Source of the DNA: Candidatus Woesearchaeota archaeon
GTDB lineage: Archaea; Nanobdellota; Nanobdellia; Woesearchaeales; JABIAG01
Assembly: GCA_018653365.1 (NCBI GenBank)
Contig: JABIAG010000003.1
Coordinates: 62,001-126,000, forward strand
Length of the DNA stretch: 64,000 nucleotides
Direction of reading: 5' to 3'
Below the pieces are notes generated by a model. The model was not told the DNA's origin. It made no database searches and saw only the letters and a list, made by a program, of their open reading frames with translations. This document shows, one piece after another, positions 1 to 64,000 of the stretch. Both the position numbers and the translations under genes were made by a program. Position 1 is the first letter of the stretch. Every line of letters starts with the position of its first letter.

Positions 1-3000
1 TAAATTGCGTATTTGTACCTTGTAGTATCGATTCCTTCTTTAATCACACAATTCTTTATGGTGGTAAAATTATATGCTCCGGAATTATTGATACCATACC
101 CCAAAGTTCCAGCATAACTATAATTGATTTCATAGCCAACACAGTCCAAAGTTATGTTGTTGGCAGCAATTGTAAAACAGGTTCCTGTGTTGTTAACGGA
201 TGCATTTAGGTTATAAATTGCATTTGAGATGTTAAGTTCACCACATTGACCAACATATTGGATGGCACTTTCGTCAACTGCATCTACTGTTAGAGTTCTT
301 AGTTCAGTTTCATTTACATTTCCACTTAAATCCTGTGAGTATGCTTTGAATGTGTGATCTCCTTCTGCTAAACCAGTATAATTAGCTTCAACATATTTTG
401 AAGTGGTATTTGCATATAATCCAAGAACTTCATCTGCGCTTAATGAACGATTAAAGATCATTACGTCGTCAATATATCCTTTCCAGAATTTTTCAGTTCC
501 ATCATCCCTTGCCCCGATATAAACATTTTCATCAGGTCTATCAAAAATATCTCCACTAAAAGTTCCAGAATTATCTTCTCCTCCATCAACATATATTGTC
601 TGAGTTGTACCATTATAAACTGCAACAACATGGTGCCATTTGTTGTCATCAACAGTTGTTGTTCCTTGAACTGCACCCGTACTTGAACCATCTTCTAAAA
701 CAAATCTTGGCTGATAAACTGCATTAGCATTAGCATCATAAATTGCTAGATACCATCCTCTATTGGTCTCAGCAGCATCAGTATCATATCTTGACACAAT
801 AGCATTCAGACCACTATTAGAAGTAATCGCAGGTCTCTTAATCCAAGTACTTATTGTCACTTCTTCGCTAAAATTAAGACTAGAATCTTGTCCAACATTC
901 ACGTAATCTCCAGTTCCATCAAAATATGTCGCATGCCCTAGTTTTCCAGATGCATTTATCAATGCATTTCCAATAAGTGAACCATTATTCCTTCCAGTGT
1001 AGTCTGTTGGGTCTCCTGAAGCGTTTACATCGTCCATTCTCCACCAACTAACAAGCGAATTATCAAAATCAATAAAAGTAGAAATATTACTTGTCTCATC
1101 AGCTGAACTTACATTAACATAAATCGAATCAACTGAAATCTCAGTAGCATTATCTTCTGTTGGTTCTTCAAAACTAATATTCGGCGCCGTTGTATCTGGT
1201 GTTTCCGCCGCTTCAATAGTCAAACTCCTAACCTCAGTCAAATTCTCATTCCCAGCAGAATCCTTAGCCGAAGCAAAATAAGTATAATCCCCAACAGACA
1301 AACCATCAGTTGCATTCAATGATTGATTAACATAAAGATACCATTGTGTAGAATTAAACTTATTTAAATTTGAAACATATTGTTGATAGACTTCATCTGC
1401 TGTTAATGAACGATTCCAGATACGGACTTCGTCTATATTTCCAATAATATGGGTTGCTCCACCAGTAGCATGTCCCCCAATCCAAAGGTCTCTTGTTCCC
1501 CAATTAGGAGTTGTTGGAAAAGAAGTAGAACCTATTGATGCCCCATTAACAAAAAGCTCACCATCTGTTCCATTATACTGAGCAACAATATTATACCAAT
1601 TTCCTGCAACCATCCCATGTGCCTTTGTATTAAACATATAACCCGCTCCCGTACCAACATAAAACTCTAAATTATTTGCACTAGCGTCATCTATTCTTAA
1701 TGTATAGCCTACATTAGACAATGTTTTACCAAAATAAACATCTCCTGCAGGTAATGTTTTTGGCTTAACCCATAAAGAAGTACTCATAGACTCACTAAAC
1801 ACAAAATCAGAATCATGGGCAACAATTATTGCATCTCCAACCCCATCATAAGTAAAACAATTCCCATATTTACAATTAGTAACATTAACAACTGGATTTC
1901 CAGTCAATGCCCCATTATTCCCATTCCCACTCATATCAACAACATGCGTATCATTCTCACCCAACGCACTAACATTATCAAAATTCATCATCAAAACTAA
2001 CGAATCATTAAACATCGTAAAATTAGTCCCATTCCAATTATACTTTACTTCATCAAGATTCAACTCACTAATTGAAACATTAATCTCAACAGAAGTATTT
2101 GTAGTACTCGAACCATTATCCAAAGTTGGAGAAAAAAAATCAATCAAAGGGAAAGTCTGATCAGTAACATTAACCCACATCAAACTAGAATTCAAATTAT
2201 TAGAACTATCATTAATTGTAATATTCAAATTATACAAACCTAATCCCAAAATAGTATTATTAACCAAAGTCCCCGAACAATTAATTGCAAAGTTCGTCGA
2301 ATCATTCACAGCAAAACAATCCAAAGCAGTCTCATCAGTCGCATTAATATTATAACTCAAAGCTGTGCCCTGAGCAATTGTTTGATTTGTTGGTGTTGAG
2401 TCTGTAAAATACGGAAGAGTTGTGTCAGGAATTTCAACTCCTGTACAATCATATCCTCCATCAGTAATAGTCCAATCATATGTGCCAATTAAAGTGTCAT
2501 TTCTAGCACTTGCACCCAAACAATATGTGGCAGTTCCTGCATGGAATGGTTCGGATGAACTCAGAGTATCTAATGCAGCCCAGCCAGTTAATAAATTGTC
2601 GTAATTAGTTGTTGATATTTGTGTAACATAAAGCATATTAGTAAAGTCTGTAACTCCTGAAACATTTAAACTTCCCAAATCTTGGTCAAATGAAGTTGCG
2701 CCCCGGAACATAGTGTTCATACTTGTTACTTTTGATGTGTCCCAATTAGTTAAAGGCTGGTTGAATGCTGGTGCTGATCGGAACATTTCTTGCATTCCTG
2801 TTGAGACATCTCCGAGATACCAATTACTCACATTCCCATTAAATGCTGTTGCTGAGTAGAACATTCTGTAGAAGTTTGCGTTGTTTGACCAGTTCATGTC
2901 TTTCATGCTTCCGTTGAAAGCGTGTGCGGATTGGAACATCGAAACTGTGGTTGTTACTTTTGATGTGTCCCAAGTGTGTATGTCTTGGTTGAATGAAGTT

Positions 3001-5276
3001 GCAGATAAAAACATGTTTTGCATGCTTATTGGACTCTCACCTAAATGCCAGTTTGTTACGTTTCCATTAAATGCTGGTGCAGATTGAAACATGCTTGCAA
3101 AATTTGTATTGCTTGACCAGTTCATGTCTTGCATGTTTCCATTGAAAGAGTCGGTTCCGTAAAACATTTGGTAGGTTGATGTTATTTTACTTGTGTCCCA
3201 TGTGTGTATGTCTTGGTTGAATGCATCTGCTTGTTCAAACATGTTTCGTAAAGTCGCAGCTCCAATTGTCCAATTATCAACATTTCCATTGAATGCAGAA
3301 GCATAAGTAAACATGTTTGCAAGATTAGTATTGCTTGAAAAGTTCATATTACTCATATCTCCATTGAAAGCATCACAACCATAAAACATTTGATATGATG
3401 TTGTTACATTTGAAACATCCCACCCTGTAAGGTTTGAATTAAAACTATCTGCTTGATAAAACATATAAGATAAATCTGTAACTGCGGACATATCCCAGTT
3501 ACTTATATTAGGTATTGTTGATACGCCACTAGTTCTAAATGCATTAATAAAAGAGGTTGTCCCACTTGTGTTTAAAATATCTGTTGTAGAAATATTTAAA
3601 TTAGTACATCCATAAAAATATCCTCCTGAAGAACCCAGTGTGAGATTTCCCCATTGACTTATATTGATTAATTTAAGCCTGTCTCCTCCATTATTAAAAC
3701 TAAAACCATCAAGTGTTCCAGAAATATTAATCTGATAAATCCCTCCTGAATCATAGCTGTGAGTTACTTCTGCTTGATTGTATTCTGTAATTGTATCAGT
3801 ACTTCCATCTCCCCAATCAACTTCAAAATCATAATTCCCTCCATTAATTAATGGGAGTCTGACAGAAGTTGCATCACTTGAACCAGATGACGTTTTTGAA
3901 GTATCCCAAGTAGAAATAAAATCGGTTATAGAAACTGGATCAACAATATAATCAAACTCTACAGCTGAATCAACAACTTTTAAGTCAAATGTATCTTCAG
4001 TTCCATTTAGCTCAGTCAAATACTTTTTATACTCTTTATCTTCTGAAACATTTTCAAAAGTTATTAACAATACATCAGAACCTTGTGAATAAACTTCTAC
4101 TGTGGCGCTCCCATTTGATTTTGCATATATTGTAATGTCTCTTGTATTGTCTAATTCTTCTTCAAAGGTTACTCTTACGTATTCTCCATCATCAACTGTA
4201 ACCCAATTATCATCTTGTGCTTGTACAATATCGTAAATATCTGCAATAAATTCTTTGTTAGAATCTAAATGTTGGGCAGAACTAATTTCAATAATCAATG
4301 AATAACTCTGATTAGATAAATGTGGAACCACCCATTCAAGGTAGTCATATAATCCATTGTTGTTTGTATCATTTGCGGTATAACTTACCTCTTCCTTTCC
4401 ACCATTTACATTCCAATATAGCTTAACTCTATCTAATTCACTAATTTCATTAGGTAAATTTGTAAATGCTGTTACATTGGTGTAATGTGGTAAATCTGGA
4501 CCAACAATCAGGATCTCTTTTCCATTTGTAACAACTTCTTCTTCAGAATATGGTGCTTCGGTAAAGTATTCGGTTATTAATTCATCTTCAGGGGTCAGTT
4601 CTTCTGTTTTCTTTTTCTTTTTCGCTTTACTTTTTGCTGCCCCAAATTCTTTTTCTTGACCTTTTTTATTTGTAATTACATTTTGTGCATTAGTTGGTAA
4701 TGTAACAGTTACATTTTTGTTTTTATTTACCTTAATTTTTTGTTCCCATTTCACTAATTTATTTATCCTGGCAGAATGTTGTGTTGTTGTTATGGTTTCA
4801 TCTTCGGTGGTTATTGTGTTGTTTGTGGTTATGTTAATGGAACTATAATTTCCACTTGTAATTGGATCTTTAGAATAAACAATTGAATTAAGAACGTACT
4901 CAACCTCGCCCTCGATTTCGTGTCTGATCAAATACTTATTTTTTTTCAACTCCAAATTACAGGTTTCCACACAATAAGAATCAAAGCTAACACTTTCGCT
5001 ATTAACACTAAACTCATTTATTAAATAAAAATCAGTTCCCTTAACCAAATAACTTCTTACTAACCCCGTTCCATTTGCCATTCCACTTACTGCCACGCCC
5101 CCTAATGAAGTGCTAACTTGTGGCGTCCATAAATATACTGAACTTTCATCAAACGTTTTATCAATATTATCTTGATAGCCTCCCGTCACCATTCCAGTTA
5201 TTCCTGTTCCAAATCCGATCCCAATTATCACTAAACAAAACATTACTAGTATCCAGTGTTCGGCAGTTCTATTCAT
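1..5276 (-). CDS. Giant surface/adhesin-like protein, 3' end truncated by window edge: N-terminal membrane anchor, PKD-like region, BspA/DUF285-type repeats, two LamG-like domains
   Basis: Continuous open frame on the minus strand from ATG at 5276 (MNRTAEHWILVMFCLVIIGIGFGTGITGMVTGG...), repeats such as MFYGCDAFNGDMS/MFQSAPAFNGNVTNW, and two copies of LWVKP/ISTWIKRP...GYIDDVMIFNRSLSADE LamG-type segments. Absent from the ORF track because no stop lies in the window. Confidence 0.85.
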   Translation of the reverse strand, partial: MNRTAEHWILVMFCLVIIGIGFGTGITGMVTGGYQDNIDKTFDESSVYLWTPQVSTSLGGVAVSGMANGTGLVRSYLVKGTDFYLINEFSVNSESVSFDSYCVETCNLELKKNKYLIRHEIEGEVEYVLNSIVYSKDPITSGNYSSINITTNNTITTEDETITTTQHSARINKLVKWEQKIKVNKNKNVTVTLPTNAQNVITNKKGQEKEFGAAKSKAKKKKKTEELTPEDELITEYFTEAPYSEEEVVTNGKEILIVGPDLPHYTNVTAFTNLPNEISELDRVKLYWNVNGGKEEVSYTANDTNNNGLYDYLEWVVPHLSNQSYSLIIEISSAQHLDSNKEFIADIYDIVQAQDDNWVTVDDGEYVRVTFEEELDNTRDITIYAKSNGSATVEVYSQGSDVLLITFENVSEDKEYKKYLTELNGTEDTFDLKVVDSAVEFDYIVDPVSITDFISTWDTSKTSSGSSDATSVRLPLINGGNYDFEVDWGDGSTDTITEYNQAEVTHSYDSGGIYQINISGTLDGFSFNNGGDRLKLINISQWGNLTLGSSGGYFYGCTNLNISTTDILNTSGTTSFINAFRTSGVSTIPNISNWDMSAVTDLSYMFYQADSFNSNLTGWDVSNVTTSYQMFYGCDAFNGDMSNMNFSSNTNLANMFTYASAFNGNVDNWTIGAATLRNMFEQADAFNQDIHTWDTSKITSTYQMFYGTDSFNGNMQDMNWSSNTNFASMFQSAPAFNGNVTNWHLGESPISMQNMFLSATSFNQDIHTWDTSKVTTTVSMFQSAHAFNGSMKDMNWSNNANFYRMFYSATAFNGNVSNWYLGDVSTGMQEMFRSAPAFNQPLTNWDTSKVTSMNTMFRGATSFDQDLGSLNVSGVTDFTNMLYVTQISTTNYDNLLTGWAALDTLSSSEPFHAGTATYCLGASARNDTLIGTYDWTITDGGYDCTGVEIPDTTLPYFTDSTPTNQTIAQGTALSYNINATDETALDCFAVNDSTNFAINCSGTLVNNTILGLGLYNLNITINDSSNNLNSSLMWVNVTDQTFPLIDFFSPTLDNGSSTTNTSVEINVSISELNLDEVKYNWNGTNFTMFNDSLVLMMNFDNVSALGENDTHVVDMSGNGNNGALTGNPVVNVTNCKYGNCFTYDGVGDAIIVAHDSDFVFSESMSTSLWVKPKTLPAGDVYFGKTLSNVGYTLRIDDASANNLEFYVGTGAGYMFNTKAHGMVAGNWYNIVAQYNGTDGELFVNGASIGSTSFPTTPNWGTRDLWIGGHATGGATHIIGNIDEVRIWNRSLTADEVYQQYVSNLNKFNSTQWYLYVNQSLNATDGLSVGDYTYFASAKDSAGNENLTEVRSLTIEAAETPDTTAPNISFEEPTEDNATEISVDSIYVNVSSADETSNISTFIDFDNSLVSWWRMDDVNASGDPTDYTGRNNGSLIGNALINASGKLGHATYFDGTGDYVNVGQDSSLNFSEEVTISTWIKRPAITSNSGLNAIVSRYDTDAAETNRGWYLAIYDANANAVYQPRFVLEDGSSTGAVQGTTTVDDNKWHHVVAVYNGTTQTIYVDGGEDNSGTFSGDIFDRPDENVYIGARDDGTEKFWKGYIDDVMIFNRSLSADEVLGLYANTTSKYVEANYTGLAEGDHTFKAYSQDLSGNVNETELRTLTVDAVDESAIQYVGQCGELNISNAIYNLNASVNNTGTCFTIAANNITLDCVGYEINYSYAGTLGYGINNSGAYNFTTIKNCVIKEGIDTTRYKYAI

Positions 5277-5403
5277 CTTTTAATTTATCCAGAGCTTTTA
5301 GTTTCATATAATCAGAAAGAGACAGGCCTAGCTTATTGGCTCGTTTTAATATTTCTTCTTTGTGTTCTTTAGATAGGTAAACATCTATCTTTACTTTGTG
5401 CAT
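5269..5403 (-). CDS. Small ribbon-helix-helix-like protein (44 aa)
   Basis: MHKVKIDVYLSKEHKEEILKRANKLGLSLSDYMKLKALDKLKDE; overlaps the start of the surface protein gene (ATGAATAG); TATA-like TTTATAAA at 5427-5434. Confidence 0.6.
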   Translation of the reverse strand: MHKVKIDVYLSKEHKEEILKRANKLGLSLSDYMKLKALDKLKDE

Positions 5404-5426
5404 GTAGACTACATGCTGTCTGCATG
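5400..5426. promoter_or_regulatory. Palindromic operator-like site GCATGTAG-A-CTACATGC plus extra TGCATG half-site
   Basis: Perfect 8+1+8 inverted repeat between the TATA box and start codon of the RHH-like ORF. Confidence 0.45.
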
Positions 5427-5560
5427 TTTATAAAGTTTGCTAAAAATAACAACATTTATAACAAAAATCTTAGATTTTTGGGATAGATGTTCCGAAAATT
5501 TGTCTCATTTTCGATACATTTATATTATTTTAACCCTAAAATGGTTTTGAAGGGGTGAGA

Positions 5561-6787
5561 ATGTATACTAATATTACTAAAGTTATTGCTAGAGAAATCC
5601 TAGATTCTAGAGGCACTCCCACTATTGAGGTTGATTTGTTCTCCAAAAAGATTAAAGCTACTGCTTCTGTCCCTTCTGGTGCTTCTGTTGGTATTCATGC
5701 TGCTTTAGAACTTAGAGATCATGAACAGCGTTATTTTGGTAAGGGTGTTAAAAAAGCAGTTGCTAACGTTAATACAATAATCTTTCCAGCGATTAAAGGA
5801 ATGTCTTGTTTTAATCAGAAGGCATTGGACAATTTTTTAATTACTTTAGATGGCACGCCTAATAAAGCTATATTGGGTGCTAATGCTATTTTGGCGGTAA
5901 GTCTTGCCAATGCACGTTTGGCATCAAAAATAAAAAATATTCCTTTATACAAACATATTTCAAAATTAGCTCAAACAAAACCTCGTCTTCCCACTCCATT
6001 CTTCAACGTTATCAATGGGGGAAAACATTCTGATTCTAAACTTGCTATTCAAGAATTCATGATTGTTCCTAAATCAAAATCATTTAAACAAGCCTTGAGG
6101 ATGGGTTCTGAAACATATCATATGTTGAAACACATTTTAGAAAAAAGGGGGGCAAACTCCACTAATGTGGGTGATGAGGGGGGTTTTGTTCCTAACATAG
6201 CAACAACTTCTCAAGCATTAAGACTTTTAACTAAGGCTATTAAAGCTGCAGGTTATGAAGGAAAAATAAAAATTGCAATGGATGCAGCGGCAACATCTTT
6301 TTTTAAAAGGGGTAAGTATAAAATTGATAAGAGAACGCTAACAAAAGATAAACTAGTCCAAAAGTATCGAAGAATGTTATTAAAATACCCAATTATTTCT
6401 TTAGAAGATCCTTTTTATGAAGAAGACTTCATTTCTTTTGCAAAGCTAACCAAACTTGTTGGTAAGAGTGTTCAAATTGTTGGTGATGATTTATTAGTTA
6501 CTAACATTGAAAGGATGGAAACAGCGATTAAAGCCAAATCTTGTAATTGTCTTTTACTAAAAGTAAACCAAATAGGAACTTTAACAGAAGCCATCAACGC
6601 ATTCAAACTAGCTAAAAAACAACGCTGGAATGTTATGGTCTCGCATCGTTCTGGTGAAACTGAAGATTCGTTCATTGCAGATCTTGTTGTTGGATTGGGT
6701 GCTGGTCAAATCAAGTCTGGAGCGCCCTGTCGATCAGAACGCCTAGCAAAATACAATCAATTATTGAGGATTGAGGAAGAATTATGA
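5561..6787 (+). CDS. eno: Enolase (phosphopyruvate hydratase)
   Basis: YTNITKVIAREILDSRGTPTIEVD, SLEDPFYEEDF, VSHRSGETEDSFIADLVVG. Confidence 0.95.
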   Translation: MYTNITKVIAREILDSRGTPTIEVDLFSKKIKATASVPSGASVGIHAALELRDHEQRYFGKGVKKAVANVNTIIFPAIKGMSCFNQKALDNFLITLDGTPNKAILGANAILAVSLANARLASKIKNIPLYKHISKLAQTKPRLPTPFFNVINGGKHSDSKLAIQEFMIVPKSKSFKQALRMGSETYHMLKHILEKRGANSTNVGDEGGFVPNIATTSQALRLLTKAIKAAGYEGKIKIAMDAAATSFFKRGKYKIDKRTLTKDKLVQKYRRMLLKYPIISLEDPFYEEDFISFAKLTKLVGKSVQIVGDDLLVTNIERMETAIKAKSCNCLLLKVNQIGTLTEAINAFKLAKKQRWNVMVSHRSGETEDSFIADLVVGLGAGQIKSGAPCRSERLAKYNQLLRIEEEL

Positions 6788-7548
6788 GATCAAAAGAACT
6801 TAAGATTGCAATTAAGGCTGCAAGAGCTGCTGGAAGAATAACTTCAAAGTATTTTAAAAAAGAACTTACCATTTCTCATAAGGAAAAGAAGGAGATTGTA
6901 ACTAATGTTGATAAGGAATCTGAAAAAAAGATAATACATATAATTCAAAAATCATTTCCCTCTCATTCTATTTGGAGTGAGGAACGTCCAGAATTAAAAC
7001 AAAAATCAGATTATAGGTGGGTTATTGATCCCGTGGATGGTACTTTAAATTATGCTCATAAACTCCCCTTCTATTCTATCTCTATTGGTTTAGAATATAA
7101 AAAGAAACCGGTTGTTGCAGTCATTTATGTTCCTGCTCTTAATCTTTTATTTCACGCAGAGAAGGGAAAGGGAGCGTTTCTAAACAACAAACCTATTCAT
7201 GTAACAAAAACTTCACAAGATCTTCTTTATTTTGTTAGTACCAATGTTTTTTGTAATGTTGCACTAATGAAACTGTTAAGAACTGATCTAATTAACAGAG
7301 CGCTTCACATTAGGAGTTTGGGTTCGGCTGCTCTGGAATTTGGATTGGTTGCGAGTGGTAAGGCTAATGCTGCTTTTGAGTATGGGATTAAACCCGGGGA
7401 TATTGCTGCAGGAATACTGCTGGTTAAAGAGGCAGGGGGAAAGGTAGTTAATATTAATGGAAAACCTGCAACTTCTCGAGATAAGAATATTATTGCAACT
7501 AATTCACTTTCGCATCTAAAACAGTTTAAGGTCATAAAGAAAAAATGA
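6784..7548 (+). CDS. Inositol monophosphatase/FBPase-type phosphatase
   Basis: WVIDPVDGTLNYAHKLPFYSISIGL and downstream KPGDIAAG motif. Confidence 0.9.
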   Translation: MRSKELKIAIKAARAAGRITSKYFKKELTISHKEKKEIVTNVDKESEKKIIHIIQKSFPSHSIWSEERPELKQKSDYRWVIDPVDGTLNYAHKLPFYSISIGLEYKKKPVVAVIYVPALNLLFHAEKGKGAFLNNKPIHVTKTSQDLLYFVSTNVFCNVALMKLLRTDLINRALHIRSLGSAALEFGLVASGKANAAFEYGIKPGDIAAGILLVKEAGGKVVNINGKPATSRDKNIIATNSLSHLKQFKVIKKK

Positions 7549-9050
7549 AACCAGTTGTATTAGTAATACTTGATGGATGGGGAATAAGTAAATACAAGAA
7601 GGGTAATGCTCTAAAAGCGGGTAAGACTCCATTCATTACTAAGTTAAGAAAAACAGATCCCACAAGTAAGCTGAAGTGTTTTGGTCAGTATGTTGGTCTT
7701 CCTAAAGGATTTCAGGGTAATTCAGAAGTGGGCCATATTAATATCGGAGCAGGAAGGATTGTTTCGCAAATGCTTGAAATCATAAACAAGAAAATAAAGG
7801 ACAAATCTTTTTTTCATGATAAACAAATCTTGCAAGCAATTAAGAATTGTAAAAAGTATAACTCAACCCTTCATTTGATGGGGATGCTTTCTGATAAAGG
7901 AGTCCATTCCCATCAAGCTCATTTATTTGCGTTATTAAAACTTGCTAAACAGCATAATTTAACTGATGTGAAGATTCATGTTTTTACAGATGGTAGAGAT
8001 TGTCTTCCCAAATCTGCACTAACTTATATTTCTCAACTAAACAACCAACTAAAATCCTTTCCAGGAGAGATCGCCACTATTTCTGGCAGATATTATGCAA
8101 TGGATCGAGATAAACGATGGAATAGAACTGAAAAAGCTTACAACGCAATCATTAATGCTCGGGGAAAACATGATTCAACTCCTAAAAAGGCAGTGCAGTC
8201 ATCTTACAAGAAAGGGATTACTGATGAATTTATCTTACCAACGGTTCTGAATGGTTATAATGGAGTCAATAAGAAAGATTCGCTAATCTTTTTCAACTAT
8301 CGTTTAGATCGTGCTAGACAATTAACTCATGCGATTACTGATACTTTTTTCAAACACTTCAAAAGAAGAAAAGTTAAATTATTTTTCACTGCGTTCACAC
8401 CTTATTATAAAGGAATTTTGGGAAAGATTGCTTTTCGTGAACCTAAGATTCCAAATAATCTTGGGGCAGTTCTTGCTAAACATAGATTAAAGCAGTTTCG
8501 TATTGCAGAAACTGAAAAATATGCTCACGTAACGTTTTTCTTTAACAGCGAGAAAGAAAAACCTTTCAAACGTGAAACAAGATATATCATTCCTTCTCCC
8601 AAAGTTGCAACATATGATCTTAAACCTGAAATGTCTGCAAATAAAATAACAAAAAAGCTTGTTAGCGTGATCAACAACGATTTTTATGATGTAATAATTG
8701 TGAATTATGCTAATGCTGATATGGTTGGACACACGGGTAAGCTCAACGCAGCTCTAAAAGCAGTAAATACTGTCGATTCTTGTGTTAAGCAGGTTGTTGA
8801 GGCAGTAAAAAAACAAAATGGTACCACAATAATTGCTGCAGATCATGGGAATTGTGAAGAAATGATTGAACCTAAGACAAATAAAGTTTGTACATCACAT
8901 TCTTTGAATCCGGTTTATTGTACGATTGTTTCTCAAAATGTTAAGCGTTTACGTGATGGTGTTTTGGCAGATATTGCCCCCACTCTGTTAGAAATTCTTA
9001 AGATTAAAAAACCTAAACAAATGACTGGAAAATCACTAATTATGGGATGA
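7545..9050 (+). CDS. gpmI: 2,3-bisphosphoglycerate-independent phosphoglycerate mutase
   Basis: VILDGWGISKYKKGNA, GNSEVGHINIGAGR, HVFTDGRDCLPKSA, ADHGNCEEM. Confidence 0.93.
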   Translation: MKPVVLVILDGWGISKYKKGNALKAGKTPFITKLRKTDPTSKLKCFGQYVGLPKGFQGNSEVGHINIGAGRIVSQMLEIINKKIKDKSFFHDKQILQAIKNCKKYNSTLHLMGMLSDKGVHSHQAHLFALLKLAKQHNLTDVKIHVFTDGRDCLPKSALTYISQLNNQLKSFPGEIATISGRYYAMDRDKRWNRTEKAYNAIINARGKHDSTPKKAVQSSYKKGITDEFILPTVLNGYNGVNKKDSLIFFNYRLDRARQLTHAITDTFFKHFKRRKVKLFFTAFTPYYKGILGKIAFREPKIPNNLGAVLAKHRLKQFRIAETEKYAHVTFFFNSEKEKPFKRETRYIIPSPKVATYDLKPEMSANKITKKLVSVINNDFYDVIIVNYANADMVGHTGKLNAALKAVNTVDSCVKQVVEAVKKQNGTTIIAADHGNCEEMIEPKTNKVCTSHSLNPVYCTIVSQNVKRLRDGVLADIAPTLLEILKIKKPKQMTGKSLIMG

Positions 9051-10647
9051 ATTGATTTAGTTCAATTTCAGGATCTGTTTTAATTGCGAGTAAAATTTCA
9101 TAGAATGGGATCTCTTCTTTAAAGTCAAGTTTTTTGCAGGCTTTGGCATACAGTTTAAAATAAGTCAACAATGTGTGATGCTTTAAGTGTTTAATTAACC
9201 TTTTTAGATCTTGCACTTCAAAAAAAACATGGGTATTCGGATCAAAAAGGTTTTTTACCGCTTCTTTTTCAGTGATTAATGAATAATCCTCGGTTGCATC
9301 GTCTAATTCTTCAATAAGACTTAAATCTCCATTAAAGCAGGTGGCTTTTTCTTCAAGTTCATGTAATAATATCAAGAACATTATTTTATATCCTGCATAA
9401 TGTAATTGTCCTCTTTGATTATAGGCTTCATCAACAGATTTTTTCCCACTCTGTACTTGTTGTAAGATTCTTTTTAAGTTGACTTTTTTAAGATGGTTTG
9501 AAGGTGTTATCAGTCTTGAATTGCTGTTTATCACAATGTTTCTTCCTTCAATTGTTAAGGGATGGGATTCATATGTGTCTACGGTTATGGTTTTAATTAA
9601 GGACAGGGCTTCAGCTATTCCTTCCGATTTTAGATGTGAAAACAGTCTTTGTATTTTTTTTGTTTTTTGTTTTTTTAATGAAGTGTCGTATAAATGTCCT
9701 AATTCATGAAATGCAGTTGCTTCAAAATCTGTTGGGGGAATTCCGGTTCCTACAATTTTATTTGCAACTAGTTGTAAAGCACTAAAATCTAGTTTGATGA
9801 AAATTTCTATTAAGTCTTGATCAATTTTGTAATAATAACCTGCTCTTTTTGCTAAGTTTCCTATGTATAAATTTATTTTTAGGTCTTGAATTATAAGTTC
9901 GGGATTTTTTTCTATTAATGTGATAAAATGATCAGTTAAAGTTTTTAGTATTGTATGGTCTAAATCATCTTCTGGCTTATCATAAACTAATAATCTCGAA
10001 AATAAGTATGCTGGCTCTACATAATCTCTCTCAGATTCGATTAGATCTTCGTCTGAAGGATCAAGGTTTGCGTCTTCTTTGTCTAATTCGTCTTCTGCAA
10101 TATATTCTTTTTCTCTATCAATAAACTCTTTTCTTAGTTTTTTTGTGTATATGTCACGTTCATGTAAGTAATCTACATCTAAGTCTTCTCGTTCAATTAG
10201 CTTAGATATTTGGTCGCCTAATATTGAGGTCAAAATTTGACCATTTACTTTGTTTCTTTTTGAGTGAAAGAGTCCAGTGGCGTTTAAAATAATGTGATTT
10301 CCATTAATTTTTTTTACCACTTTGTATTTTTTATGGGATTGTAATAGAAAACCAATTTTTTTGTGGGGGTGGTTTATGATGGTATCTTTTATGTTTTGGC
10401 TTCTTAAGTAATGGTTAATTTTTAAAAAACAATATTGGAGTCGAGTTTGTTCTTTTTCAGTAAGTGTTGAGTGTGTTTCTCTTATTATGCTTGATGTTAT
10501 TTTGTTAAGCTGTTTGTATGCTTTTGTCTCTTTTTTGTATCTTTCTAGGTGAGACAAATATTTTTTGAGTTCTTTTATGTGTGGTACGTTTTTTTCTCTT
10601 AAGATTTGTGTGGCTTCTCGGATTATGGTACGTATTTTGTTTTGCAT
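9040..10647 (-). CDS. Uncharacterised protein with HExxH metallopeptidase-like motif
   Basis: 535 aa ORF; FEATAFHELGHLYDTS motif. Confidence 0.65.
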   Translation of the reverse strand: MQNKIRTIIREATQILREKNVPHIKELKKYLSHLERYKKETKAYKQLNKITSSIIRETHSTLTEKEQTRLQYCFLKINHYLRSQNIKDTIINHPHKKIGFLLQSHKKYKVVKKINGNHIILNATGLFHSKRNKVNGQILTSILGDQISKLIEREDLDVDYLHERDIYTKKLRKEFIDREKEYIAEDELDKEDANLDPSDEDLIESERDYVEPAYLFSRLLVYDKPEDDLDHTILKTLTDHFITLIEKNPELIIQDLKINLYIGNLAKRAGYYYKIDQDLIEIFIKLDFSALQLVANKIVGTGIPPTDFEATAFHELGHLYDTSLKKQKTKKIQRLFSHLKSEGIAEALSLIKTITVDTYESHPLTIEGRNIVINSNSRLITPSNHLKKVNLKRILQQVQSGKKSVDEAYNQRGQLHYAGYKIMFLILLHELEEKATCFNGDLSLIEELDDATEDYSLITEKEAVKNLFDPNTHVFFEVQDLKRLIKHLKHHTLLTYFKLYAKACKKLDFKEEIPFYEILLAIKTDPEIELNQFIP

Positions 10648-10693
10648 ACGTTTTTTTGGGGGTTGTGTCTATTTATATTTTTTGTATTTGGTT

Positions 10694-10852
10694 CTGTCGT
10701 CGTAAGATTTATTCTTTACGACGTATAACTCGTCATATTCCTGTTTCTGTCGTCGTATGGACTTTTCTTTACGACGTATAAATCAATTTTATGTTTTTCT
10801 ATCCGTCGATAAATCTTTTCTTTACGACGTATAACCTCTTGATTGCGTTCTA
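10694..10852 (+). repeat. Three 53-bp-period tandem hairpin repeats (possible ncRNA or operator array)
   Basis: TTCTTTACGACGTATAA recurs at 53-bp spacing; first copy forms CGTCGTAA...TTACGACG stem. Confidence 0.6.
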
Positions 10853-10926
10853 AACGCCTTTTTCTCAGATTTTCCGAATTTTTGATTGTAATTAAGAATA
10901 ATTAAATTTATAAACCATCCCAAGAA

Positions 10927-11490
10927 ATGCAAATTATGGATAAGCATTACACAGTATTACCAAAGCGAGAAAAGTGTTTGAGTTTACTTGAACAACATGG
11001 AATTACTGGGCAAGTTCTTGAGCACTCAAAATTAGTTAATAAAATCGCAGTGTTTCTTGCTAACTCTTTAATTGCAAAAACAGAATTAATAGATCTTCAG
11101 CTAACAGATCGAGCAAGCTTACTTCATGATATTGGAAAAAATGAGGCTGTACAACAGCATCATTCTCTTGTTGGAGCTAAAATTCTTGAGGAGTTAGGTT
11201 TTCCCAAGCTTGCTGCTGCAGTTAAACATCACAAGGGAGATTTCATTTTAGAAAGCAAATTTAATGGTTGGGAAGAATTGTTAGTTTATTATGCTGATGT
11301 ACGAGTTCTAGAAACTGATATCTTGTCTCTTGATGAGCGTATTAGTCGTTTAAAACAAATGAAACCAGAAAATATTGCTGTATTAGATAAAATTCTTGCT
11401 AAACAGAAAGCATTAGAATCTCAAATATTCCAGCATCTAGAATTCTCACCATCTGATCTTAAGGAAAAGATAACTAATTTAAGTGATTAA
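10927..11490 (+). CDS. HD-domain phosphohydrolase
   Basis: RASLLHDIGKNEAVQQHHSLVGAKIL...AVKHHKGD. Confidence 0.85.
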   Translation: MQIMDKHYTVLPKREKCLSLLEQHGITGQVLEHSKLVNKIAVFLANSLIAKTELIDLQLTDRASLLHDIGKNEAVQQHHSLVGAKILEELGFPKLAAAVKHHKGDFILESKFNGWEELLVYYADVRVLETDILSLDERISRLKQMKPENIAVLDKILAKQKALESQIFQHLEFSPSDLKEKITNLSD

Positions 11491-11505
11491 GCATTCTTCC
11501 TCTAA

Positions 11506-12171
11506 ATGGACTTAATAGAAATCAAATCTCAATTACCTGAAGATCTTTTTAATGTATTAAATCCGGATATAACTGAATTAAGGCCTTCTCAAGAAAAAGC
11601 AATAGGTGCAGGTTTGTTAGAAGGCAGTAACTTATTGGTTTGTACTCCTACTGCTTCTGGTAAAACTCTTATTGCAGAAATTGCTTTGATCAAATCTATA
11701 ATGGAAAATAAGGGCAAGGGTATTTACATTGTTCCGTTGAGAGCACTAGCTACTGAAAAGTTTAAGGAGTTCAAAAAGAAATATGAAAAATTAATCAGAA
11801 TAGCTGTTTCAATTGGTAATATGGATTCTACGGATTCTTATCTTGCAGACTATGATCTGATCTTTTGTACTTCAGAGAAGCTAGATTCATTAATTAGACA
11901 CAATTCTCCTTGGCTTAAATACATCAAAACTGTTGTTGTTGACGAAATACATTTGCTAAATGATTTAAGTCGTGGTCCTACTTTGGAAGTAACCTTAACC
12001 ATTCTTAAAACATTATTAACCAACCCTCAAATTATTGGCCTCTCGGCTACAATAGGCAATCCTAAAGAACTTGCTGACTGGTTAGAAGCAAAACTAGTAC
12101 AAGATTCTTGGCGTCCCGTGGAGCTTAAGAAAGGAGTCTATCTTAAAGGAAACTTAGAATTCTTAGATTAG
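11506..12171 (+). CDS. Hel308/Ski2-like DEAD/DEAH helicase, RecA1 domain only (truncated or split)
   Basis: LRPSQEKAIGAGLLEGSNLLVCTPTASGKTLIAEIAL...VDEIHLLND...GLSATIGNPKELADWL; stops after the first RecA-like domain. Confidence 0.75.
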   Translation: MDLIEIKSQLPEDLFNVLNPDITELRPSQEKAIGAGLLEGSNLLVCTPTASGKTLIAEIALIKSIMENKGKGIYIVPLRALATEKFKEFKKKYEKLIRIAVSIGNMDSTDSYLADYDLIFCTSEKLDSLIRHNSPWLKYIKTVVVDEIHLLNDLSRGPTLEVTLTILKTLLTNPQIIGLSATIGNPKELADWLEAKLVQDSWRPVELKKGVYLKGNLEFLD

Positions 12172-12510
12172 TGTTGGAATTGGTTGTGCAATCCATACTA
12201 TTGTTGTTATAAATAATATTAATACTACCCAGAGTCCTATCCACACTCCCCAAATGTTGAATGTTTCTTTCCATGTTTTTACATAAATATATTTTACCAC
12301 CATTAAGGTTACTAATAGTATGATCGTTGTTAGTATTATGTTTGAGAAGAAAGAAAACACAAACAGTAATGCTGCGAATATTCCTGCTATAATCATATTA
12401 TTTTTTAAATAACCTTTTTCATGTAAAAAGAAAAAACTCATTGATAAAAATAATGTTGCAACTAATGCAAACGCAAAGGAAACTCCTAATCTTAATAATA
12501 TATCATTCAT
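12163..12510 (-). CDS. Integral membrane protein, hypothetical
   Basis: MNDILLRLGVSFAFALVATLF... hydrophobic; ATGA overlap with the upstream gene favours this internal start. Confidence 0.6.
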   Translation of the reverse strand: MNDILLRLGVSFAFALVATLFLSMSFFFLHEKGYLKNNMIIAGIFAALLFVFSFFSNIILTTIILLVTLMVVKYIYVKTWKETFNIWGVWIGLWVVLILFITTIVWIAQPIPTLI

Positions 12511-13139
12511 TTGTAATCTTCTCCAATTACAGTGTAAAAGATTGTTCCGCCAACAAAACTTATTATTGCATTGCCAACTTGTTGTATTGCAAATGCAGGG
12601 CTTAATCCTTTTATTCCTCCTAATGCTAGTGCGATAACAAGATAAGTTAGTGCTCCAACAATCCATGCTTTGAAATATCTTGCTGTAAACGCTCTTTTGA
12701 ATACTAAATTTATATTGAAGGCTTTTCCTAATTTCTTGCTAAACCCAAATGAAAGTATTGCTGATGGAAATACATATGCAGTTATCAATAGTATGATTAC
12801 TCCAATGATTACTAATCCTGCTGAGCTTGCGATTAGTTGTTCTATGCCTTTTCCTTCTAACACATTAATAATAACTGTTCCAAAGGCAAGTACTGCATAT
12901 ACTGCTGCGGGTATGAAATAAACAAACCCTATAACTACCATAAAAAATCCGTTTACAAACTTTTCTCCCCATTGGTCCCACTCGGGAAGTTTAAATCTTT
13001 GTCTGTTTGCGGTTCTTGCACACTCTAATACATAACCTAATGCAAAGAAATTCACTATTGGAACTATTGTAAGAAGTATTCCTAAGATTAATTTTCTAAA
13101 ATCTGTGAATGGTCTTTTTAGCGCTTCTGAGTAATGCAT
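12507..13139 (-). CDS. DUF4013-like membrane protein
   Basis: MHYSEALKRPFTDFRKLILGILLTIVPIVNFFALGYVLECARTA... multi-TM. Confidence 0.7.
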   Translation of the reverse strand: MHYSEALKRPFTDFRKLILGILLTIVPIVNFFALGYVLECARTANRQRFKLPEWDQWGEKFVNGFFMVVIGFVYFIPAAVYAVLAFGTVIINVLEGKGIEQLIASSAGLVIIGVIILLITAYVFPSAILSFGFSKKLGKAFNINLVFKRAFTARYFKAWIVGALTYLVIALALGGIKGLSPAFAIQQVGNAIISFVGGTIFYTVIGEDYK

Positions 13140-13184
13140 TTATTCCCCCTATTTAGAAATTAGGTTTTGAGTTTATATATTTTT

Positions 13185-14303
13185 CTACAATCCTAATGTT
13201 TTAAGCACTTTCTCAGAATTAAATTCTTCAATGTCTTTATACTCCTGACCCATCCCAAGATACATTATTGGTTTTCCAGTTACATAACTAACAGATATTG
13301 CCGCTCCGCCTTTTTCATCTATGTCCGCTTTAGATAATATGATCCCGTCAATTTCTACTGCTTCATTAAATTTGGTTGCTTGTTCTACACAATCATTTCC
13401 CGTAATGCTCTCTCCAACAAAGATTTTCAAATCAGGATTTGCAACACGAATTATTTTTTTCATTTCATCTACAAGATTAGCATTGCTATGTAGCCTTCCC
13501 GCAGTATCTATTAATACAACATCTATGCCTTTTGCTTCTGCATGTTTGATTGCATCAAATGCTACTGCTGCAGGATCTGATCCATAATCATGTTTGATCA
13601 TCTTAACTCCTAGTTTGTCTGCGTGTTCTTGTAGTTGGTCTATTGCTGCTGCTCTGAATGTGTCTGCTGCTGCCAGTACTACTGTTTTTTTCTTATCGAG
13701 CATCATTTTTGCAAATTTTGCAATGGTTGTTGTCTTTCCACTTCCATTTATTCCTAAGAAACAAATTACTAAGGGCGTTTTTTCTAATTTTTTTTCTAAA
13801 TCTATGTTTTCAACATTCAAAACTTCTTTTATGCTTTCTCTTAAACTGGTTTGTATTGTTTCACTTACTTTTTTTATTGGTTTGTCAACAATATTTTCTT
13901 TTAGATCTTCTTTGATTTTTTCTATTACTTCTGTTGCAACATTATTTTCGAGTAGCATTACTTCCAGGTCCCAAAATAAGTCTTCAAACTTTTTTTCGCT
14001 TATCTTTTTTGATGTTATTTTGTGAAAGAATCCTTTTTTCTTAGGCTTGTCTCGAGGCTCAGAATCCTTTTTTTCTTCTTCAACAGCGGGTTCTATTTCT
14101 TCTTTTTTTGTTTCTTTTTCAACAACAGTTTCTTGTTTTTTTTCAACTTTTTTTTCTTTTTCTTTGATCTTTTTTTGTTTTTTTTCTACAACTTTTTCTT
14201 CTTTAGGAGTTTCAATCTCTTCTACATCTTCAGCTTCTTCTTCTACCTTTTTTGAGAACTTATCTACTGCATTCTTTAATTTATTTTTAAGAAATTTAAA
14301 CAT
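13185..14303 (-). CDS. ftsY: Signal recognition particle receptor FtsY
   Basis: GINGSGKTTTIAKFAKMM, AAADTFRAAAIDQLQ, DTAGRLHSNANLVDEM; charged N-terminal extension. Confidence 0.93.
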   Translation of the reverse strand: MFKFLKNKLKNAVDKFSKKVEEEAEDVEEIETPKEEKVVEKKQKKIKEKEKKVEKKQETVVEKETKKEEIEPAVEEEKKDSEPRDKPKKKGFFHKITSKKISEKKFEDLFWDLEVMLLENNVATEVIEKIKEDLKENIVDKPIKKVSETIQTSLRESIKEVLNVENIDLEKKLEKTPLVICFLGINGSGKTTTIAKFAKMMLDKKKTVVLAAADTFRAAAIDQLQEHADKLGVKMIKHDYGSDPAAVAFDAIKHAEAKGIDVVLIDTAGRLHSNANLVDEMKKIIRVANPDLKIFVGESITGNDCVEQATKFNEAVEIDGIILSKADIDEKGGAAISVSYVTGKPIMYLGMGQEYKDIEEFNSEKVLKTLGL

Positions 14304-14706
14304 TTTTTTCCATTACTTTTTGTACGTCAGCTTCTAGTGTTGATGCTTTTCTTAAACTAGCGTTGATTCTCTCAATAAATTCTTCACTGAGTGTATCTAT
14401 TTCATGGATTTGTTGCTCTACTAATGCTTTAGCACCATTTACATCTTTTTTTACTACAACTCCACTTCCAACATTTACAAGTAATTCTTTCACTCCTTTT
14501 ATTTTTGATTTTATGAATATTCCTTGGGATACGGGAGTTAGTAATTCTTTTTCTTCTTTTGTATTGCTCAATTCATCTATTGAGCTTATTGTACTAACTA
14601 ATTCTGCTTTTTGTTGTTGTAGTGTTTCTACTTGTTTGTGTAGTTGCATTACTTCTTGTTGAATTGTTTGCATTTCCATGTATTTTTTTTGGGTTTCTTC
14701 ATTCAT
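14296..14706 (-). CDS. pfdA: Prefoldin subunit alpha
   Basis: Coiled-coil ends flanking LLTPVSQGIFIKSKIKGVKELLVNVGSGVVVKK. Confidence 0.85.
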   Translation of the reverse strand: MNEETQKKYMEMQTIQQEVMQLHKQVETLQQQKAELVSTISSIDELSNTKEEKELLTPVSQGIFIKSKIKGVKELLVNVGSGVVVKKDVNGAKALVEQQIHEIDTLSEEFIERINASLRKASTLEADVQKVMEKNV

Positions 14707-14737
14707 GTTATTTTAGAATTAATTCGCGTTTAAAAAA

Positions 14738-15484
14738 CTACTGTTTTTTGTTTAACATTTTGATGAATATTGGGGAGAAGTGTTGGTGTTGTACTAGGTT
14801 GACATGTCTTTGGTTTTCTAAATGTAATAAGGGTATGAAAGTCATTATTTTGTCTTCTTTGCTATTGGATGGGATTAGTTCGTTAAATCCCAAGATCTTT
14901 TTTTCTGTAGTGCTAAAATGTGTTTTTATTTTTCCATACACTTCTCTTATTACTTCGGTTATGTCTCTTGTCTTTTCGGGTATTTTTATTTCTACATCAG
15001 GTAAATCTTTTAACACTCTTCTCTTTTTTACTTCTAAAGCTTGTTGGAGTGCATCTACAAGGTCAAATATGCTCACCTTTCTTTCTCTTGGTTGGGGTGT
15101 TCTTGGGATTAAGAGTGGTTTTTCTTCACCATTTTCGAGGTTTCTTAGCTGGTCATCTAGTAATCCTTCTTCCATATATTCTGATAAGTTCTCTTCTGGT
15201 TGGTTGAACAGGTTGTCAAAGTTGCTCATATCACTTCCTAAAAACCTGTTGGATTTGATTTTTAATAATACTGTTGCTGCTAGTAAAACTTTGCCTGAAA
15301 CCATGAAGTCCATTTCTTTTAATTTCTTTAACATTTGTAGATATTCTGCAGTTAGTTGTGAGACGTCAACATCCCAGGGGTCAATATCTCCGACTTTTAC
15401 TAGGTCATAAATAATAGACTGCCAAGTAACTTCATCTTCATTTAGAAGTAAATTAAATATTTTATCACTGCTCTGTTTACTCAT
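14738..15484 (-). CDS. scpA: Segregation and condensation protein A
   Basis: DIDPWDVDVSQLTAEYLQMLKKLKEMDFMVSGKVLLAATVLLKIKSNRFL. Confidence 0.88.
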   Translation of the reverse strand: MSKQSSDKIFNLLLNEDEVTWQSIIYDLVKVGDIDPWDVDVSQLTAEYLQMLKKLKEMDFMVSGKVLLAATVLLKIKSNRFLGSDMSNFDNLFNQPEENLSEYMEEGLLDDQLRNLENGEEKPLLIPRTPQPRERKVSIFDLVDALQQALEVKKRRVLKDLPDVEIKIPEKTRDITEVIREVYGKIKTHFSTTEKKILGFNELIPSNSKEDKIMTFIPLLHLENQRHVNLVQHQHFSPIFIKMLNKKQ

Positions 15485-15524
15485 GAAAAAAGAATTGCTC
15501 TGTCGGTATTTAAATTTATCGCAA

Positions 15525-15656
15525 TTATAAATCCATGGCCTTACCTAATTCTAACTCCATTTTTCTGAAATACTCTTCGGATGCATTACATGATGCAAAC
15601 TTTCCATGTTTGTCTCTGCATCTGAATACTCTAAAGTCTAAATAGTTTCTTTTCAT
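15525..15656 (-). CDS. Small hypothetical protein (43 aa)
   Basis: MKRNYLDFRVFRCRDKHGKFASCNASEEYFRKMELELGKAMDL preceded by GAGGTG Shine-Dalgarno-like sequence; not in track. Confidence 0.45.
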   Translation of the reverse strand: MKRNYLDFRVFRCRDKHGKFASCNASEEYFRKMELELGKAMDL

Positions 15657-15775
15657 TTTTATTCACCTCAGTACTGTTAGAGTGTTGAACTATATCTATT
15701 CTGTCTTTAATGGTTAAAGAATGTTTTAAAATGAGAATCTTTAAATAAAAACATTAGCTTTCATTGATTTATATA

Positions 15776-15925
15776 GGGCCCATAGCTCAGTCTGGTTAGA
15801 GCGCTGAGTTTAAGAGGCAACTCTTATTCGCGCAAGTCTTATATGATGTTTTTGGTTGCAATGAAAAAATGCCAAGAATACTCTAAGCCAGCCAGAGGTC
15901 CGGAGTTCAAATCTCCGTGGGCCCA
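15776..15925 (+). tRNA. Intron-containing tRNA, isotype not resolved
   Basis: Acceptor GGGCCCA/TGGGCCC, D-arm GCTCAGTCTGGTTAGAGC, T-arm CGGAGTTCAAATCTCCG, discriminator A; about 75 nt excess in the anticodon region including TAAGAG-GCAA-CTCTTA. Confidence 0.75.
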
Positions 15926-15930
15926 TACAT

Positions 15931-16018
15931 GCGGTAGTAGTGTAGTGGTTTAGCATCGGTCGTTGCCAATTAAAAGCAAAAACGATTGGACCCGAGTTCA
16001 AATCTCGGCTACCGCACC
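15931..16018 (+). tRNA. tRNA-Gly(GCC) with short (~13 nt) anticodon-loop intron, CCA encoded
   Basis: GCGGTAG acceptor, GGTCG-TTGCCA(A)...CGATT anticodon arm, T-arm CCGAGTTCAAATCTCGG, ACCA. Confidence 0.85.
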
Positions 16019-16188
16019 ATTTTTTTAAAATAATTCTGTATTTTTAGTTTCCATTGGACACGCGTTGTCCAGTGGGCAGAGAAGGACTGTACCCTTTGAA
16101 TCCGGGCGTTTCAGATGTTTAATTTTCAAGTTTTCCACTGGACAAGTCCCGCCCTAAGGTTTTTAAAAGAGATAAGAATTACTTAAGG

Positions 16189-17166
16189 ATGAGAACTCCT
16201 GGAAGCCGCATCTTTGAAACAAGAATAAAACTAAATACAATTGATTGTAAAGCGTTCATAGACTGTTGTAAGTGTGAATCAAAAATGTCTTGGAAAGATT
16301 TAGCCAGATTATTAGATGTATCTGAGCATACAATCAGAAATGATTGGCGAAGAGGGAGATCAACAATACCCAATTCGAGATTTAATAAACTTAAGGAATT
16401 AGTTCCAAAGTTCAATTTTCACGAGTTTGAAACTCTTTCTAAGAACTGGGGGCAAAGTATGGGTGGAAAAAACACTGCATGTAAATTGCCTAAAATAAAG
16501 ATCCCCCTCTCAGGTTCCAAGAATCTTGCTGAGTTGTTTGGTGCTATGTTGGGTGATGGTTGTATTTATAGCAATGGTCAGTCATTAGTGATTGCTGGAA
16601 ATTATAAGCTTGATGTGGATTATATTAATTATTTAAAGCGTTTGTTTTTGGATCTGTTTGCAGTGCAACCTAAAATTTATAATAAATCAGGTTCGTTGCG
16701 GCTTATAGTTAACAACAAACGAATTTGTGACTTTTTTGAACAAATGGGCTTTAATAAAGGTAGAAAAAAAGATTCTAATATCAAAATTCCTTCCATTTTC
16801 TTTGATGATGGCCGCTTACTCATTTTGTGCTTGAGGGGGCTTTTTGATACAGATGGAGGAGTTTATTCACACCCAAATTGTGGAATAATGTTAGATATTA
16901 CTTCAAAAATTCCTTCCTTATTAAACTCAATAAAAATTGCTTTCAATCAATTAAACTTTGAGGTGGGTTTAACCACTAATAGAATTCAATTATTTGGCTT
17001 TAAAAAAGTTAATGCTTTCTTTACTTTTATTGGGAGTAGCAATCCTCGAAACTTTATTAAACTACAAAATTTTAAATCTAAAAGTTATGTCCCTTCAACG
17101 AAACAAATGGAAAGACTTTTAAAACATAATGGAAAACCTGTTAAAATAAATGGGCTCATGGTTTAG
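16189..17166 (+). CDS. Free-standing LAGLIDADG homing endonuclease with N-terminal HTH
   Basis: LAELFGAMLGDGCIY and LRGLFDTDGGVYSH motifs; WKDLARLLDVSEHTIRNDWRRGR HTH-like. Confidence 0.88.
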   Translation: MRTPGSRIFETRIKLNTIDCKAFIDCCKCESKMSWKDLARLLDVSEHTIRNDWRRGRSTIPNSRFNKLKELVPKFNFHEFETLSKNWGQSMGGKNTACKLPKIKIPLSGSKNLAELFGAMLGDGCIYSNGQSLVIAGNYKLDVDYINYLKRLFLDLFAVQPKIYNKSGSLRLIVNNKRICDFFEQMGFNKGRKKDSNIKIPSIFFDDGRLLILCLRGLFDTDGGVYSHPNCGIMLDITSKIPSLLNSIKIAFNQLNFEVGLTTNRIQLFGFKKVNAFFTFIGSSNPRNFIKLQNFKSKSYVPSTKQMERLLKHNGKPVKINGLMV

Positions 17167-17271
17167 TGGCTTGCGACTAATAAAAGTCGTCCATGAATGA
17201 CAGCGCCCTTACATGGCAGAAGTGCTTATGAAAGGCGTTAATCCCCGGTTCGAGTCCGGGTGGGCCCACCA
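17152..17271 (+). tRNA. tRNA-Val(TAC) with two apparent introns (D-loop and anticodon loop), CCA encoded
   Basis: GGGCTCA/TGGGCCC acceptor, GCGCC-CTTACA...GGCGT anticodon arm, CCCGGTTCGAGTCCGGG T-arm; D-loop extra hairpin CGACTAATAAAAGTCG. Confidence 0.82.
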
Positions 17272-17280
17272 TTTTCATTT

Positions 17281-17358
17281 GCCCCTGTGGTGTAGCCCGG
17301 TCAATCATTCCGGATTTTCGATCCGAAGACTCGAGTTCAAATCTCGGCAGGGGCGCCA
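17281..17358 (+). tRNA. tRNA-Glu(TTC), CCA encoded
   Basis: GCCCCTG/CAGGGGC acceptor, anticodon loop TTTTCGA, T-arm TTCAAAT. Confidence 0.92.
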
Positions 17359-17416
17359 TTTTTTATCATATTTTATCAGAAACATTTTTAAATGAATCGT
17401 TAGTTCTTAGATGTAG

Positions 17417-17518
17417 ATGAAAAGAAGTTCCCGTAGATGGAAGAAGAAAGGACAAATGCGTTGGAAGTGGCAACGTAAACGTATGAAGAAAGAACGTAAG
17501 AAACGTCAATTGAGATAG
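17417..17518 (+). CDS. rpl41e: Ribosomal protein eL41-like
   Basis: 33 aa, MKRSSRRWKKKGQMRWKWQRKRMKKERKKRQLR, resembles the W/K/R-rich eL41; too short for the ORF track. Confidence 0.7.
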   Translation: MKRSSRRWKKKGQMRWKWQRKRMKKERKKRQLR

Positions 17519-17588
17519 TTCTATTTTATTTTTTTATAATAATAAAGTTTATTAACTATTATTTCTATTATTTGCTTGAGGTGATATT

Positions 17589-17801
17589 ATGGGAAAAACT
17601 ACAGTTAAGGTTGAAACATTTAATGCTGCTGCAGGCGGTAAAGTCATTCTTGCGATTAATAAAGGTAAATCAAAGCAAAAAGTTGTTGTTAGTGCAGCAC
17701 AATTTATTGGTTGGCTTAAAGATCAATTTAAACCAAAAATGTCTGATAGGGAATTAGAAAAAATGGCTAAAGACTTAGGTGTTAAGTTAGCTCCTGCTTA
17801 A
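17589..17801 (+). CDS. Hypothetical protein (70 aa)
   Basis: MGKTTVKVETFNAAAGGKVILAINKGKSKQKVVVSAAQFIGWLKDQ...; good start context. Confidence 0.6.
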   Translation: MGKTTVKVETFNAAAGGKVILAINKGKSKQKVVVSAAQFIGWLKDQFKPKMSDRELEKMAKDLGVKLAPA

Positions 17802-18091
17802 GTCATTCTAATGCTGTTAGCAAACATTGTGTAGCCTGGGTGAGGTTCCTGTCTCCATCCCGTGCACGTACCTTCTTGTGTTAACATCGATCTTAGCGAT
17901 TTAGGCAGTTGATAAGGTCTTTCAACGGTAGTTTTACGGAATTCAGCTCTTCTTGGATGTCTTGTTTCTTCTACAACTTCTAAAAACCATTCACCCACAC
18001 GATTCCACCTATCTACTAATTCTCTATTTGATCTTTGTTGTGCTAGAATTTTTGGTGAGGGTTGTTGTCCGCCCTGTATGTATCCTTTCAT
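17798..18091 (-). CDS. Hypothetical protein
   Basis: 97 aa ORF in a gap between confident genes, 4-nt convergent overlap. Confidence 0.45.
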   Translation of the reverse strand: MKGYIQGGQQPSPKILAQQRSNRELVDRWNRVGEWFLEVVEETRHPRRAEFRKTTVERPYQLPKSLRSMLTQEGTCTGWRQEPHPGYTMFANSIRMT

Positions 18092-18127
18092 TCTTGTTGA
18101 GAATCTTTATGTGTTTATATTGTTTTT

Positions 18128-18586
18128 CTAGATTTCGTTTATATTATAATCTTTCACGCTTTCATTATCATCTGCGAATGTAAATGTTGCTTCTATTGTT
18201 TTTCCTTGTAATAAGTAAGGCATCCAGTGGGTGTCTGTTTTCCACATCTTATCTAATTGAAGGGCATTAAGGTCAAACCATTCTACAGTCATTTCTTCAC
18301 TTTCTGTTGGTTCACCAGTATACATCTTTGCTACAAATAGATGTACTTGTTGTTTCCATTCGGGTTTTTGTGGAAAGGTAAATATTATGTTTCCTCTGTT
18401 TTCCAGGTTTGTAACTTTCACTCCTGCTTCTTCTTCTACTTCTCGTATTGCTGCTTCTTCTATGCTCTCGCCCTCTTCTTGTTTTCCGCCAAATCCATTA
18501 TATTTGCCTGCGCCAAATCCGCGTTTTTTCATTCCTAATAGAACTCTGTTTCCATCAATAATTAAACATAATGTTTTTTGCATCAT
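18128..18586 (-). CDS. NUDIX hydrolase (8-oxo-dGTPase-like)
   Basis: GFGGKQEEGESIEEAAIREVEEEAGV. Confidence 0.9.
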   Translation of the reverse strand: MMQKTLCLIIDGNRVLLGMKKRGFGAGKYNGFGGKQEEGESIEEAAIREVEEEAGVKVTNLENRGNIIFTFPQKPEWKQQVHLFVAKMYTGEPTESEEMTVEWFDLNALQLDKMWKTDTHWMPYLLQGKTIEATFTFADDNESVKDYNINEI

Positions 18587-18632
18587 TTTATTTTTTATCT
18601 GATAAAGTGTTCAAAAATCTTTGATTTTTGTA

Positions 18633-19037
18633 TCATTTCCATAATCCCGCATCCACGAGTGCATCTTTTACACTCTTAACAGTATTTAATTCTTTTATTT
18701 CATTTAGTGTAAAGAATTTTGCTTCTGATAAATCATCACTTGCTTTTATTGTTGGATCGTTTGATTTTGCTAAGTGAAAGAATACTATTGCATGATAATT
18801 TCCAGGAGTGTTGATCACTTCTTGATGTCCAAGTTGTTTTACAATCTCAACATCCATTCCGGTTTCTTCTTTTATTTCACGAATTGCTGCGTCTTGTATT
18901 GTTTCCCCCCAGTCTACTCCTCCTCCGGGGATAACCCACATACCTTCGCAGTTTGTTTTATTTCGTCGTCCTAACAATACTTTGCCTTCGTGTTCGACTA
19001 TTACTGCGGATGTAATTCTTGGTTTTGGTTCTTCCAT
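18633..19037 (-). CDS. NUDIX hydrolase
   Basis: IPGGGVDWGETIQDAAIREIKEETGMD. Confidence 0.9.
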   Translation of the reverse strand: MEEPKPRITSAVIVEHEGKVLLGRRNKTNCEGMWVIPGGGVDWGETIQDAAIREIKEETGMDVEIVKQLGHQEVINTPGNYHAIVFFHLAKSNDPTIKASDDLSEAKFFTLNEIKELNTVKSVKDALVDAGLWK

Positions 19038-19057
19038 GCGTATTTCAAAGAATACTT

Positions 19058-19840
19058 CTATAAAACTTTTTTGTAATTAGAAAATAGTTTGTTTAGGATT
19101 TTCTTTCTTTCTTCAATTGTGGTTTTAGGTGGTAAATATCCTAACTTTTGCCACACGGCATGTCGTGTTTGATGTCGGGGATTGTTTGAACCAATCAAAT
19201 CAAACCATTTTTCAATTTCAGCAATTTTTCTGATTCGTAATCTATAAGAATTATTGATCTTCCTGTTACATTTGATGCCCGCTTTCTGTTTAAGTGAAAC
19301 TTTAGATTCAATTCCTAATTTATTTAATAAGTAAGAACTTTGTTCTAATAGTTGTTTTGAACAAGATACTATTGAGAGTTCAGGATGGTAATTGTATGTT
19401 CGCTTCCATTCTGTTGATGTTTTGGCTCGTGACTTATCGCACCAAAAAGAGCCATCTGTGTCAAACAACCCTCGTAAAAACGCTTTTATAACTTGTTTAT
19501 TTTGAGTTTTTAATATTGAAGTTGGTATTGTGGCATTCAAACATTTTTTTCCTTTTTGAAATCCTAGCTTCAATGCTTTTGCAATTATTTTTTTTCGGTA
19601 TGTGAAAATGCCATAAACTTTCCAGGGGATAACTTTTTTCGGGGTTACCTGAATAAAATGTTTAGAAAACAGTTTTGAAAGGAAGTCATCATAGTAGTCT
19701 TTATCTTCGGTAGGGCTTCCCATTATGTAAAATCCTTTTTCTCTGTTTTCAATCCATCCATCGCCCGTAAATGCCCCCAAGATCTCAGCAATTTCTGGGT
19801 GGTTTAAAGAACTTTTGGGTTTTTTAGTATTCATTTTCAC
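19058..19840 (-). CDS. Free-standing LAGLIDADG homing endonuclease
   Basis: IAEILGAFTGDGWIE and FLRGLFDTDGSFW motifs. Confidence 0.88.
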   Translation of the reverse strand: MKMNTKKPKSSLNHPEIAEILGAFTGDGWIENREKGFYIMGSPTEDKDYYDDFLSKLFSKHFIQVTPKKVIPWKVYGIFTYRKKIIAKALKLGFQKGKKCLNATIPTSILKTQNKQVIKAFLRGLFDTDGSFWCDKSRAKTSTEWKRTYNYHPELSIVSCSKQLLEQSSYLLNKLGIESKVSLKQKAGIKCNRKINNSYRLRIRKIAEIEKWFDLIGSNNPRHQTRHAVWQKLGYLPPKTTIEERKKILNKLFSNYKKVL

Positions 19841-19932
19841 TTGTTTAAATGAATAATAAAAACCCTCTTTAAATATTCTCGGCTAGGACTTGTCCAGTGC
19901 CGCATGGAATTGTCCAGTGGTAATTAAATTGA

Positions 19933-20093
19933 TGCGGGGAACAGGATTTGAACCCGCGTAGGCACTAAGCCAGTAGATGGCTCACGGTAAGCACTTCATC
20001 GACTTTCGTCTCATTACTCAATAACTTGAGTTTGGGTGTCAGCGCCCCTTTGGCGTCAAACGCTACCCCGTTTGACCGCTCCGGCATCCCCGC
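19933..20093 (-). tRNA. Class II-like tRNA (Leu or Ser family) with large internal insertions
   Basis: GCGGGGA/TCCCCGC acceptor, TGCCGGAGCGGTCAAACGG D-arm, GCGGGTTCAAATCCTGT T-arm; 161 nt total. Confidence 0.7.
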
Positions 20094-20131
20094 ATAACTG
20101 TTTAGAATTACTGTTTGTTATAAAAAAGTTA

Positions 20132-20434
20132 TTATTGTGTTAGTTGCGCTTCGACTGCTGCTAGTTCTTTTTCTAGATCTAGAATTTCTTTTGGTTTGGT
20201 TGTTGTTTTTGAGGGTTGGATGTTTGGTAGTATTCTTCTTAGCTTTCTTATGTATTCTTTTAGTTCACTTAGTTCACTATTTAATTTCTTTTCAGTTTTC
20301 ATCTTTCGATGTCGTACCTCTTTTACATCCTCTAAAATTTGAAGGTTTTGTAATATCATTTTAGAACTTTCAAGTACGCCCTTTCTTATCCCTACAGGAT
20401 TTTCTAGTCCAACATATGCTAAGTCTTCTTCCAT
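20132..20434 (-). CDS. Coiled-coil hypothetical protein
   Basis: 100 aa charged helical ORF in co-directional cluster. Confidence 0.55.
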   Translation of the reverse strand: MEEDLAYVGLENPVGIRKGVLESSKMILQNLQILEDVKEVRHRKMKTEKKLNSELSELKEYIRKLRRILPNIQPSKTTTKPKEILDLEKELAAVEAQLTQ

Positions 20435-20440
20435 TTTATT

Positions 20441-20680
20441 TTAGTCTTCTGGTTCGAATAATACACGATCAACATTTCCTAGTTTTCCTTCAATTACTTC
20501 CATGTTTTTCTTCCATACTTCTAATTTTGTATCTTCTTCATCTTTTATTTGTCGTATTTCTGAAAAAGTGCTTTTGATATCATTTACTTTTCCTTTTATT
20601 ACAGTCATAAGGTCTAATACGTCCTCATAATTTTCTATTTTTATGAATAATGACATTTTTTCCATCTTTTTACCTCTCAA
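20441..20680 (-). CDS. Coiled-coil hypothetical protein, paralogous to C-terminus of next gene
   Basis: ...LGNVDRVLFEPED. Confidence 0.6.
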   Translation of the reverse strand: MRGKKMEKMSLFIKIENYEDVLDLMTVIKGKVNDIKSTFSEIRQIKDEEDTKLEVWKKNMEVIEGKLGNVDRVLFEPED

Positions 20681-21218
20681 ACATTGTTTTGTCTACATAT
20701 AATAATTTTCTTTCTATATCTTCTAATACTATTCTCATTTCTTCAAATTTTACATCTTGTTTATTTTTATTTTTGATTAGGAAGTCAATAGTTGGTTGTA
20801 CCGTATCAATTCTTACATCCACCTCTCTTATTGAGTCAAGTAATATGTGGTAACCTCGTTTTAGTACAAAGAAGGGTCTTGATTCTGGTTTTTGTACTTG
20901 TGGTGTTGGTTGTACTGGTTTTGATACTGGTTGAACTTGAACTGGGGGTGTTGGTTGTACTGGTTTTGGTTGAACTCTTACAGGAGTTATAGGTTTTTGT
21001 ACTGGCCTGGGGGGTGGTGCAGGTTTTGACATTACTGGTTTTGATTTTATTGGATTAGGAATGGGTGTTGGGGGCGTTATTGGTTCAGTTATTTCTTCGT
21101 GAAATAGATCTCCTGGGGGTATTTTAATTGGTGTGAGAACGTCTTTTTTTTCATATCCTGTTAACTCCGCAGGCGTGGGAGGTATTGGAATGTCCTTTTT
21201 CTTTTTAAACCAAATCAT
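20670..21218 (-). CDS. Proline-rich linker plus coiled-coil hypothetical protein
   Basis: PTPPVQVQPVSKPVQPTPQVQ...YVDKTMFER. Confidence 0.65.
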   Translation of the reverse strand: MIWFKKKKDIPIPPTPAELTGYEKKDVLTPIKIPPGDLFHEEITEPITPPTPIPNPIKSKPVMSKPAPPPRPVQKPITPVRVQPKPVQPTPPVQVQPVSKPVQPTPQVQKPESRPFFVLKRGYHILLDSIREVDVRIDTVQPTIDFLIKNKNKQDVKFEEMRIVLEDIERKLLYVDKTMFER

Positions 21219-21437
21219 CTTTCTTATTTTAACTCTCGTATTTCACCTTATTAAATTTTACTATTATATCTGAGCTTGTCTGTTACTCTGATGTTCAAAA
21301 TTAGTTTTTTAATTTTGCTATGTTGGAGGTAGTTTGCTGAATTTGACCGGCAATATTGCTGGTTTTAATTTTGTTTATTTTAAATTAGTACTCTAACTAC
21401 CTAAACTTTTTTAAATAAGTGATGTTTTAGATGGGAT

Positions 21438-21986
21438 ATGGTAATAAAAGCAAAAGTGTTATTGGAAGTCGCAGGTTTTCCTAAAGAGCATGTTGAAAAA
21501 ACAATTAGGTCAGTTCTTGAAGAAATTCCTAAACGAGAATATAAAATTCTAGACCAAGAAATTCTTCCTACAAAAGAGAGGGATGAAATGTTTACCTCTC
21601 TTGCAGAAGCAACAATTGAATGTTCTGAAGTGGAAACTCTTTATGGGTTTTGTTTTGATTTCATGCCCGCGTCTGTAGATATCATCGAGCCAGAAACAAT
21701 TAATTTGGGTATTCAAGAATTTAATAATAGCTTGAATGATCTATTAGCAACTTTACACAAACTTGATCAAATGTTAAAGAATAGTAATGCTAGAACTAAA
21801 GTGCTTACAAAAAATCTTAATGCATTAACCTCTAATTTTGTTCTTAATCTTTTGGAGAATGATTTAACACTAAAACAATTAGCAACCAAGTTAGGCATTC
21901 CTGAAGATCTTACGGAAAAGTTTTTGGGTGCGTTTGAACAACAAAACTTAATCAAAAAAGAGGGTAAGAAATATTCAAAAAAATGA
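21438..21986 (+). CDS. Conserved hypothetical protein with C-terminal HTH-like segment
   Basis: 182 aa; LTLKQLATKLGIPEDLTEKFLGAFEQQNLIKKEGKKYSKK. Confidence 0.65.
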   Translation: MVIKAKVLLEVAGFPKEHVEKTIRSVLEEIPKREYKILDQEILPTKERDEMFTSLAEATIECSEVETLYGFCFDFMPASVDIIEPETINLGIQEFNNSLNDLLATLHKLDQMLKNSNARTKVLTKNLNALTSNFVLNLLENDLTLKQLATKLGIPEDLTEKFLGAFEQQNLIKKEGKKYSKK

Positions 21987-22717
21987 GTGTGGATCTGTTA
22001 AATTTGGAAGCTTTACTTTTTGCCTATGGTAAACTTGTTTCTGAAGATGAACTTAAAACCCTTCTTAACAAGAGAAATATTAAACCTTTATTAGACAAAT
22101 TAAAAGAGAAGTATTCAACCACTGACACCTCCCTAAATTTGATCCAACAAGATAACAAGTGGAAGTTAACTGTTAAGGATGATTATCTCTCTTTAGTTAA
22201 AGGAATTGTTACCAAGACCGAACTTGATCGTCAAACAATGGAGACTCTTGCAGTGATTGCGTTTAAATACCCTGTTTTACAGTCTGAAGTGATAAATATT
22301 CGTAATGCATCTGCATATGAGCATATCAAAACTCTAACAGAATTGGGTTATTTGATGAAAGAAAAGTTTGGAAGATCGTTTAAGCTTAAGTTAACTCCTA
22401 AATTTTTTGATTATTTTGATCTGCCTGAAGATAAGTTAAAAACATTCTTCTCAGATTTTAAAGGAATTGAGAAAGAGATTGTTGATAAAGAATCTGAAGC
22501 AGATAATTTAAGAAAAAAGATAGAGGAACAAAACCGAATCATGAAAGTTAAAAAAGAAAATAAACAGTTGCCTGACCCAGATTCAACTCCGAGTCCAGAT
22601 CCTTTACCTGTTCCGGAACCAACACCTGAACCAATTCCTGAACCGACACCCGAACCAACGCCCGATCCTGAACCTTCGCCCGAAATTGAGCAAGATTCTG
22701 AAGACTCAAATGTTTAG
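21983..22717 (+). CDS. scpB: Segregation and condensation protein B with P/E-rich tail
   Basis: LEALLFAYGKLVSEDEL...RQTMETLAVIAFKYPVLQSEVINIRNASAYEHIKTLTELGYL. Confidence 0.85.
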   Translation: MSVDLLNLEALLFAYGKLVSEDELKTLLNKRNIKPLLDKLKEKYSTTDTSLNLIQQDNKWKLTVKDDYLSLVKGIVTKTELDRQTMETLAVIAFKYPVLQSEVINIRNASAYEHIKTLTELGYLMKEKFGRSFKLKLTPKFFDYFDLPEDKLKTFFSDFKGIEKEIVDKESEADNLRKKIEEQNRIMKVKKENKQLPDPDSTPSPDPLPVPEPTPEPIPEPTPEPTPDPEPSPEIEQDSEDSNV

Positions 22718-22850
22718 GCTTAGATGTCCCAAATGTGGGAATTATATGAATTGTCAACCCCAAAAAACACTTCTAGATAAACGTAAAGTTTGTGTTTATT
22801 GTAATGCATCTTTTAAGATTTTAGATCACATTGTTAAAAAATTAAATTAG
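22710..22850 (+). CDS. Small zinc-ribbon protein (46 aa)
   Basis: MFRLRCPKCGNYMNCQPQKTLLDKRKVCVYCNASFKILDHIVKKLN; not in track. Confidence 0.65.
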   Translation: MFRLRCPKCGNYMNCQPQKTLLDKRKVCVYCNASFKILDHIVKKLN

Positions 22851-22931
22851 GATTTTTATCGACGACAAAAACCCTTTCTAAATAACCAAAATACTTATAA
22901 ATGCCTCCCTTTTTTGTCTTTATGGAGGACA

Positions 22932-25931
22932 ATGTCAGAAGAAGAAAATACAGTTATACCTAAGGTGATTAAGAAGGTCATTGAAGATGAGATGAAAGAG
23001 TCTTATATGGCTTATTCTATGAGTGTTATTGTAGGCCGTGCACTTCCTGATATTCGAGACGGTCTTAAGCCGGTGCATCGTAGAATCATGTTTGCAATGC
23101 ATGATTTGGGCATGTTTCACAACAAGCCGTTTAAGAAGTCGGCAAGGATTGTTGGTGAAGTTCTTGGTAAGTATCATCCTCATGGGGATACTGCAGTTTA
23201 TGATTCTATGGTTAGGATGGCCCAACCTTTTTCATTACGATATCCCTTAATTCAAGGTCAAGGAAACTTTGGTAGTGTTGATGGTGATAGTGCAGCTTCA
23301 ATGAGGTATACTGAAGCTAGACTTAGTAAAGTTTCAGAAGAAATCTTAGAAGATATTGATAAGGATACTGTTGATTTTATTCCTAATTTTGATGGGAGTC
23401 TAGAAGAGCCCTCTTTTCTTCCTTGTAAACTTCCTAATTTGTTAATTAATGGCAGTTCAGGTATTGCAGTGGGTATGGCAACTAACATTCCTCCACACAA
23501 CTTAACTGAAGTTTGTGAAGGTACTATAAAATTAATTGACGAACCCGAATGTGATTTTGAAGAATTAGTAAGCATCGTTAAGGGCCCAGATTTTCCAACT
23601 GGGGGAACCATTGTTGGTAGATCAGGCATTAGAAGCGCATTAGCTAAAGGGCGAGGAAAAGTTAGAATTAAAGCTAACACGTTTATTGAAGAAAAAAATA
23701 ATAGAAAAAAAATCATTGTTAACGAAATTCCTTATATGGTTAACAAATCACAACTTCTTATTCAGATTGCTGCTTGTGTTAAAGATAAAAGAATTTTGGG
23801 AATCTCTGATTTGCGTGATGAATCTGATCGTGAAGGTATGAGGATTGTTATAGAATTAAAACAGAATGCTAATGAGCAGGTAGTTCTTAATCAGTTATTT
23901 AAACATACTCGATTACAAGATACTTTTGGTATAATCATGCTCTCAATTGTTAACAACGAACCTAAAGTTCTTAATCTGAGAAGTATGCTTAAGCATTTCA
24001 TTAATCATAGAAAGAATGTTGTTACACGAAGAACTCAATATGAATTAAGAATTGCGCAAGAACGTGAACACATTCTTCGGGGTGTAGTTATTGCATTAGA
24101 TGATATTGATGAAATCATTCAAAAAATAAAGAAATCAAAAACAGTTAAAGAGGCTTCTGAAATGTTACAATCTGATTATTCTTTATCAGAAAAACAGTCT
24201 AAAGCAATTCTTGAGATGAGGTTACAAAAACTTTCTTCACTGGAACAACAAAAGGTTAGAGATGAATTAACAGAACTTGAAAATCGGATTAATGCATTAA
24301 AAGCGATTCTTGCAGATGAACAAAAGATTTTGGATATAATCAAATCTGAATTAAACGAAATAAAAGAAAAATATGGTGATGAAAGAAAAACAGCTATTGA
24401 TGAAGCCGAAGATGAGGATATGGAAGACGAAGATTTAATCAAAGAAGAAGAAATGGTTATCACACTTACTAATGAGGGCTATATTAAACGTTTACCTGTT
24501 GCAACCTATCGCGCTCAAAGAAGGGGTGGCCAGGGTGTTAAAGCAGCCACCACTAAAGATGAGGATTTTGTTGAAGAATTATTCGTTGCATCAACTCATG
24601 CATATTTACTAATTTTCACAGATAAAGGTAAAGTTTACTGGAAGAAGGTATATAAGATTCCTGAAGCGTCTAGAATTGCTAAGGGCTTACCAATTATTAA
24701 CCTGATTGAAAAAGAACAGGATGAAAAAGTTATGACTGTTATTCCAGTTAGGCATTTTGAAAAAGGCAAATTCTTATTCTTCGCTACTCGAAAGGGTACG
24801 GTTAAAAGAACTAGTCTAGATTATTTTTCAAAACCTCGAAGAGGGGGCATTATAGCTCTTGGTTTAAACGATGATGATGCATTAATTACTGTTAAAATGA
24901 CTGATGATAAGCAAAAAATTATTCTTGCTACTAAAAACGGTAGAGCAGTCAAATTTAAAGAAACTGATATTCGAAGTATGGGTCGAACCGCAACTGGCGT
25001 TAGAGGAATCCGAGTTAAAGAGAAGGATGAGTTAGTCGGGATGATTGTTGCTAATGATGAAAATACTCTTTTAACCATTACCAATAAAGGGTATGGTAAG
25101 CAAACTAAAATTGCAGATTATCGTTTAATTAATCGTGGTGGTGGCGGAGTTATTAATATTAAATGCACTGATAAAAATGGTCATGTTGTTTCAATTAAAA
25201 CAATAGAAGATGATGAAGATTTGTTGATCATTTCTAAAAATGGTGTTGCTATTCGTACAAATGCTTCTGCAATTTCTACTATTGGTAGAAACACTCAGGG
25301 AGTTAGAGTTATGAAGTTGAAAGAAACAGATTCTGTTGTTGCAGTTGCAAAATGTGCTAAAGAAGATGTTGAAGATATTGTTGAATCTGATTTAAATCCT
25401 GATAAACCTGATCAAGTTATTTCTGTTAAAAAAACAGTTCAACCTACAGAAGAGTCTGATTATGAGTCCCTTGTAGAAACAGTTGAACCTGTTCAAGAAG
25501 AGGTTATGGAAGTTGACGAAATCCCCATTAAAAAACCTGAAGAGGCTGTTGAAGAAGTAGATGAACCAATTAAGGAAGAAGTGAAAGAGCCTGTTCAAGA
25601 GGAAGTTACTGAGAAATCTTCAGAAGAAGTTGTAGATGAACCTGTTAAGGAAGTCGTTGAAGAGGCAGTAGACGAACCTGTTGCTGATTCAGTTAAAGAA
25701 GAGGTTAAAGAACCTGTTAAAGAAGAAGTTGTTGTCGAGGAGCCTAAAAAACCTGAAGAAGATAATGCGTCTGATTCAGAACCCTCAATTAAAGATCTTC
25801 AAAAACGAGCAGAAGCTTCGGGTAAGTCTCCAGTTGTTGATCAAGAAGAGGTTGATGATGCTGTTAAGAAAATTCAAGCAGGCAAAGTGATTAAGAAAAA
25901 TCCGTTCTTGAAAAGAATTTTTGGTAAATAA
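22932..25931 (+). CDS. gyrA: DNA gyrase subunit A with long acidic C-terminal tail
   Basis: [76 protein letters not shown]. Confidence 0.93.
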
Positions 25932-25932
25932 T

Positions 25933-27000
25933 CTAGTTTATCTTTTCATTTATTTTTTGTTTACATAATTTCTTATAAAAATGAAAGTCATCTATTAAAT
26001 CACAATATGTTTTATCTTCAGTTTCTAGTGCAATGTTAACCACACAGTCTTGGCTTGGGCCATACCCACTTATTTCTCCCTCTCTGTTCATTCTTTTACA
26101 GATCGTAACATCTCTTGTCTTTTTGGCTATTTCCATTGCACATGTTGTTTTTTCTATTAATTCAATCGTTGTGTTTTGAATGATTCCTCCGAACTCATTT
26201 TTTTTGATCAGAGTTAAGTTCTTTTTTGGGCATTGTTCTACATCTAATTCTGTTATTGCTTTTGCCCAGGTAAAGTCTCTTTCGCAGTATTCTGTGTGAA
26301 ATGCATCTGTAAGTTTACACATGCTTTCATTATTGTTGTTGATCGCAAGTTGCAAAATACAGTTATGAATGTAATCATTGGAACCGTACTTAGTTGGAGT
26401 TAACAAATTACAGGTTTCAATACTATTTTTTTCTAATGCTTTTTTTGTTACGCAATTGATCTCTCTTATTTTGTCAGTCGACCATTCTATCTGGGTTCTT
26501 TTCATTTCTGTTTGTTGTGTATAAATGGCAAAACAATCGTTAACATTAGAACTTGTTAGGGCTTGCTTGTATATTTTTTCTTTCGGCGTTTCTTGTTTTT
26601 CTTCAAGTCTTTCATAACAGTATGTTTTTCCTGTTTCTGTTTTTGCTTCTGAGCACATTTCTGCAGCGTTTACATCAGAGTAACAATGGTCTGAATTTTT
26701 GAAACATGCTTCAACATACATATAAGGTAGTCCAAACTTACCTAAACATCTTGAGGGGTTAGCACAGGATCCTTTTGCCCCGCCTCTACCGGGTTGTATT
26801 AGTTCACATATATGTGGGTCTTTTTTGTCTAATGCTAATTTATAGTAACAGTTTGCTTCAGGACAGTCGCCCATAAATCCGTCTTTTGGCATTACTTCAC
26901 ACCCTACTTTTTTTATTGGTGTGTTGAAGATGATTGTAAGAATTATTAAGCAAGCTAATATGATTGCAAGAATTGTTAGGGCTTTTTGGAAAGGTTTCAT
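25933..27000 (-). CDS. Membrane-anchored Cys-rich extracytoplasmic protein
   Basis: N-terminal TM, then roughly 25 Cys in CYxxLA/CxxL-type repeats. Confidence 0.65.
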   Translation of the reverse strand: MKPFQKALTILAIILACLIILTIIFNTPIKKVGCEVMPKDGFMGDCPEANCYYKLALDKKDPHICELIQPGRGGAKGSCANPSRCLGKFGLPYMYVEACFKNSDHCYSDVNAAEMCSEAKTETGKTYCYERLEEKQETPKEKIYKQALTSSNVNDCFAIYTQQTEMKRTQIEWSTDKIREINCVTKKALEKNSIETCNLLTPTKYGSNDYIHNCILQLAINNNNESMCKLTDAFHTEYCERDFTWAKAITELDVEQCPKKNLTLIKKNEFGGIIQNTTIELIEKTTCAMEIAKKTRDVTICKRMNREGEISGYGPSQDCVVNIALETEDKTYCDLIDDFHFYKKLCKQKINEKIN

Positions 27001-28034
27001 TTTTGTTTTTTTTCAAATTTTTTCAAATATCTTTCTAGTGTTTCTTTTACTTGTGTTCGGAGTTCTTTATTTTTAACGTTTTCAAGTATTGCATTCCACT
27101 TAATTGTTCGGACGTTTTTCATTCTGAACTTACTAACTAGCTCTCTTCCTGCTTTCTTAACTTCGTTTTCAATTTCAATTGCTTTGTCGCTATTAAAAAG
27201 GTTTGTTGCCGGTAACTTTGTAAATGCGTTTGCACCTGCTTTCAAGATCAAACTTATTTCTTTTATTCGATACTTTGCACTTCCAACAATGATCTCTAAT
27301 TTTGGAAAAGCGATTCTTACCTGGGCGATCCACCAGATTAAATCTTCTGTTGAAGGCCCGTTAGTGTAATCGGTGCCTGCTACTGGCCGTAATGTATAAA
27401 TGGTTATTCTGTCTAGGGGATTTTTTGTAATAAATTCTTTCAACTCAGTAAGATCTTTTCTACTTTCTCCCAATCCAATTATTATTGTCATACTTTTCTT
27501 AAATCCCATTTCACCTGAGTCTTTCAATAGTTTAACATAGGGTTGCATTTTTTTATCTGGGCAAACTTTGGCGTGTAATTTTTTATTTGTTGTTTCTATG
27601 CTTGCAACTATCCCTCCAGTTGAGCTTTTAAACATTTCAAGTTCTTTGGGTTTCATGGTTCCAAGGTTTAGCCAAATTTTTTCTCCGAGTACTTGTTTAC
27701 ACATCTTAGCTATTTCTGCTATTTCTTTTAGTGGGAAGATTCCATACCCTCCGGTTAAGAATTCTAGTCTCCATCCAAATCCTCGTATCATTACAGCTTC
27801 TGCTAACACGCTGGCTAGTGAGCGTCGTGCATCAGACGGATTTTTTATTTTATGTTTTTGAGTTGATCGAAAACAGAATTTGCACGTTCCCGTTTCACAA
27901 TACCAACTAAGAAAAATACATCGGCCAAACCACACCTTTCCATCGAAATTTTCTAGGTAAGTTTGGTTGGCTTTTTTTACAAGAGTGGCTAATTCTTTGT
28001 TTAGCGTTGGTGTTTTTGTTATTTCTTCATCCAT
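26997..28034 (-). CDS. Radical SAM protein (BioB/ThiH-like)
   Basis: CETGTCKFCFRS cluster motif; LTGGYGIFPLKEIAEIAKM; SIETTNKKLHAKVCP. Confidence 0.75.
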   Translation of the reverse strand: MDEEITKTPTLNKELATLVKKANQTYLENFDGKVWFGRCIFLSWYCETGTCKFCFRSTQKHKIKNPSDARRSLASVLAEAVMIRGFGWRLEFLTGGYGIFPLKEIAEIAKMCKQVLGEKIWLNLGTMKPKELEMFKSSTGGIVASIETTNKKLHAKVCPDKKMQPYVKLLKDSGEMGFKKSMTIIIGLGESRKDLTELKEFITKNPLDRITIYTLRPVAGTDYTNGPSTEDLIWWIAQVRIAFPKLEIIVGSAKYRIKEISLILKAGANAFTKLPATNLFNSDKAIEIENEVKKAGRELVSKFRMKNVRTIKWNAILENVKNKELRTQVKETLERYLKKFEKKQK

Positions 28035-28747
28035 TTTCTTATCGCTTCTGGTTTCATAACAGGCCAGTCATGTGTTCCGTCTATTGCTATTATTTTTGCC
28101 ATTTTTATTGGCTTGGCTATTTTTTTTATTAGTTCAAAATCAAACATTTCATCCTCTTTTGCTGCAAGTATTGTTATGGGAAATTTTGCATCAATTATTT
28201 CTTTTGAAAAGTCAACCGCATAATTTTTCTTTAGTGTTTTCCAGAACCATTTGTTAAATAAGTTTTTGAAGAAGTTGTCCATCCCTATTTTTAGCACCCA
28301 TTTTGTTTTCTTCTGTCTTTTCTTACATGCAAATGCTATTTTCTTAATACTTAATTCAAAAAAGATTTGCATTAATGATTGCATTTTTATTAATCCTGCG
28401 GGTGCAGCGATTACTAATTCTTTTACGGGTTGGCTTAGTGCATATTTTATTGCAAGTATGCATCCTGCGGAGTGTGCCATCACTATTGGTTTTTTAATTC
28501 CCCAAGCTTTAATCATTTTTTCAAGTACTTTGCTAAAGTCCTCAAGGGACATGGTTTGTTGGTAACTATCTGATTTGCCATGACTTGGCATATCTGGTAC
28601 GTAAACAGTATATTTTTCAGCTAGAATTGGAATTAGGTTCTTGTATGTTCTTGAATCACAATATATTCCTGGGATTAATACTACTGGTTCTCCTTTTCCT
28701 TTTTTTATATAATAGATTCGCAATCCATCGATGTTTAGGTAGGTCAT
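28019..28747 (-). CDS. Alpha/beta hydrolase
   Basis: VVLIPGIYCDSRTYKNLIPIL...VYVPDMPSHGKSD...VMAHSAGCILAIKYAL...GTHDWPVMKPE. Confidence 0.88.
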   Translation of the reverse strand: MTYLNIDGLRIYYIKKGKGEPVVLIPGIYCDSRTYKNLIPILAEKYTVYVPDMPSHGKSDSYQQTMSLEDFSKVLEKMIKAWGIKKPIVMAHSAGCILAIKYALSQPVKELVIAAPAGLIKMQSLMQIFFELSIKKIAFACKKRQKKTKWVLKIGMDNFFKNLFNKWFWKTLKKNYAVDFSKEIIDAKFPITILAAKEDEMFDFELIKKIAKPIKMAKIIAIDGTHDWPVMKPEAIRKWMKK

Positions 28748-28801
28748 TGTTGTTTTGTATAAGGATAACTATTTTAAACTAATGGTTTTTAGTTATTTTT
28801 C

Positions 28802-29428
28802 ATGGGAGCTTTAAGAAATGTAAGAGATCATGCAACCTATGTGTTGATGGGTGCTACAATGTTTCCTTTTGCCCTGAGAAAACCTGGGGTTCGTTCTGGA
28901 AATTTTAACCAACATCAGATTGACCTTGGACACGAAACACTTTATGATAATCTGAGTGATCGTGGTTTCAGAAAAGAGGGCTTTCAATTAGTATATCCTG
29001 GTCAGACTGCAGGGTTGGTTAAGCCATTGTGCAAGCGAGGGGACGAAGTTCATGTTCGTTTTTATGAAAATGGAACTCTTTCTTGTGAAGTCGAGGAGTG
29101 GAGACTTAGTAGGGGACACTGGGATGGTGAACGTTCTGATGGGTCTCTTTTATTAGAACAAGAAATTGAACAAACTGACTTAAGCGAGGATCAAAAACTA
29201 GCTTTGCGTTCAAATATGAGTTATTCCGAACACGATTTTTCTTTAACCTGGGACAATCCTCTTTTTTGTGGTTTTTGTTTTAAGTTGGCATGCGCAGCTT
29301 TTGTTGCAGCGAGTATTTATATTGAACCTCATTTAAATGAATGGATGCATCCTTGGCAAGTTAGGACGCTAAATGAATATGTGCTTCCCTGGTTTACTCC
29401 TTTCATAAACCTTTTAAACACATTCTAA
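28802..29428 (+). CDS. Hypothetical protein with one C-terminal hydrophobic segment
   Basis: 208 aa ORF. Confidence 0.6.
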   Translation: MGALRNVRDHATYVLMGATMFPFALRKPGVRSGNFNQHQIDLGHETLYDNLSDRGFRKEGFQLVYPGQTAGLVKPLCKRGDEVHVRFYENGTLSCEVEEWRLSRGHWDGERSDGSLLLEQEIEQTDLSEDQKLALRSNMSYSEHDFSLTWDNPLFCGFCFKLACAAFVAASIYIEPHLNEWMHPWQVRTLNEYVLPWFTPFINLLNTF

Positions 29429-29440
29429 TTAAGGTTATTA

Positions 29441-30430
29441 ATGAAAGCATTACTAATAACTCAGAAGGGGGGCGAACCCGCAGCTAAGAAAGAGGTTAAA
29501 GATTTACTTGGGTTGGTTGGCAAGGTCGTACCTGAAGCTGTTGAGTTTGAATTTAAGGATTACAAACAACTTTTCACACTATCCTATCTTTCTCAGTCAG
29601 CATTAAGGATTGTTCTTTTAGAGAACCCTGAAGATTGGTTGGAAAAGGGAGATACGTTCTGTGTTAGAGCTAAAGATAAAGAAACAGAAATTGAGTATGG
29701 GAATAAAATAAGTGATGAGTTTAAGGTAAATCTTAAAGAACCTGATTTGCCATTGTATGTTCATAATAAAACGTTTGGAATCGATTTTACTGGGAATTTA
29801 AGTAAGCGTTCTTTTCGTATCTTTACGCATAGACAATCGTTAAAGGGTACAACTGCTTTTATTTTATTAAGTGAGGCAGGATTCAAACCGGGATTATCGC
29901 TATTAGACCCGTTTGCTAAGGACGGTACAATTATTTTTGAAGCTGCACACTATCTTAAACATCAGTCTGTTAGACATTTTGATAAGGATGAATTCAGATT
30001 CATTAATTTCAAGAAGTTTAAAGACATTAATTTTGATGAATTTTTTGCAGAGTTAGATAATAAGCAAGTAAAAGAGAAGAAATCCTTAATTTATGCTGTT
30101 TCTAATGAACTTAGAGATATTTCAGCAATAAAAAAGAATGCTAAAATTGCGGATTTAACCAATTTCAATATTAGTAAGTTGGATGTTGACTGGCTTGATA
30201 CTAAGTTTAAAGAACAGGAGGTTGATTTAATTGTTACATTCCCCCCTCCCCGACTTCCGACAAAAATTCTTAAAGAGTTTTATCATCAAGCCTCTTTTAT
30301 TGCAAAGAAGGTTGTTTTGTTAACCGATCCTGATTTTAATTATGAAGATAAGAATCTTAAGATAGAGAAGACTAAACTTATTGGGGTTGGTAAAGCAGAA
30401 TTAAAGCTTGTTTTTCTCTCTAAAAACTAA
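29441..30430 (+). CDS. THUMP/Trm11-like RNA methyltransferase, divergent motifs
   Basis: LLDPFAKDGTIIFEAAHYLKH; VDLIVTFPPPRLP. Confidence 0.7.
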   Translation: MKALLITQKGGEPAAKKEVKDLLGLVGKVVPEAVEFEFKDYKQLFTLSYLSQSALRIVLLENPEDWLEKGDTFCVRAKDKETEIEYGNKISDEFKVNLKEPDLPLYVHNKTFGIDFTGNLSKRSFRIFTHRQSLKGTTAFILLSEAGFKPGLSLLDPFAKDGTIIFEAAHYLKHQSVRHFDKDEFRFINFKKFKDINFDEFFAELDNKQVKEKKSLIYAVSNELRDISAIKKNAKIADLTNFNISKLDVDWLDTKFKEQEVDLIVTFPPPRLPTKILKEFYHQASFIAKKVVLLTDPDFNYEDKNLKIEKTKLIGVGKAELKLVFLSKN

Positions 30431-30464
30431 ACATTTATAAACGAATTTTCACCTCTTTCTATTT

Positions 30465-30834
30465 GGTAAGAAGGTGATTGGCTTACGGGGTTTACCCTGA
30501 GGAAAGTCCACCCACCGTTGAGTTGTTAATGTCGAAAGGCATCCCCAGAGATGGGAGGGCAACTGAGCAGAAACGATACCTTGTCAAGTTAAGGATGACG
30601 TTGAGAAACTGACGTTCCTTGTCTTACGAAAGTGAGACGGCAGAAATCTTTGATTTCGGCCGAATGAGGCTGAAACGTTGAATGATATCGCATTCAGTGT
30701 GCTTTATAGCATAGCAGTCCTAACCGGTGCAAGCCGGAAACACTTGTCAAAATGAGTGTTGGCGCTTAGTATAATGCCAAAACGTGCTGTCTGATTACAG
30801 AGCATGACAAAAGGTGGCTTACAGCCTTCTTACC
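30465..30834 (+). ncRNA. rnpB: RNase P RNA
   Basis: GAGGAAAGTCC core, P1 pairing GGTAAGAAGG/CCTTCTTACC, GGTGGCTTACAG 3' region. Confidence 0.93.
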
Positions 30835-30883
30835 TTTTTTCTTTTCCATAACCTTTAAATATCTCTTACTCATCACAATGATT

Positions 30884-31039
30884 ATGAGTCAAGACAAAAT
30901 GTCTATGCCTTCTGGTATGGGTGGATTAGTACGTTATTTTGATGAATACAAGTCCAAGATAGAGTTTAAACCTGGCCATATAGTAATTCTAACAATAATT
31001 ATCATAATATTAATGATTTTATTGAATGTGTTGAATTAA
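30884..31039 (+). CDS. Preprotein translocase Sec61 beta/SecG
   Basis: MSQDKMSMPSGMGGLVRYFDEYKSKIEFKPGHIVILTIIIIILMILLNVLN; not in track. Confidence 0.9.
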   Translation: MSQDKMSMPSGMGGLVRYFDEYKSKIEFKPGHIVILTIIIIILMILLNVLN

Positions 31040-31040
31040 A

Positions 31041-31385
31041 ATGATGCCTGGTATGAATCCTCGGAAAATGCAGCAGATGATGAAGAAGATGGGAATCCAG
31101 CAAGTGGATATTCCTGCTACTGAAGTTATTATAAAAACTGCAGATCAAGAAATTATAATCACCAACCCAAATGTAGCGAAAGTTAATGCAATGGGTCAAC
31201 AAACCTACCAGATTACTGGAGAAGAACATATAAGAGAAAAAACAGTAGAAGCGGAAATCACTGATGATGACATTAAAACTGTTATGGAACAAGCTAACTG
31301 TTCTGAAGAAAAAGCTAAATCTGCTTTGGAACAGACTGGGGACCTAGCAGAAGCAATTCTTAATATATCTTCTGGAGAAGAGTAA
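31041..31385 (+). CDS. nac: Nascent polypeptide-associated complex protein
   Basis: MNPRKMQQMMKKMGIQ...VIIKTADQEIIITNPNVAKV...C-terminal UBA. Confidence 0.92.
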   Translation: MMPGMNPRKMQQMMKKMGIQQVDIPATEVIIKTADQEIIITNPNVAKVNAMGQQTYQITGEEHIREKTVEAEITDDDIKTVMEQANCSEEKAKSALEQTGDLAEAILNISSGEE

Positions 31386-31418
31386 TTTTTTTATACTTTT
31401 AAACCCCTTATTTTACTT

Positions 31419-31910
31419 ATGGAGCGATATGAGCTTTTTAGAGAGAGCGCTAATAAGCATTTTCTTACTGCTGATAGGTTTCTTAATTTTACTTTTCGTA
31501 TAGTTAACGAGCCTAAAATGTTGTTGGGAGTTGTAGAGAATATTTTTCTTGCACTTATGTCTTCAGTGTCGTCATTACTTTACTTTGAGCGTTTATTCAA
31601 GTTCATACCTCCTTTTCCAGATACTTTTGAGGGTAAATTATTGGCTTTCAAGCCTTTACTAATCAAATACTCCTTGGGGGAGGATAATATTAAGCTAATT
31701 GAGAAGCTGCATGAGATTATGGTTGTGCACAAGAAGTGTCCAATCGAGTTTGTTAAAGATAATGCTTTGATTATGTGTTCAAGTTCTTATGATTGTGAGA
31801 AATTAACCTCCGAAATGGTCGTTATTTACTTTAAAAAAGCAAAATTATTTATAGAAGAGTCAAATACCATATTAAGGAAGAATGAACGAAATTATAGAAA
31901 CATTAATTGA
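31419..31910 (+). CDS. Helical hypothetical protein
   Basis: 163 aa; shared layout with next ORF. Confidence 0.6.
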   Translation: MERYELFRESANKHFLTADRFLNFTFRIVNEPKMLLGVVENIFLALMSSVSSLLYFERLFKFIPPFPDTFEGKLLAFKPLLIKYSLGEDNIKLIEKLHEIMVVHKKCPIEFVKDNALIMCSSSYDCEKLTSEMVVIYFKKAKLFIEESNTILRKNERNYRNIN

Positions 31911-32361
31911 TGAGATGAAGGATTCGTTGAAGCGAGCGGAGCATTCTTGTTATGTAAGTTTGAAGTATACTCGAACTGTTGACGTTCTTAAAAACTTAGT
32001 TGAACGTTTTATTACTACTATCTCTTTTGCGGTTGATGTTCTTTCTGCAGATTTGGAAGAGAAAGGTAAAATAATGGAGCAACCTGACTCGTTAATTGAA
32101 AAAGTTAATCTTACTAAGAGCAATTATGAAGAGGATGAAACAATCACTGCTGCTCTGGAGTTGCTTCTTTTACTAAGAAAGATAATTCGTGCAGATTATG
32201 GTCGTTGTGAAGAGTTTAGAAGACATGTTACAATGGTTGTTAAGGTTGAGGGTGAAGACTATCATCTGGACATTGACCTTTTAACAGCGTATTTTCATAA
32301 AATTAAAGAGTATGTAGGTTATATTGAAAGGTTGATAAAAGGAGAGAATGAAGATCAATAA
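31882..32361 (+). CDS. Helical hypothetical protein, apparently paralogous to preceding ORF
   Basis: 159 aa; overlaps neighbours at both ends. Confidence 0.6.
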   Translation: MNEIIETLIDEMKDSLKRAEHSCYVSLKYTRTVDVLKNLVERFITTISFAVDVLSADLEEKGKIMEQPDSLIEKVNLTKSNYEEDETITAALELLLLLRKIIRADYGRCEEFRRHVTMVVKVEGEDYHLDIDLLTAYFHKIKEYVGYIERLIKGENEDQ

Positions 32362-32839
32362 GAAGGAACTTAAAGAAAAGGGGTGGTCTGCTAGTGAGAT
32401 CAAACATACTGAAAAACTCCTTAGACCCGAAGAGGACGCATCTAAAAAGATGCAAATTATGCTTTACTGGTTTATAATTCTTGCAATGGTTTTTCTTACT
32501 TTACTAATTTCTGGCTGGCTTATTCCTCTATTTATGGTATTGGATGGATGGTTGGTTTTTGTCTTATTATTTGTTTTAGGTTTGGCTTTTGGTGCCATGT
32601 TTAATAATCTTATAATTCATTTAGAACATCTCACGAAGAAGCATTATGTTATTGCGGGGTTACTTATTCCGGTTGTAGCCATAGCATCTTTGTTTATTAT
32701 AGTGAAAGCAGCTGCGTTTACTTCTGCATTATTTAATTTGTCAATTAGACAAAACCCTTTAGAGGTTTCATTATTTTATGTTGTTGGGTTTTTGATCCCG
32801 TATGTTTATGGGCTGATTTATACTAAGAAAAAACAATAA
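32348..32839 (+). CDS. Multi-TM hypothetical protein
   Basis: KKELKEKGWSASEIKHTEKLL N-terminus followed by four TM-like segments. Confidence 0.65.
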   Translation: MKINKKELKEKGWSASEIKHTEKLLRPEEDASKKMQIMLYWFIILAMVFLTLLISGWLIPLFMVLDGWLVFVLLFVLGLAFGAMFNNLIIHLEHLTKKHYVIAGLLIPVVAIASLFIIVKAAAFTSALFNLSIRQNPLEVSLFYVVGFLIPYVYGLIYTKKKQ

Positions 32840-32930
32840 CCTTTATAAAAGTCCCATAATTTTCTCTAATCATAAGTCCGAGTTAATAGCGTATATAGGG
32901 CTGTAATATTCTTTACAGTCATTCATAAAA

Positions 32931-33398
32931 ATGAGTCAAGAAAAACCAAAAGAACAAATGCAGAATTTAATTAGGGTAGCGAATGCTGACCTAAAAACAG
33001 GTAGTTCTCTTTTTGTTGGACTTACAAAAATTAATGGAGTTAGTTTTATGTTTGCTAATGCCATTTGTAAAGTTCTTGATTTGAAAAAATCTATGAAAGT
33101 TTCTGAACTTGACGATGCTACAATTACTAGAATTGAGCAAGTTATTGAAAATCCTTTAAAATTTAACTTTCCAAATTGGCTTCTTAATAGAAGACGTGAC
33201 CCCGAAACTGGGGAAGATATGCATATATCTTTGAGTGATGTTAAATTTGTTAAAGAAAATGACATTAAATTGATGAAAAAAATCAAATCCTATAGGGGTA
33301 TGAGACATCAATGGGGCCTTCCTGTAAGAGGTCAAAGAACAAAATCTAATTTCCGAAGAAATAAAGGTAAAGCAATGGGAGTTAAAAGGAAGAAATAA
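32931..33398 (+). CDS. rps13: Ribosomal protein uS13
   Basis: LIRVANADLKTGSSLFVGLTKINGVSFMFANAIC...YRGMRHQWGLPVRGQRTKSNFR. Confidence 0.95.
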   Translation: MSQEKPKEQMQNLIRVANADLKTGSSLFVGLTKINGVSFMFANAICKVLDLKKSMKVSELDDATITRIEQVIENPLKFNFPNWLLNRRRDPETGEDMHISLSDVKFVKENDIKLMKKIKSYRGMRHQWGLPVRGQRTKSNFRRNKGKAMGVKRKK

Positions 33399-33400
33399 AA

Positions 33401-34090
33401 ATGGGACATCCTAGAAAAAATCGAAAAACGTATTCACGACCTTCACATCCTTGGCAAAAGGAAAGGATCGAAGAAGAAATTATTCTAACTAGAGAGTATG
33501 GTCTTAAAACTAAGAAAGAAATATGGAAAGCTTCATCTTTACTTTCAAGATTTAAGAGTCAGGCAAAAACACTTTCTGTTTCTACAACTGAACAATCTAA
33601 AAAGGAAACACAACAATTAATGGATAAGCTTAAGTCTTATGGTGTTGTTTCTGAAAATCCAACTTTTGATGAAGTATTAAGTCTTGAAATCCGAAATTTT
33701 ATGGATAGAAGATTACAAACTGTTTTAGTAACTAAAAAATTGGCTAGAACTGCTAAGCAGGCTAGACAAATGATTATTCATCAACACGTTATGGTTGATG
33801 GCAAAACAATTTCATCTCCTTCTTACATTGTTAGAAAAAGCGAAGAATCAGCAATTGGTTTTAATGATCAATCTGCTTTTAAGAATGAGTCTCATCCAGA
33901 ACGAGAATTGAAAAAAGAGATGGAAGAGATTAAAGAAGAAGTTCGAAAAATCAAAACCGCAAAAACTAATGAAGAAATTAAAGAAGAAAAAGAAACTAAT
34001 GTTGAATCTCCTAAAGAGGTTAAAGAAGCAACTAAGGACGAACCTTCTGAACCTCAAAAATCAGAAAAGAAAGAAGAGGTTAAAAAATGA
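33401..34090 (+). CDS. rps4: Ribosomal protein uS4 with charged C-terminal extension
   Basis: [23 protein letters not shown]...[24 protein letters not shown]. Confidence 0.95.
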
Positions 34091-34485
34091 AGAATGAACC
34101 TATAAAATGGGGTATTGCACATATTTTTTCTTCATATAACAATACTATAATTCATATTACTGACATTACTGGTACAGAAACTATTGCTTTTGCTTCTGGT
34201 GGTCAAGTTGTTAAAACTGATAGGCTAGAATCTAGTCCTACTGCAGCTATGATGGCAGCTAATAAGGCTGCTCAAGAATCTAGAGACAAAGGCATTACTG
34301 CCGTTCATGTTAGAACTAGAGCACCTGGCGGCCACAATGGTCCTATGAATCCTGGTCCTGGAGCACAAGCCGCTATTCGTACGCTTGCTAGACGAGGAAT
34401 TAAAATAGGCGTTATTGAAGACGTTACTCCTCTACCTCATGGTGGCTGTAGAGCTAAAGGTGGTAGAAGAGGGAGAAGAGTTTAA
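34087..34485 (+). CDS. rps11: Ribosomal protein uS11
   Basis: [22 protein letters not shown]...[23 protein letters not shown]. Confidence 0.95.
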
Positions 34486-34486
34486 A

Positions 34487-35266
34487 ATGAAAATTCAACA
34501 GCTTAAATCAGATAAAGAGAAGGTTGTATTAAAATTTTCAGGTGTTAACACTACTTTTGCTAATATGTTACGAAGAGAGGTCTTAGAATCAGTTCCTACT
34601 ATGGCAATAGAAGATGTTGAGTTTCGCGATAACAGTTCTGCTCTTTATGATGAAGTTCTTGCACATAGATTGGGTTTAATTCCATTAAAAACAGATCTTA
34701 AGTCTTATGTTATTCCAGATCAGTGTAAATGTAAAGGAGAGGGTTGTGCTCGGTGTCAATTAAAATTAACCGTGAAGGTAAAAGGTCCTTGTAATGTTTA
34801 CGCTTCTGATATCAAATCTAAAGATCCAAAAGTTAAACCTGTTTTTCCAAAAACTTTAATTGTTAAATTATTAAAAGATCAGTTAGTTGAAGCTGAGATG
34901 ACCTGTATTTTAGGAAGAGGAGATGATCACATAAAATTCGCTCCGGGTTTAGTTTTTTATCATAATGTTTCTGAATTTAAACAGTCTAAAAAGATTGAGA
35001 ATGCAGAAGAAGTTGTGAAAAAATGTCCTGCTGGCGTTTTCAAAGCAGAAGCAGGTAAGCTTATTCCTTTAGATGATACTAAAAGTTATTTATGGGATTC
35101 TTGTTTGGAACTTGTTCCAGAAGATTCTGTTATTATTACTGAAAAGGAGGATGAAATTATTTTTACATTAGAACCATGGGGTCAACTTTCTGCTAAAGAA
35201 ATATTAGTTACTGCTGCAGAAGGATTTATTGAACAACTCGATGAGTTTGAAAAAATCTTTAAATAA
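34487..35266 (+). CDS. rpoD: DNA-directed RNA polymerase subunit D
   Basis: FANMLRREVLESVPTMAIEDVEF...HRLGLIPLKTDL; CKCKGEGCARC Fe-S-type cysteines. Confidence 0.93.
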   Translation: MKIQQLKSDKEKVVLKFSGVNTTFANMLRREVLESVPTMAIEDVEFRDNSSALYDEVLAHRLGLIPLKTDLKSYVIPDQCKCKGEGCARCQLKLTVKVKGPCNVYASDIKSKDPKVKPVFPKTLIVKLLKDQLVEAEMTCILGRGDDHIKFAPGLVFYHNVSEFKQSKKIENAEEVVKKCPAGVFKAEAGKLIPLDDTKSYLWDSCLELVPEDSVIITEKEDEIIFTLEPWGQLSAKEILVTAAEGFIEQLDEFEKIFK

Positions 35267-35268
35267 AA

Positions 35269-35634
35269 ATGGTAAAAAGAACTGGTCCAGCAAACTATCA
35301 ACTACAACAGTTGATAAGGGAATTAAAAAAGAAATCCATAGAGGACAAAGCAGGATTATGGAAACGTATTGCTGTTGATCTTGAAAAACCATCTAGACAA
35401 AGAAGAGTAGTTAACATTTCCAGAGTTAATAAGTTTTGTAAAGATAATGAAATCATTGTTGTGCCAGGTAAACTTTTGGCAGAGGGTGAGTTAAGTAAGA
35501 AAGTTAATATTGCTGCTTTTTCTTTTTCTGAATCTGCTAAAGATAAGATAGAAAAGGCAAGTGCTCAAATTATGACTATTCAAGAATTAATGAAAAAGAA
35601 TCCAAAAACATCAGAGGTTAGAATTATTGGTTAA
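35269..35634 (+). CDS. rpl18e: Ribosomal protein eL18
   Basis: KRTGPANYQLQQLIRELKKKS...VNISRVNKF...VVPGKLLAEG. Confidence 0.9.
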   Translation: MVKRTGPANYQLQQLIRELKKKSIEDKAGLWKRIAVDLEKPSRQRRVVNISRVNKFCKDNEIIVVPGKLLAEGELSKKVNIAAFSFSESAKDKIEKASAQIMTIQELMKKNPKTSEVRIIG

Positions 35635-35635
35635 A

Positions 35636-36061
35636 ATGGTATTGAATATAGATGGAAAAAACTTAATATTGGGAAGATTAGCAACCGTTGTTGCTAAGAA
35701 AGCTTTGTTAGGTGAAACTGTAAACGTTTTCAATTGTGATAGTGTTGTTATCACTGGTGGAAAAGCTCATCTTTGTGCTGAGTACAAGCGAAAAAGAGAA
35801 ATGGGTACACATTCTACTGGACCATTTCATGCAAGAGTTCCTTTTAAGTTTGTTAAACGTTCAATTAGAGGAATGATTCCATATAAAAAACCTAAAGGTC
35901 GAGAGGCTTTTGATAGAATAAAATGTTTTAATAATATTCCTGAAGAGTTTAAAGATTCTAAACTCGAAACTATTGAAAAGGCAAACATTGATAATTCTTT
36001 AATGTCTGCATATCTTAGTATTAAGGAAATTTGTAAATTTATGGGTGGTAACGTTGAATAA
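35636..36061 (+). CDS. rpl13: Ribosomal protein uL13
   Basis: IDGKNLILGRLATVVAKKALLGETVNVFNCDSVVITG...RGMIPYKKPKGREAF. Confidence 0.93.
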   Translation: MVLNIDGKNLILGRLATVVAKKALLGETVNVFNCDSVVITGGKAHLCAEYKRKREMGTHSTGPFHARVPFKFVKRSIRGMIPYKKPKGREAFDRIKCFNNIPEEFKDSKLETIEKANIDNSLMSAYLSIKEICKFMGGNVE

Positions 36062-36452
36062 AAAAATAATTGCTTCAGGAAAAAGAAAAACTGCAGTTGC
36101 TAATGCTTATCTTTCAACCGGTACAGGTATAGTTACTGTTAATGGTGTTGATGTTAATGCTATAAAACCTGCAATTATTAAAATGAAAATCATGACGCCA
36201 TTACTTTTAGCTCCTGATGTTGCTAAAAAAGTGGATATTAAGATTAGATTAACTGGTGGCGGAATCAGTTCACGTGCTGAAGCAGCTGCTTTGGCTATTG
36301 CTCGTGCTTTAGTTAAGCATGATAAAAAGCTTGAAAAGCCCTTTTTAGACTATGATAGGCATTTGTTAGTTGCAGATGTTAGACGAAAAGAAGCTGTTAA
36401 ACCTAATAGACATGGTAGCGCAAGATCTAAACGTCAAAAATCTTACAGATAG
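36045..36452 (+). CDS. rps9: Ribosomal protein uS9 (start may be TTG at 36054)
   Basis: IASGKRKTAVANAY...GGGISSRAEAAALAIARAL...RHGSARSKRQKSYR. Confidence 0.93.
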   Translation: MVTLNKKIIASGKRKTAVANAYLSTGTGIVTVNGVDVNAIKPAIIKMKIMTPLLLAPDVAKKVDIKIRLTGGGISSRAEAAALAIARALVKHDKKLEKPFLDYDRHLLVADVRRKEAVKPNRHGSARSKRQKSYR

Positions 36453-36529
36453 TTATTTTTTCTTTTTTCTTTATTGTTTACCTCTATTAAACCAAAACCT
36501 TTTTAAATGAACTGCGGCTTCTTTTGGGT

Positions 36530-36724
36530 ATGATAATCCCAATTAGATGCATGAGTTGCGGTAAACCTGTTGCACAATTCTGGGAAGACTTTTGTGAAAA
36601 AAAGAAAACTACTGATGTTAAGAAAGTTCTTGACTCTTTTAAGTTAGATCGAGCTTGTTGTAGAACGGCTTTGATGGGTAATGTTGATCTTATTGATATT
36701 GCTGCTCGTTTTAAGAAAGCATAA
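36530..36724 (+). CDS. rpoN: DNA-directed RNA polymerase subunit N
   Basis: MIIPIRCMSCGKPVAQFWEDF...RACCRTALMGNVDLID. Confidence 0.95.
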   Translation: MIIPIRCMSCGKPVAQFWEDFCEKKKTTDVKKVLDSFKLDRACCRTALMGNVDLIDIAARFKKA

Positions 36725-36765
36725 GTTTTTTATACTTCTTCATATTCTAATAGTTTAGAGCTTAA

Positions 36766-36813
36766 ATGAAAACTAACAAATTAGCAATACTTGAACTGCT
36801 GCTGTTAGAATAA
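36766..36813 (+). CDS. Candidate Leu-rich leader peptide MKTNKLAILELLLLE
   Basis: ATG AAA ACT AAC AAA TTA GCA ATA CTT GAA CTG CTG CTG TTA GAA TAA; TATA-like TTTTTTATAC ~30 nt upstream; lies between rpoN and leuS. Confidence 0.5.
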   Translation: MKTNKLAILELLLLE

Positions 36814-36818
36814 TTTTC

Positions 36819-36885
36819 ATTACTGAGCTCTTAAAATTCTAAAAAATTTTAATGAGCCTGTCAGTAATATTTAAATAAAGCTCAG
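36819..36885 (+). promoter_or_regulatory. Candidate attenuator-like hairpins upstream of leuS
   Basis: ATTACTGA-GCTC-TTAAAATT / AATTTTAA-GAGC-TCAGTAAT 20-bp hairpin (819-868) and alternative CTGAGCT(823-829)/AGCTCAG(879-885). Confidence 0.55.
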
Positions 36886-36901
36886 GGTTAGAGGTATTAA
36901 A

Positions 36902-39754
36902 ATGGTTGATTTCAAAAAGCTAGAAAAGAAATGGCAGAATGCTTGGGAAGATAAGAGTACATTTAAGGTAGAAGTTAATGACAAAAAGAAGTTCTACATT
37001 GCGATTGTTTATCCTTATATGAGTGGGCTTTTACATGTTGGTCATCTCTATACTTATGTTCCTTCTGAAATCTTAATGAGATATAAGCGAATGCAGGGTT
37101 TTAATGTATTGGCCAAATTTGGTTTTCATTGTACTGGTTCTCCTATTGTTACTGCGGCTAAAAAGGTAACTGAAAAAGAACCTTCTCAGTTAGAATCCTT
37201 AAAAAAGATGGGAATTAAAGAAAGTCAGTTTGTAGATTTTGAAAAGCCTGAACATTGGGTGGATTATTTTTCACAAGAAACTTTAGTTGATCTAAGTTCA
37301 ATTGGGTTTTCAATTGATGCAAGATACACTTTCAAAACTACATCTTTAAATCCGCCTTATGACGCATTCATTCGTTGGCAGTTTAATAAATTAAAAGAGA
37401 AAGGCCATGTTAAGAAAGGTAAACACCCTGTTGTTTGGTGTCCAAAGTGTAATTCTCCTGTGGGGGATCATGCAAGATCTGAAGGTGAGGGAGAAACACC
37501 TAAAGATTTTATTTGGGTTAAGTTTAGATTGAAAGATTCAGATCTTATTTTAATGGCAGGTACAACCCGGCCTGATGCATTGTATGGTCAAACACATTTG
37601 TGGATTGATCCTAATGGTAAGTACAAAGTTGTTGAAGTTAATGATGAGAAGTGGGTTGTTGGAGCAGATACTGTGAAAAAGATTGAAGAACAGTATGCTT
37701 CAGTTAAAATTGTGGGAGATATTTCTCCAAAAGAGCTAATCGGCCGTTGGGCAAAAGGTCCATTAGTAGATTATGACGTGTATATCGTTCCTGCTTGGTT
37801 TATTGATGCTAGTGTTGGTTCTGGAATTGTTTATTCTGCTCTTGAAGATCCTGTTGATTTGTTTGAGTTAAAGAAAATTCATTCAAATATGAAAATGTTA
37901 AACGAGTACAACCTTGATAAAGATGTTGTTGCAAAATTAAAACCCTTCCCAATAATTAAGGTTTCAGGAATGGGAGATAATCTTGGAGAAGAGATTGGTA
38001 AGGAATTCAATATTACTTCTCCCGACGAAACTGAAAAGGTTAAAGCAGCAAAGGATGAATTGAACAAAAGAGTTTTTAGAAAAGGTGTTATGCAGGATAA
38101 TTGCAGAGCTTGTTCTGGGATGACTGTTTCTGAATGTCAGGAGTACCTTAAAGAACACTTAGTTAAGAATGGTGAAGCAATCATGTTTTATGAGTTTACA
38201 AACAAAGTAGTGTGTCGTTGTTTGACTGATGCAATAATTAAGATGGTTTCTGATCAGTGGTTTATTGAATATAATGATCCCAAATGGAAGAAACAAGCAC
38301 ACGAGTGTTTGGATAAAATGCAAATTTTTCCTTCTGAAACAAAAAAGCAATTTAATTATGTTATTGATTGGTTAAATCACTGGGCATGTACAAGAGAATT
38401 TGGTCTGGGAACCAGACTTCCTTGGGATACAAAATGGATTATTGAATCGTTGTCAGATTCAACTATTCAAATGGCGTATGGTACTATCTCTAAATACTTG
38501 CAACACCCTGAAGATTACGATTTTAAAATAGATAAGTTGAATGATGAGTTTTTTGATTATGTGATGTTAGACAAAGGCGATGTTAACGTAGTTGAAAAGT
38601 CTACAGGCATATCAAAAGTTAGGTTAAATACAATGAAAACGGATTTCGAATACTGGTATCCTTTTGATTTTAGAAATTCGGCCAAGGATTTAGTACAAAA
38701 CCATTTAACCTTTTGTATGTTTAATCACACTGCAATTTTTCCTAAGAAGCATTGGCCTAAAACTTTCATGGTTAATGGTAGGGTGATGGTGAATAATGAA
38801 AAAATGTCTAAATCTAAAGGTAATTTCTTTACTATTAGAGAACTTTATCAAGCACATGGTGCTGATGTAGTGCGGTTAACTGCTGCTAATGCGGGAGAGG
38901 GTATTAATGACGCAAATTATGATATGGCTTTCTTAGAAACTGCTAAGAAGAAGTTGAGTGAGTTGTTAGATTTTGCTCAAAATAATTATGATAAAGGAAG
39001 AGATGAAGTTTTATCAATTGATAATTGGTTTGAATCAATGTTGAATAAATCTGTTAAAGAAACAACAGAAAACATTGAGAATATGAAATTTAAGTCTGCC
39101 ATCAAAACTGGTTTTTTAGATATGCAACGAAACCTAAAGACATATCTTAATAGAACTAAAAATAGTCCGAATAAAAAGATGATTAATCAGTTCATTGAGG
39201 TTCAAACTAAATTGCTTGCTCCGATAACTCCTCACGTTTGTGAAGAAATTTGGGAACTTATTGGTAAGGAAGGGATGGTTTCTCTAGCTGAATGGCCAAC
39301 TGTTGACGAATCCAAAATTGATGAGTCTTTAGTTGAAATTGAAAACATTTTTGCCAAGGTTGTTTCAGACATATCTAAAGTATTAACTCTTGCTAAGATA
39401 ACTGCTCCTAAAAAAATAACTTTATTTATTTCTGAGAGTTGGAAATATTCTTTTTTCAAAAAGTTAAAGGAAGAATTAGATAATACTCGTAATGTTGGTG
39501 AATTAATTAAGGCAACTTTGGTAAAAGGTCATGAGAAAGACATTCCTAAGTTGATTCAGTCTATTTTAAAGGATTCTTCTAAACTGCCTGCAACCGTGAC
39601 TTCTCAGAAGCAAGAGGTTGATGCATTAACACAAGAGCTTGATAATTTGAAAGGTAAATTTGGTGCTGAAGTAGAGATTATAAAAGCTGAAGATTCTAAA
39701 GAAGCTAAATCAAAATCTGCTTCTCCTGGTAAACCCGCTATTTTGGTAGAGTGA
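36902..39754 (+). CDS. leuS: Leucyl-tRNA synthetase
   Basis: YPYMSGLLHVGHLYTYV, KMSKSKGNFFTI, CTREFGLGTRLPWD. Confidence 0.95.
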   Translation: MVDFKKLEKKWQNAWEDKSTFKVEVNDKKKFYIAIVYPYMSGLLHVGHLYTYVPSEILMRYKRMQGFNVLAKFGFHCTGSPIVTAAKKVTEKEPSQLESLKKMGIKESQFVDFEKPEHWVDYFSQETLVDLSSIGFSIDARYTFKTTSLNPPYDAFIRWQFNKLKEKGHVKKGKHPVVWCPKCNSPVGDHARSEGEGETPKDFIWVKFRLKDSDLILMAGTTRPDALYGQTHLWIDPNGKYKVVEVNDEKWVVGADTVKKIEEQYASVKIVGDISPKELIGRWAKGPLVDYDVYIVPAWFIDASVGSGIVYSALEDPVDLFELKKIHSNMKMLNEYNLDKDVVAKLKPFPIIKVSGMGDNLGEEIGKEFNITSPDETEKVKAAKDELNKRVFRKGVMQDNCRACSGMTVSECQEYLKEHLVKNGEAIMFYEFTNKVVCRCLTDAIIKMVSDQWFIEYNDPKWKKQAHECLDKMQIFPSETKKQFNYVIDWLNHWACTREFGLGTRLPWDTKWIIESLSDSTIQMAYGTISKYLQHPEDYDFKIDKLNDEFFDYVMLDKGDVNVVEKSTGISKVRLNTMKTDFEYWYPFDFRNSAKDLVQNHLTFCMFNHTAIFPKKHWPKTFMVNGRVMVNNEKMSKSKGNFFTIRELYQAHGADVVRLTAANAGEGINDANYDMAFLETAKKKLSELLDFAQNNYDKGRDEVLSIDNWFESMLNKSVKETTENIENMKFKSAIKTGFLDMQRNLKTYLNRTKNSPNKKMINQFIEVQTKLLAPITPHVCEEIWELIGKEGMVSLAEWPTVDESKIDESLVEIENIFAKVVSDISKVLTLAKITAPKKITLFISESWKYSFFKKLKEELDNTRNVGELIKATLVKGHEKDIPKLIQSILKDSSKLPATVTSQKQEVDALTQELDNLKGKFGAEVEIIKAEDSKEAKSKSASPGKPAILVE
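39730..39752. repeat. Direct repeat copy 1 (leuS 3' end), partner at 41084-41106
   Basis: TAAACCCGCTATTTTGGTAGAGT vs TAAACCTGCTATTTTGGTAGACT, 21/23 identical. Confidence 0.8.
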
Positions 39755-39802
39755 ACGTTGGAAAATAGAAAATATTAAATAAATACTTGCTTGACTGTAT
39801 GT

Positions 39803-41086
39803 ATGGTTGATGTAAATACTTCTTTTAAAAGAGAGAATAGGGTGGGGTTTGGGAAGAAAGAGGGTTGGCTTTGTGCAGTTTCTAATCTTCCTAATGCTGC
39901 AGCTTCTCTTAAGATTTCAATATATGTTACTGATGATGCTATTAGAACGTATTTTGGGTTAAGTGAAACTTCAGAAGTAACGCTTAAATCGGTTAGTTCT
40001 TTTTTTGGTGAACGGAACATTGACAAAAAGGTTAATTTGATCTTAGTTACAATCCAATGGTTAATTAAAAAGAAGGGGGGTTATCCTAGCACAGTACACA
40101 ATTCTGAAGAATGTGAAGTAATATTTGACAATTTGAGATCTACAGCAAGTTTTCAATATTCTAGAAAAAATTCATTTAGAGTTTTTAAAATAAGTGTGGA
40201 TGTTTTAAAAGCTAAAAAAGGAGGTTACTTTTTTAATTGGGTGTTAAAGCATGAACTTTTTCATGGGGTTTCTCAAGCCGCTGAGAATGAAATACCTGTT
40301 TTAAAATTACTTATTGATTATTCAAAAAGAGAAGAAAGGTTGGTAAGCAAAAGTTATGATTTGTTGGATCAACAAGCTCAAAAGTTAGTCGAATTTCTAA
40401 AACAACCCGATGTTCTTTCGATTATATCAAAGCATAAAGGCTTAGCAATAACTAAAGTTCCTAGGCGAAAAATAAAAGCGTTGATAGTTAATTATTTTGC
40501 AGATTCTATGCTTACAATGGTTGCAATGGAGTTTGGTGATGATGCTTATGTAAAGCATGCAGTTGAAAGGGATGAAGAATTTGTAGGCAGGTTTAAATCT
40601 CTTGTAAAGGCATTTTTAGATATTAGAACTGAACTTGAAAAAAGAAAGAGGGCTGCTTCAGATTCTTATAATCGAAGGGTTTTTAGAATTCATCAAACGT
40701 TAGTTATTCTTATAGAACTTTTCTTGTTTTTGGATCATTTCCCTTTTAGGGGTACGCCTGTACTGCTTCTTGAAGATTTTCGTGGTGGAAAAAATCCTTA
40801 TAAGTATGCGTCCAATCACACTAAAAAACACATTTTTGAACGGGCTGAAGCTGTTTGGGAAGATTACGTTAGTGCAGTAGATGATTGTCATGCCTCTGTT
40901 GATATGAAGCGGCTTATTAGAGCTTATGGTGAAAGTGTAAAAGATAATGTTCCTCTTCCAAGTGCTCCTTTTGATAGGCTTCATGCGGTTCCTCACAAGT
41001 ATGAAGAAGTTGCAGAGTTTTATGATAATTTAATATTCAAATATTTTGAAATATTAACGAAAAATATTGAAAATTTGGCAGCATAA
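39803..41086 (+). CDS. Uncharacterised HExxH metallopeptidase-like protein
   Basis: FNWVLKHELFHGVSQAAENE motif in 427-aa ORF. Confidence 0.6.
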   Translation: MVDVNTSFKRENRVGFGKKEGWLCAVSNLPNAAASLKISIYVTDDAIRTYFGLSETSEVTLKSVSSFFGERNIDKKVNLILVTIQWLIKKKGGYPSTVHNSEECEVIFDNLRSTASFQYSRKNSFRVFKISVDVLKAKKGGYFFNWVLKHELFHGVSQAAENEIPVLKLLIDYSKREERLVSKSYDLLDQQAQKLVEFLKQPDVLSIISKHKGLAITKVPRRKIKALIVNYFADSMLTMVAMEFGDDAYVKHAVERDEEFVGRFKSLVKAFLDIRTELEKRKRAASDSYNRRVFRIHQTLVILIELFLFLDHFPFRGTPVLLLEDFRGGKNPYKYASNHTKKHIFERAEAVWEDYVSAVDDCHASVDMKRLIRAYGESVKDNVPLPSAPFDRLHAVPHKYEEVAEFYDNLIFKYFEILTKNIENLAA

Positions 41087-41106
41087 ACCTGCTATTTTGG
41101 TAGACT
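41084..41106. repeat. Direct repeat copy 2 (duplicated leuS 3' end)
   Basis: See 39730-39752. Confidence 0.8.
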
Positions 41107-41184
41107 AAGCGGGCTTAGCGAAGTCATTATGTGTGTCAATTGCATTTCTAAACATTTATATAATTATTCGTTCTAACTTTCCTT

Positions 41185-41664
41185 ATGGAATTCAAAATAA
41201 GAAAAGCAAAATTGGAAGATGCTGAAGCGTTAGCCAGATTGTATTTTCAATTTTGGGAACCTCACAATAATGTGGATCCTTTGTTGGAGTTTGATAAAAA
41301 ATTGACTTTAAAGAGTCAAGTTGAGTTTGCTAAGAAGGATATTAGAAAAAGAGATAATTATATTTTTGTTGCAGATCTTAATGGCAAAGTTATTGGGTTT
41401 GTCGAGTTTTTTATTAAAAAGAATGAAGATTGTTTTAAAATAAAAAAGTATGGTTATTTGAATTCTGCCACGACACATACGGATTATAGAAAGAGGGGGG
41501 TTGCAAAAGCATTAACTAATGTTGCTTTGAAGTTTTTTAAACAAAAAGGAATAAGCTATGTAAGAACGAATGTTTATAATTCAAATGATGTTGCTATGAA
41601 AACCTGGACTAAAATAGGTTTTGAACCCCAATCAACTTATTTAATTAAAAAGATCGGCGAGTAA
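41185..41664 (+). CDS. GNAT-family N-acetyltransferase
   Basis: VADLNGKVIGFVEFFI...THTDYRKRGVAKALTNVALKFFKQKGI. Confidence 0.88.
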   Translation: MEFKIRKAKLEDAEALARLYFQFWEPHNNVDPLLEFDKKLTLKSQVEFAKKDIRKRDNYIFVADLNGKVIGFVEFFIKKNEDCFKIKKYGYLNSATTHTDYRKRGVAKALTNVALKFFKQKGISYVRTNVYNSNDVAMKTWTKIGFEPQSTYLIKKIGE

Positions 41665-41684
41665 AATTGGGTTTTCCATTTAAT

Positions 41685-41867
41685 TTAATTTCTAACTACA
41701 AACCACACTTCTAACATTGCAATTCCTATCATTATTAGTGCTGCTGTTAAGAAGTTCATTAAGAATCCGTACTGACTTTTTGTGGTTATTTCAAAGCTTA
41801 GGGTTGCTGCAAGTAGTAGTACTGCAAAGATAAGTATTGATAATCCCCATACCTCTTTTTTCTTCAT
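41685..41867 (-). CDS. Small two-TM membrane protein
   Basis: 60 aa hydrophobic ORF. Confidence 0.5.
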   Translation of the reverse strand: MKKKEVWGLSILIFAVLLLAATLSFEITTKSQYGFLMNFLTAALIMIGIAMLEVWFVVRN

Positions 41868-41921
41868 ATGTCTTTTTCATATTATTTCATATTTAAACTT
41901 TACTAAAAGAATTTTTTATGT

Positions 41922-41982
41922 GGGCTCGACCGTAGGGAGACCCACTTCGCTTCCCATTGGCGAAAGAATGGAGTGGAAGACG
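41922..41982. repeat. Structured interspersed element, copy 1
   Basis: GTGGGCTCGACCGTAGGGAGACCCACTTCGCTTCCCATTGGCGAAAGAATGGA; second copy near 52643. Confidence 0.7.
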
Positions 41983-42027
41983 CGTTCAAAGATGAGAACC
42001 AATAACAAGAACTAGTTTATTCCTATA

Positions 42028-42251
42028 ATATCCTCCCCTTCGCGACCCTTAAGACACCCTCATTAAAGATTAGTGCTGCTCCATTCCTGGTCTGACACGG
42101 TTTTCAAAAATAAAAGTCCTCAAGGACAAAGGATCGACGAACACCATAGGACTAATACTTGAAATTAATCCTGCTCTTCGAACTTCAACTCCTCTAAAGC
42201 CCGTTTGAGGTAACAGGAGAGAGCTAACCTCCCAGTCTAGTCTTCCATCCC
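42028..42251 (-). ncRNA. Signal recognition particle (7S) RNA
   Basis: Minus strand: Alu-type GGGAGGTTAGCTCTCTCCTGTTACC...; S-domain GTGTCAGACCAGGAATGGAGCAGCACTAA; TATA-like CTTTTTATAAGC at about 42268-42278. Confidence 0.88.
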
Positions 42252-42338
42252 TTTTCAATAGAATTGCTTATAAAAAGGTTTCTGATGAGTTTATTACACT
42301 ATACAAATCTTTATTAATTCTTGAATAGTAAAAATGGT

Positions 42339-43259
42339 ATGGCAGAATCCAAAATATTGTTTTTGGGTACAGGTACGGGGGGAGCGTCTAATCAACAACT
42401 TCGTGCTTCTGGAGGGATCGTTATCCAGACTCATGGTTATCAGTTCTTTTTAGACCCTGGTCCGGGAGCATTACTTAGAGCTAAACAATTTGGTATTAAT
42501 GCTAGATTAAATACTGCAATTTTGGTTTCTCATGCACATTTAAATCATTGTAATGATGCAAATATTCTTATTTCATCTATGACTCATGATGGGATTGACC
42601 CTAAGGGGGTTCTTATCTCTAACAAAACGTTTGTTAGCGGGTCTGAGTCTATTAATCCAGTTCTTACTAAATTTCATCAGAAGTGTGTTGAAAGAATTAT
42701 AACTCCCGATCCTGGTCAAAAGATTGGGATAGAAAATGTTGAAATTCACGCTCTTAAAACTCAGCACTCTGATTCGTCTGCAATTGGTTTTAAGTTTTTC
42801 ACCAAAGATTTTATTTTGACTTACTCTTCAGATACTGCGTATTCGCGCGAAATTGTTGAGCAGTACCAACAATCGGATATTTTAATTTTGAACATGCCTA
42901 ATTTTGATAAGAAGTCTGATTCAAATTTGAATGTTGAGGATGTTAAGAAGATTATTCGGAAAGTTCAACCTAGATTGGTTCTTCTTACGCATTTTGGGTT
43001 AAAAGTTATTCATAAGGATCCTTTGTTAATTGCGCGAAGTATTCATCGTGAAACAGGAATTCAAACAATTGCTGCAAAGGATGGGTTACTTATCGCACCT
43101 CAATCTTATTCTGCTGAGCTAAGACAGAAAACGCTTAATTTATATCCTTCTGAAAAGGCTAAGGAACTTAAAGAAGAATCCGAAGAATTACGTATCCAGC
43201 CACACAACCCAGAGTCAGAAACGGCATCGCAGGGTAATAACGATCTTTCTTTCCTTTAA
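42339..43259 (+). CDS. MBL-fold metallohydrolase with variant HxHxNH motif
   Basis: ILFLGTGTGGASNQQLRASGG...FFLDPGPGALL...VSHAHLNHCND...TYSSDTAYS. Confidence 0.8.
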   Translation: MAESKILFLGTGTGGASNQQLRASGGIVIQTHGYQFFLDPGPGALLRAKQFGINARLNTAILVSHAHLNHCNDANILISSMTHDGIDPKGVLISNKTFVSGSESINPVLTKFHQKCVERIITPDPGQKIGIENVEIHALKTQHSDSSAIGFKFFTKDFILTYSSDTAYSREIVEQYQQSDILILNMPNFDKKSDSNLNVEDVKKIIRKVQPRLVLLTHFGLKVIHKDPLLIARSIHRETGIQTIAAKDGLLIAPQSYSAELRQKTLNLYPSEKAKELKEESEELRIQPHNPESETASQGNNDLSFL

Positions 43260-44070
43260 AGAATAATAATGCAAGTGCAATTGTTACACAGATTATTATT
43301 GGTAGTGTGTAAATGAATGAAAGTACTCGAGTTATATTCTGGTTAAATATCATGTCGCTCATTACTACTCCTGCAAATAACATTGGAAAAGCTATGTCTC
43401 CTCCACCCAGTATTGCATTTTGTACTTCTGTTTTCTTAACTTTGCCTTTTGTTTTTTTCCCAACCTTCTTAATTCGTTGGTATGGAATTAGTAGTCCTGC
43501 AAATGTTTGAGATTTTGCTTGAAACTTTGCAAGTTTTATCATATGTTTGCTTTTCCAAACTGCATACATATCATATGCGGAAATTAGTAGTAATAACATA
43601 AACATCCAAAATACGTTTAGTATTGGGACGAATAATAATGCTATTCCTGGATAAATTAATAGTTCGGTTATGTTGTGTGTTATTATGCCTGGTTTGAACA
43701 TTTTTAGTATGGTGAGTACTAGTGCAACAAAGAACGCAATTAAACTAGGTAATAGTGTGCCTAACGAGATGGTCATTGCGATTACTATTGCTAGGAAGAA
43801 CCAAATTCTCCAAACTTTTAGTAATTTGAATCTGATTAGTACTAGTGCGAGTGAAGTTCCTACTAGGATTGCAACAATTATTGAAATGAAGGACATTCCT
43901 GGTTGTAAGTCTGGTCTTTCTCCAATTGCAGTTTCTTTAAATTCAAAGCTGATTATGCCATTGGCATCTACGTTTTCATTTATTCCCAGGTTTATTATGC
44001 CTAAACCAATCAATTGTGCTAGTACAAAGAATATGAGAAGCAGAACTGTTACACTGATGGTGTGTTTCAT
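43168..44070 (-). CDS. Presenilin/signal peptide peptidase-family intramembrane aspartyl protease
   Basis: SAYDMYAVWKSKHM (YD), ILGGGDIAFPMLFAG (GxGD), PAMPFLTLG (PALP-like). Confidence 0.82.
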   Translation of the reverse strand: MKHTISVTVLLLIFFVLAQLIGLGIINLGINENVDANGIISFEFKETAIGERPDLQPGMSFISIIVAILVGTSLALVLIRFKLLKVWRIWFFLAIVIAMTISLGTLLPSLIAFFVALVLTILKMFKPGIITHNITELLIYPGIALLFVPILNVFWMFMLLLLISAYDMYAVWKSKHMIKLAKFQAKSQTFAGLLIPYQRIKKVGKKTKGKVKKTEVQNAILGGGDIAFPMLFAGVVMSDMIFNQNITRVLSFIYTLPIIICVTIALALLFFKGKKDRYYPAMPFLTLGCVAGYVILRILL

Positions 44071-44153
44071 AACTTCTTATTTTTTCTCTTATTTTTAAAT
44101 GTTGCGACGTAACATTTATATAGTCTTTTCCCAATTTTTAGTATGGGGATACA

Positions 44154-44699
44154 TTGACTAACAGTAGAGGAGCATTAGAATTGTCTGTTAAGGCAATCGT
44201 AATATTAATTATAGCCTTAGTTGTTGTAGGCCTTGTTATAGGGTTTTCTGTTGTTAAGTTCACAGATGTGGGTAATAGGTTGGTATTTGATGCACCTACG
44301 CCCGAGCCTGATTCTTATGATCCCATTCAAACTCCTGGGGGAAAGCAACAGTTTGTTTTTGGTAAGGCAGATAAGATTGAGATGGGGTTAAAACTTTACA
44401 ATTCTTTGACAGATGCATATGAGTCTGATTGGACTAATGCTTCGATTATTAATTGTGTTGGTGATTCTGGCACTGTTACGTTTTATCCGGACATTCCATT
44501 TACAGTTATTGATGCAGGGGAAGATGGGGATGTTGCTGCACTGTTTGATGTTGAACCAAGTGTTCAGCCTGGCAGGTATGCTTGTGAAATAACTTTTAAA
44601 ACACGTTCTAAATATGTTGTTCCTAATCCTGGTGATGACCCAGTTTTTGTTCAGGGTGAACCTATTGCCAATAAGTATGTTGAGGTTGATGTTAAATGA
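44154..44699 (+). CDS. Type IV pilin-like/secreted protein
   Basis: NSRGALELSVKAIVILIIALVVVGLVIGFSVVKF class III-like hydrophobic N-terminus. Confidence 0.6.
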   Translation: MTNSRGALELSVKAIVILIIALVVVGLVIGFSVVKFTDVGNRLVFDAPTPEPDSYDPIQTPGGKQQFVFGKADKIEMGLKLYNSLTDAYESDWTNASIINCVGDSGTVTFYPDIPFTVIDAGEDGDVAALFDVEPSVQPGRYACEITFKTRSKYVVPNPGDDPVFVQGEPIANKYVEVDVK

Positions 44700-47600
44700 A
44701 GAAACTAATTCTTCCCTTGTTTTTTGTTCTTTTTCTTGCTTTTGCAGCTTCCGCAGTTCTTGATTCTAATGATCTTGCTGTTGGGTGGAACCAAGTTTAC
44801 TTTTCTAGTAATATAGGTCCTTCTTCTGCATTTTTTGAGAGTGAATTAAGCACTAGTTGTAATTTAATTCTCGATGAAGATTTAGAGTGTTATGGTCGGT
44901 GTGACGAGCTTGATCGGTTAAAGTTTTTTGATAGGACTAGATTTAATATTTTACAAACAGATAATGTTGTTGCACATACGTATTGGATTAATTGTTATGC
45001 TGAAGTTTTAGATATAAATAATCTGGTGCGTTTAATTGACAGGGATGGCGATGGTTTTTATGCTTTTCCTCCAGCTACTCCTTCTGCAATAATAAATCAT
45101 TTCGGTGGTAATGATTGTGTGGATGATCCGTTAGGAACAAAAGGGGTTCTTGGTGAATTCATTAATCCTGCAGCATCTGAAATTTGTGATGGGGTAAATA
45201 ACGATTGTGATTCTAAGTTTGATGAGGATTTCGATTCTGACAGTGATGGTTATACTGATTGTGATACTGATGTAAATACAGGAAATTATGCACATGATTG
45301 TGATCCTGCTGTTACTTCTTGTCGTGATGATTGTACTACTCAGGCATATCGTGATTCTGATGGAGATACTAAAGGGAATGCGTCAAATCATGTTCGTGCA
45401 TGTGATGCGGGTACAGGTTATGTTTCAGATAATACTGATTGTGATGATTCTAATATATTAATTTGGAAATTAACTAGCGCTTATCCTGATGCTGATGGGG
45501 ACGGGTTTGGTGACGAAACACAAGCAATAGTGCACAATGTTTGTCATGGTACTCATCTTGTTGATGTAGGTTATTCTTTAGATAATACTGATTGTAATGA
45601 TGATCCTGATGGGGATGATGGTTCGCCTTCTGCTACGCCTTTAATTGCTCTTGGTAATGATGATGGTAACCAAACTTATCCAGGTAATGCTGAGCAGTGT
45701 GATAATATTGATCATGATTGTGACGCTATTGGTTCAAATTATAATGGTGTTGAAAATGATACTTGCCAGTTTGCTTGTGAAGATGCATTTAGTGTTGATA
45801 ACTGGGGAGATCATGATAATAATATCTTAACTGGAATACTAACTCCTGGTCCTAACCAAGGAAAATCTTGTTGTGGTGATGATGTTGATGAAAAACCAAC
45901 AGAACTGATTACTGAATTGACGTGTGATGGTCATGATAATAATTGTAATGGGGTTATTGATGAGGGTTTAAAATTAACATTCTATCGGGATAATGATGGT
46001 GATGGGTTGGGAGATGTAAATAATCACCGAGAGGCATGTACGCCTGCGGATTTATTGCCTGATGTGTATGTTGTAGATTTTTCTGATGGGGACGATAATG
46101 ATCGGGATAATGATGGTGTGCAGGATAGTGTGCCTGATAACTGTCCTGACACGCCTAATGGTCCTGTTAAGGGGACTTGTATTTTAGAATTAATTGGATG
46201 TGATTCTGATGTGGATTGTACTCAATTATTTGATTCTTGTTCTAAGGCTCAAGAGAATACTGATGGTGTTGGTTTGGGTGATGCTTGTGATAGTGATATT
46301 GATGGTGATGGTTTTGATGATGTTTTGGATCATTGTCCTTTATTGAGTTCTGTTTCAAATACTAATTCAGATGCTGATGGTTTGGGTGATGCTTGTGATA
46401 ATTGTCCTTTGATTGACAACATTGATCAATTAGATACTGGAGGTGCAGTAGGTGTTGGCGATGCTTGTGATCGTGTACCTGTAGTTAATATTCCTGCGCA
46501 GTCGATTTTAGAAGATCATCGCTTTGTTTTAACCCTTTCTAATGCGGAAATTTCCGATCCTGATTTACTGGTTGGTAATCTTGCTAGTCTTATTGGTTCT
46601 GGAGAGCTTACTTTTGGACCAATAGTAATCGTTGATGTTGGAAATTCACCTATTGATACTTGTTCATTTAGCGGAGTTGATCTTAGTTGTGTTCCCAAGG
46701 ATGATTCGTCAGGTACTGGGCTGATTAGAATAAGTGTTGCAGATGTTAATGGTAATGGTGCGGTGGGAACATTTGCTTTAACTGTGGATCCTGTTAATGA
46801 TCTTCCTACCGCTAATGGTCATGTTACTTCTACTCCTGAGAGTTCTTCTGTTACAATTCCAATTACTGATCTTACCATAAGTGATGTTGAAGATCTTGCT
46901 ACTGATTTAGAGATAGACTCAATTGATGATACTGGAACTACTGGTTCTGTAACCTTTTCTCCAACTGAAATTATTTACGATCCTGATGGCAACTTTGAAT
47001 ATTTAGCAGATGGTGTTAGTGGAACAACTGAATTCGGTTACGCTGTAAACGATACTGATGGAAATGTTTCTATCCCTGCCACTATTTTAGTTACGATTAC
47101 TGGCGAAAATGATGTCCCTGTTGTTTCTGCAATAGCTGATCAGTCTACTGCGGAAAATTCTGCTTATTCTTATCAGGTTATTGCTTCAGATGTTGATGAT
47201 GGAACCACCTTAACTTACTCTCTTTCAAGTCCTCATCCTTTTCTGTCTATTGATTCCGCAGGATTTATTTCTGGAACACCTACTGATAATGATACTTATG
47301 CTGTAGAGGACGTTACAGTTACTGTTAACGATGGTTTTGTAGATGTTACAGAAGTATTTGAGCTTACCGTTACCAACATTCCTGACGCTCCAACGATTAC
47401 CTCTTCTGAGATTACAAGTGCAACTGAAGATGCAATTTACACGTATACTTTTGAGATTGATGATGTTGATGGGGATGTTTTGCCTCTTTCAGCAACCACG
47501 CTTCCTGGCTGGTTAACCTTTGTTGATAATGGAGATAATACTGGAACGCTTTCGGGTATTCCAACTAATGATGAAGTTGGAGACCATGATGTTGTTTTGA

Positions 47601-50600
47601 GTGCGGAAGACACTGCTGCCGTCGCAACAGTTACACAATCATTTACGATCACGGTTACTAACACTAATGATGCTCCTGTTGCTAATTCTGATGCAGAAAC
47701 TACTGATGAAGACACTCCAAAAACTTTTAACATTGTTTCTAATGATGATGACGATGATGGTGACACGCTAACTGTTGTTTCTGTTGTCCAACCCTCAAAA
47801 GGTGTTGTTACAGATGAGGGGGATGGCAATATCACCTTTGATCCAAATAATAAATTTAATTATCTTGCTCCGGGCGATTCAGAAATTATAACGTTTACGT
47901 ACATTGTTAATGATGGCACTGTTGATTCTAACAGTGCAACAGTAACCATTACAATAACTGGAGTTAATGACGCCCCTCTTGCACTCCCTAGATCGTTCCT
48001 TGTTACTGAAGAGGGTAGTTTGTTGTTAAGCAAGGCAGATCTTATTGGGGATGTTGATGTTGATGATATTGAAGCAGATCTTAACTTAATATATGTTGAT
48101 GTTGATTCTATTGTTGATGGGCAAATTGCTGTAGATTATGTTACGCAAGAAATTAGGTACAATCCTAATGGTGATTTTGATGATTTAAAGAGTACTCCGG
48201 TTCTACAAACAGCTACAGAAACTTTCTCGTATACTATTGATGATCCTGATGGTGGATCTTCATCTGAAGATGTAATCATCACAATTAATGGAATCACTGA
48301 CTTCCCAACAGTATCCGATGCAGTAGTTACTGTTGAGCGTGATGATCCTTTAACACTTGTTGCTGATCTTTCAACATTAGTTTCTGAAAATGATGGGGAT
48401 TTAATAACCTGGACTGAAACACATACTTCTGATTTACAAGAGGTTGTCATAAGTGGTACTGATCTTTCTGTTAGTCCGGCTCTTGGTTTTACTGGAACTA
48501 CCTTTATAACGCTTACAGCAAATGATGGAGATGGAACTGACGATGGTGTGTTAACCGTTGAGGTTGTTCCTCCTTTAACTATTCCAACTTTTACTGGAAT
48601 TTCTTTTAGTAATAACCCAATCAAGGGCGGTAATACATTAACAATTGCTGCAATAGGCACCAATGACGCAGATGGAGAACCTGTCAAATTTTATTGTAGT
48701 GAAGACGCATTACCAACAGAATCGAATTCTTTATTTGCAACACATCCGTCATTCTCTTTTCCATATTATAATGTGGAAAACCAATTCAAAGTACATTCAG
48801 ATAATGCAGCACATTTAATTTATTGTAGACTTTATGATGGTATTGATGATAAATATTCGGTAGTTGTTTCCTCAACTTATGATGCAGATTCAACCCCTAT
48901 TGATCTTTCAAGTGTTCTTGTTGATGGAAACCCTTCCCCATTCAAAGATGCATCTAATGATGGTACAACACTAATTCAAATTATTGGAGAAAATAATATG
49001 CAGTGTAAATATCATACTTCGGAGTTTGATTATGCACTTGCCGGAACACTCTGTCCTTTAACTGCTAACGTTGCTGAATGCAGTGTTCCTTCATCTGCCT
49101 GGCAGTCTTACACTGTTCACATTAACTGTTTAGATAGTGTTGGTAACTCTAACGACGGCAATAATTTAGAAGTAACCTGGGATGCTAGTTGGAATACTCT
49201 TCCTGTTGTTTCAAATCTTGCTTTAACTCCATCAAGTCCTAAAAGTTCTAACAATTTAAATGTCAATTACGTATTTACTGATGTTGATGGAGATGCAGAT
49301 AATAGTTTAATTACCTGGACTAAAAATGGTGTCGAATTCCTTGCAGGTGTGGGCATTAAAGCAATATCTTTTACTAGTGTTGCTCGTGGTGAGGAATGGT
49401 CGGTTTCAGTTCTTGCTCGTGATGACGAAACATCTAATAATCTTCTTACTGGCACGTTTCCAACGATTAGAAATTCTGCTCCAATTCCGACTTCGGCAAG
49501 TCTTTCTCCTGCTAATGTATTAGTTGGTGAGGAAGTTGTTTGTAGTGGTACCGCAACTGATGCCGATGGTGATTCAATAGTTGATGAAGAGTTCCAATTT
49601 TTGATTAATGGAGTTACAGCCCAACCGTTCTCAACAGATAATACGTTTACTTGCAGTGCGCCAGATTGTGTAAGAGATAAAAAGTTGAGTTGTCAGTACA
49701 AAGCAGGGGATGGTATTGAATTAAGTTCTTTAGCTGAACATTCTGCAGATTTAATTGTTTCTAATACTCCGCCAACTGTAACTGGTGCCATAATTAGTGC
49801 AAATTCTAATCCTGTAACCAGAGAGTCAAGTATTACATGTACTGGTCAGGGAATGAATGATGTTGATAATGATCCAAACATAGTTCATTATTTCCAATTT
49901 TATTTTGATGGTGTGGGAAGAGGCGGTTTTTTATCTTCTAATTCAAACACGTTAACTGTTAATTGTGCAGATACAACTCATGTGCCTTCTAAACAGGTTA
50001 GGTGTGTTAAGGGAGAACCAGTTCATTGTGAATATTATGCAAATGATCGTCCTGCAACAAGTTCAGTAGTTACTTCTAGTAATGTTTTATCTTTAGTTAA
50101 TGCTATCCCACAAGCTAATGATCTCGCCATTAGTGTGGACGAAGACACATCTGAACTTATCAGTTTAGATACTTATGATGCTGACGGTGATTCATTAACT
50201 GTTTCCGTATCACAACCTGCTAAGGGCGAGGTTACAAATCATAATGATGGTACAGTTACGTTTAATCCCAACAACGAGTTTAATTATCTTGCTCCGGGCG
50301 ATTCAGAAATTATAACTTTTACATACAGTGTTAATGATGGAACTGTTGATTCTAGTATTGGTACAGTAACTCTTACTGTAAGTGGTGTAAACACTCCCCC
50401 AACAGTAACATCTTCTCCAATAACTAGTGCGACTGAAGACACAATTTATTCATATACTTTAATTGCAGGTGATGTGGAAGGGGATGCATTAACGATTTCA
50501 TCAACAACTCTACCTTCTTGGTTAACCTTAACAGATAATGGGGATAATACTGCAACTCTTGTGGGCACGCCTCTGAATGAGGATGTTGGTTCGAATAGTG

Positions 50601-52120
50601 TTTCACTTTTAATAGAAGATGCTGCCTCATCAGTTACACAAGTCTTTACTATTAATGTAATCAATACTAATGACGTCCCTGTCGCATCTAATCAATTAGT
50701 TAAGGTTATCTTACCTAGTACTACTAATCCTGTTATTGCTAATCCCACTAATCATGACGAGTTGTATGCATTCTTTGATTTTGATGATGACGATCTTGAT
50801 CTAGAATCTGACTCAGAAATTTTATGGTATAAAGATAATGTCTTACAATCTGTTTTGGGAACTAACACTTATGTTGTGCCTCCAGCAAAAACAGCGAATG
50901 GTGAAAACTGGCACTTCACTGTTAGGCCTGGTGATGGTATTGGCTTGGGTACATTAGTTACTTCGAATTCTGTTTTAATTGGTTCCGGGAATGCTCCTCC
51001 GTTAGTTGAGGTATCCCACATTTCCGGAACTGATTTTTATGATACATTATCAATTCCTTTCACATATAGCGATACAAATAACGATGTTTTAACTTTTACT
51101 TTAGAAGAAAGTTTAGATCAATTAACTTGGAATGTTGTGGAAGATAATATTGCCTCTTCTCCTTATTCTTGGTCTTTACCAAGCAGGGATGGAGATACTT
51201 ATATTAGAATAAGCGCTAGTGATGGCGTCGACTCAACTGTTTCAAATTCTGTTTTAGTAGTATTAGATAATACTTGCTCGTGTGATTCCTGTGCTTCCTG
51301 TGAACTTAAGCTGTCCAGACCTACTTCTTGGTGTAGTGAGATTAGTTTAACTCAATCCTTAAGTGGGGTTGATACCTGTATAGCTGATCCTAGCAACATA
51401 AATGGCAAAACGTTTGATTGTGATAATAATCCTGTTGTTGGTTTGAATTCAGGTAATTTCTTTGAATTAGATTCAAAGTCTGATGTTACTATTGAGAATT
51501 GTGAACTCTCTAATTTTAGATATGGTTTTGATATTGACAATTCCAATAATATTGACATTGTAGATAACACGGTAAGCTCTACCTCTCGTAATAATATTTT
51601 AATTTCAGCTTCAACAGTTTTTGTTGGAAGAAACATATTGCATGATGCTGGAAGTGGTTTCCAATCAATTTATGTTAGTGAGGGTCTTAATGTTAATTTA
51701 GAAAATAATGAAATATATTCTTGTGATGAAGGAATAATATTAAGTAATTCTAATTCAAATATCGTTAATAAAAATAACATTCATGACGTTTCAGGAGATG
51801 CAATTTCTTTATTTGAAAGTGATGGGAATGTGATTTCTTCAAATAGGTTAATTAATAACGGGCAAGGAATAAATTTAATACAATCTGCAACTAATTTGAT
51901 TTTTGATAATTATCTTTCAGATAACACACGTAACGCGTTTGATGCAGGAAATAATTTCTGGTTTACCTCTCCTGAGTCTGGAACTAATGTTGTGGGTGGT
52001 TCAATTATTGCAGGTAATTATTGGTCTGATCTAACCTGTAATGATGCAGGGGACGGTATTTGTGAAGAAGATTACACAATTGGGGTTAATATTGATGAAC
52101 ATCCTTTGGTTAGTTCATAA
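44696..52120 (+). CDS. Giant multidomain surface protein (2474 aa)
   Basis: Signal peptide; MopE-like/thrombospondin-3 Asp-rich repeats (DSDGDGFDD...); cadherin/Ig-like repeats (NDAPVANSDAETTDEDTPK); C-terminal beta-helix/NosD-like region. Confidence 0.9.
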   Translation: MKKLILPLFFVLFLAFAASAVLDSNDLAVGWNQVYFSSNIGPSSAFFESELSTSCNLILDEDLECYGRCDELDRLKFFDRTRFNILQTDNVVAHTYWINCYAEVLDINNLVRLIDRDGDGFYAFPPATPSAIINHFGGNDCVDDPLGTKGVLGEFINPAASEICDGVNNDCDSKFDEDFDSDSDGYTDCDTDVNTGNYAHDCDPAVTSCRDDCTTQAYRDSDGDTKGNASNHVRACDAGTGYVSDNTDCDDSNILIWKLTSAYPDADGDGFGDETQAIVHNVCHGTHLVDVGYSLDNTDCNDDPDGDDGSPSATPLIALGNDDGNQTYPGNAEQCDNIDHDCDAIGSNYNGVENDTCQFACEDAFSVDNWGDHDNNILTGILTPGPNQGKSCCGDDVDEKPTELITELTCDGHDNNCNGVIDEGLKLTFYRDNDGDGLGDVNNHREACTPADLLPDVYVVDFSDGDDNDRDNDGVQDSVPDNCPDTPNGPVKGTCILELIGCDSDVDCTQLFDSCSKAQENTDGVGLGDACDSDIDGDGFDDVLDHCPLLSSVSNTNSDADGLGDACDNCPLIDNIDQLDTGGAVGVGDACDRVPVVNIPAQSILEDHRFVLTLSNAEISDPDLLVGNLASLIGSGELTFGPIVIVDVGNSPIDTCSFSGVDLSCVPKDDSSGTGLIRISVADVNGNGAVGTFALTVDPVNDLPTANGHVTSTPESSSVTIPITDLTISDVEDLATDLEIDSIDDTGTTGSVTFSPTEIIYDPDGNFEYLADGVSGTTEFGYAVNDTDGNVSIPATILVTITGENDVPVVSAIADQSTAENSAYSYQVIASDVDDGTTLTYSLSSPHPFLSIDSAGFISGTPTDNDTYAVEDVTVTVNDGFVDVTEVFELTVTNIPDAPTITSSEITSATEDAIYTYTFEIDDVDGDVLPLSATTLPGWLTFVDNGDNTGTLSGIPTNDEVGDHDVVLSAEDTAAVATVTQSFTITVTNTNDAPVANSDAETTDEDTPKTFNIVSNDDDDDGDTLTVVSVVQPSKGVVTDEGDGNITFDPNNKFNYLAPGDSEIITFTYIVNDGTVDSNSATVTITITGVNDAPLALPRSFLVTEEGSLLLSKADLIGDVDVDDIEADLNLIYVDVDSIVDGQIAVDYVTQEIRYNPNGDFDDLKSTPVLQTATETFSYTIDDPDGGSSSEDVIITINGITDFPTVSDAVVTVERDDPLTLVADLSTLVSENDGDLITWTETHTSDLQEVVISGTDLSVSPALGFTGTTFITLTANDGDGTDDGVLTVEVVPPLTIPTFTGISFSNNPIKGGNTLTIAAIGTNDADGEPVKFYCSEDALPTESNSLFATHPSFSFPYYNVENQFKVHSDNAAHLIYCRLYDGIDDKYSVVVSSTYDADSTPIDLSSVLVDGNPSPFKDASNDGTTLIQIIGENNMQCKYHTSEFDYALAGTLCPLTANVAECSVPSSAWQSYTVHINCLDSVGNSNDGNNLEVTWDASWNTLPVVSNLALTPSSPKSSNNLNVNYVFTDVDGDADNSLITWTKNGVEFLAGVGIKAISFTSVARGEEWSVSVLARDDETSNNLLTGTFPTIRNSAPIPTSASLSPANVLVGEEVVCSGTATDADGDSIVDEEFQFLINGVTAQPFSTDNTFTCSAPDCVRDKKLSCQYKAGDGIELSSLAEHSADLIVSNTPPTVTGAIISANSNPVTRESSITCTGQGMNDVDNDPNIVHYFQFYFDGVGRGGFLSSNSNTLTVNCADTTHVPSKQVRCVKGEPVHCEYYANDRPATSSVVTSSNVLSLVNAIPQANDLAISVDEDTSELISLDTYDADGDSLTVSVSQPAKGEVTNHNDGTVTFNPNNEFNYLAPGDSEIITFTYSVNDGTVDSSIGTVTLTVSGVNTPPTVTSSPITSATEDTIYSYTLIAGDVEGDALTISSTTLPSWLTLTDNGDNTATLVGTPLNEDVGSNSVSLLIEDAASSVTQVFTINVINTNDVPVASNQLVKVILPSTTNPVIANPTNHDELYAFFDFDDDDLDLESDSEILWYKDNVLQSVLGTNTYVVPPAKTANGENWHFTVRPGDGIGLGTLVTSNSVLIGSGNAPPLVEVSHISGTDFYDTLSIPFTYSDTNNDVLTFTLEESLDQLTWNVVEDNIASSPYSWSLPSRDGDTYIRISASDGVDSTVSNSVLVVLDNTCSCDSCASCELKLSRPTSWCSEISLTQSLSGVDTCIADPSNINGKTFDCDNNPVVGLNSGNFFELDSKSDVTIENCELSNFRYGFDIDNSNNIDIVDNTVSSTSRNNILISASTVFVGRNILHDAGSGFQSIYVSEGLNVNLENNEIYSCDEGIILSNSNSNIVNKNNIHDVSGDAISLFESDGNVISSNRLINNGQGINLIQSATNLIFDNYLSDNTRNAFDAGNNFWFTSPESGTNVVGGSIIAGNYWSDLTCNDAGDGICEEDYTIGVNIDEHPLVSS

Positions 52121-52155
52121 AAACATTTAAATACTCTTTAGTACAATTTAATATT

Positions 52156-52635
52156 ATGAAAAAGTTATTGTTAATCTTGGCATTGTTAGTGTGTGTTACT
52201 CTTACTTATGCTGCTGTTGATCAGGCGTTAACTAATTCTGAATTAGAAGCTAAACTTTCTGCGATTGAGAAAAGGTTAGCTAATGATTATGTCGCTTTAG
52301 ATAACAGAATTTCTTTATTGAGTCAGGAAGTGGATAGCTTAACTGTTGAAGGGCCTGAATCATTTTCGTTTTCTAGTCCGTCAACGCTTATTTATGGGGT
52401 TTTTCTTGGCCTTATTGCTTTCTTGTTTGTATTGAATGTTACTGCGTTACATAAAGTGCATGCTCTTGCAAATGTAACTCCTAAGTCTGTTGGTGCGATT
52501 AAACGTTCAGTAAATGATCGATTGAAAAAGTATGTTGATTATTGTCGTTTTCAAAAAGGATTATCTAAGACTGAGTGTAAAAGTGAATTAAAGAAGCGTG
52601 GTTGGACAGATTCTCAACTTAAAGGGATTCTTTAA
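52156..52635 (+). CDS. Membrane protein with signal peptide and TM
   Basis: MKKLLLILALLVCVTLTYAAVDQ...; C-terminal SELKKRGWTDSQLKGIL. Confidence 0.7.
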   Translation: MKKLLLILALLVCVTLTYAAVDQALTNSELEAKLSAIEKRLANDYVALDNRISLLSQEVDSLTVEGPESFSFSSPSTLIYGVFLGLIAFLFVLNVTALHKVHALANVTPKSVGAIKRSVNDRLKKYVDYCRFQKGLSKTECKSELKKRGWTDSQLKGIL

Positions 52636-52709
52636 TTTTTTTGTATGCTCGACTGAAAGGAGACATACTTCGTTTCCCATTGGCGAAAGAATGGACTTAA
52701 AGGGATTCT
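52617..52709. mobile_element. Candidate MITE-like insertion: structured element copy 2 flanked by exact 15-bp direct repeats
   Basis: ACTTAAAGGGATTCT at 52617-52631 and 52695-52709 bracket GTATGCTCGACTGAAAGGAGACATACTTCGTTTCCCATTGGCGAAAGAATGG. Confidence 0.6.
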
Positions 52710-52748
52710 ATAAAAACATTTAAATACATTCTAATTACTCTAACAACT

Positions 52749-53855
52749 ATGACTAAAGTTACTCCTTGGGATGTTGAAGGTAAGATTGATTATGATAAAT
52801 TAATTAGAGAGTTCGGGGTTCAAAAGATAACTACCTCTCTTATTGATAAAATCAATAAAATTGCAGGAAAAAACAACTTCATGTTGGATAGAAAAATATT
52901 TTTTGCTCATCGTGATTTGGAGTTTGCTCTAAAAGAGCATGAAAAAGATAATTTATTTTTATATACTGGTTGTGGACCTTCTGGTTCAATTCATCTGGGT
53001 CACGCAATGGTTTGGAAATTTACTAAATGGTTGCAGGACGTACTGGATGTAGATTTGTGGTTTCAGTTTACTGATGATGAAAAGTTTTTATTTAAGGACA
53101 AGTCTTTTGAGGAAATTCAAGAATTGATGAAGGATAATATGTTGGATGTTATTGCGCTTGGTTTTAATCCTAAAAAAACTCATTTCTTAATTGACACCAA
53201 ACATGCTAGTATAATGTATCCTGAGGCGATTAAGGTAGCAAAGAAATTAACAGCTTCTTCAATCAAGTCTTGTTTTGGTTTGGGCGATAGTGATAATGTG
53301 GGTATGTTTTTTTATACTGCAATGCAGGCAGTTCCAGCATTTCTTCCTTCAATACTTAAGAAAAAGAAAATGGCGTGTTTAATTCCTCATGCTATTGATC
53401 AAGATCCTCACTTTAGATTAACAAGAGATATTCTTCCTAAGTTGGGATTCTTTAAACCAGCTTCAATACAGTGTTCTTTTCTCCCACCTTTAACTGGGGT
53501 GGAGGGTAAGATGTCCTCTTCTGGAGATGCTTTTATTGCACTAACAGACACGCCTGAACAAGTAAAAAAGAAGATTAACAAATACGCATTTTCTGGTGGA
53601 CAGGACACGTTAGAGGAACATCGAAAGAGAGGTGGAAATCCAGATATTGACATCTCATTTCAATATTTAAGATTTTTATTTGAACCTGATGATAAAAAAT
53701 TATCTAAAATAAAATCTGATTACCGTACAGGTAAGCTTCTTTCTGGAGAGTTAAAAAAGATTTTAATTGATAAGATTAATGATTTCTTAAAACATCATCA
53801 AGCTGAGCGTGAAAAGGCTAAGAAAAAGGTTGATCAGTTTGTTCTTAAAATATAA
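52749..53855 (+). CDS. trpS: Tryptophanyl-tRNA synthetase
   Basis: [39 protein letters not shown]. Confidence 0.93.
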
Positions 53856-55365
53856 TTAGTGCTAACAATCCTGCTAATAAACAATATCCCAGTACGGGTA
53901 TTAAATTATATCTAATTATCTTCCCTTCTTGGTGATGTAGCCCAACTGTTGCTGATGCAGCGATTACATTGTGTACTGCAATCATATTTCCTACTGCACT
54001 TCCTATTGCTTGTAAAGATAATATTAGCACTACACTCATTCCTAGAGCAGTTGCGGTCTCTTTTTGAAATACTCCAAATAACAGGTTAGAAACTGTTGAA
54101 CTTCCGGTCATAAAGCTTCCTATGGCTCCAACAAAGGGCGCAACCATTGTGTAAGAACTTCCACTCACGGCTAATCCCTCTCCAATTACTACTGGCATTG
54201 ATTTTTCAATCCCTCCTGAAAACATAAATATCTGAACTACTGCTATTGTGAATATCAATGCAATAAATGGTTTTAGTACATTTTTGGTGGTTTCTTTTAC
54301 TATCTTTTCTTTATTTTTTATTTTAATCAAAATAAAGGCACCAATTAGTATGAATGGGATTATTCCAGGATTTAGTAGTGGTGCAAATGAAAAGTTTACT
54401 CCATTTAACATTCCTTCCCATCTTATTTTTCCGAATAAATCATAAACTCCCCAACTACGTACTCGAGTAATCACTAAAATTACTGCTGCGATAACATAGG
54501 GCATTGCAGCCTTCCAAACCTTCTTAACTTTTTCAACCTTAACTTTTTTGTCGTGGTTAAATCTGTAACATTTATTTGGTACTAAGAACTTTTTCTTGGT
54601 AGTCCATCCCACTATAATCATCCCTATTATTCCCCCAATTAATGAAGGAAATTCAGGTCCAAAATATATTGCTGTTAAGAAGTAAGGTACTGTGAAACAC
54701 ACTCCTGCAAAGAGTGAGAATGGAATCATTTCTCGAAAGCTTTTCCAGTTCTTATCCCCAAAGATCATTACGATCATAAACACAATTAGTAATGGAATAA
54801 ATGAGCCAATGATCAGATGAAATAGTGCTGCTTTTGCTGCGATTAGTCCTATTGGCACTCCCGCGCTTTTCATTCCGATTAACAGTGCAGTTCCAACCGC
54901 TCCAAAGGTTACTGCGGTAGAATTAGCTATTAGTGAAACTACTACTGCAGTTAGTGCAGGAAAGCCCAGCGCTACCAACAAGGGAGCTGCTAATGCTGCA
55001 GGTACTCCAAATCCTGTGGCGCCCTCAATAAAACTTCCAAATAACCACGCAATAAATATTGCCTGTATACGTCGATCACATGTTATGCTGCGAACAAAAT
55101 TGTCGATGGCTTTAATTGCCCCCGTTTTTTGCATCGATTTAAGTAATAATATTGCTCCAAACACAATTAAGATGATCTCAAACGCAACTAACAGTCCTTT
55201 TAATGAGGCTGCAATGATTAGTCCAGTACTCATTCCCCAGAATGCCATTCCAACTATTAGCGTTACAATGAATGTCAGGGGCATAGTGCGTAAAGCCGAC
55301 CATTTGAACACTACCATAAAGAGAAATATGAGAATGATTGGAGTTAATGCTAATAACAGTTGCAT
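53845..55365 (-). CDS. L-lactate permease family transporter
   Basis: [50 protein letters not shown]. Confidence 0.88.
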
Positions 55366-55444
55366 GATTAAAACTTGAATTTAAAATTAATAAATCTTTT
55401 TAAAAAAGTAAAATATATAAACTAAAACAATAATTAGAAGCTAT

Positions 55445-55633
55445 ATGAAGCTTTACCCTTTATCTGATTCGTTTGTAGCAATTTCTTTTTTAGGTTTTGT
55501 TTGGGCAGTGTTATTTACGAACGCAGGAAAGCTTTCACCAACTTGGGGTACAACCATGATTATTTTCTTTGCTATCTTGGTTATTGCATCTTTAGCTACG
55601 ATTAGGGCTGCTGCTGAGCGTTCAGCGAATTAG
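55445..55633 (+). CDS. Small membrane protein
   Basis: 62 aa two-TM ORF. Confidence 0.5.
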   Translation: MKLYPLSDSFVAISFLGFVWAVLFTNAGKLSPTWGTTMIIFFAILVIASLATIRAAAERSAN

Positions 55634-55916
55634 TAGAATCAAACTTTTCTTTTGCTTTGCTCTCTTTCCAATATATTTCGTGGGAAGCACGTTTTTCAAA
55701 TAATGATTTAGCAACAGAAATAGTCTCGTCATCTTTCATTCCCACGTCTCCAAGAATTAGTTTTGCATCTTTTATGCACTCTTTCATTAATTTAATGTTT
55801 GCTTTTCGTGCTTCTTCTTCAACCGTAATTTCTTCTTCATAAGTTAGGTATACTTCCACCCATTTAGGATATGTACTTCCTTCTACTTTTTTAGCAAAAC
55901 TTTTACTGAACGCCAT
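55602..55916 (-). CDS. Hypothetical protein
   Basis: 104 aa ORF. Confidence 0.5.
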   Translation of the reverse strand: MAFSKSFAKKVEGSTYPKWVEVYLTYEEEITVEEEARKANIKLMKECIKDAKLILGDVGMKDDETISVAKSLFEKRASHEIYWKESKAKEKFDSTNSLNAQQQP

Positions 55917-55958
55917 TATATTAGTTATAAATTTAAGAACTTAATAAACTTTTATTTC

Positions 55959-57272
55959 TTAGAATAGTTTCTTTTCTTGTTTGATTGCGGTTGGTGCCTC
56001 TCCGCCGTGCCAGGTTGATCGCGGTCTTATTCTTGTAGAAAATATTCTCTCATTTTTGTCGTCTATTATCAGCGCTGCTCCTGGAACACGAGGTAAAATC
56101 CGTAAGTGATCGTCTATTCCTTTGGTCATATATGACGCACTTAACATTTTAAGAGCGTCTATGTCTAGTCGAGCAGTTATTCTGTGCGCTATTATTATGT
56201 CTGATTGGGTCATTACATCCGTGTGGATTTTTCCGGGTTGTTGTGTTGCTAGTACGAGTGAAATTCCTGGCTGTCTTCCCTCTCTTAAGATTGTAATTAA
56301 TGCTGTTGTTGCTGCGGTTTCACCATGTAATGGCAGGAATTCGTGAGCTTCATCAATTACTAACCATACTAATGGCTTTTCCATTTTGTTGCCTTTCTTA
56401 TTTACTCCAAATGTGGTCATTTGTTGTATAGCTTCAAATTCTTCATTTTTTCTCATTACCATTCGTTCATTGAATAATTTCTGTGCCACTAACCCAATTA
56501 CTAGTGATTTTATTGCCCATCCATTTGGTGAGGTTGCATATGCACTAACGTCAAGTACTGTGACTTGTCCACCGACGGAAAGACTTTCTAGTGAGGTTCC
56601 TGTTTTTGAGAATACTCCCCAGGATGAAGCATTTTCAAACCGGTTTGTTGCTGCAGTTTTTAGACTAGTTTTAGCGTCTGATTTTTTTATCTGGTCAATT
56701 ATTTCTTTTATTCCGTAATTAACTGCAGTTGATTTTAATTCATTTAAGGTATTTTCAATAAATACTGCTAGGGGTTCATTCATGTCTAAATTAAATGTTA
56801 AGAACCAATCTTGAGGTAGTAGTTCTGCAGGTCGGATAGAAAACGGTTCATCTGTGGGAATTCCTTTTTTCTTATAGTCGTCAAAGAAGCCTGAGGGAGT
56901 AAAGATTTTGATATCTAGTCCGTTTCCGTTTAGTCCCCAATCATTTAATAATTCTTTATCTTTTGAATTTGCATACTTCATGGTCCAGTAAATTCCCATC
57001 GTGTCTAATATGATAAAACTTAGATTTTGTGATACTTCTGGGTCCATGTTTGCTGCTCCTTCAGCAATTGCACCCATTGTGTAAGATTTTCCTGATCCTC
57101 TTTTTCCACAAACAAAGACTACGTGTGCTTTTGCTACGTCCATGTAAATTTTGTTGGATAATGAGGTGTTTCTTCCCATGGTTACATATTGTTTTGCTAA
57201 TAGAATTATTCCTTTTTCTCCAAATCGTTCTATGTCATGTTTGTTTCTTCCTAAAATGATGTCATGAACCAT
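55959..57272 (-). CDS. HerA/DUF87-type ATPase
   Basis: VVFVCGKRGSGKSYTMGAIAEGA...VWLVIDEAHEFLP...LREGRQPGISLVLATQQPGKI. Confidence 0.88.
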   Translation of the reverse strand: MVHDIILGRNKHDIERFGEKGIILLAKQYVTMGRNTSLSNKIYMDVAKAHVVFVCGKRGSGKSYTMGAIAEGAANMDPEVSQNLSFIILDTMGIYWTMKYANSKDKELLNDWGLNGNGLDIKIFTPSGFFDDYKKKGIPTDEPFSIRPAELLPQDWFLTFNLDMNEPLAVFIENTLNELKSTAVNYGIKEIIDQIKKSDAKTSLKTAATNRFENASSWGVFSKTGTSLESLSVGGQVTVLDVSAYATSPNGWAIKSLVIGLVAQKLFNERMVMRKNEEFEAIQQMTTFGVNKKGNKMEKPLVWLVIDEAHEFLPLHGETAATTALITILREGRQPGISLVLATQQPGKIHTDVMTQSDIIIAHRITARLDIDALKMLSASYMTKGIDDHLRILPRVPGAALIIDDKNERIFSTRIRPRSTWHGGEAPTAIKQEKKLF

Positions 57273-57364
57273 CATTAAATTTGAAGAAGTGAGTATAAAT
57301 ATCTTTCTATTATTGTACTTGAGTTTCATAAGTTTTATTAATGATAACTTGATTTGGTTGTTTT

Positions 57365-58672
57365 ATGAATACACACAATCCTGAAGATAAAGTCAAAGTA
57401 GAAGAAAAGAACACCGAAGAAAATACTGAAGTCATTTATGAAGATGATTTTGAAGAACCTAAATCTTCAAAGAAGGGTTGGATTGTTACTGGAGTTGTGA
57501 TTGTATTGCTTCTAATTGCATTTTTGGTTTGGGCTAATGCATCTCCTTCAGAAGAACTTGATGTTTTGGCTTTTGTTAATGGTCAGCCTGTTTATGCTGC
57601 TGAGATTGATGCGCGATTTGAACAATTGCCTGCTGAATATAAAGACGTTGTTGACAGATCATTAGTTTTAAATCAGACTATTGATGAAATTTTATTGGTT
57701 CAAGAAGCTATCACTCAAGGAATTGAAGTGAATGAAGAAGAACTAACGTCTGAATTGAACACAATTCTTCAACAAAGTATGATGAGTAAAGAACAATTTG
57801 AAGAATACTTGGTTAACAATGGTCTGGATTTAGAAACAGCATTGAATCAAATTGAAGTAAATTTAGTTTTAAGAAAGTTATTAAGTGGTGTTGCTAACGT
57901 TTCTGTTTCTGAGGAAGAAGTAGAATTTTATTATGCACAAAATAAAAACTTGTTCAAGACCCTGGAGTCTCGAAAGGTTAGTCATATTTTGATTTGTTAT
58001 GTCGGTGCACAAGGTTGTGAGGCAAATTATACTAATGAGCAAGCTACAGAACTGGTAAATGAAGTTTTAGAAAAGACTAAAACCGAAGATTTTGCATCCT
58101 TAGCAAAAGAATATTCTACGGGACCTTCCGCACCAACTGGTGGGAGTTTGGGCTCTGTTGACGAAACTACAAATTTTGTTCCTGAGTTTAAAGCAGCTGC
58201 TTTAGATCTTAATGCAGGCGAGGTATCTGGTATTGTTGAGACTGATTTTGGATTTCACATTATTAAGGTAAGTGAAGTTACTCCTGCTAACACTGTTGAG
58301 CTGGCTGAAGTAAGTCCTCAAATTGAGGCAGAAATTCTTAATGCTAAGACTTCTCAGTTTGTTGGAATATATTTGGCAACCTTGAGAGAAAAAGCAGACA
58401 TACAATTTATTACTACTTGTGATGTAGAAGGCGTAATCTTTTATTCTGCTGATTGGTGTGATAATTGTGAAGAAGCAGATGCTGTAGTAAACGAGTTAAT
58501 TGCTGAGGGTCGTTCTATAACTAAAGTAATGGTTTCTGATAATGATCTTGTTAAAACTTGTTTTGGCGCGATTATGAAAGAACAAATTCCTCAATTTATT
58601 TGTGGAAAAGAAGCAGTTGTTGGCCAGCTTTCTAAAGAAGAAATAGTTACTCTTGTTGAGAAGTGCGATTAA
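57365..58672 (+). CDS. Membrane-anchored SurA/parvulin PPIase fused to thioredoxin-like CxxC domain
   Basis: N-terminal TM; RKVSHILICYV...FASLAKEYSTGPSAPTGGSLG...ETDFGFHIIKV; C-terminal VIFYSADWCDNCEEAD. Confidence 0.85.
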   Translation: MNTHNPEDKVKVEEKNTEENTEVIYEDDFEEPKSSKKGWIVTGVVIVLLLIAFLVWANASPSEELDVLAFVNGQPVYAAEIDARFEQLPAEYKDVVDRSLVLNQTIDEILLVQEAITQGIEVNEEELTSELNTILQQSMMSKEQFEEYLVNNGLDLETALNQIEVNLVLRKLLSGVANVSVSEEEVEFYYAQNKNLFKTLESRKVSHILICYVGAQGCEANYTNEQATELVNEVLEKTKTEDFASLAKEYSTGPSAPTGGSLGSVDETTNFVPEFKAAALDLNAGEVSGIVETDFGFHIIKVSEVTPANTVELAEVSPQIEAEILNAKTSQFVGIYLATLREKADIQFITTCDVEGVIFYSADWCDNCEEADAVVNELIAEGRSITKVMVSDNDLVKTCFGAIMKEQIPQFICGKEAVVGQLSKEEIVTLVEKCD

Positions 58673-58726
58673 TTTAAAAAAAGAAAAATGCTCAGAAACA
58701 AGTTTCTGGCACCACTAAAGTGGAAT

Positions 58727-60007
58727 TCATAATTCACTTACTGTGATTATGTTGGTTTTTTCTGAAGTCTTAACTTTTGAGTCCATTCCAATTATGTGCT
58801 TTATTCCAGACTTTTCTGCGGTATTAACTAATGCAGAATTTACTTCTCCATCAAATACTACTGCATACATTCCTGTGTTTAAACTTTTAATTGTTGGTTC
58901 TAGTTCACTTAGTGGAACTTTACCCAATATGTTTAGCTTCTCATCAAGTATTGCTGCTCCTCGCGTACCAATAAGTTCTTCAGCCATGTCTTTGAAGGTT
59001 TTTTTCTCTTCAGCATTTAATGTTGCCTTCTTAACACTTGTTCTTGGAGTGAATTCTCTTCGTGCAGGTCTTGGACTTGCAGGTCTAGCAGGTCTTTGAC
59101 TTGTACTTCTTGGGGCAGGTCTACTTGTTGGTCTTGGTCGAGTGCCAAATGTTGGCTTTTTTGAGGTTTCAGAAGGTTTTAGATCCATTTTCAGTTGTTC
59201 AAATGCAATTCTTGATCTAAGAGCTTTGTTTATCTCTTTTTTTGTTAGTTCTTCAACCTCTTTACCGTCTGGAGCTTTTGTTACAAAGTCTATTTCTGCA
59301 ACACTGCTTAACTCTCTAATAATTAGGTCTCCGCCTCGGTCTCCATCAACAAATACGGTTACTGCTTTTTGTTTTGCTAATTCGACTAGTGTTGGTGGTA
59401 CAGATGTTCCGTTCATTGCTATTGCGTTTTTGAATCCGCTTTTCAATAAACTTAATACGTCTGCTCTACCCTCTACTATAATTATGTCTTCACTCTCTTC
59501 AACACCCGGTCCTGCAGGTAATCGGTCTTTACCGTATTCGGTTATTTCCATTACTCTTACAGATTGCGATACTTCTTCAGCAATTTCTTGTGAATCGGGC
59601 ATTACATTGTCCATTAAGTGTTTAAGTAGTTCTTTTGCTCGACCTACGACTTGGTTTCTTTTACTTATTCGTACATCTTCGATTTTTAGAACTTTAACGG
59701 TTGCATTACATGGGCCTATTCTTTGGATTATTTCCAAAGCTGCACCAATTATGCAAGTTTCTGCTTTATCTAATGAAGAAGGGATTAAGATTGTTCCAGA
59801 TGTTTTTCCTGAGTGTACTTCTGAAGTTACTTCTATTCTTCCAATTCGTCCATTTCTTTGTAATTCTCTTAATTCTAGGTCAGAACCTAATAATCCCTCG
59901 GTTTGTCCAAAGACTGCTCCGATTATGTCTGGTTTGTCTACTACTCCTTCAATGTTTATTGAAGCATGAATTATGTATTTTGCTGCCACTTGGCTAATTT
60001 TTCCCAT
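58727..60007 (-). CDS. dnaG: Archaeal DnaG-like primase (Toprim)
   Basis: KYIIHASINIEGVVDKPDIIGAVFGQTEGLLGSDLELRELQRNGRIGRIEV; IIIVEGRADVLSLLKSGF. Confidence 0.95.
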   Translation of the reverse strand: MGKISQVAAKYIIHASINIEGVVDKPDIIGAVFGQTEGLLGSDLELRELQRNGRIGRIEVTSEVHSGKTSGTILIPSSLDKAETCIIGAALEIIQRIGPCNATVKVLKIEDVRISKRNQVVGRAKELLKHLMDNVMPDSQEIAEEVSQSVRVMEITEYGKDRLPAGPGVEESEDIIIVEGRADVLSLLKSGFKNAIAMNGTSVPPTLVELAKQKAVTVFVDGDRGGDLIIRELSSVAEIDFVTKAPDGKEVEELTKKEINKALRSRIAFEQLKMDLKPSETSKKPTFGTRPRPTSRPAPRSTSQRPARPASPRPARREFTPRTSVKKATLNAEEKKTFKDMAEELIGTRGAAILDEKLNILGKVPLSELEPTIKSLNTGMYAVVFDGEVNSALVNTAEKSGIKHIIGMDSKVKTSEKTNIITVSEL

Positions 60008-60177
60008 TTTTTCCTCCCGGAGAGTTCTCTCCTTTATTTGGGTATTTTTTGTTTAATTTGTTGTAGAACAAGCTTTTTTTGATTAATTAATTACCTATAT
60101 TTGGTTGTTTTTGGCATTTAAAGTGATCGTGATTAAGCTTGTTCTTGAACTGTTTTACCCTTGTTTTTAAGCATAAA

Positions 60178-60258
60178 TGTGACCCGCGACACTAACTCCC
60201 AAGCTCATCGCTTCGGCTTTGCCTTGAGCTCCATTGAGTACTCTCGCGGCGGGCCTCA
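60178..60258 (-). ncRNA. Candidate H/ACA guide RNA (GC-rich structured ncRNA)
   Basis: Minus strand: GAGGCCCGCCGCGA...AGCTCA-AGGCAAAGCCGAAGCGA-TGAGCT...TCGCGGGTC-ACA; TATA-like TTTATAAA at the expected distance upstream. Confidence 0.4.
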
Positions 60259-60314
60259 AGTAGGTTTTAAGGAATGGAAATACATTTATAAATCTTTGCA
60301 TTATATGTTATTGG

Positions 60315-61007
60315 ATGGTGGTATCAAAAGACAAATTTAAGGTCAGAGAGGGAGTTTTTGATAGTTTTACCATCAAAACATTGCAGTTTCTTGATTCGAA
60401 GGGTTTTTTTGAGCTAGAAGAGCTTTCGCCGTTGTTTTTGGGTAAAGAATCCAACGTTTTTATTGGAAAGGGCAATAATGGACATGTTGCAATTAAGATT
60501 TATCGTCTTGAGAATTGTGATTTTAACAAAATGTATGATTATATTAAGCTTGATTCGCGATTTAAGGGTGTTAAAAGGAAGAAAAGGGACATCATTTTTA
60601 TGTGGGTTCAACGAGAATTTAGAAATTTGATGAAAGCTAGGCAAAAAGGGGTTAGAGTTCCCACACCTTTAGCTATTCGAAATAATGTGATTATTATGGA
60701 TCTTGTTGGCGCTCCTGCGTCAAAAGTGAAGGATGATTTGCCTAAAAATGTTAAAAAGTTTTATTTGAACATAATTTCGCAGATGAAAAAGCTTCTTAGT
60801 GCTAATTTAGTGCATGCGGATCTTTCTCAGTTTAATATTTTAAATCATAACGATTTGCCTGTTTTTATTGATTTTTCTCAATCAACTACAAAAGATTCGT
60901 TAAGAGCAAGAGAGTACCTTGAGCGTGATTTAAAAAATGTGAATAATTTCTTTAAAAAAATAGGTTTAAAAGAAAAAGAGTTAAAAACAGTTGAGGATCT
61001 CCTCTAA
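60315..61007 (+). CDS. RIO-family serine kinase
   Basis: GNNGHVAIKIYRLENCDFN...NLVHADLSQFNILNHNDLPVFIDFSQST. Confidence 0.92.
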   Translation: MVVSKDKFKVREGVFDSFTIKTLQFLDSKGFFELEELSPLFLGKESNVFIGKGNNGHVAIKIYRLENCDFNKMYDYIKLDSRFKGVKRKKRDIIFMWVQREFRNLMKARQKGVRVPTPLAIRNNVIIMDLVGAPASKVKDDLPKNVKKFYLNIISQMKKLLSANLVHADLSQFNILNHNDLPVFIDFSQSTTKDSLRAREYLERDLKNVNNFFKKIGLKEKELKTVEDLL

Positions 61008-61009
61008 GA

Positions 61010-61561
61010 ATGCAAGCTTCATACGATATTAAAATTCCTAAGGAAAGAGTAGCAGTTTTAATAGGTGTTAAAGGAATTGTTAAAAAGAATTTACAGAAGG
61101 CTACTGAAACAATTATTGATGTAGACTCTAGTGAAGGACTTGTTACTGTTTCTGGTGAAGATGCTCTTAAGTTAATGGATGCTCAAAGCATTATCAAGGC
61201 AATTGCTAGAGGGTTTAATCCTGAACTTGCTATGCTTTTACTTAAGCAAGATTATTGTTTTGAATTAATTGATCTTAAACTTATTGCTAGAAACCAAAAT
61301 GATTTAGAAAGATTAAAGGGTAGAATTATTGGTGCGGATGGTAAGTCTAGGCGAACTATTGAAACTTTAACTGAAACTTACATTTCTGTTTATGGTAAAA
61401 CTGTTGCACTTATTGGTGAAATTACAATGGTTCAGATCGCTAAAAAGGCGGTTGCTCTTCTTGTTGATGGTTCTGCGCACTCGCATGTTTTCAAGTATTT
61501 AGAGACTCAACGAAGAAAACTTAAACAACAGGATTTTGAGTCCCAACACAAAGGTTTATAA
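61010..61561 (+). CDS. KH-domain RNA-binding protein (Pno1/Dim2-like)
   Basis: [37 protein letters not shown]...[33 protein letters not shown]. Confidence 0.9.
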
Positions 61562-61584
61562 ATGATTTACGAATTCTAGGATTT

Positions 61585-63285
61585 GTGACCCAAACAACAT
61601 TGAACGGAGAAGCACAAAAACCACCAAAACAATCAAAGGCTGAAGAGATGGCTCTGAAGCAAAGAGAGATTTCTGTAGCTGCATTTTTTGAAAAGAATCG
61701 TCACTTATTGGGGTTTGATAATCCAAGAAAAGCACTTTTGACGACGGTTAAAGAGGCAGTTGATAATAGTTTAGATGCTTGTGAGGAAGCTGAAATTCTT
61801 CCTGAAATAATTGTTGAGATGATTGAACTTTCTGAAAATAAGTATAGAATTATTATTGAAGATAATGGGCCAGGGATTGTTAAAGCTCAAATTCCTAAAA
61901 TTTTTGCTAAATTATTATATGGTTCTAAATTTCATAAGCTTTCTCAAAGTAGGGGTCAGCAAGGAATTGGTATTTCGGCATCTGTTATGTATGCACAACT
62001 TACTACGGGAAAACCTGCAAAAATTGTTTCTAAAACTGGTCCAAAAACTCAGGCTCACTTATACGAACTTCATATTGATACTGAAACTAACAAACCAGAA
62101 ATAGTTAGGGATGAAGTTAAGGAGTGGAATAAGGATTCGGGTACACGAATTGAGATTGATTTGGAAGGTACGTACATAAAAGGTAATCAATCTGTTGACG
62201 AATATCTTAAACAAACTGCAATTGTTAATCCTCATGTTACGTTAATTTATACTAATCCTAAAGCTGAACAAATTATTTTTCCAAGGGCTACTGAAGTTGT
62301 TCCAGTTCCTGCTAAAGAGATCAAACCTCATCCGTATGGTGTTGAGCTGGGGGTTTTCATTAGGATGCTTAAGTATACTGAATCTAGAACTTTACAATCT
62401 TTTTTAACAAGTGAGTTCTCTCGTGTTGGTGCGGGGACTGCTAAAGAGATCTGTCAACACGCAGCGTTATTACCAAATACTAAACCTGCTGCTGTTTCAC
62501 GGGAAATGGCAGAATCTTTGATGAAGGGGATTAAGAAAACTAAAATTATCGCTCCACCTTCTGATTGTATTTCTCCAATTGGGGAGGTTAATCTTGAGAA
62601 GGGATTAAGAAAAGAAATTAATGCAGAATTTTATACTACTATCACTAGACCTCCTGCAGTTTATCGAGGAAATCCTTTTGTTATTGAGGTAGGTATAGCA
62701 TATGGTGGTGAACAGCCCTGTGATAAACAAGTTAAATTATTGCGGTATGCTAATCGTGTTCCTTTGTTATATCAACAGGGAGCTGGTGCGGTTGCTAAAT
62801 CAACCGCAGTTACTAATTGGCGACCGTATGGTTTACAACAATCTGGTAGAAACCTTCCTGTTGGACCTCTTACTGTTGTTGTTCATATTGCTTCTGTCTG
62901 GGTTCCGTTTACTTCTGAAAGTAAGGAAGCTATTGCACATTATTCTGAAATTATGAAAGAGATCCGTCTTGCAATTCAAGAATGTGGTAGAAAGTTAGGA
63001 AGTTATGTTAATAAGAAGAAGCGTGTTGGTGCAGAACTTAAAAAACGTAGTTATATTGAAAAGTACATTCCTCATGTTGGGGATGCACTAAAAGATCTTC
63101 TTGAACTTAAGCCAGAAGCTTCTGAAAACATTCAAACTTTGTTAAAAGAGATTTTAGAAGAGCAAAGAGGCAAGGTTGCAACGGTGGGTGTTGTTGACAA
63201 CCCTGATTATGATGAAAATTTTGCGAATATAGGTAAAGAAGATAAAGAAGAAAAACCAGAAGGAGAAGAAAATGAAAGTAACTGA
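61585..63285 (+). CDS. top6B: DNA topoisomerase VI subunit B
   Basis: [25 protein letters not shown]...[26 protein letters not shown]...[21 protein letters not shown]. Confidence 0.95.
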
Positions 63286-64000
63286 TAAAATAAAAGAGGT
63301 AGGAGTTGAAATTTACAATTCTATCCTGAAAAAGAAACAACCCGAACTTTCCTCTCCAATTAGATCTTTATCAAATGTTAAATATGATACCAAAAATGGT
63401 TTTTTTGAATTGACAGGTAAGATGAAATTAAGAACTCTTACTGCTGCTACGATTAAAACTTTTGCCCAAACTCTTAGGATGATGAATCTTTCTAAAGAGT
63501 TAATAGAAAAAGATGATATTGCAACCAAGAGGGAGGCGTATTACGTTTCTAAAAATTGGGGTGATGCTCGTTTTAAAGAACAACCTGAATCTGATAGTGT
63601 GATGGATGATGTTGAGGCAATGTTAGAGGTTAATCGTGAACAGATTGGGTTTATTCCTGAAGAAAAAGGGGGTGATGTTGCGGGTCAATTAATTGTTGTT
63701 GATAAAGACCCTGATACTGGTAAAGAGATTAAGATTGATTGTACAAAGATGGGTACTGGAGCTTATTCTATTCCTTCTTCTGTTGAGCATTTAAAGTTTG
63801 AAACTAATGCTAAATTTATTCTTGCTATTGAAACTGCAGGTATGTTTCAACGGTTAGTTAAACATAATTATTGGAGAAAGTCTAACGCAATTCTAATTTC
63901 TATGGGTGGCGTTCCAACTCGTGCTTGTCGAAGGTTTATTCGAAGAATGAGTGATGAATTAAATCTTCCTGTTTACGTTTTTACTGATGGTGATCCTTAT
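63272..64000 (+). CDS. top6A: DNA topoisomerase VI subunit A, truncated by window edge
   Basis: [24 protein letters not shown]...[35 protein letters not shown]...[30 protein letters not shown]; open at edge so absent from track. Confidence 0.95.

What the first reader, a model, noticed from the sequence alone, without database searches (positions are those of the whole stretch)
36754..36902. Leu-rich leader peptide and competing hairpins upstream of leuS: possible attenuation in an archaeon
Seen directly: a TATA-like TTTTTTATAC, then a 15-codon ORF MKTNKLAILELLLLE with six Leu codons (TTA, CTT, CTG, CTG, CTG, TTA) in an AT-rich genome, ending at 36813. It is followed immediately by a 20-bp hairpin (36819-36868) and then leuS. 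Segments GAGCTT (758-763), CTGAGCT (823-829), TGAGC (853-857) and AGCTCAG (879-885) can pair in mutually exclusive ways, with the mini-ORF between the first two. In bacteria this is the layout of ribosome-mediated attenuation sensing charged tRNA. Inference: LeuRS expression responds to Leu-tRNA(Leu) charging through translation of the mini-ORF. I am not aware of a well-established archaeal example.
Basis: partly seen in the sequence, partly recalled or inferred. Interest (0 to 1): 0.78.

Follow-up and report, generated by a model that had tools for sequence, protein, structure and literature searches.

The report
Archaeal leader peptides controlling aminoacyl-tRNA synthetases
In a group of uncultured archaea, tiny genes made mostly of one amino acid sit just in front of the gene for the enzyme that loads that same amino acid onto tRNA, so these cells probably sense amino-acid shortage through a stalling ribosome, a strategy well known in bacteria and for which I found no report in archaea.

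Summary
It is also not an isolated curiosity. The window genome is Woesearchaeota-like. In a second family of the same order (10 held genomes), 10 of 11 leuS genes are preceded by a TATA-proximal, nearly leaderless mini-ORF ending in a Leu run. The same genomes carry Ile-, Val-, Thr-, Ser-, Tyr- and Phe-run mini-ORFs before ileS (7/10), valS (6/9), thrS, serS, tyrS and pheS. One genome has a Tyr run before an aromatic-amino-acid hydroxylase. Of 33 run-bearing mini-ORFs before synthetases, 31 carry the cognate residue (permuted mean 6.9, maximum 17). The window's own genome has a second case, MKHLNQFAVSFGLDSAFFFF* before pheS. Codons look selected (AUA almost absent, CUC/CUG enriched), and controlled genes have Shine-Dalgarno sites. 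So cognate leader peptides are real here, most likely sensing tRNA charging. The downstream switch is unresolved: the window's hairpins are genuine, but no terminator hairpin or ribosome-site sequestration is conserved. A post-stop CAUUG/U-rich element is. The window's nearest LeuRS relatives lack the mini-ORF. I found no report of archaeal ribosome-mediated attenuation in the library searched.

The parts
36726..36735 (+). TATA-like box (TTTTTTATAC) 31-40 nt before the mini-ORF ATG; predicted start of the leader transcript near 36755-36760, so a very short 5' UTR
   Evidence: matching boxes (TTTAAATA/TTTATATA) precede nearly all the mini-ORFs of the 31-leader set; the window's copy is weaker and slightly farther out
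36757..36772 (+). segment A: 5' leader and mini-ORF start, complementary to the post-stop segment B
   Evidence: A:B duplex -15.8 kcal/mol, 0.1% of shuffles as good; cognate 5'-leader x post-stop complementarity across 31 leaders, within-gene-type p=0.017
36766..36813 (+). leader mini-ORF MKTNKLAILELLLLE* (15 codons, six Leu)
   Evidence: shuffle and own-genome backgrounds; same layout in 10 of 11 leuS loci of a related family
36796..36807 (+). Leu codon run CTG CTG CTG TTA, one codon before the stop; CTG is a rare Leu codon here (5%)
36814..36831 (+). segment B: stop-proximal region containing TCATTA (36817-36822), the window's version of the post-stop CATTG element; pairs either with A or with the 3' arm of the hairpin
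   Evidence: CATTG within 25 nt of the stop in 14 of 31 leaders, shuffled mean 0.73, max 5
36819..36868 (+). 20-bp post-stop hairpin (B:C), bulges of 1 and 3 nt
36870..36877 (+). TTTAAATA: possible second, leuS-proximal promoter
   Evidence: a caveat for the single-transcript model
36879..36885 (+). segment D AGCTCAG; pairs with A in the minimum-energy fold
36891..36895 (+). Shine-Dalgarno-like GAGGT of leuS
   Evidence: 26 of 29 leader-preceded genes have an SD against 26-30% of genes with a >=60-nt upstream gap in these genomes
36902..39754 (+). leuS, leucyl-tRNA synthetase (950 aa)
   Evidence: Pfam PF00133 + PF08264
36524..36724 (+). small upstream gene, read as RNA polymerase subunit Rpb10 (rpoN); its ORF ends 42 nt before the mini-ORF; a similar gene lies before leuS in several leader-bearing and leader-less relatives
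   Evidence: identity read by eye, not tested by HMM

Best explanation
The window carries a cis-acting leader-peptide control element of an archaeal class. A promoter makes a transcript that starts almost at the mini-ORF ATG. The 15-codon peptide is translated as soon as it is made. When charged Leu-tRNA is short, the ribosome slows on the CTG CTG CTG TTA run next to the stop codon and its front edge covers the post-stop segment B. When charging is good, the ribosome finishes and leaves, and B is exposed. An exposed B lowers expression of the downstream synthetase; a covered B lets it rise. Shown computationally: the mini-ORFs, their cognate identity, codon choice, promoter placement, and the SD on the downstream gene. 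Inferred: translation, stalling, and the direction of control. Least certain: what B does. My first choice is premature transcription termination or RNA cleavage at the pyrimidine-rich stretch after the stop (archaeal U-tract and/or aCPSF1/FttA), with A:B and B:C pairings in the window as an added structural layer.
For: 1. Cognate leaders before leuS in 10 of 11 loci of one family, from two separate LeuRS lineages. 2. Same genomes: ileS 7 of 10, valS 6 of 9, thrS 2 of 7, serS 2 of 7, tyrS 1 of 9, pheS 1 of 11; 31 of 33 run-bearing mini-ORFs are cognate, permuted mean 6.9, max 17. 3. Own genome: 1 of 533 genes has a TATA-preceded Leu-tail mini-ORF (leuS); one of three Phe-tail cases is pheS. 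4. Codons: Ile leaders use AUA once against 17 expected (z -5.2); Leu leaders over-use CUC (z 4.1) and CUG (z 3.2). 5. 26 of 29 controlled genes have an SD against 26-30% of genes with a >=60-nt gap, so the gene is probably read from a longer mRNA. 6. Post-stop CATTG in 14 of 31 against 0.73 (max 5) by shuffling; T-rich at +0..+20, A-rich later. 7. G238: Tyr-run leader before a biopterin-dependent aromatic amino acid hydroxylase.
Against: There is no RNA, ribosome-profiling or genetic evidence. The window's nearest LeuRS relatives lack the mini-ORF, so in its own clade it is isolated. A TATA-like box lies 32 nt before leuS, so leuS could also be transcribed from there. No terminator hairpin is conserved, and RBS sequestration is not supported. 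T>=5 runs after the stop are no commoner than after ordinary genes. The 5'-leader x post-stop complementarity is modest once gene type is controlled (p 0.002-0.017). Many synthetase genes in the same family have no leader.
Confidence: 0.78

Rival explanations
1. Translation attenuation: the leader ribosome controls access to the synthetase ribosome-binding site, as in erm-type leaders; without stalling the SD/AUG is base-paired, with stalling it is freed.
For: Some leaders show it in the fold (G328a leuS pairs the post-stop region with the SD/AUG; G356 leuS, G119 thrS and the window gain RBS accessibility when the first 18 nt after the stop are masked).
Against: On average masking changes RBS accessibility hardly more than in shuffles (0.055 v 0.033); for ileS and valS not at all.
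Confidence: 0.2
2. The mini-ORFs increase downstream translation by reinitiation or coupling and do not sense charging.
For: Reinitiation at leader genes is proposed for bacteria (PMC4833913).
Against: Does not explain why the run is cognate in 31 of 33 cases or why codons are selected; stop-to-gene distances are 42-125 nt, not the 10-16 nt favoured there.
Confidence: 0.06
3. The window's Leu-rich mini-ORF is a chance ORF and leuS is expressed from its proximal promoter, as in its nearest relatives.
For: Nearest LeuRS relatives have leaderless-type leuS promoters and no mini-ORF; a TATA-like box lies at 36870-36877; the post-stop element is CATTA, not CATTG.
Against: 0.56% of shuffles and 1 of 533 own genes match; a cognate leader also precedes pheS in the same genome; rare CTG codons enriched in the run; the class is real in the same order.
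Confidence: 0.12
4. The leader encodes a functional small hydrophobic peptide acting in trans, for example at the membrane.
For: Leu, Ile, Val and Phe runs are hydrophobic.
Against: Thr, Ser and Tyr runs occur at the same position, sequences are not conserved apart from the run, and the residue follows the downstream gene.
Confidence: 0.02

Closest known systems
Ribosome-mediated transcription attenuation of amino-acid and synthetase operons in bacteria (trp, his, ilv, pheST; candidate Streptomyces leuS attenuators, PMC1262725)
   Same: Short leader ORF with a run of the regulatory amino acid's codons near its stop, before the cognate synthetase or biosynthetic gene; in the window, mutually exclusive RNA pairings.
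   Different: Archaeal promoter, nearly leaderless mini-ORF, no conserved terminator hairpin with U-tract across the class, a conserved post-stop CAUUG element, and a host with archaeal termination machinery.
Leader peptides without obvious terminators in Actinobacteria (cys operons; LEU element of leuA) (PMC1262725)
   Same: Cognate codon run near the stop and no conserved terminator; a factor-dependent mechanism was suggested there.
   Different: Bacterial; LEU elements have a conserved pseudoknot; Rho is the suggested factor there, whereas an archaeon would have aCPSF1/FttA.
T-box riboswitches
   Same: Control synthetase genes by tRNA charging.
   Different: No Rfam T-box match at this locus; sensing here would be by translation of a mini-ORF.
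Archaeal uORFs seen by ribosome profiling (Methanosarcina mazei, PMC11456600)
   Same: Translated small ORFs in 5' UTRs of archaeal genes.
   Different: The paper's main text contains no mention of attenuation.

Membership tests
Ribosome-mediated attenuation (leader-peptide sensing of aminoacyl-tRNA) | Short ORF with a run of codons for the amino acid of the downstream gene | tested here: met
   31 of 33 cognate
Ribosome-mediated attenuation (leader-peptide sensing of aminoacyl-tRNA) | Codon choice in the run under selection (rare or isoacceptor-specific codons) | tested here: met
   AUA 1 v 17 expected; CUC z 4.1; CUG z 3.2
Ribosome-mediated attenuation (leader-peptide sensing of aminoacyl-tRNA) | Leader and structural gene on one transcript | tested here: inconclusive
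   26 of 29 genes have an SD v 26-30% background, and none of the 7 ileS spacers has a strict TATA box, but the window and several leuS spacers do
Ribosome-mediated attenuation (leader-peptide sensing of aminoacyl-tRNA) | Mutually exclusive RNA structures, one of them OFF | tested here: inconclusive
   Present in the window; modest cognate complementarity across leaders; stop-proximal hairpins in most ileS leaders but no consensus structure
Ribosome-mediated attenuation (leader-peptide sensing of aminoacyl-tRNA) | Intrinsic terminator hairpin followed by a U-tract before the structural gene | tested here: not met
   leuS leaders mean z +0.18; T>=5 runs no commoner than after ordinary genes. 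Archaeal intrinsic termination works at poly(U) stretches (PMC8116511), so this rejects the bacterial form, not the principle.
Ribosome-mediated attenuation (leader-peptide sensing of aminoacyl-tRNA) | Expression responds to amino-acid or charged-tRNA supply | not testable with these tools
   needs an experiment
erm-type translation attenuation | Ribosome-binding site sequestered unless the leader ribosome stalls | tested here: not met
   mean accessibility gain 0.055 v 0.033 in shuffles
T-box riboswitch | Rfam T-box covariance model match in the leader | tested here: not met
   no match between 30833 and 41974 at gathering thresholds

The most novel reading that the evidence does not exclude
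Archaea of the window's order (Woesearchaeota) run a multi-gene attenuation regulon (leuS, ileS, valS, thrS, serS, tyrS, pheS and at least one amino-acid enzyme gene). Leaderless cognate peptides act as charged-tRNA sensors, and the stalled ribosome shields a post-stop CAUUG/U-rich element from archaeal termination or cleavage (U-tract or aCPSF1/FttA) instead of choosing between bacterial-type hairpins.
Probability: 0.45. Interest if true: 0.93.

Novelty: new variant of a known kind. Interest (0 to 1): 0.86.

Why it matters
I found no report of ribosome-mediated attenuation in archaea in the library searched, although coupling of transcription and translation is expected there (PMC8116511). 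A regulon of cognate leader peptides in archaea would show that leader-peptide control reaches across domains, or arose separately, and that it can work without the bacterial terminator hairpin. It would give a natural test system for how an archaeal ribosome communicates with transcription termination. It also offers a simple genome signature to scan for in other archaea, and bears on how poorly known, often small-genomed lineages cope with amino-acid shortage.

Tried and rejected
RBS sequestration as a general mechanism: rejected on averages. Terminator hairpin after the mini-ORF as a conserved element: not found for leuS; ileS leaders mostly have stop-proximal hairpins, but RNAalifold finds no consensus on the MAFFT alignment. 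Pairing of the post-stop segment with the mini-ORF start as an invariant feature: suggestive for leuS (p about 0.01 among 36 tests), supported on all 31 leaders within gene type (p 0.002-0.017), but spacer controls also reach p 0.002-0.007 in the unrestricted permutation, so part of it is genome composition. Proline and the Tyr/Trp family: no proS leaders (5 genes), no trpS leaders, one tyrS leader. The genus and family of the window hold no other genome. Paper searches for archaeal attenuation returned nothing relevant.

Full report
WHAT IS THERE. The window lies in a 1.09-Mb archaeal genome (G000; its closest LeuRS relatives are labelled Candidatus Woesearchaeota). No Rfam family covers the leader.

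IS IT MORE THAN CHANCE IN THIS GENOME. A TATA-preceded mini-ORF with at least four Leu in its last eight residues arises in 0.56% of dinucleotide shuffles of the spacer. In the whole genome it occurs before 1 of 533 genes with a sizeable upstream gap, and that gene is leuS. An unbiased scan of the same genome for any single-residue tail gave only a handful of hits. One of them, MKHLNQFAVSFGLDSAFFFF*, lies 88 nt before a gene that Pfam names PheRS alpha (PF01409, E 3e-80). Two cognate leaders before two synthetase genes in one genome are hard to put down to chance.

RELATIVES. The nearest LeuRS relatives (L018, L019, L060, L103, L111, L115 and others) have no such mini-ORF and mostly a leaderless-type leuS promoter. 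A different family of the same order does: all ten held genomes of that family were found by LeuRS search. Ten of their eleven leuS loci have a Leu-tail mini-ORF: MILSQLKLLL, MIKYKILVLLL, MKTGLLLLR, MKTTILLLLL, MEMKSGLLLL, MIKGQLLLVLLL, MNLQPNLLLILLI, MNLKFLLILLN, MNNLGLALLLLL, MKLNGLDLLLLLVL; G238 alone lacks it. The family's leuS genes fall in two separate LeuRS lineages, and both have the leader (G328 holds one of each on different contigs), so the element follows the host group rather than one gene lineage. Among the several dozen other leuS genes of the order whose upstreams were read, none has a comparable TATA-proximal Leu-tail leader.

A CLASS, NOT A SINGLE CASE. Upstream regions of other synthetases were then read. 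In the family, ileS has Ile tails in 7 of 10 genomes (e.g. MNQNATGIISIIII, MFSDNIVVSIIII, MTKKVNNIISIIII), valS Val tails in 6 of 9 (MYSIWKTLSVVVAN, MNIILKSVFVVVVN, MYQLFKTVSVVVV), thrS 2 of 7 (MSKLNISKIVTITTTTITC), serS 2 of 7 (MRSTSSSIS), tyrS 1 of 9 (MNNLYFSYGFYKYY), proS 0 of 4. Before the last genome search I recorded the prediction that pheS should show Phe tails. One further genome does (G182, MDTYVVSFNHIFFFI); the other nine family genomes do not, so the prediction held only weakly. In total 31 of 33 TATA-preceded single-residue tails before synthetase genes are cognate, against 6.9 on average and 17 at most in 100,000 label permutations (the 31 include one weak G000 ileS case, MKELMRMFGKDIIKPTPNI). 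An unbiased scan of 800 kb of G238 also found MHKPAAQSKYSYYYYC* before a biopterin-dependent aromatic amino acid hydroxylase (PF00351), an enzyme type that can make Tyr from Phe, and MAYTESVSGFFFFN* before a gene run that includes a pterin carbinolamine dehydratase (PF01329).

ANATOMY. Nearly all the mini-ORFs in the 31-leader set sit about 28-33 nt behind an archaeal TATA box (TTTAAATA or TTTATATA), so the mini-ORF is expected to be leaderless or nearly so. The run lies at the end of the ORF, usually ending zero to two codons before the stop. Within 25 nt after the stop, 14 of 31 leaders have CATTG (shuffled mean 0.73, maximum 5); ileS leaders usually have a short hairpin there instead. The first 20 nt after the stop are T-rich (41-46%) and A-poor (20-21%), and the rest of the spacer is A-rich, unlike the ends of ordinary genes. 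The downstream gene has an SD in 26 of 29 cases against 26-30% of genes with a comparable gap, and none of the ileS spacers has a strict TATA box of its own. This fits one transcript from the leader promoter into the gene.

CODONS. Ile leaders use AUA once against 17.1 expected from their own genomes (z -5.2). Leu leaders over-use CUC (13 v 4.7, z 4.1) and CUG (18 v 9.2, z 3.2), and Val leaders GUG (z 2.5). In the window, three of six Leu codons are CTG, which is 5% of Leu codons in that genome. Selection at codon level is expected if decoding by particular tRNAs matters. It is not expected if the peptide itself, or low-complexity DNA, were the cause.

HOW IT PROBABLY WORKS. A ribosome slowed on the run by lack of charged tRNA would cover the stop codon and the post-stop segment B; one that finishes normally would leave B free. 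In the window B can pair with the 5' leader (A) or form the hairpin (C). Across leaders there is modest evidence for cognate A:B complementarity (within-gene-type p 0.002-0.017), but unrestricted permutations also favour spacer controls, so composition contributes. No conserved terminator hairpin exists, and masking the post-stop region does not in general free the ribosome-binding site. My preferred, unproven step is that an exposed B leads to early termination or cleavage by the archaeal machinery (U-tracts and aCPSF1/FttA, reviewed in PMC8116511), and that a stalled ribosome shields it. Direction (low charging raises expression) is inferred from physiology.

WHAT IS KNOWN. Bacterial attenuators with cognate leader peptides before synthetase genes are established or predicted, including candidates before Streptomyces leuS, and there are bacterial leader peptides without visible terminators (PMC1262725). 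I found no paper in the held library that describes ribosome-mediated attenuation or cognate leader peptides in archaea. Absence from that library is not proof of absence.

VERDICT. The leader-peptide reading is right, and larger than proposed. The hairpin-switch reading is right for this sequence only. The main doubt for the window itself is its isolation among its nearest LeuRS relatives and its possible second promoter. The main doubt for the class is the total lack of expression data.

Noticed in passing
window 15776-15925 and 15931-16016 (+): Two tRNA genes found by the Rfam tRNA model but missed by ARAGORN; the first spans 150 nt and the second is also long, so both probably contain introns.
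   Followed up: no
window 30466-30833 (+) and 41974-42247 (-): Archaeal RNase P RNA and archaeal SRP RNA genes (Rfam).
   Followed up: no
G000:C2:22763-22825 (L202:2763-2825), outside the window: Phe-tail mini-ORF MKHLNQFAVSFGLDSAFFFF* 88 nt before pheS in the window's own genome.
   Followed up: yes
L292 (G238), upstream of 1684-2448: Tyr-tail mini-ORF MHKPAAQSKYSYYYYC* before a biopterin-dependent aromatic amino acid hydroxylase: a possible leader on an amino-acid enzyme gene.
   Followed up: partly
L288:5204-6806 (G238): Phe-tail mini-ORF MAYTESVSGFFFFN* before two genes without Pfam matches and a pterin-4a-carbinolamine dehydratase gene.
   Followed up: partly
L095 and L161 (G328): Two leuS genes of different LeuRS lineages in one assembly, each with its own Leu leader; paralogues or a mixed assembly.
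   Followed up: no
G000:C2:131363 (+), outside the window: MIFFFFSFQFFI* 45 nt before a ferredoxin-like gene: a Phe-rich mini-ORF with no evident Phe link.
   Followed up: no
ileS, valS, phhA and phe leaders of the G118/G238 family: A Ser often stands at or one residue before the start of the cognate run (IISIIII, LSVVVAN, VSGFFFFN, KYSYYYYC); unexplained.
   Followed up: no
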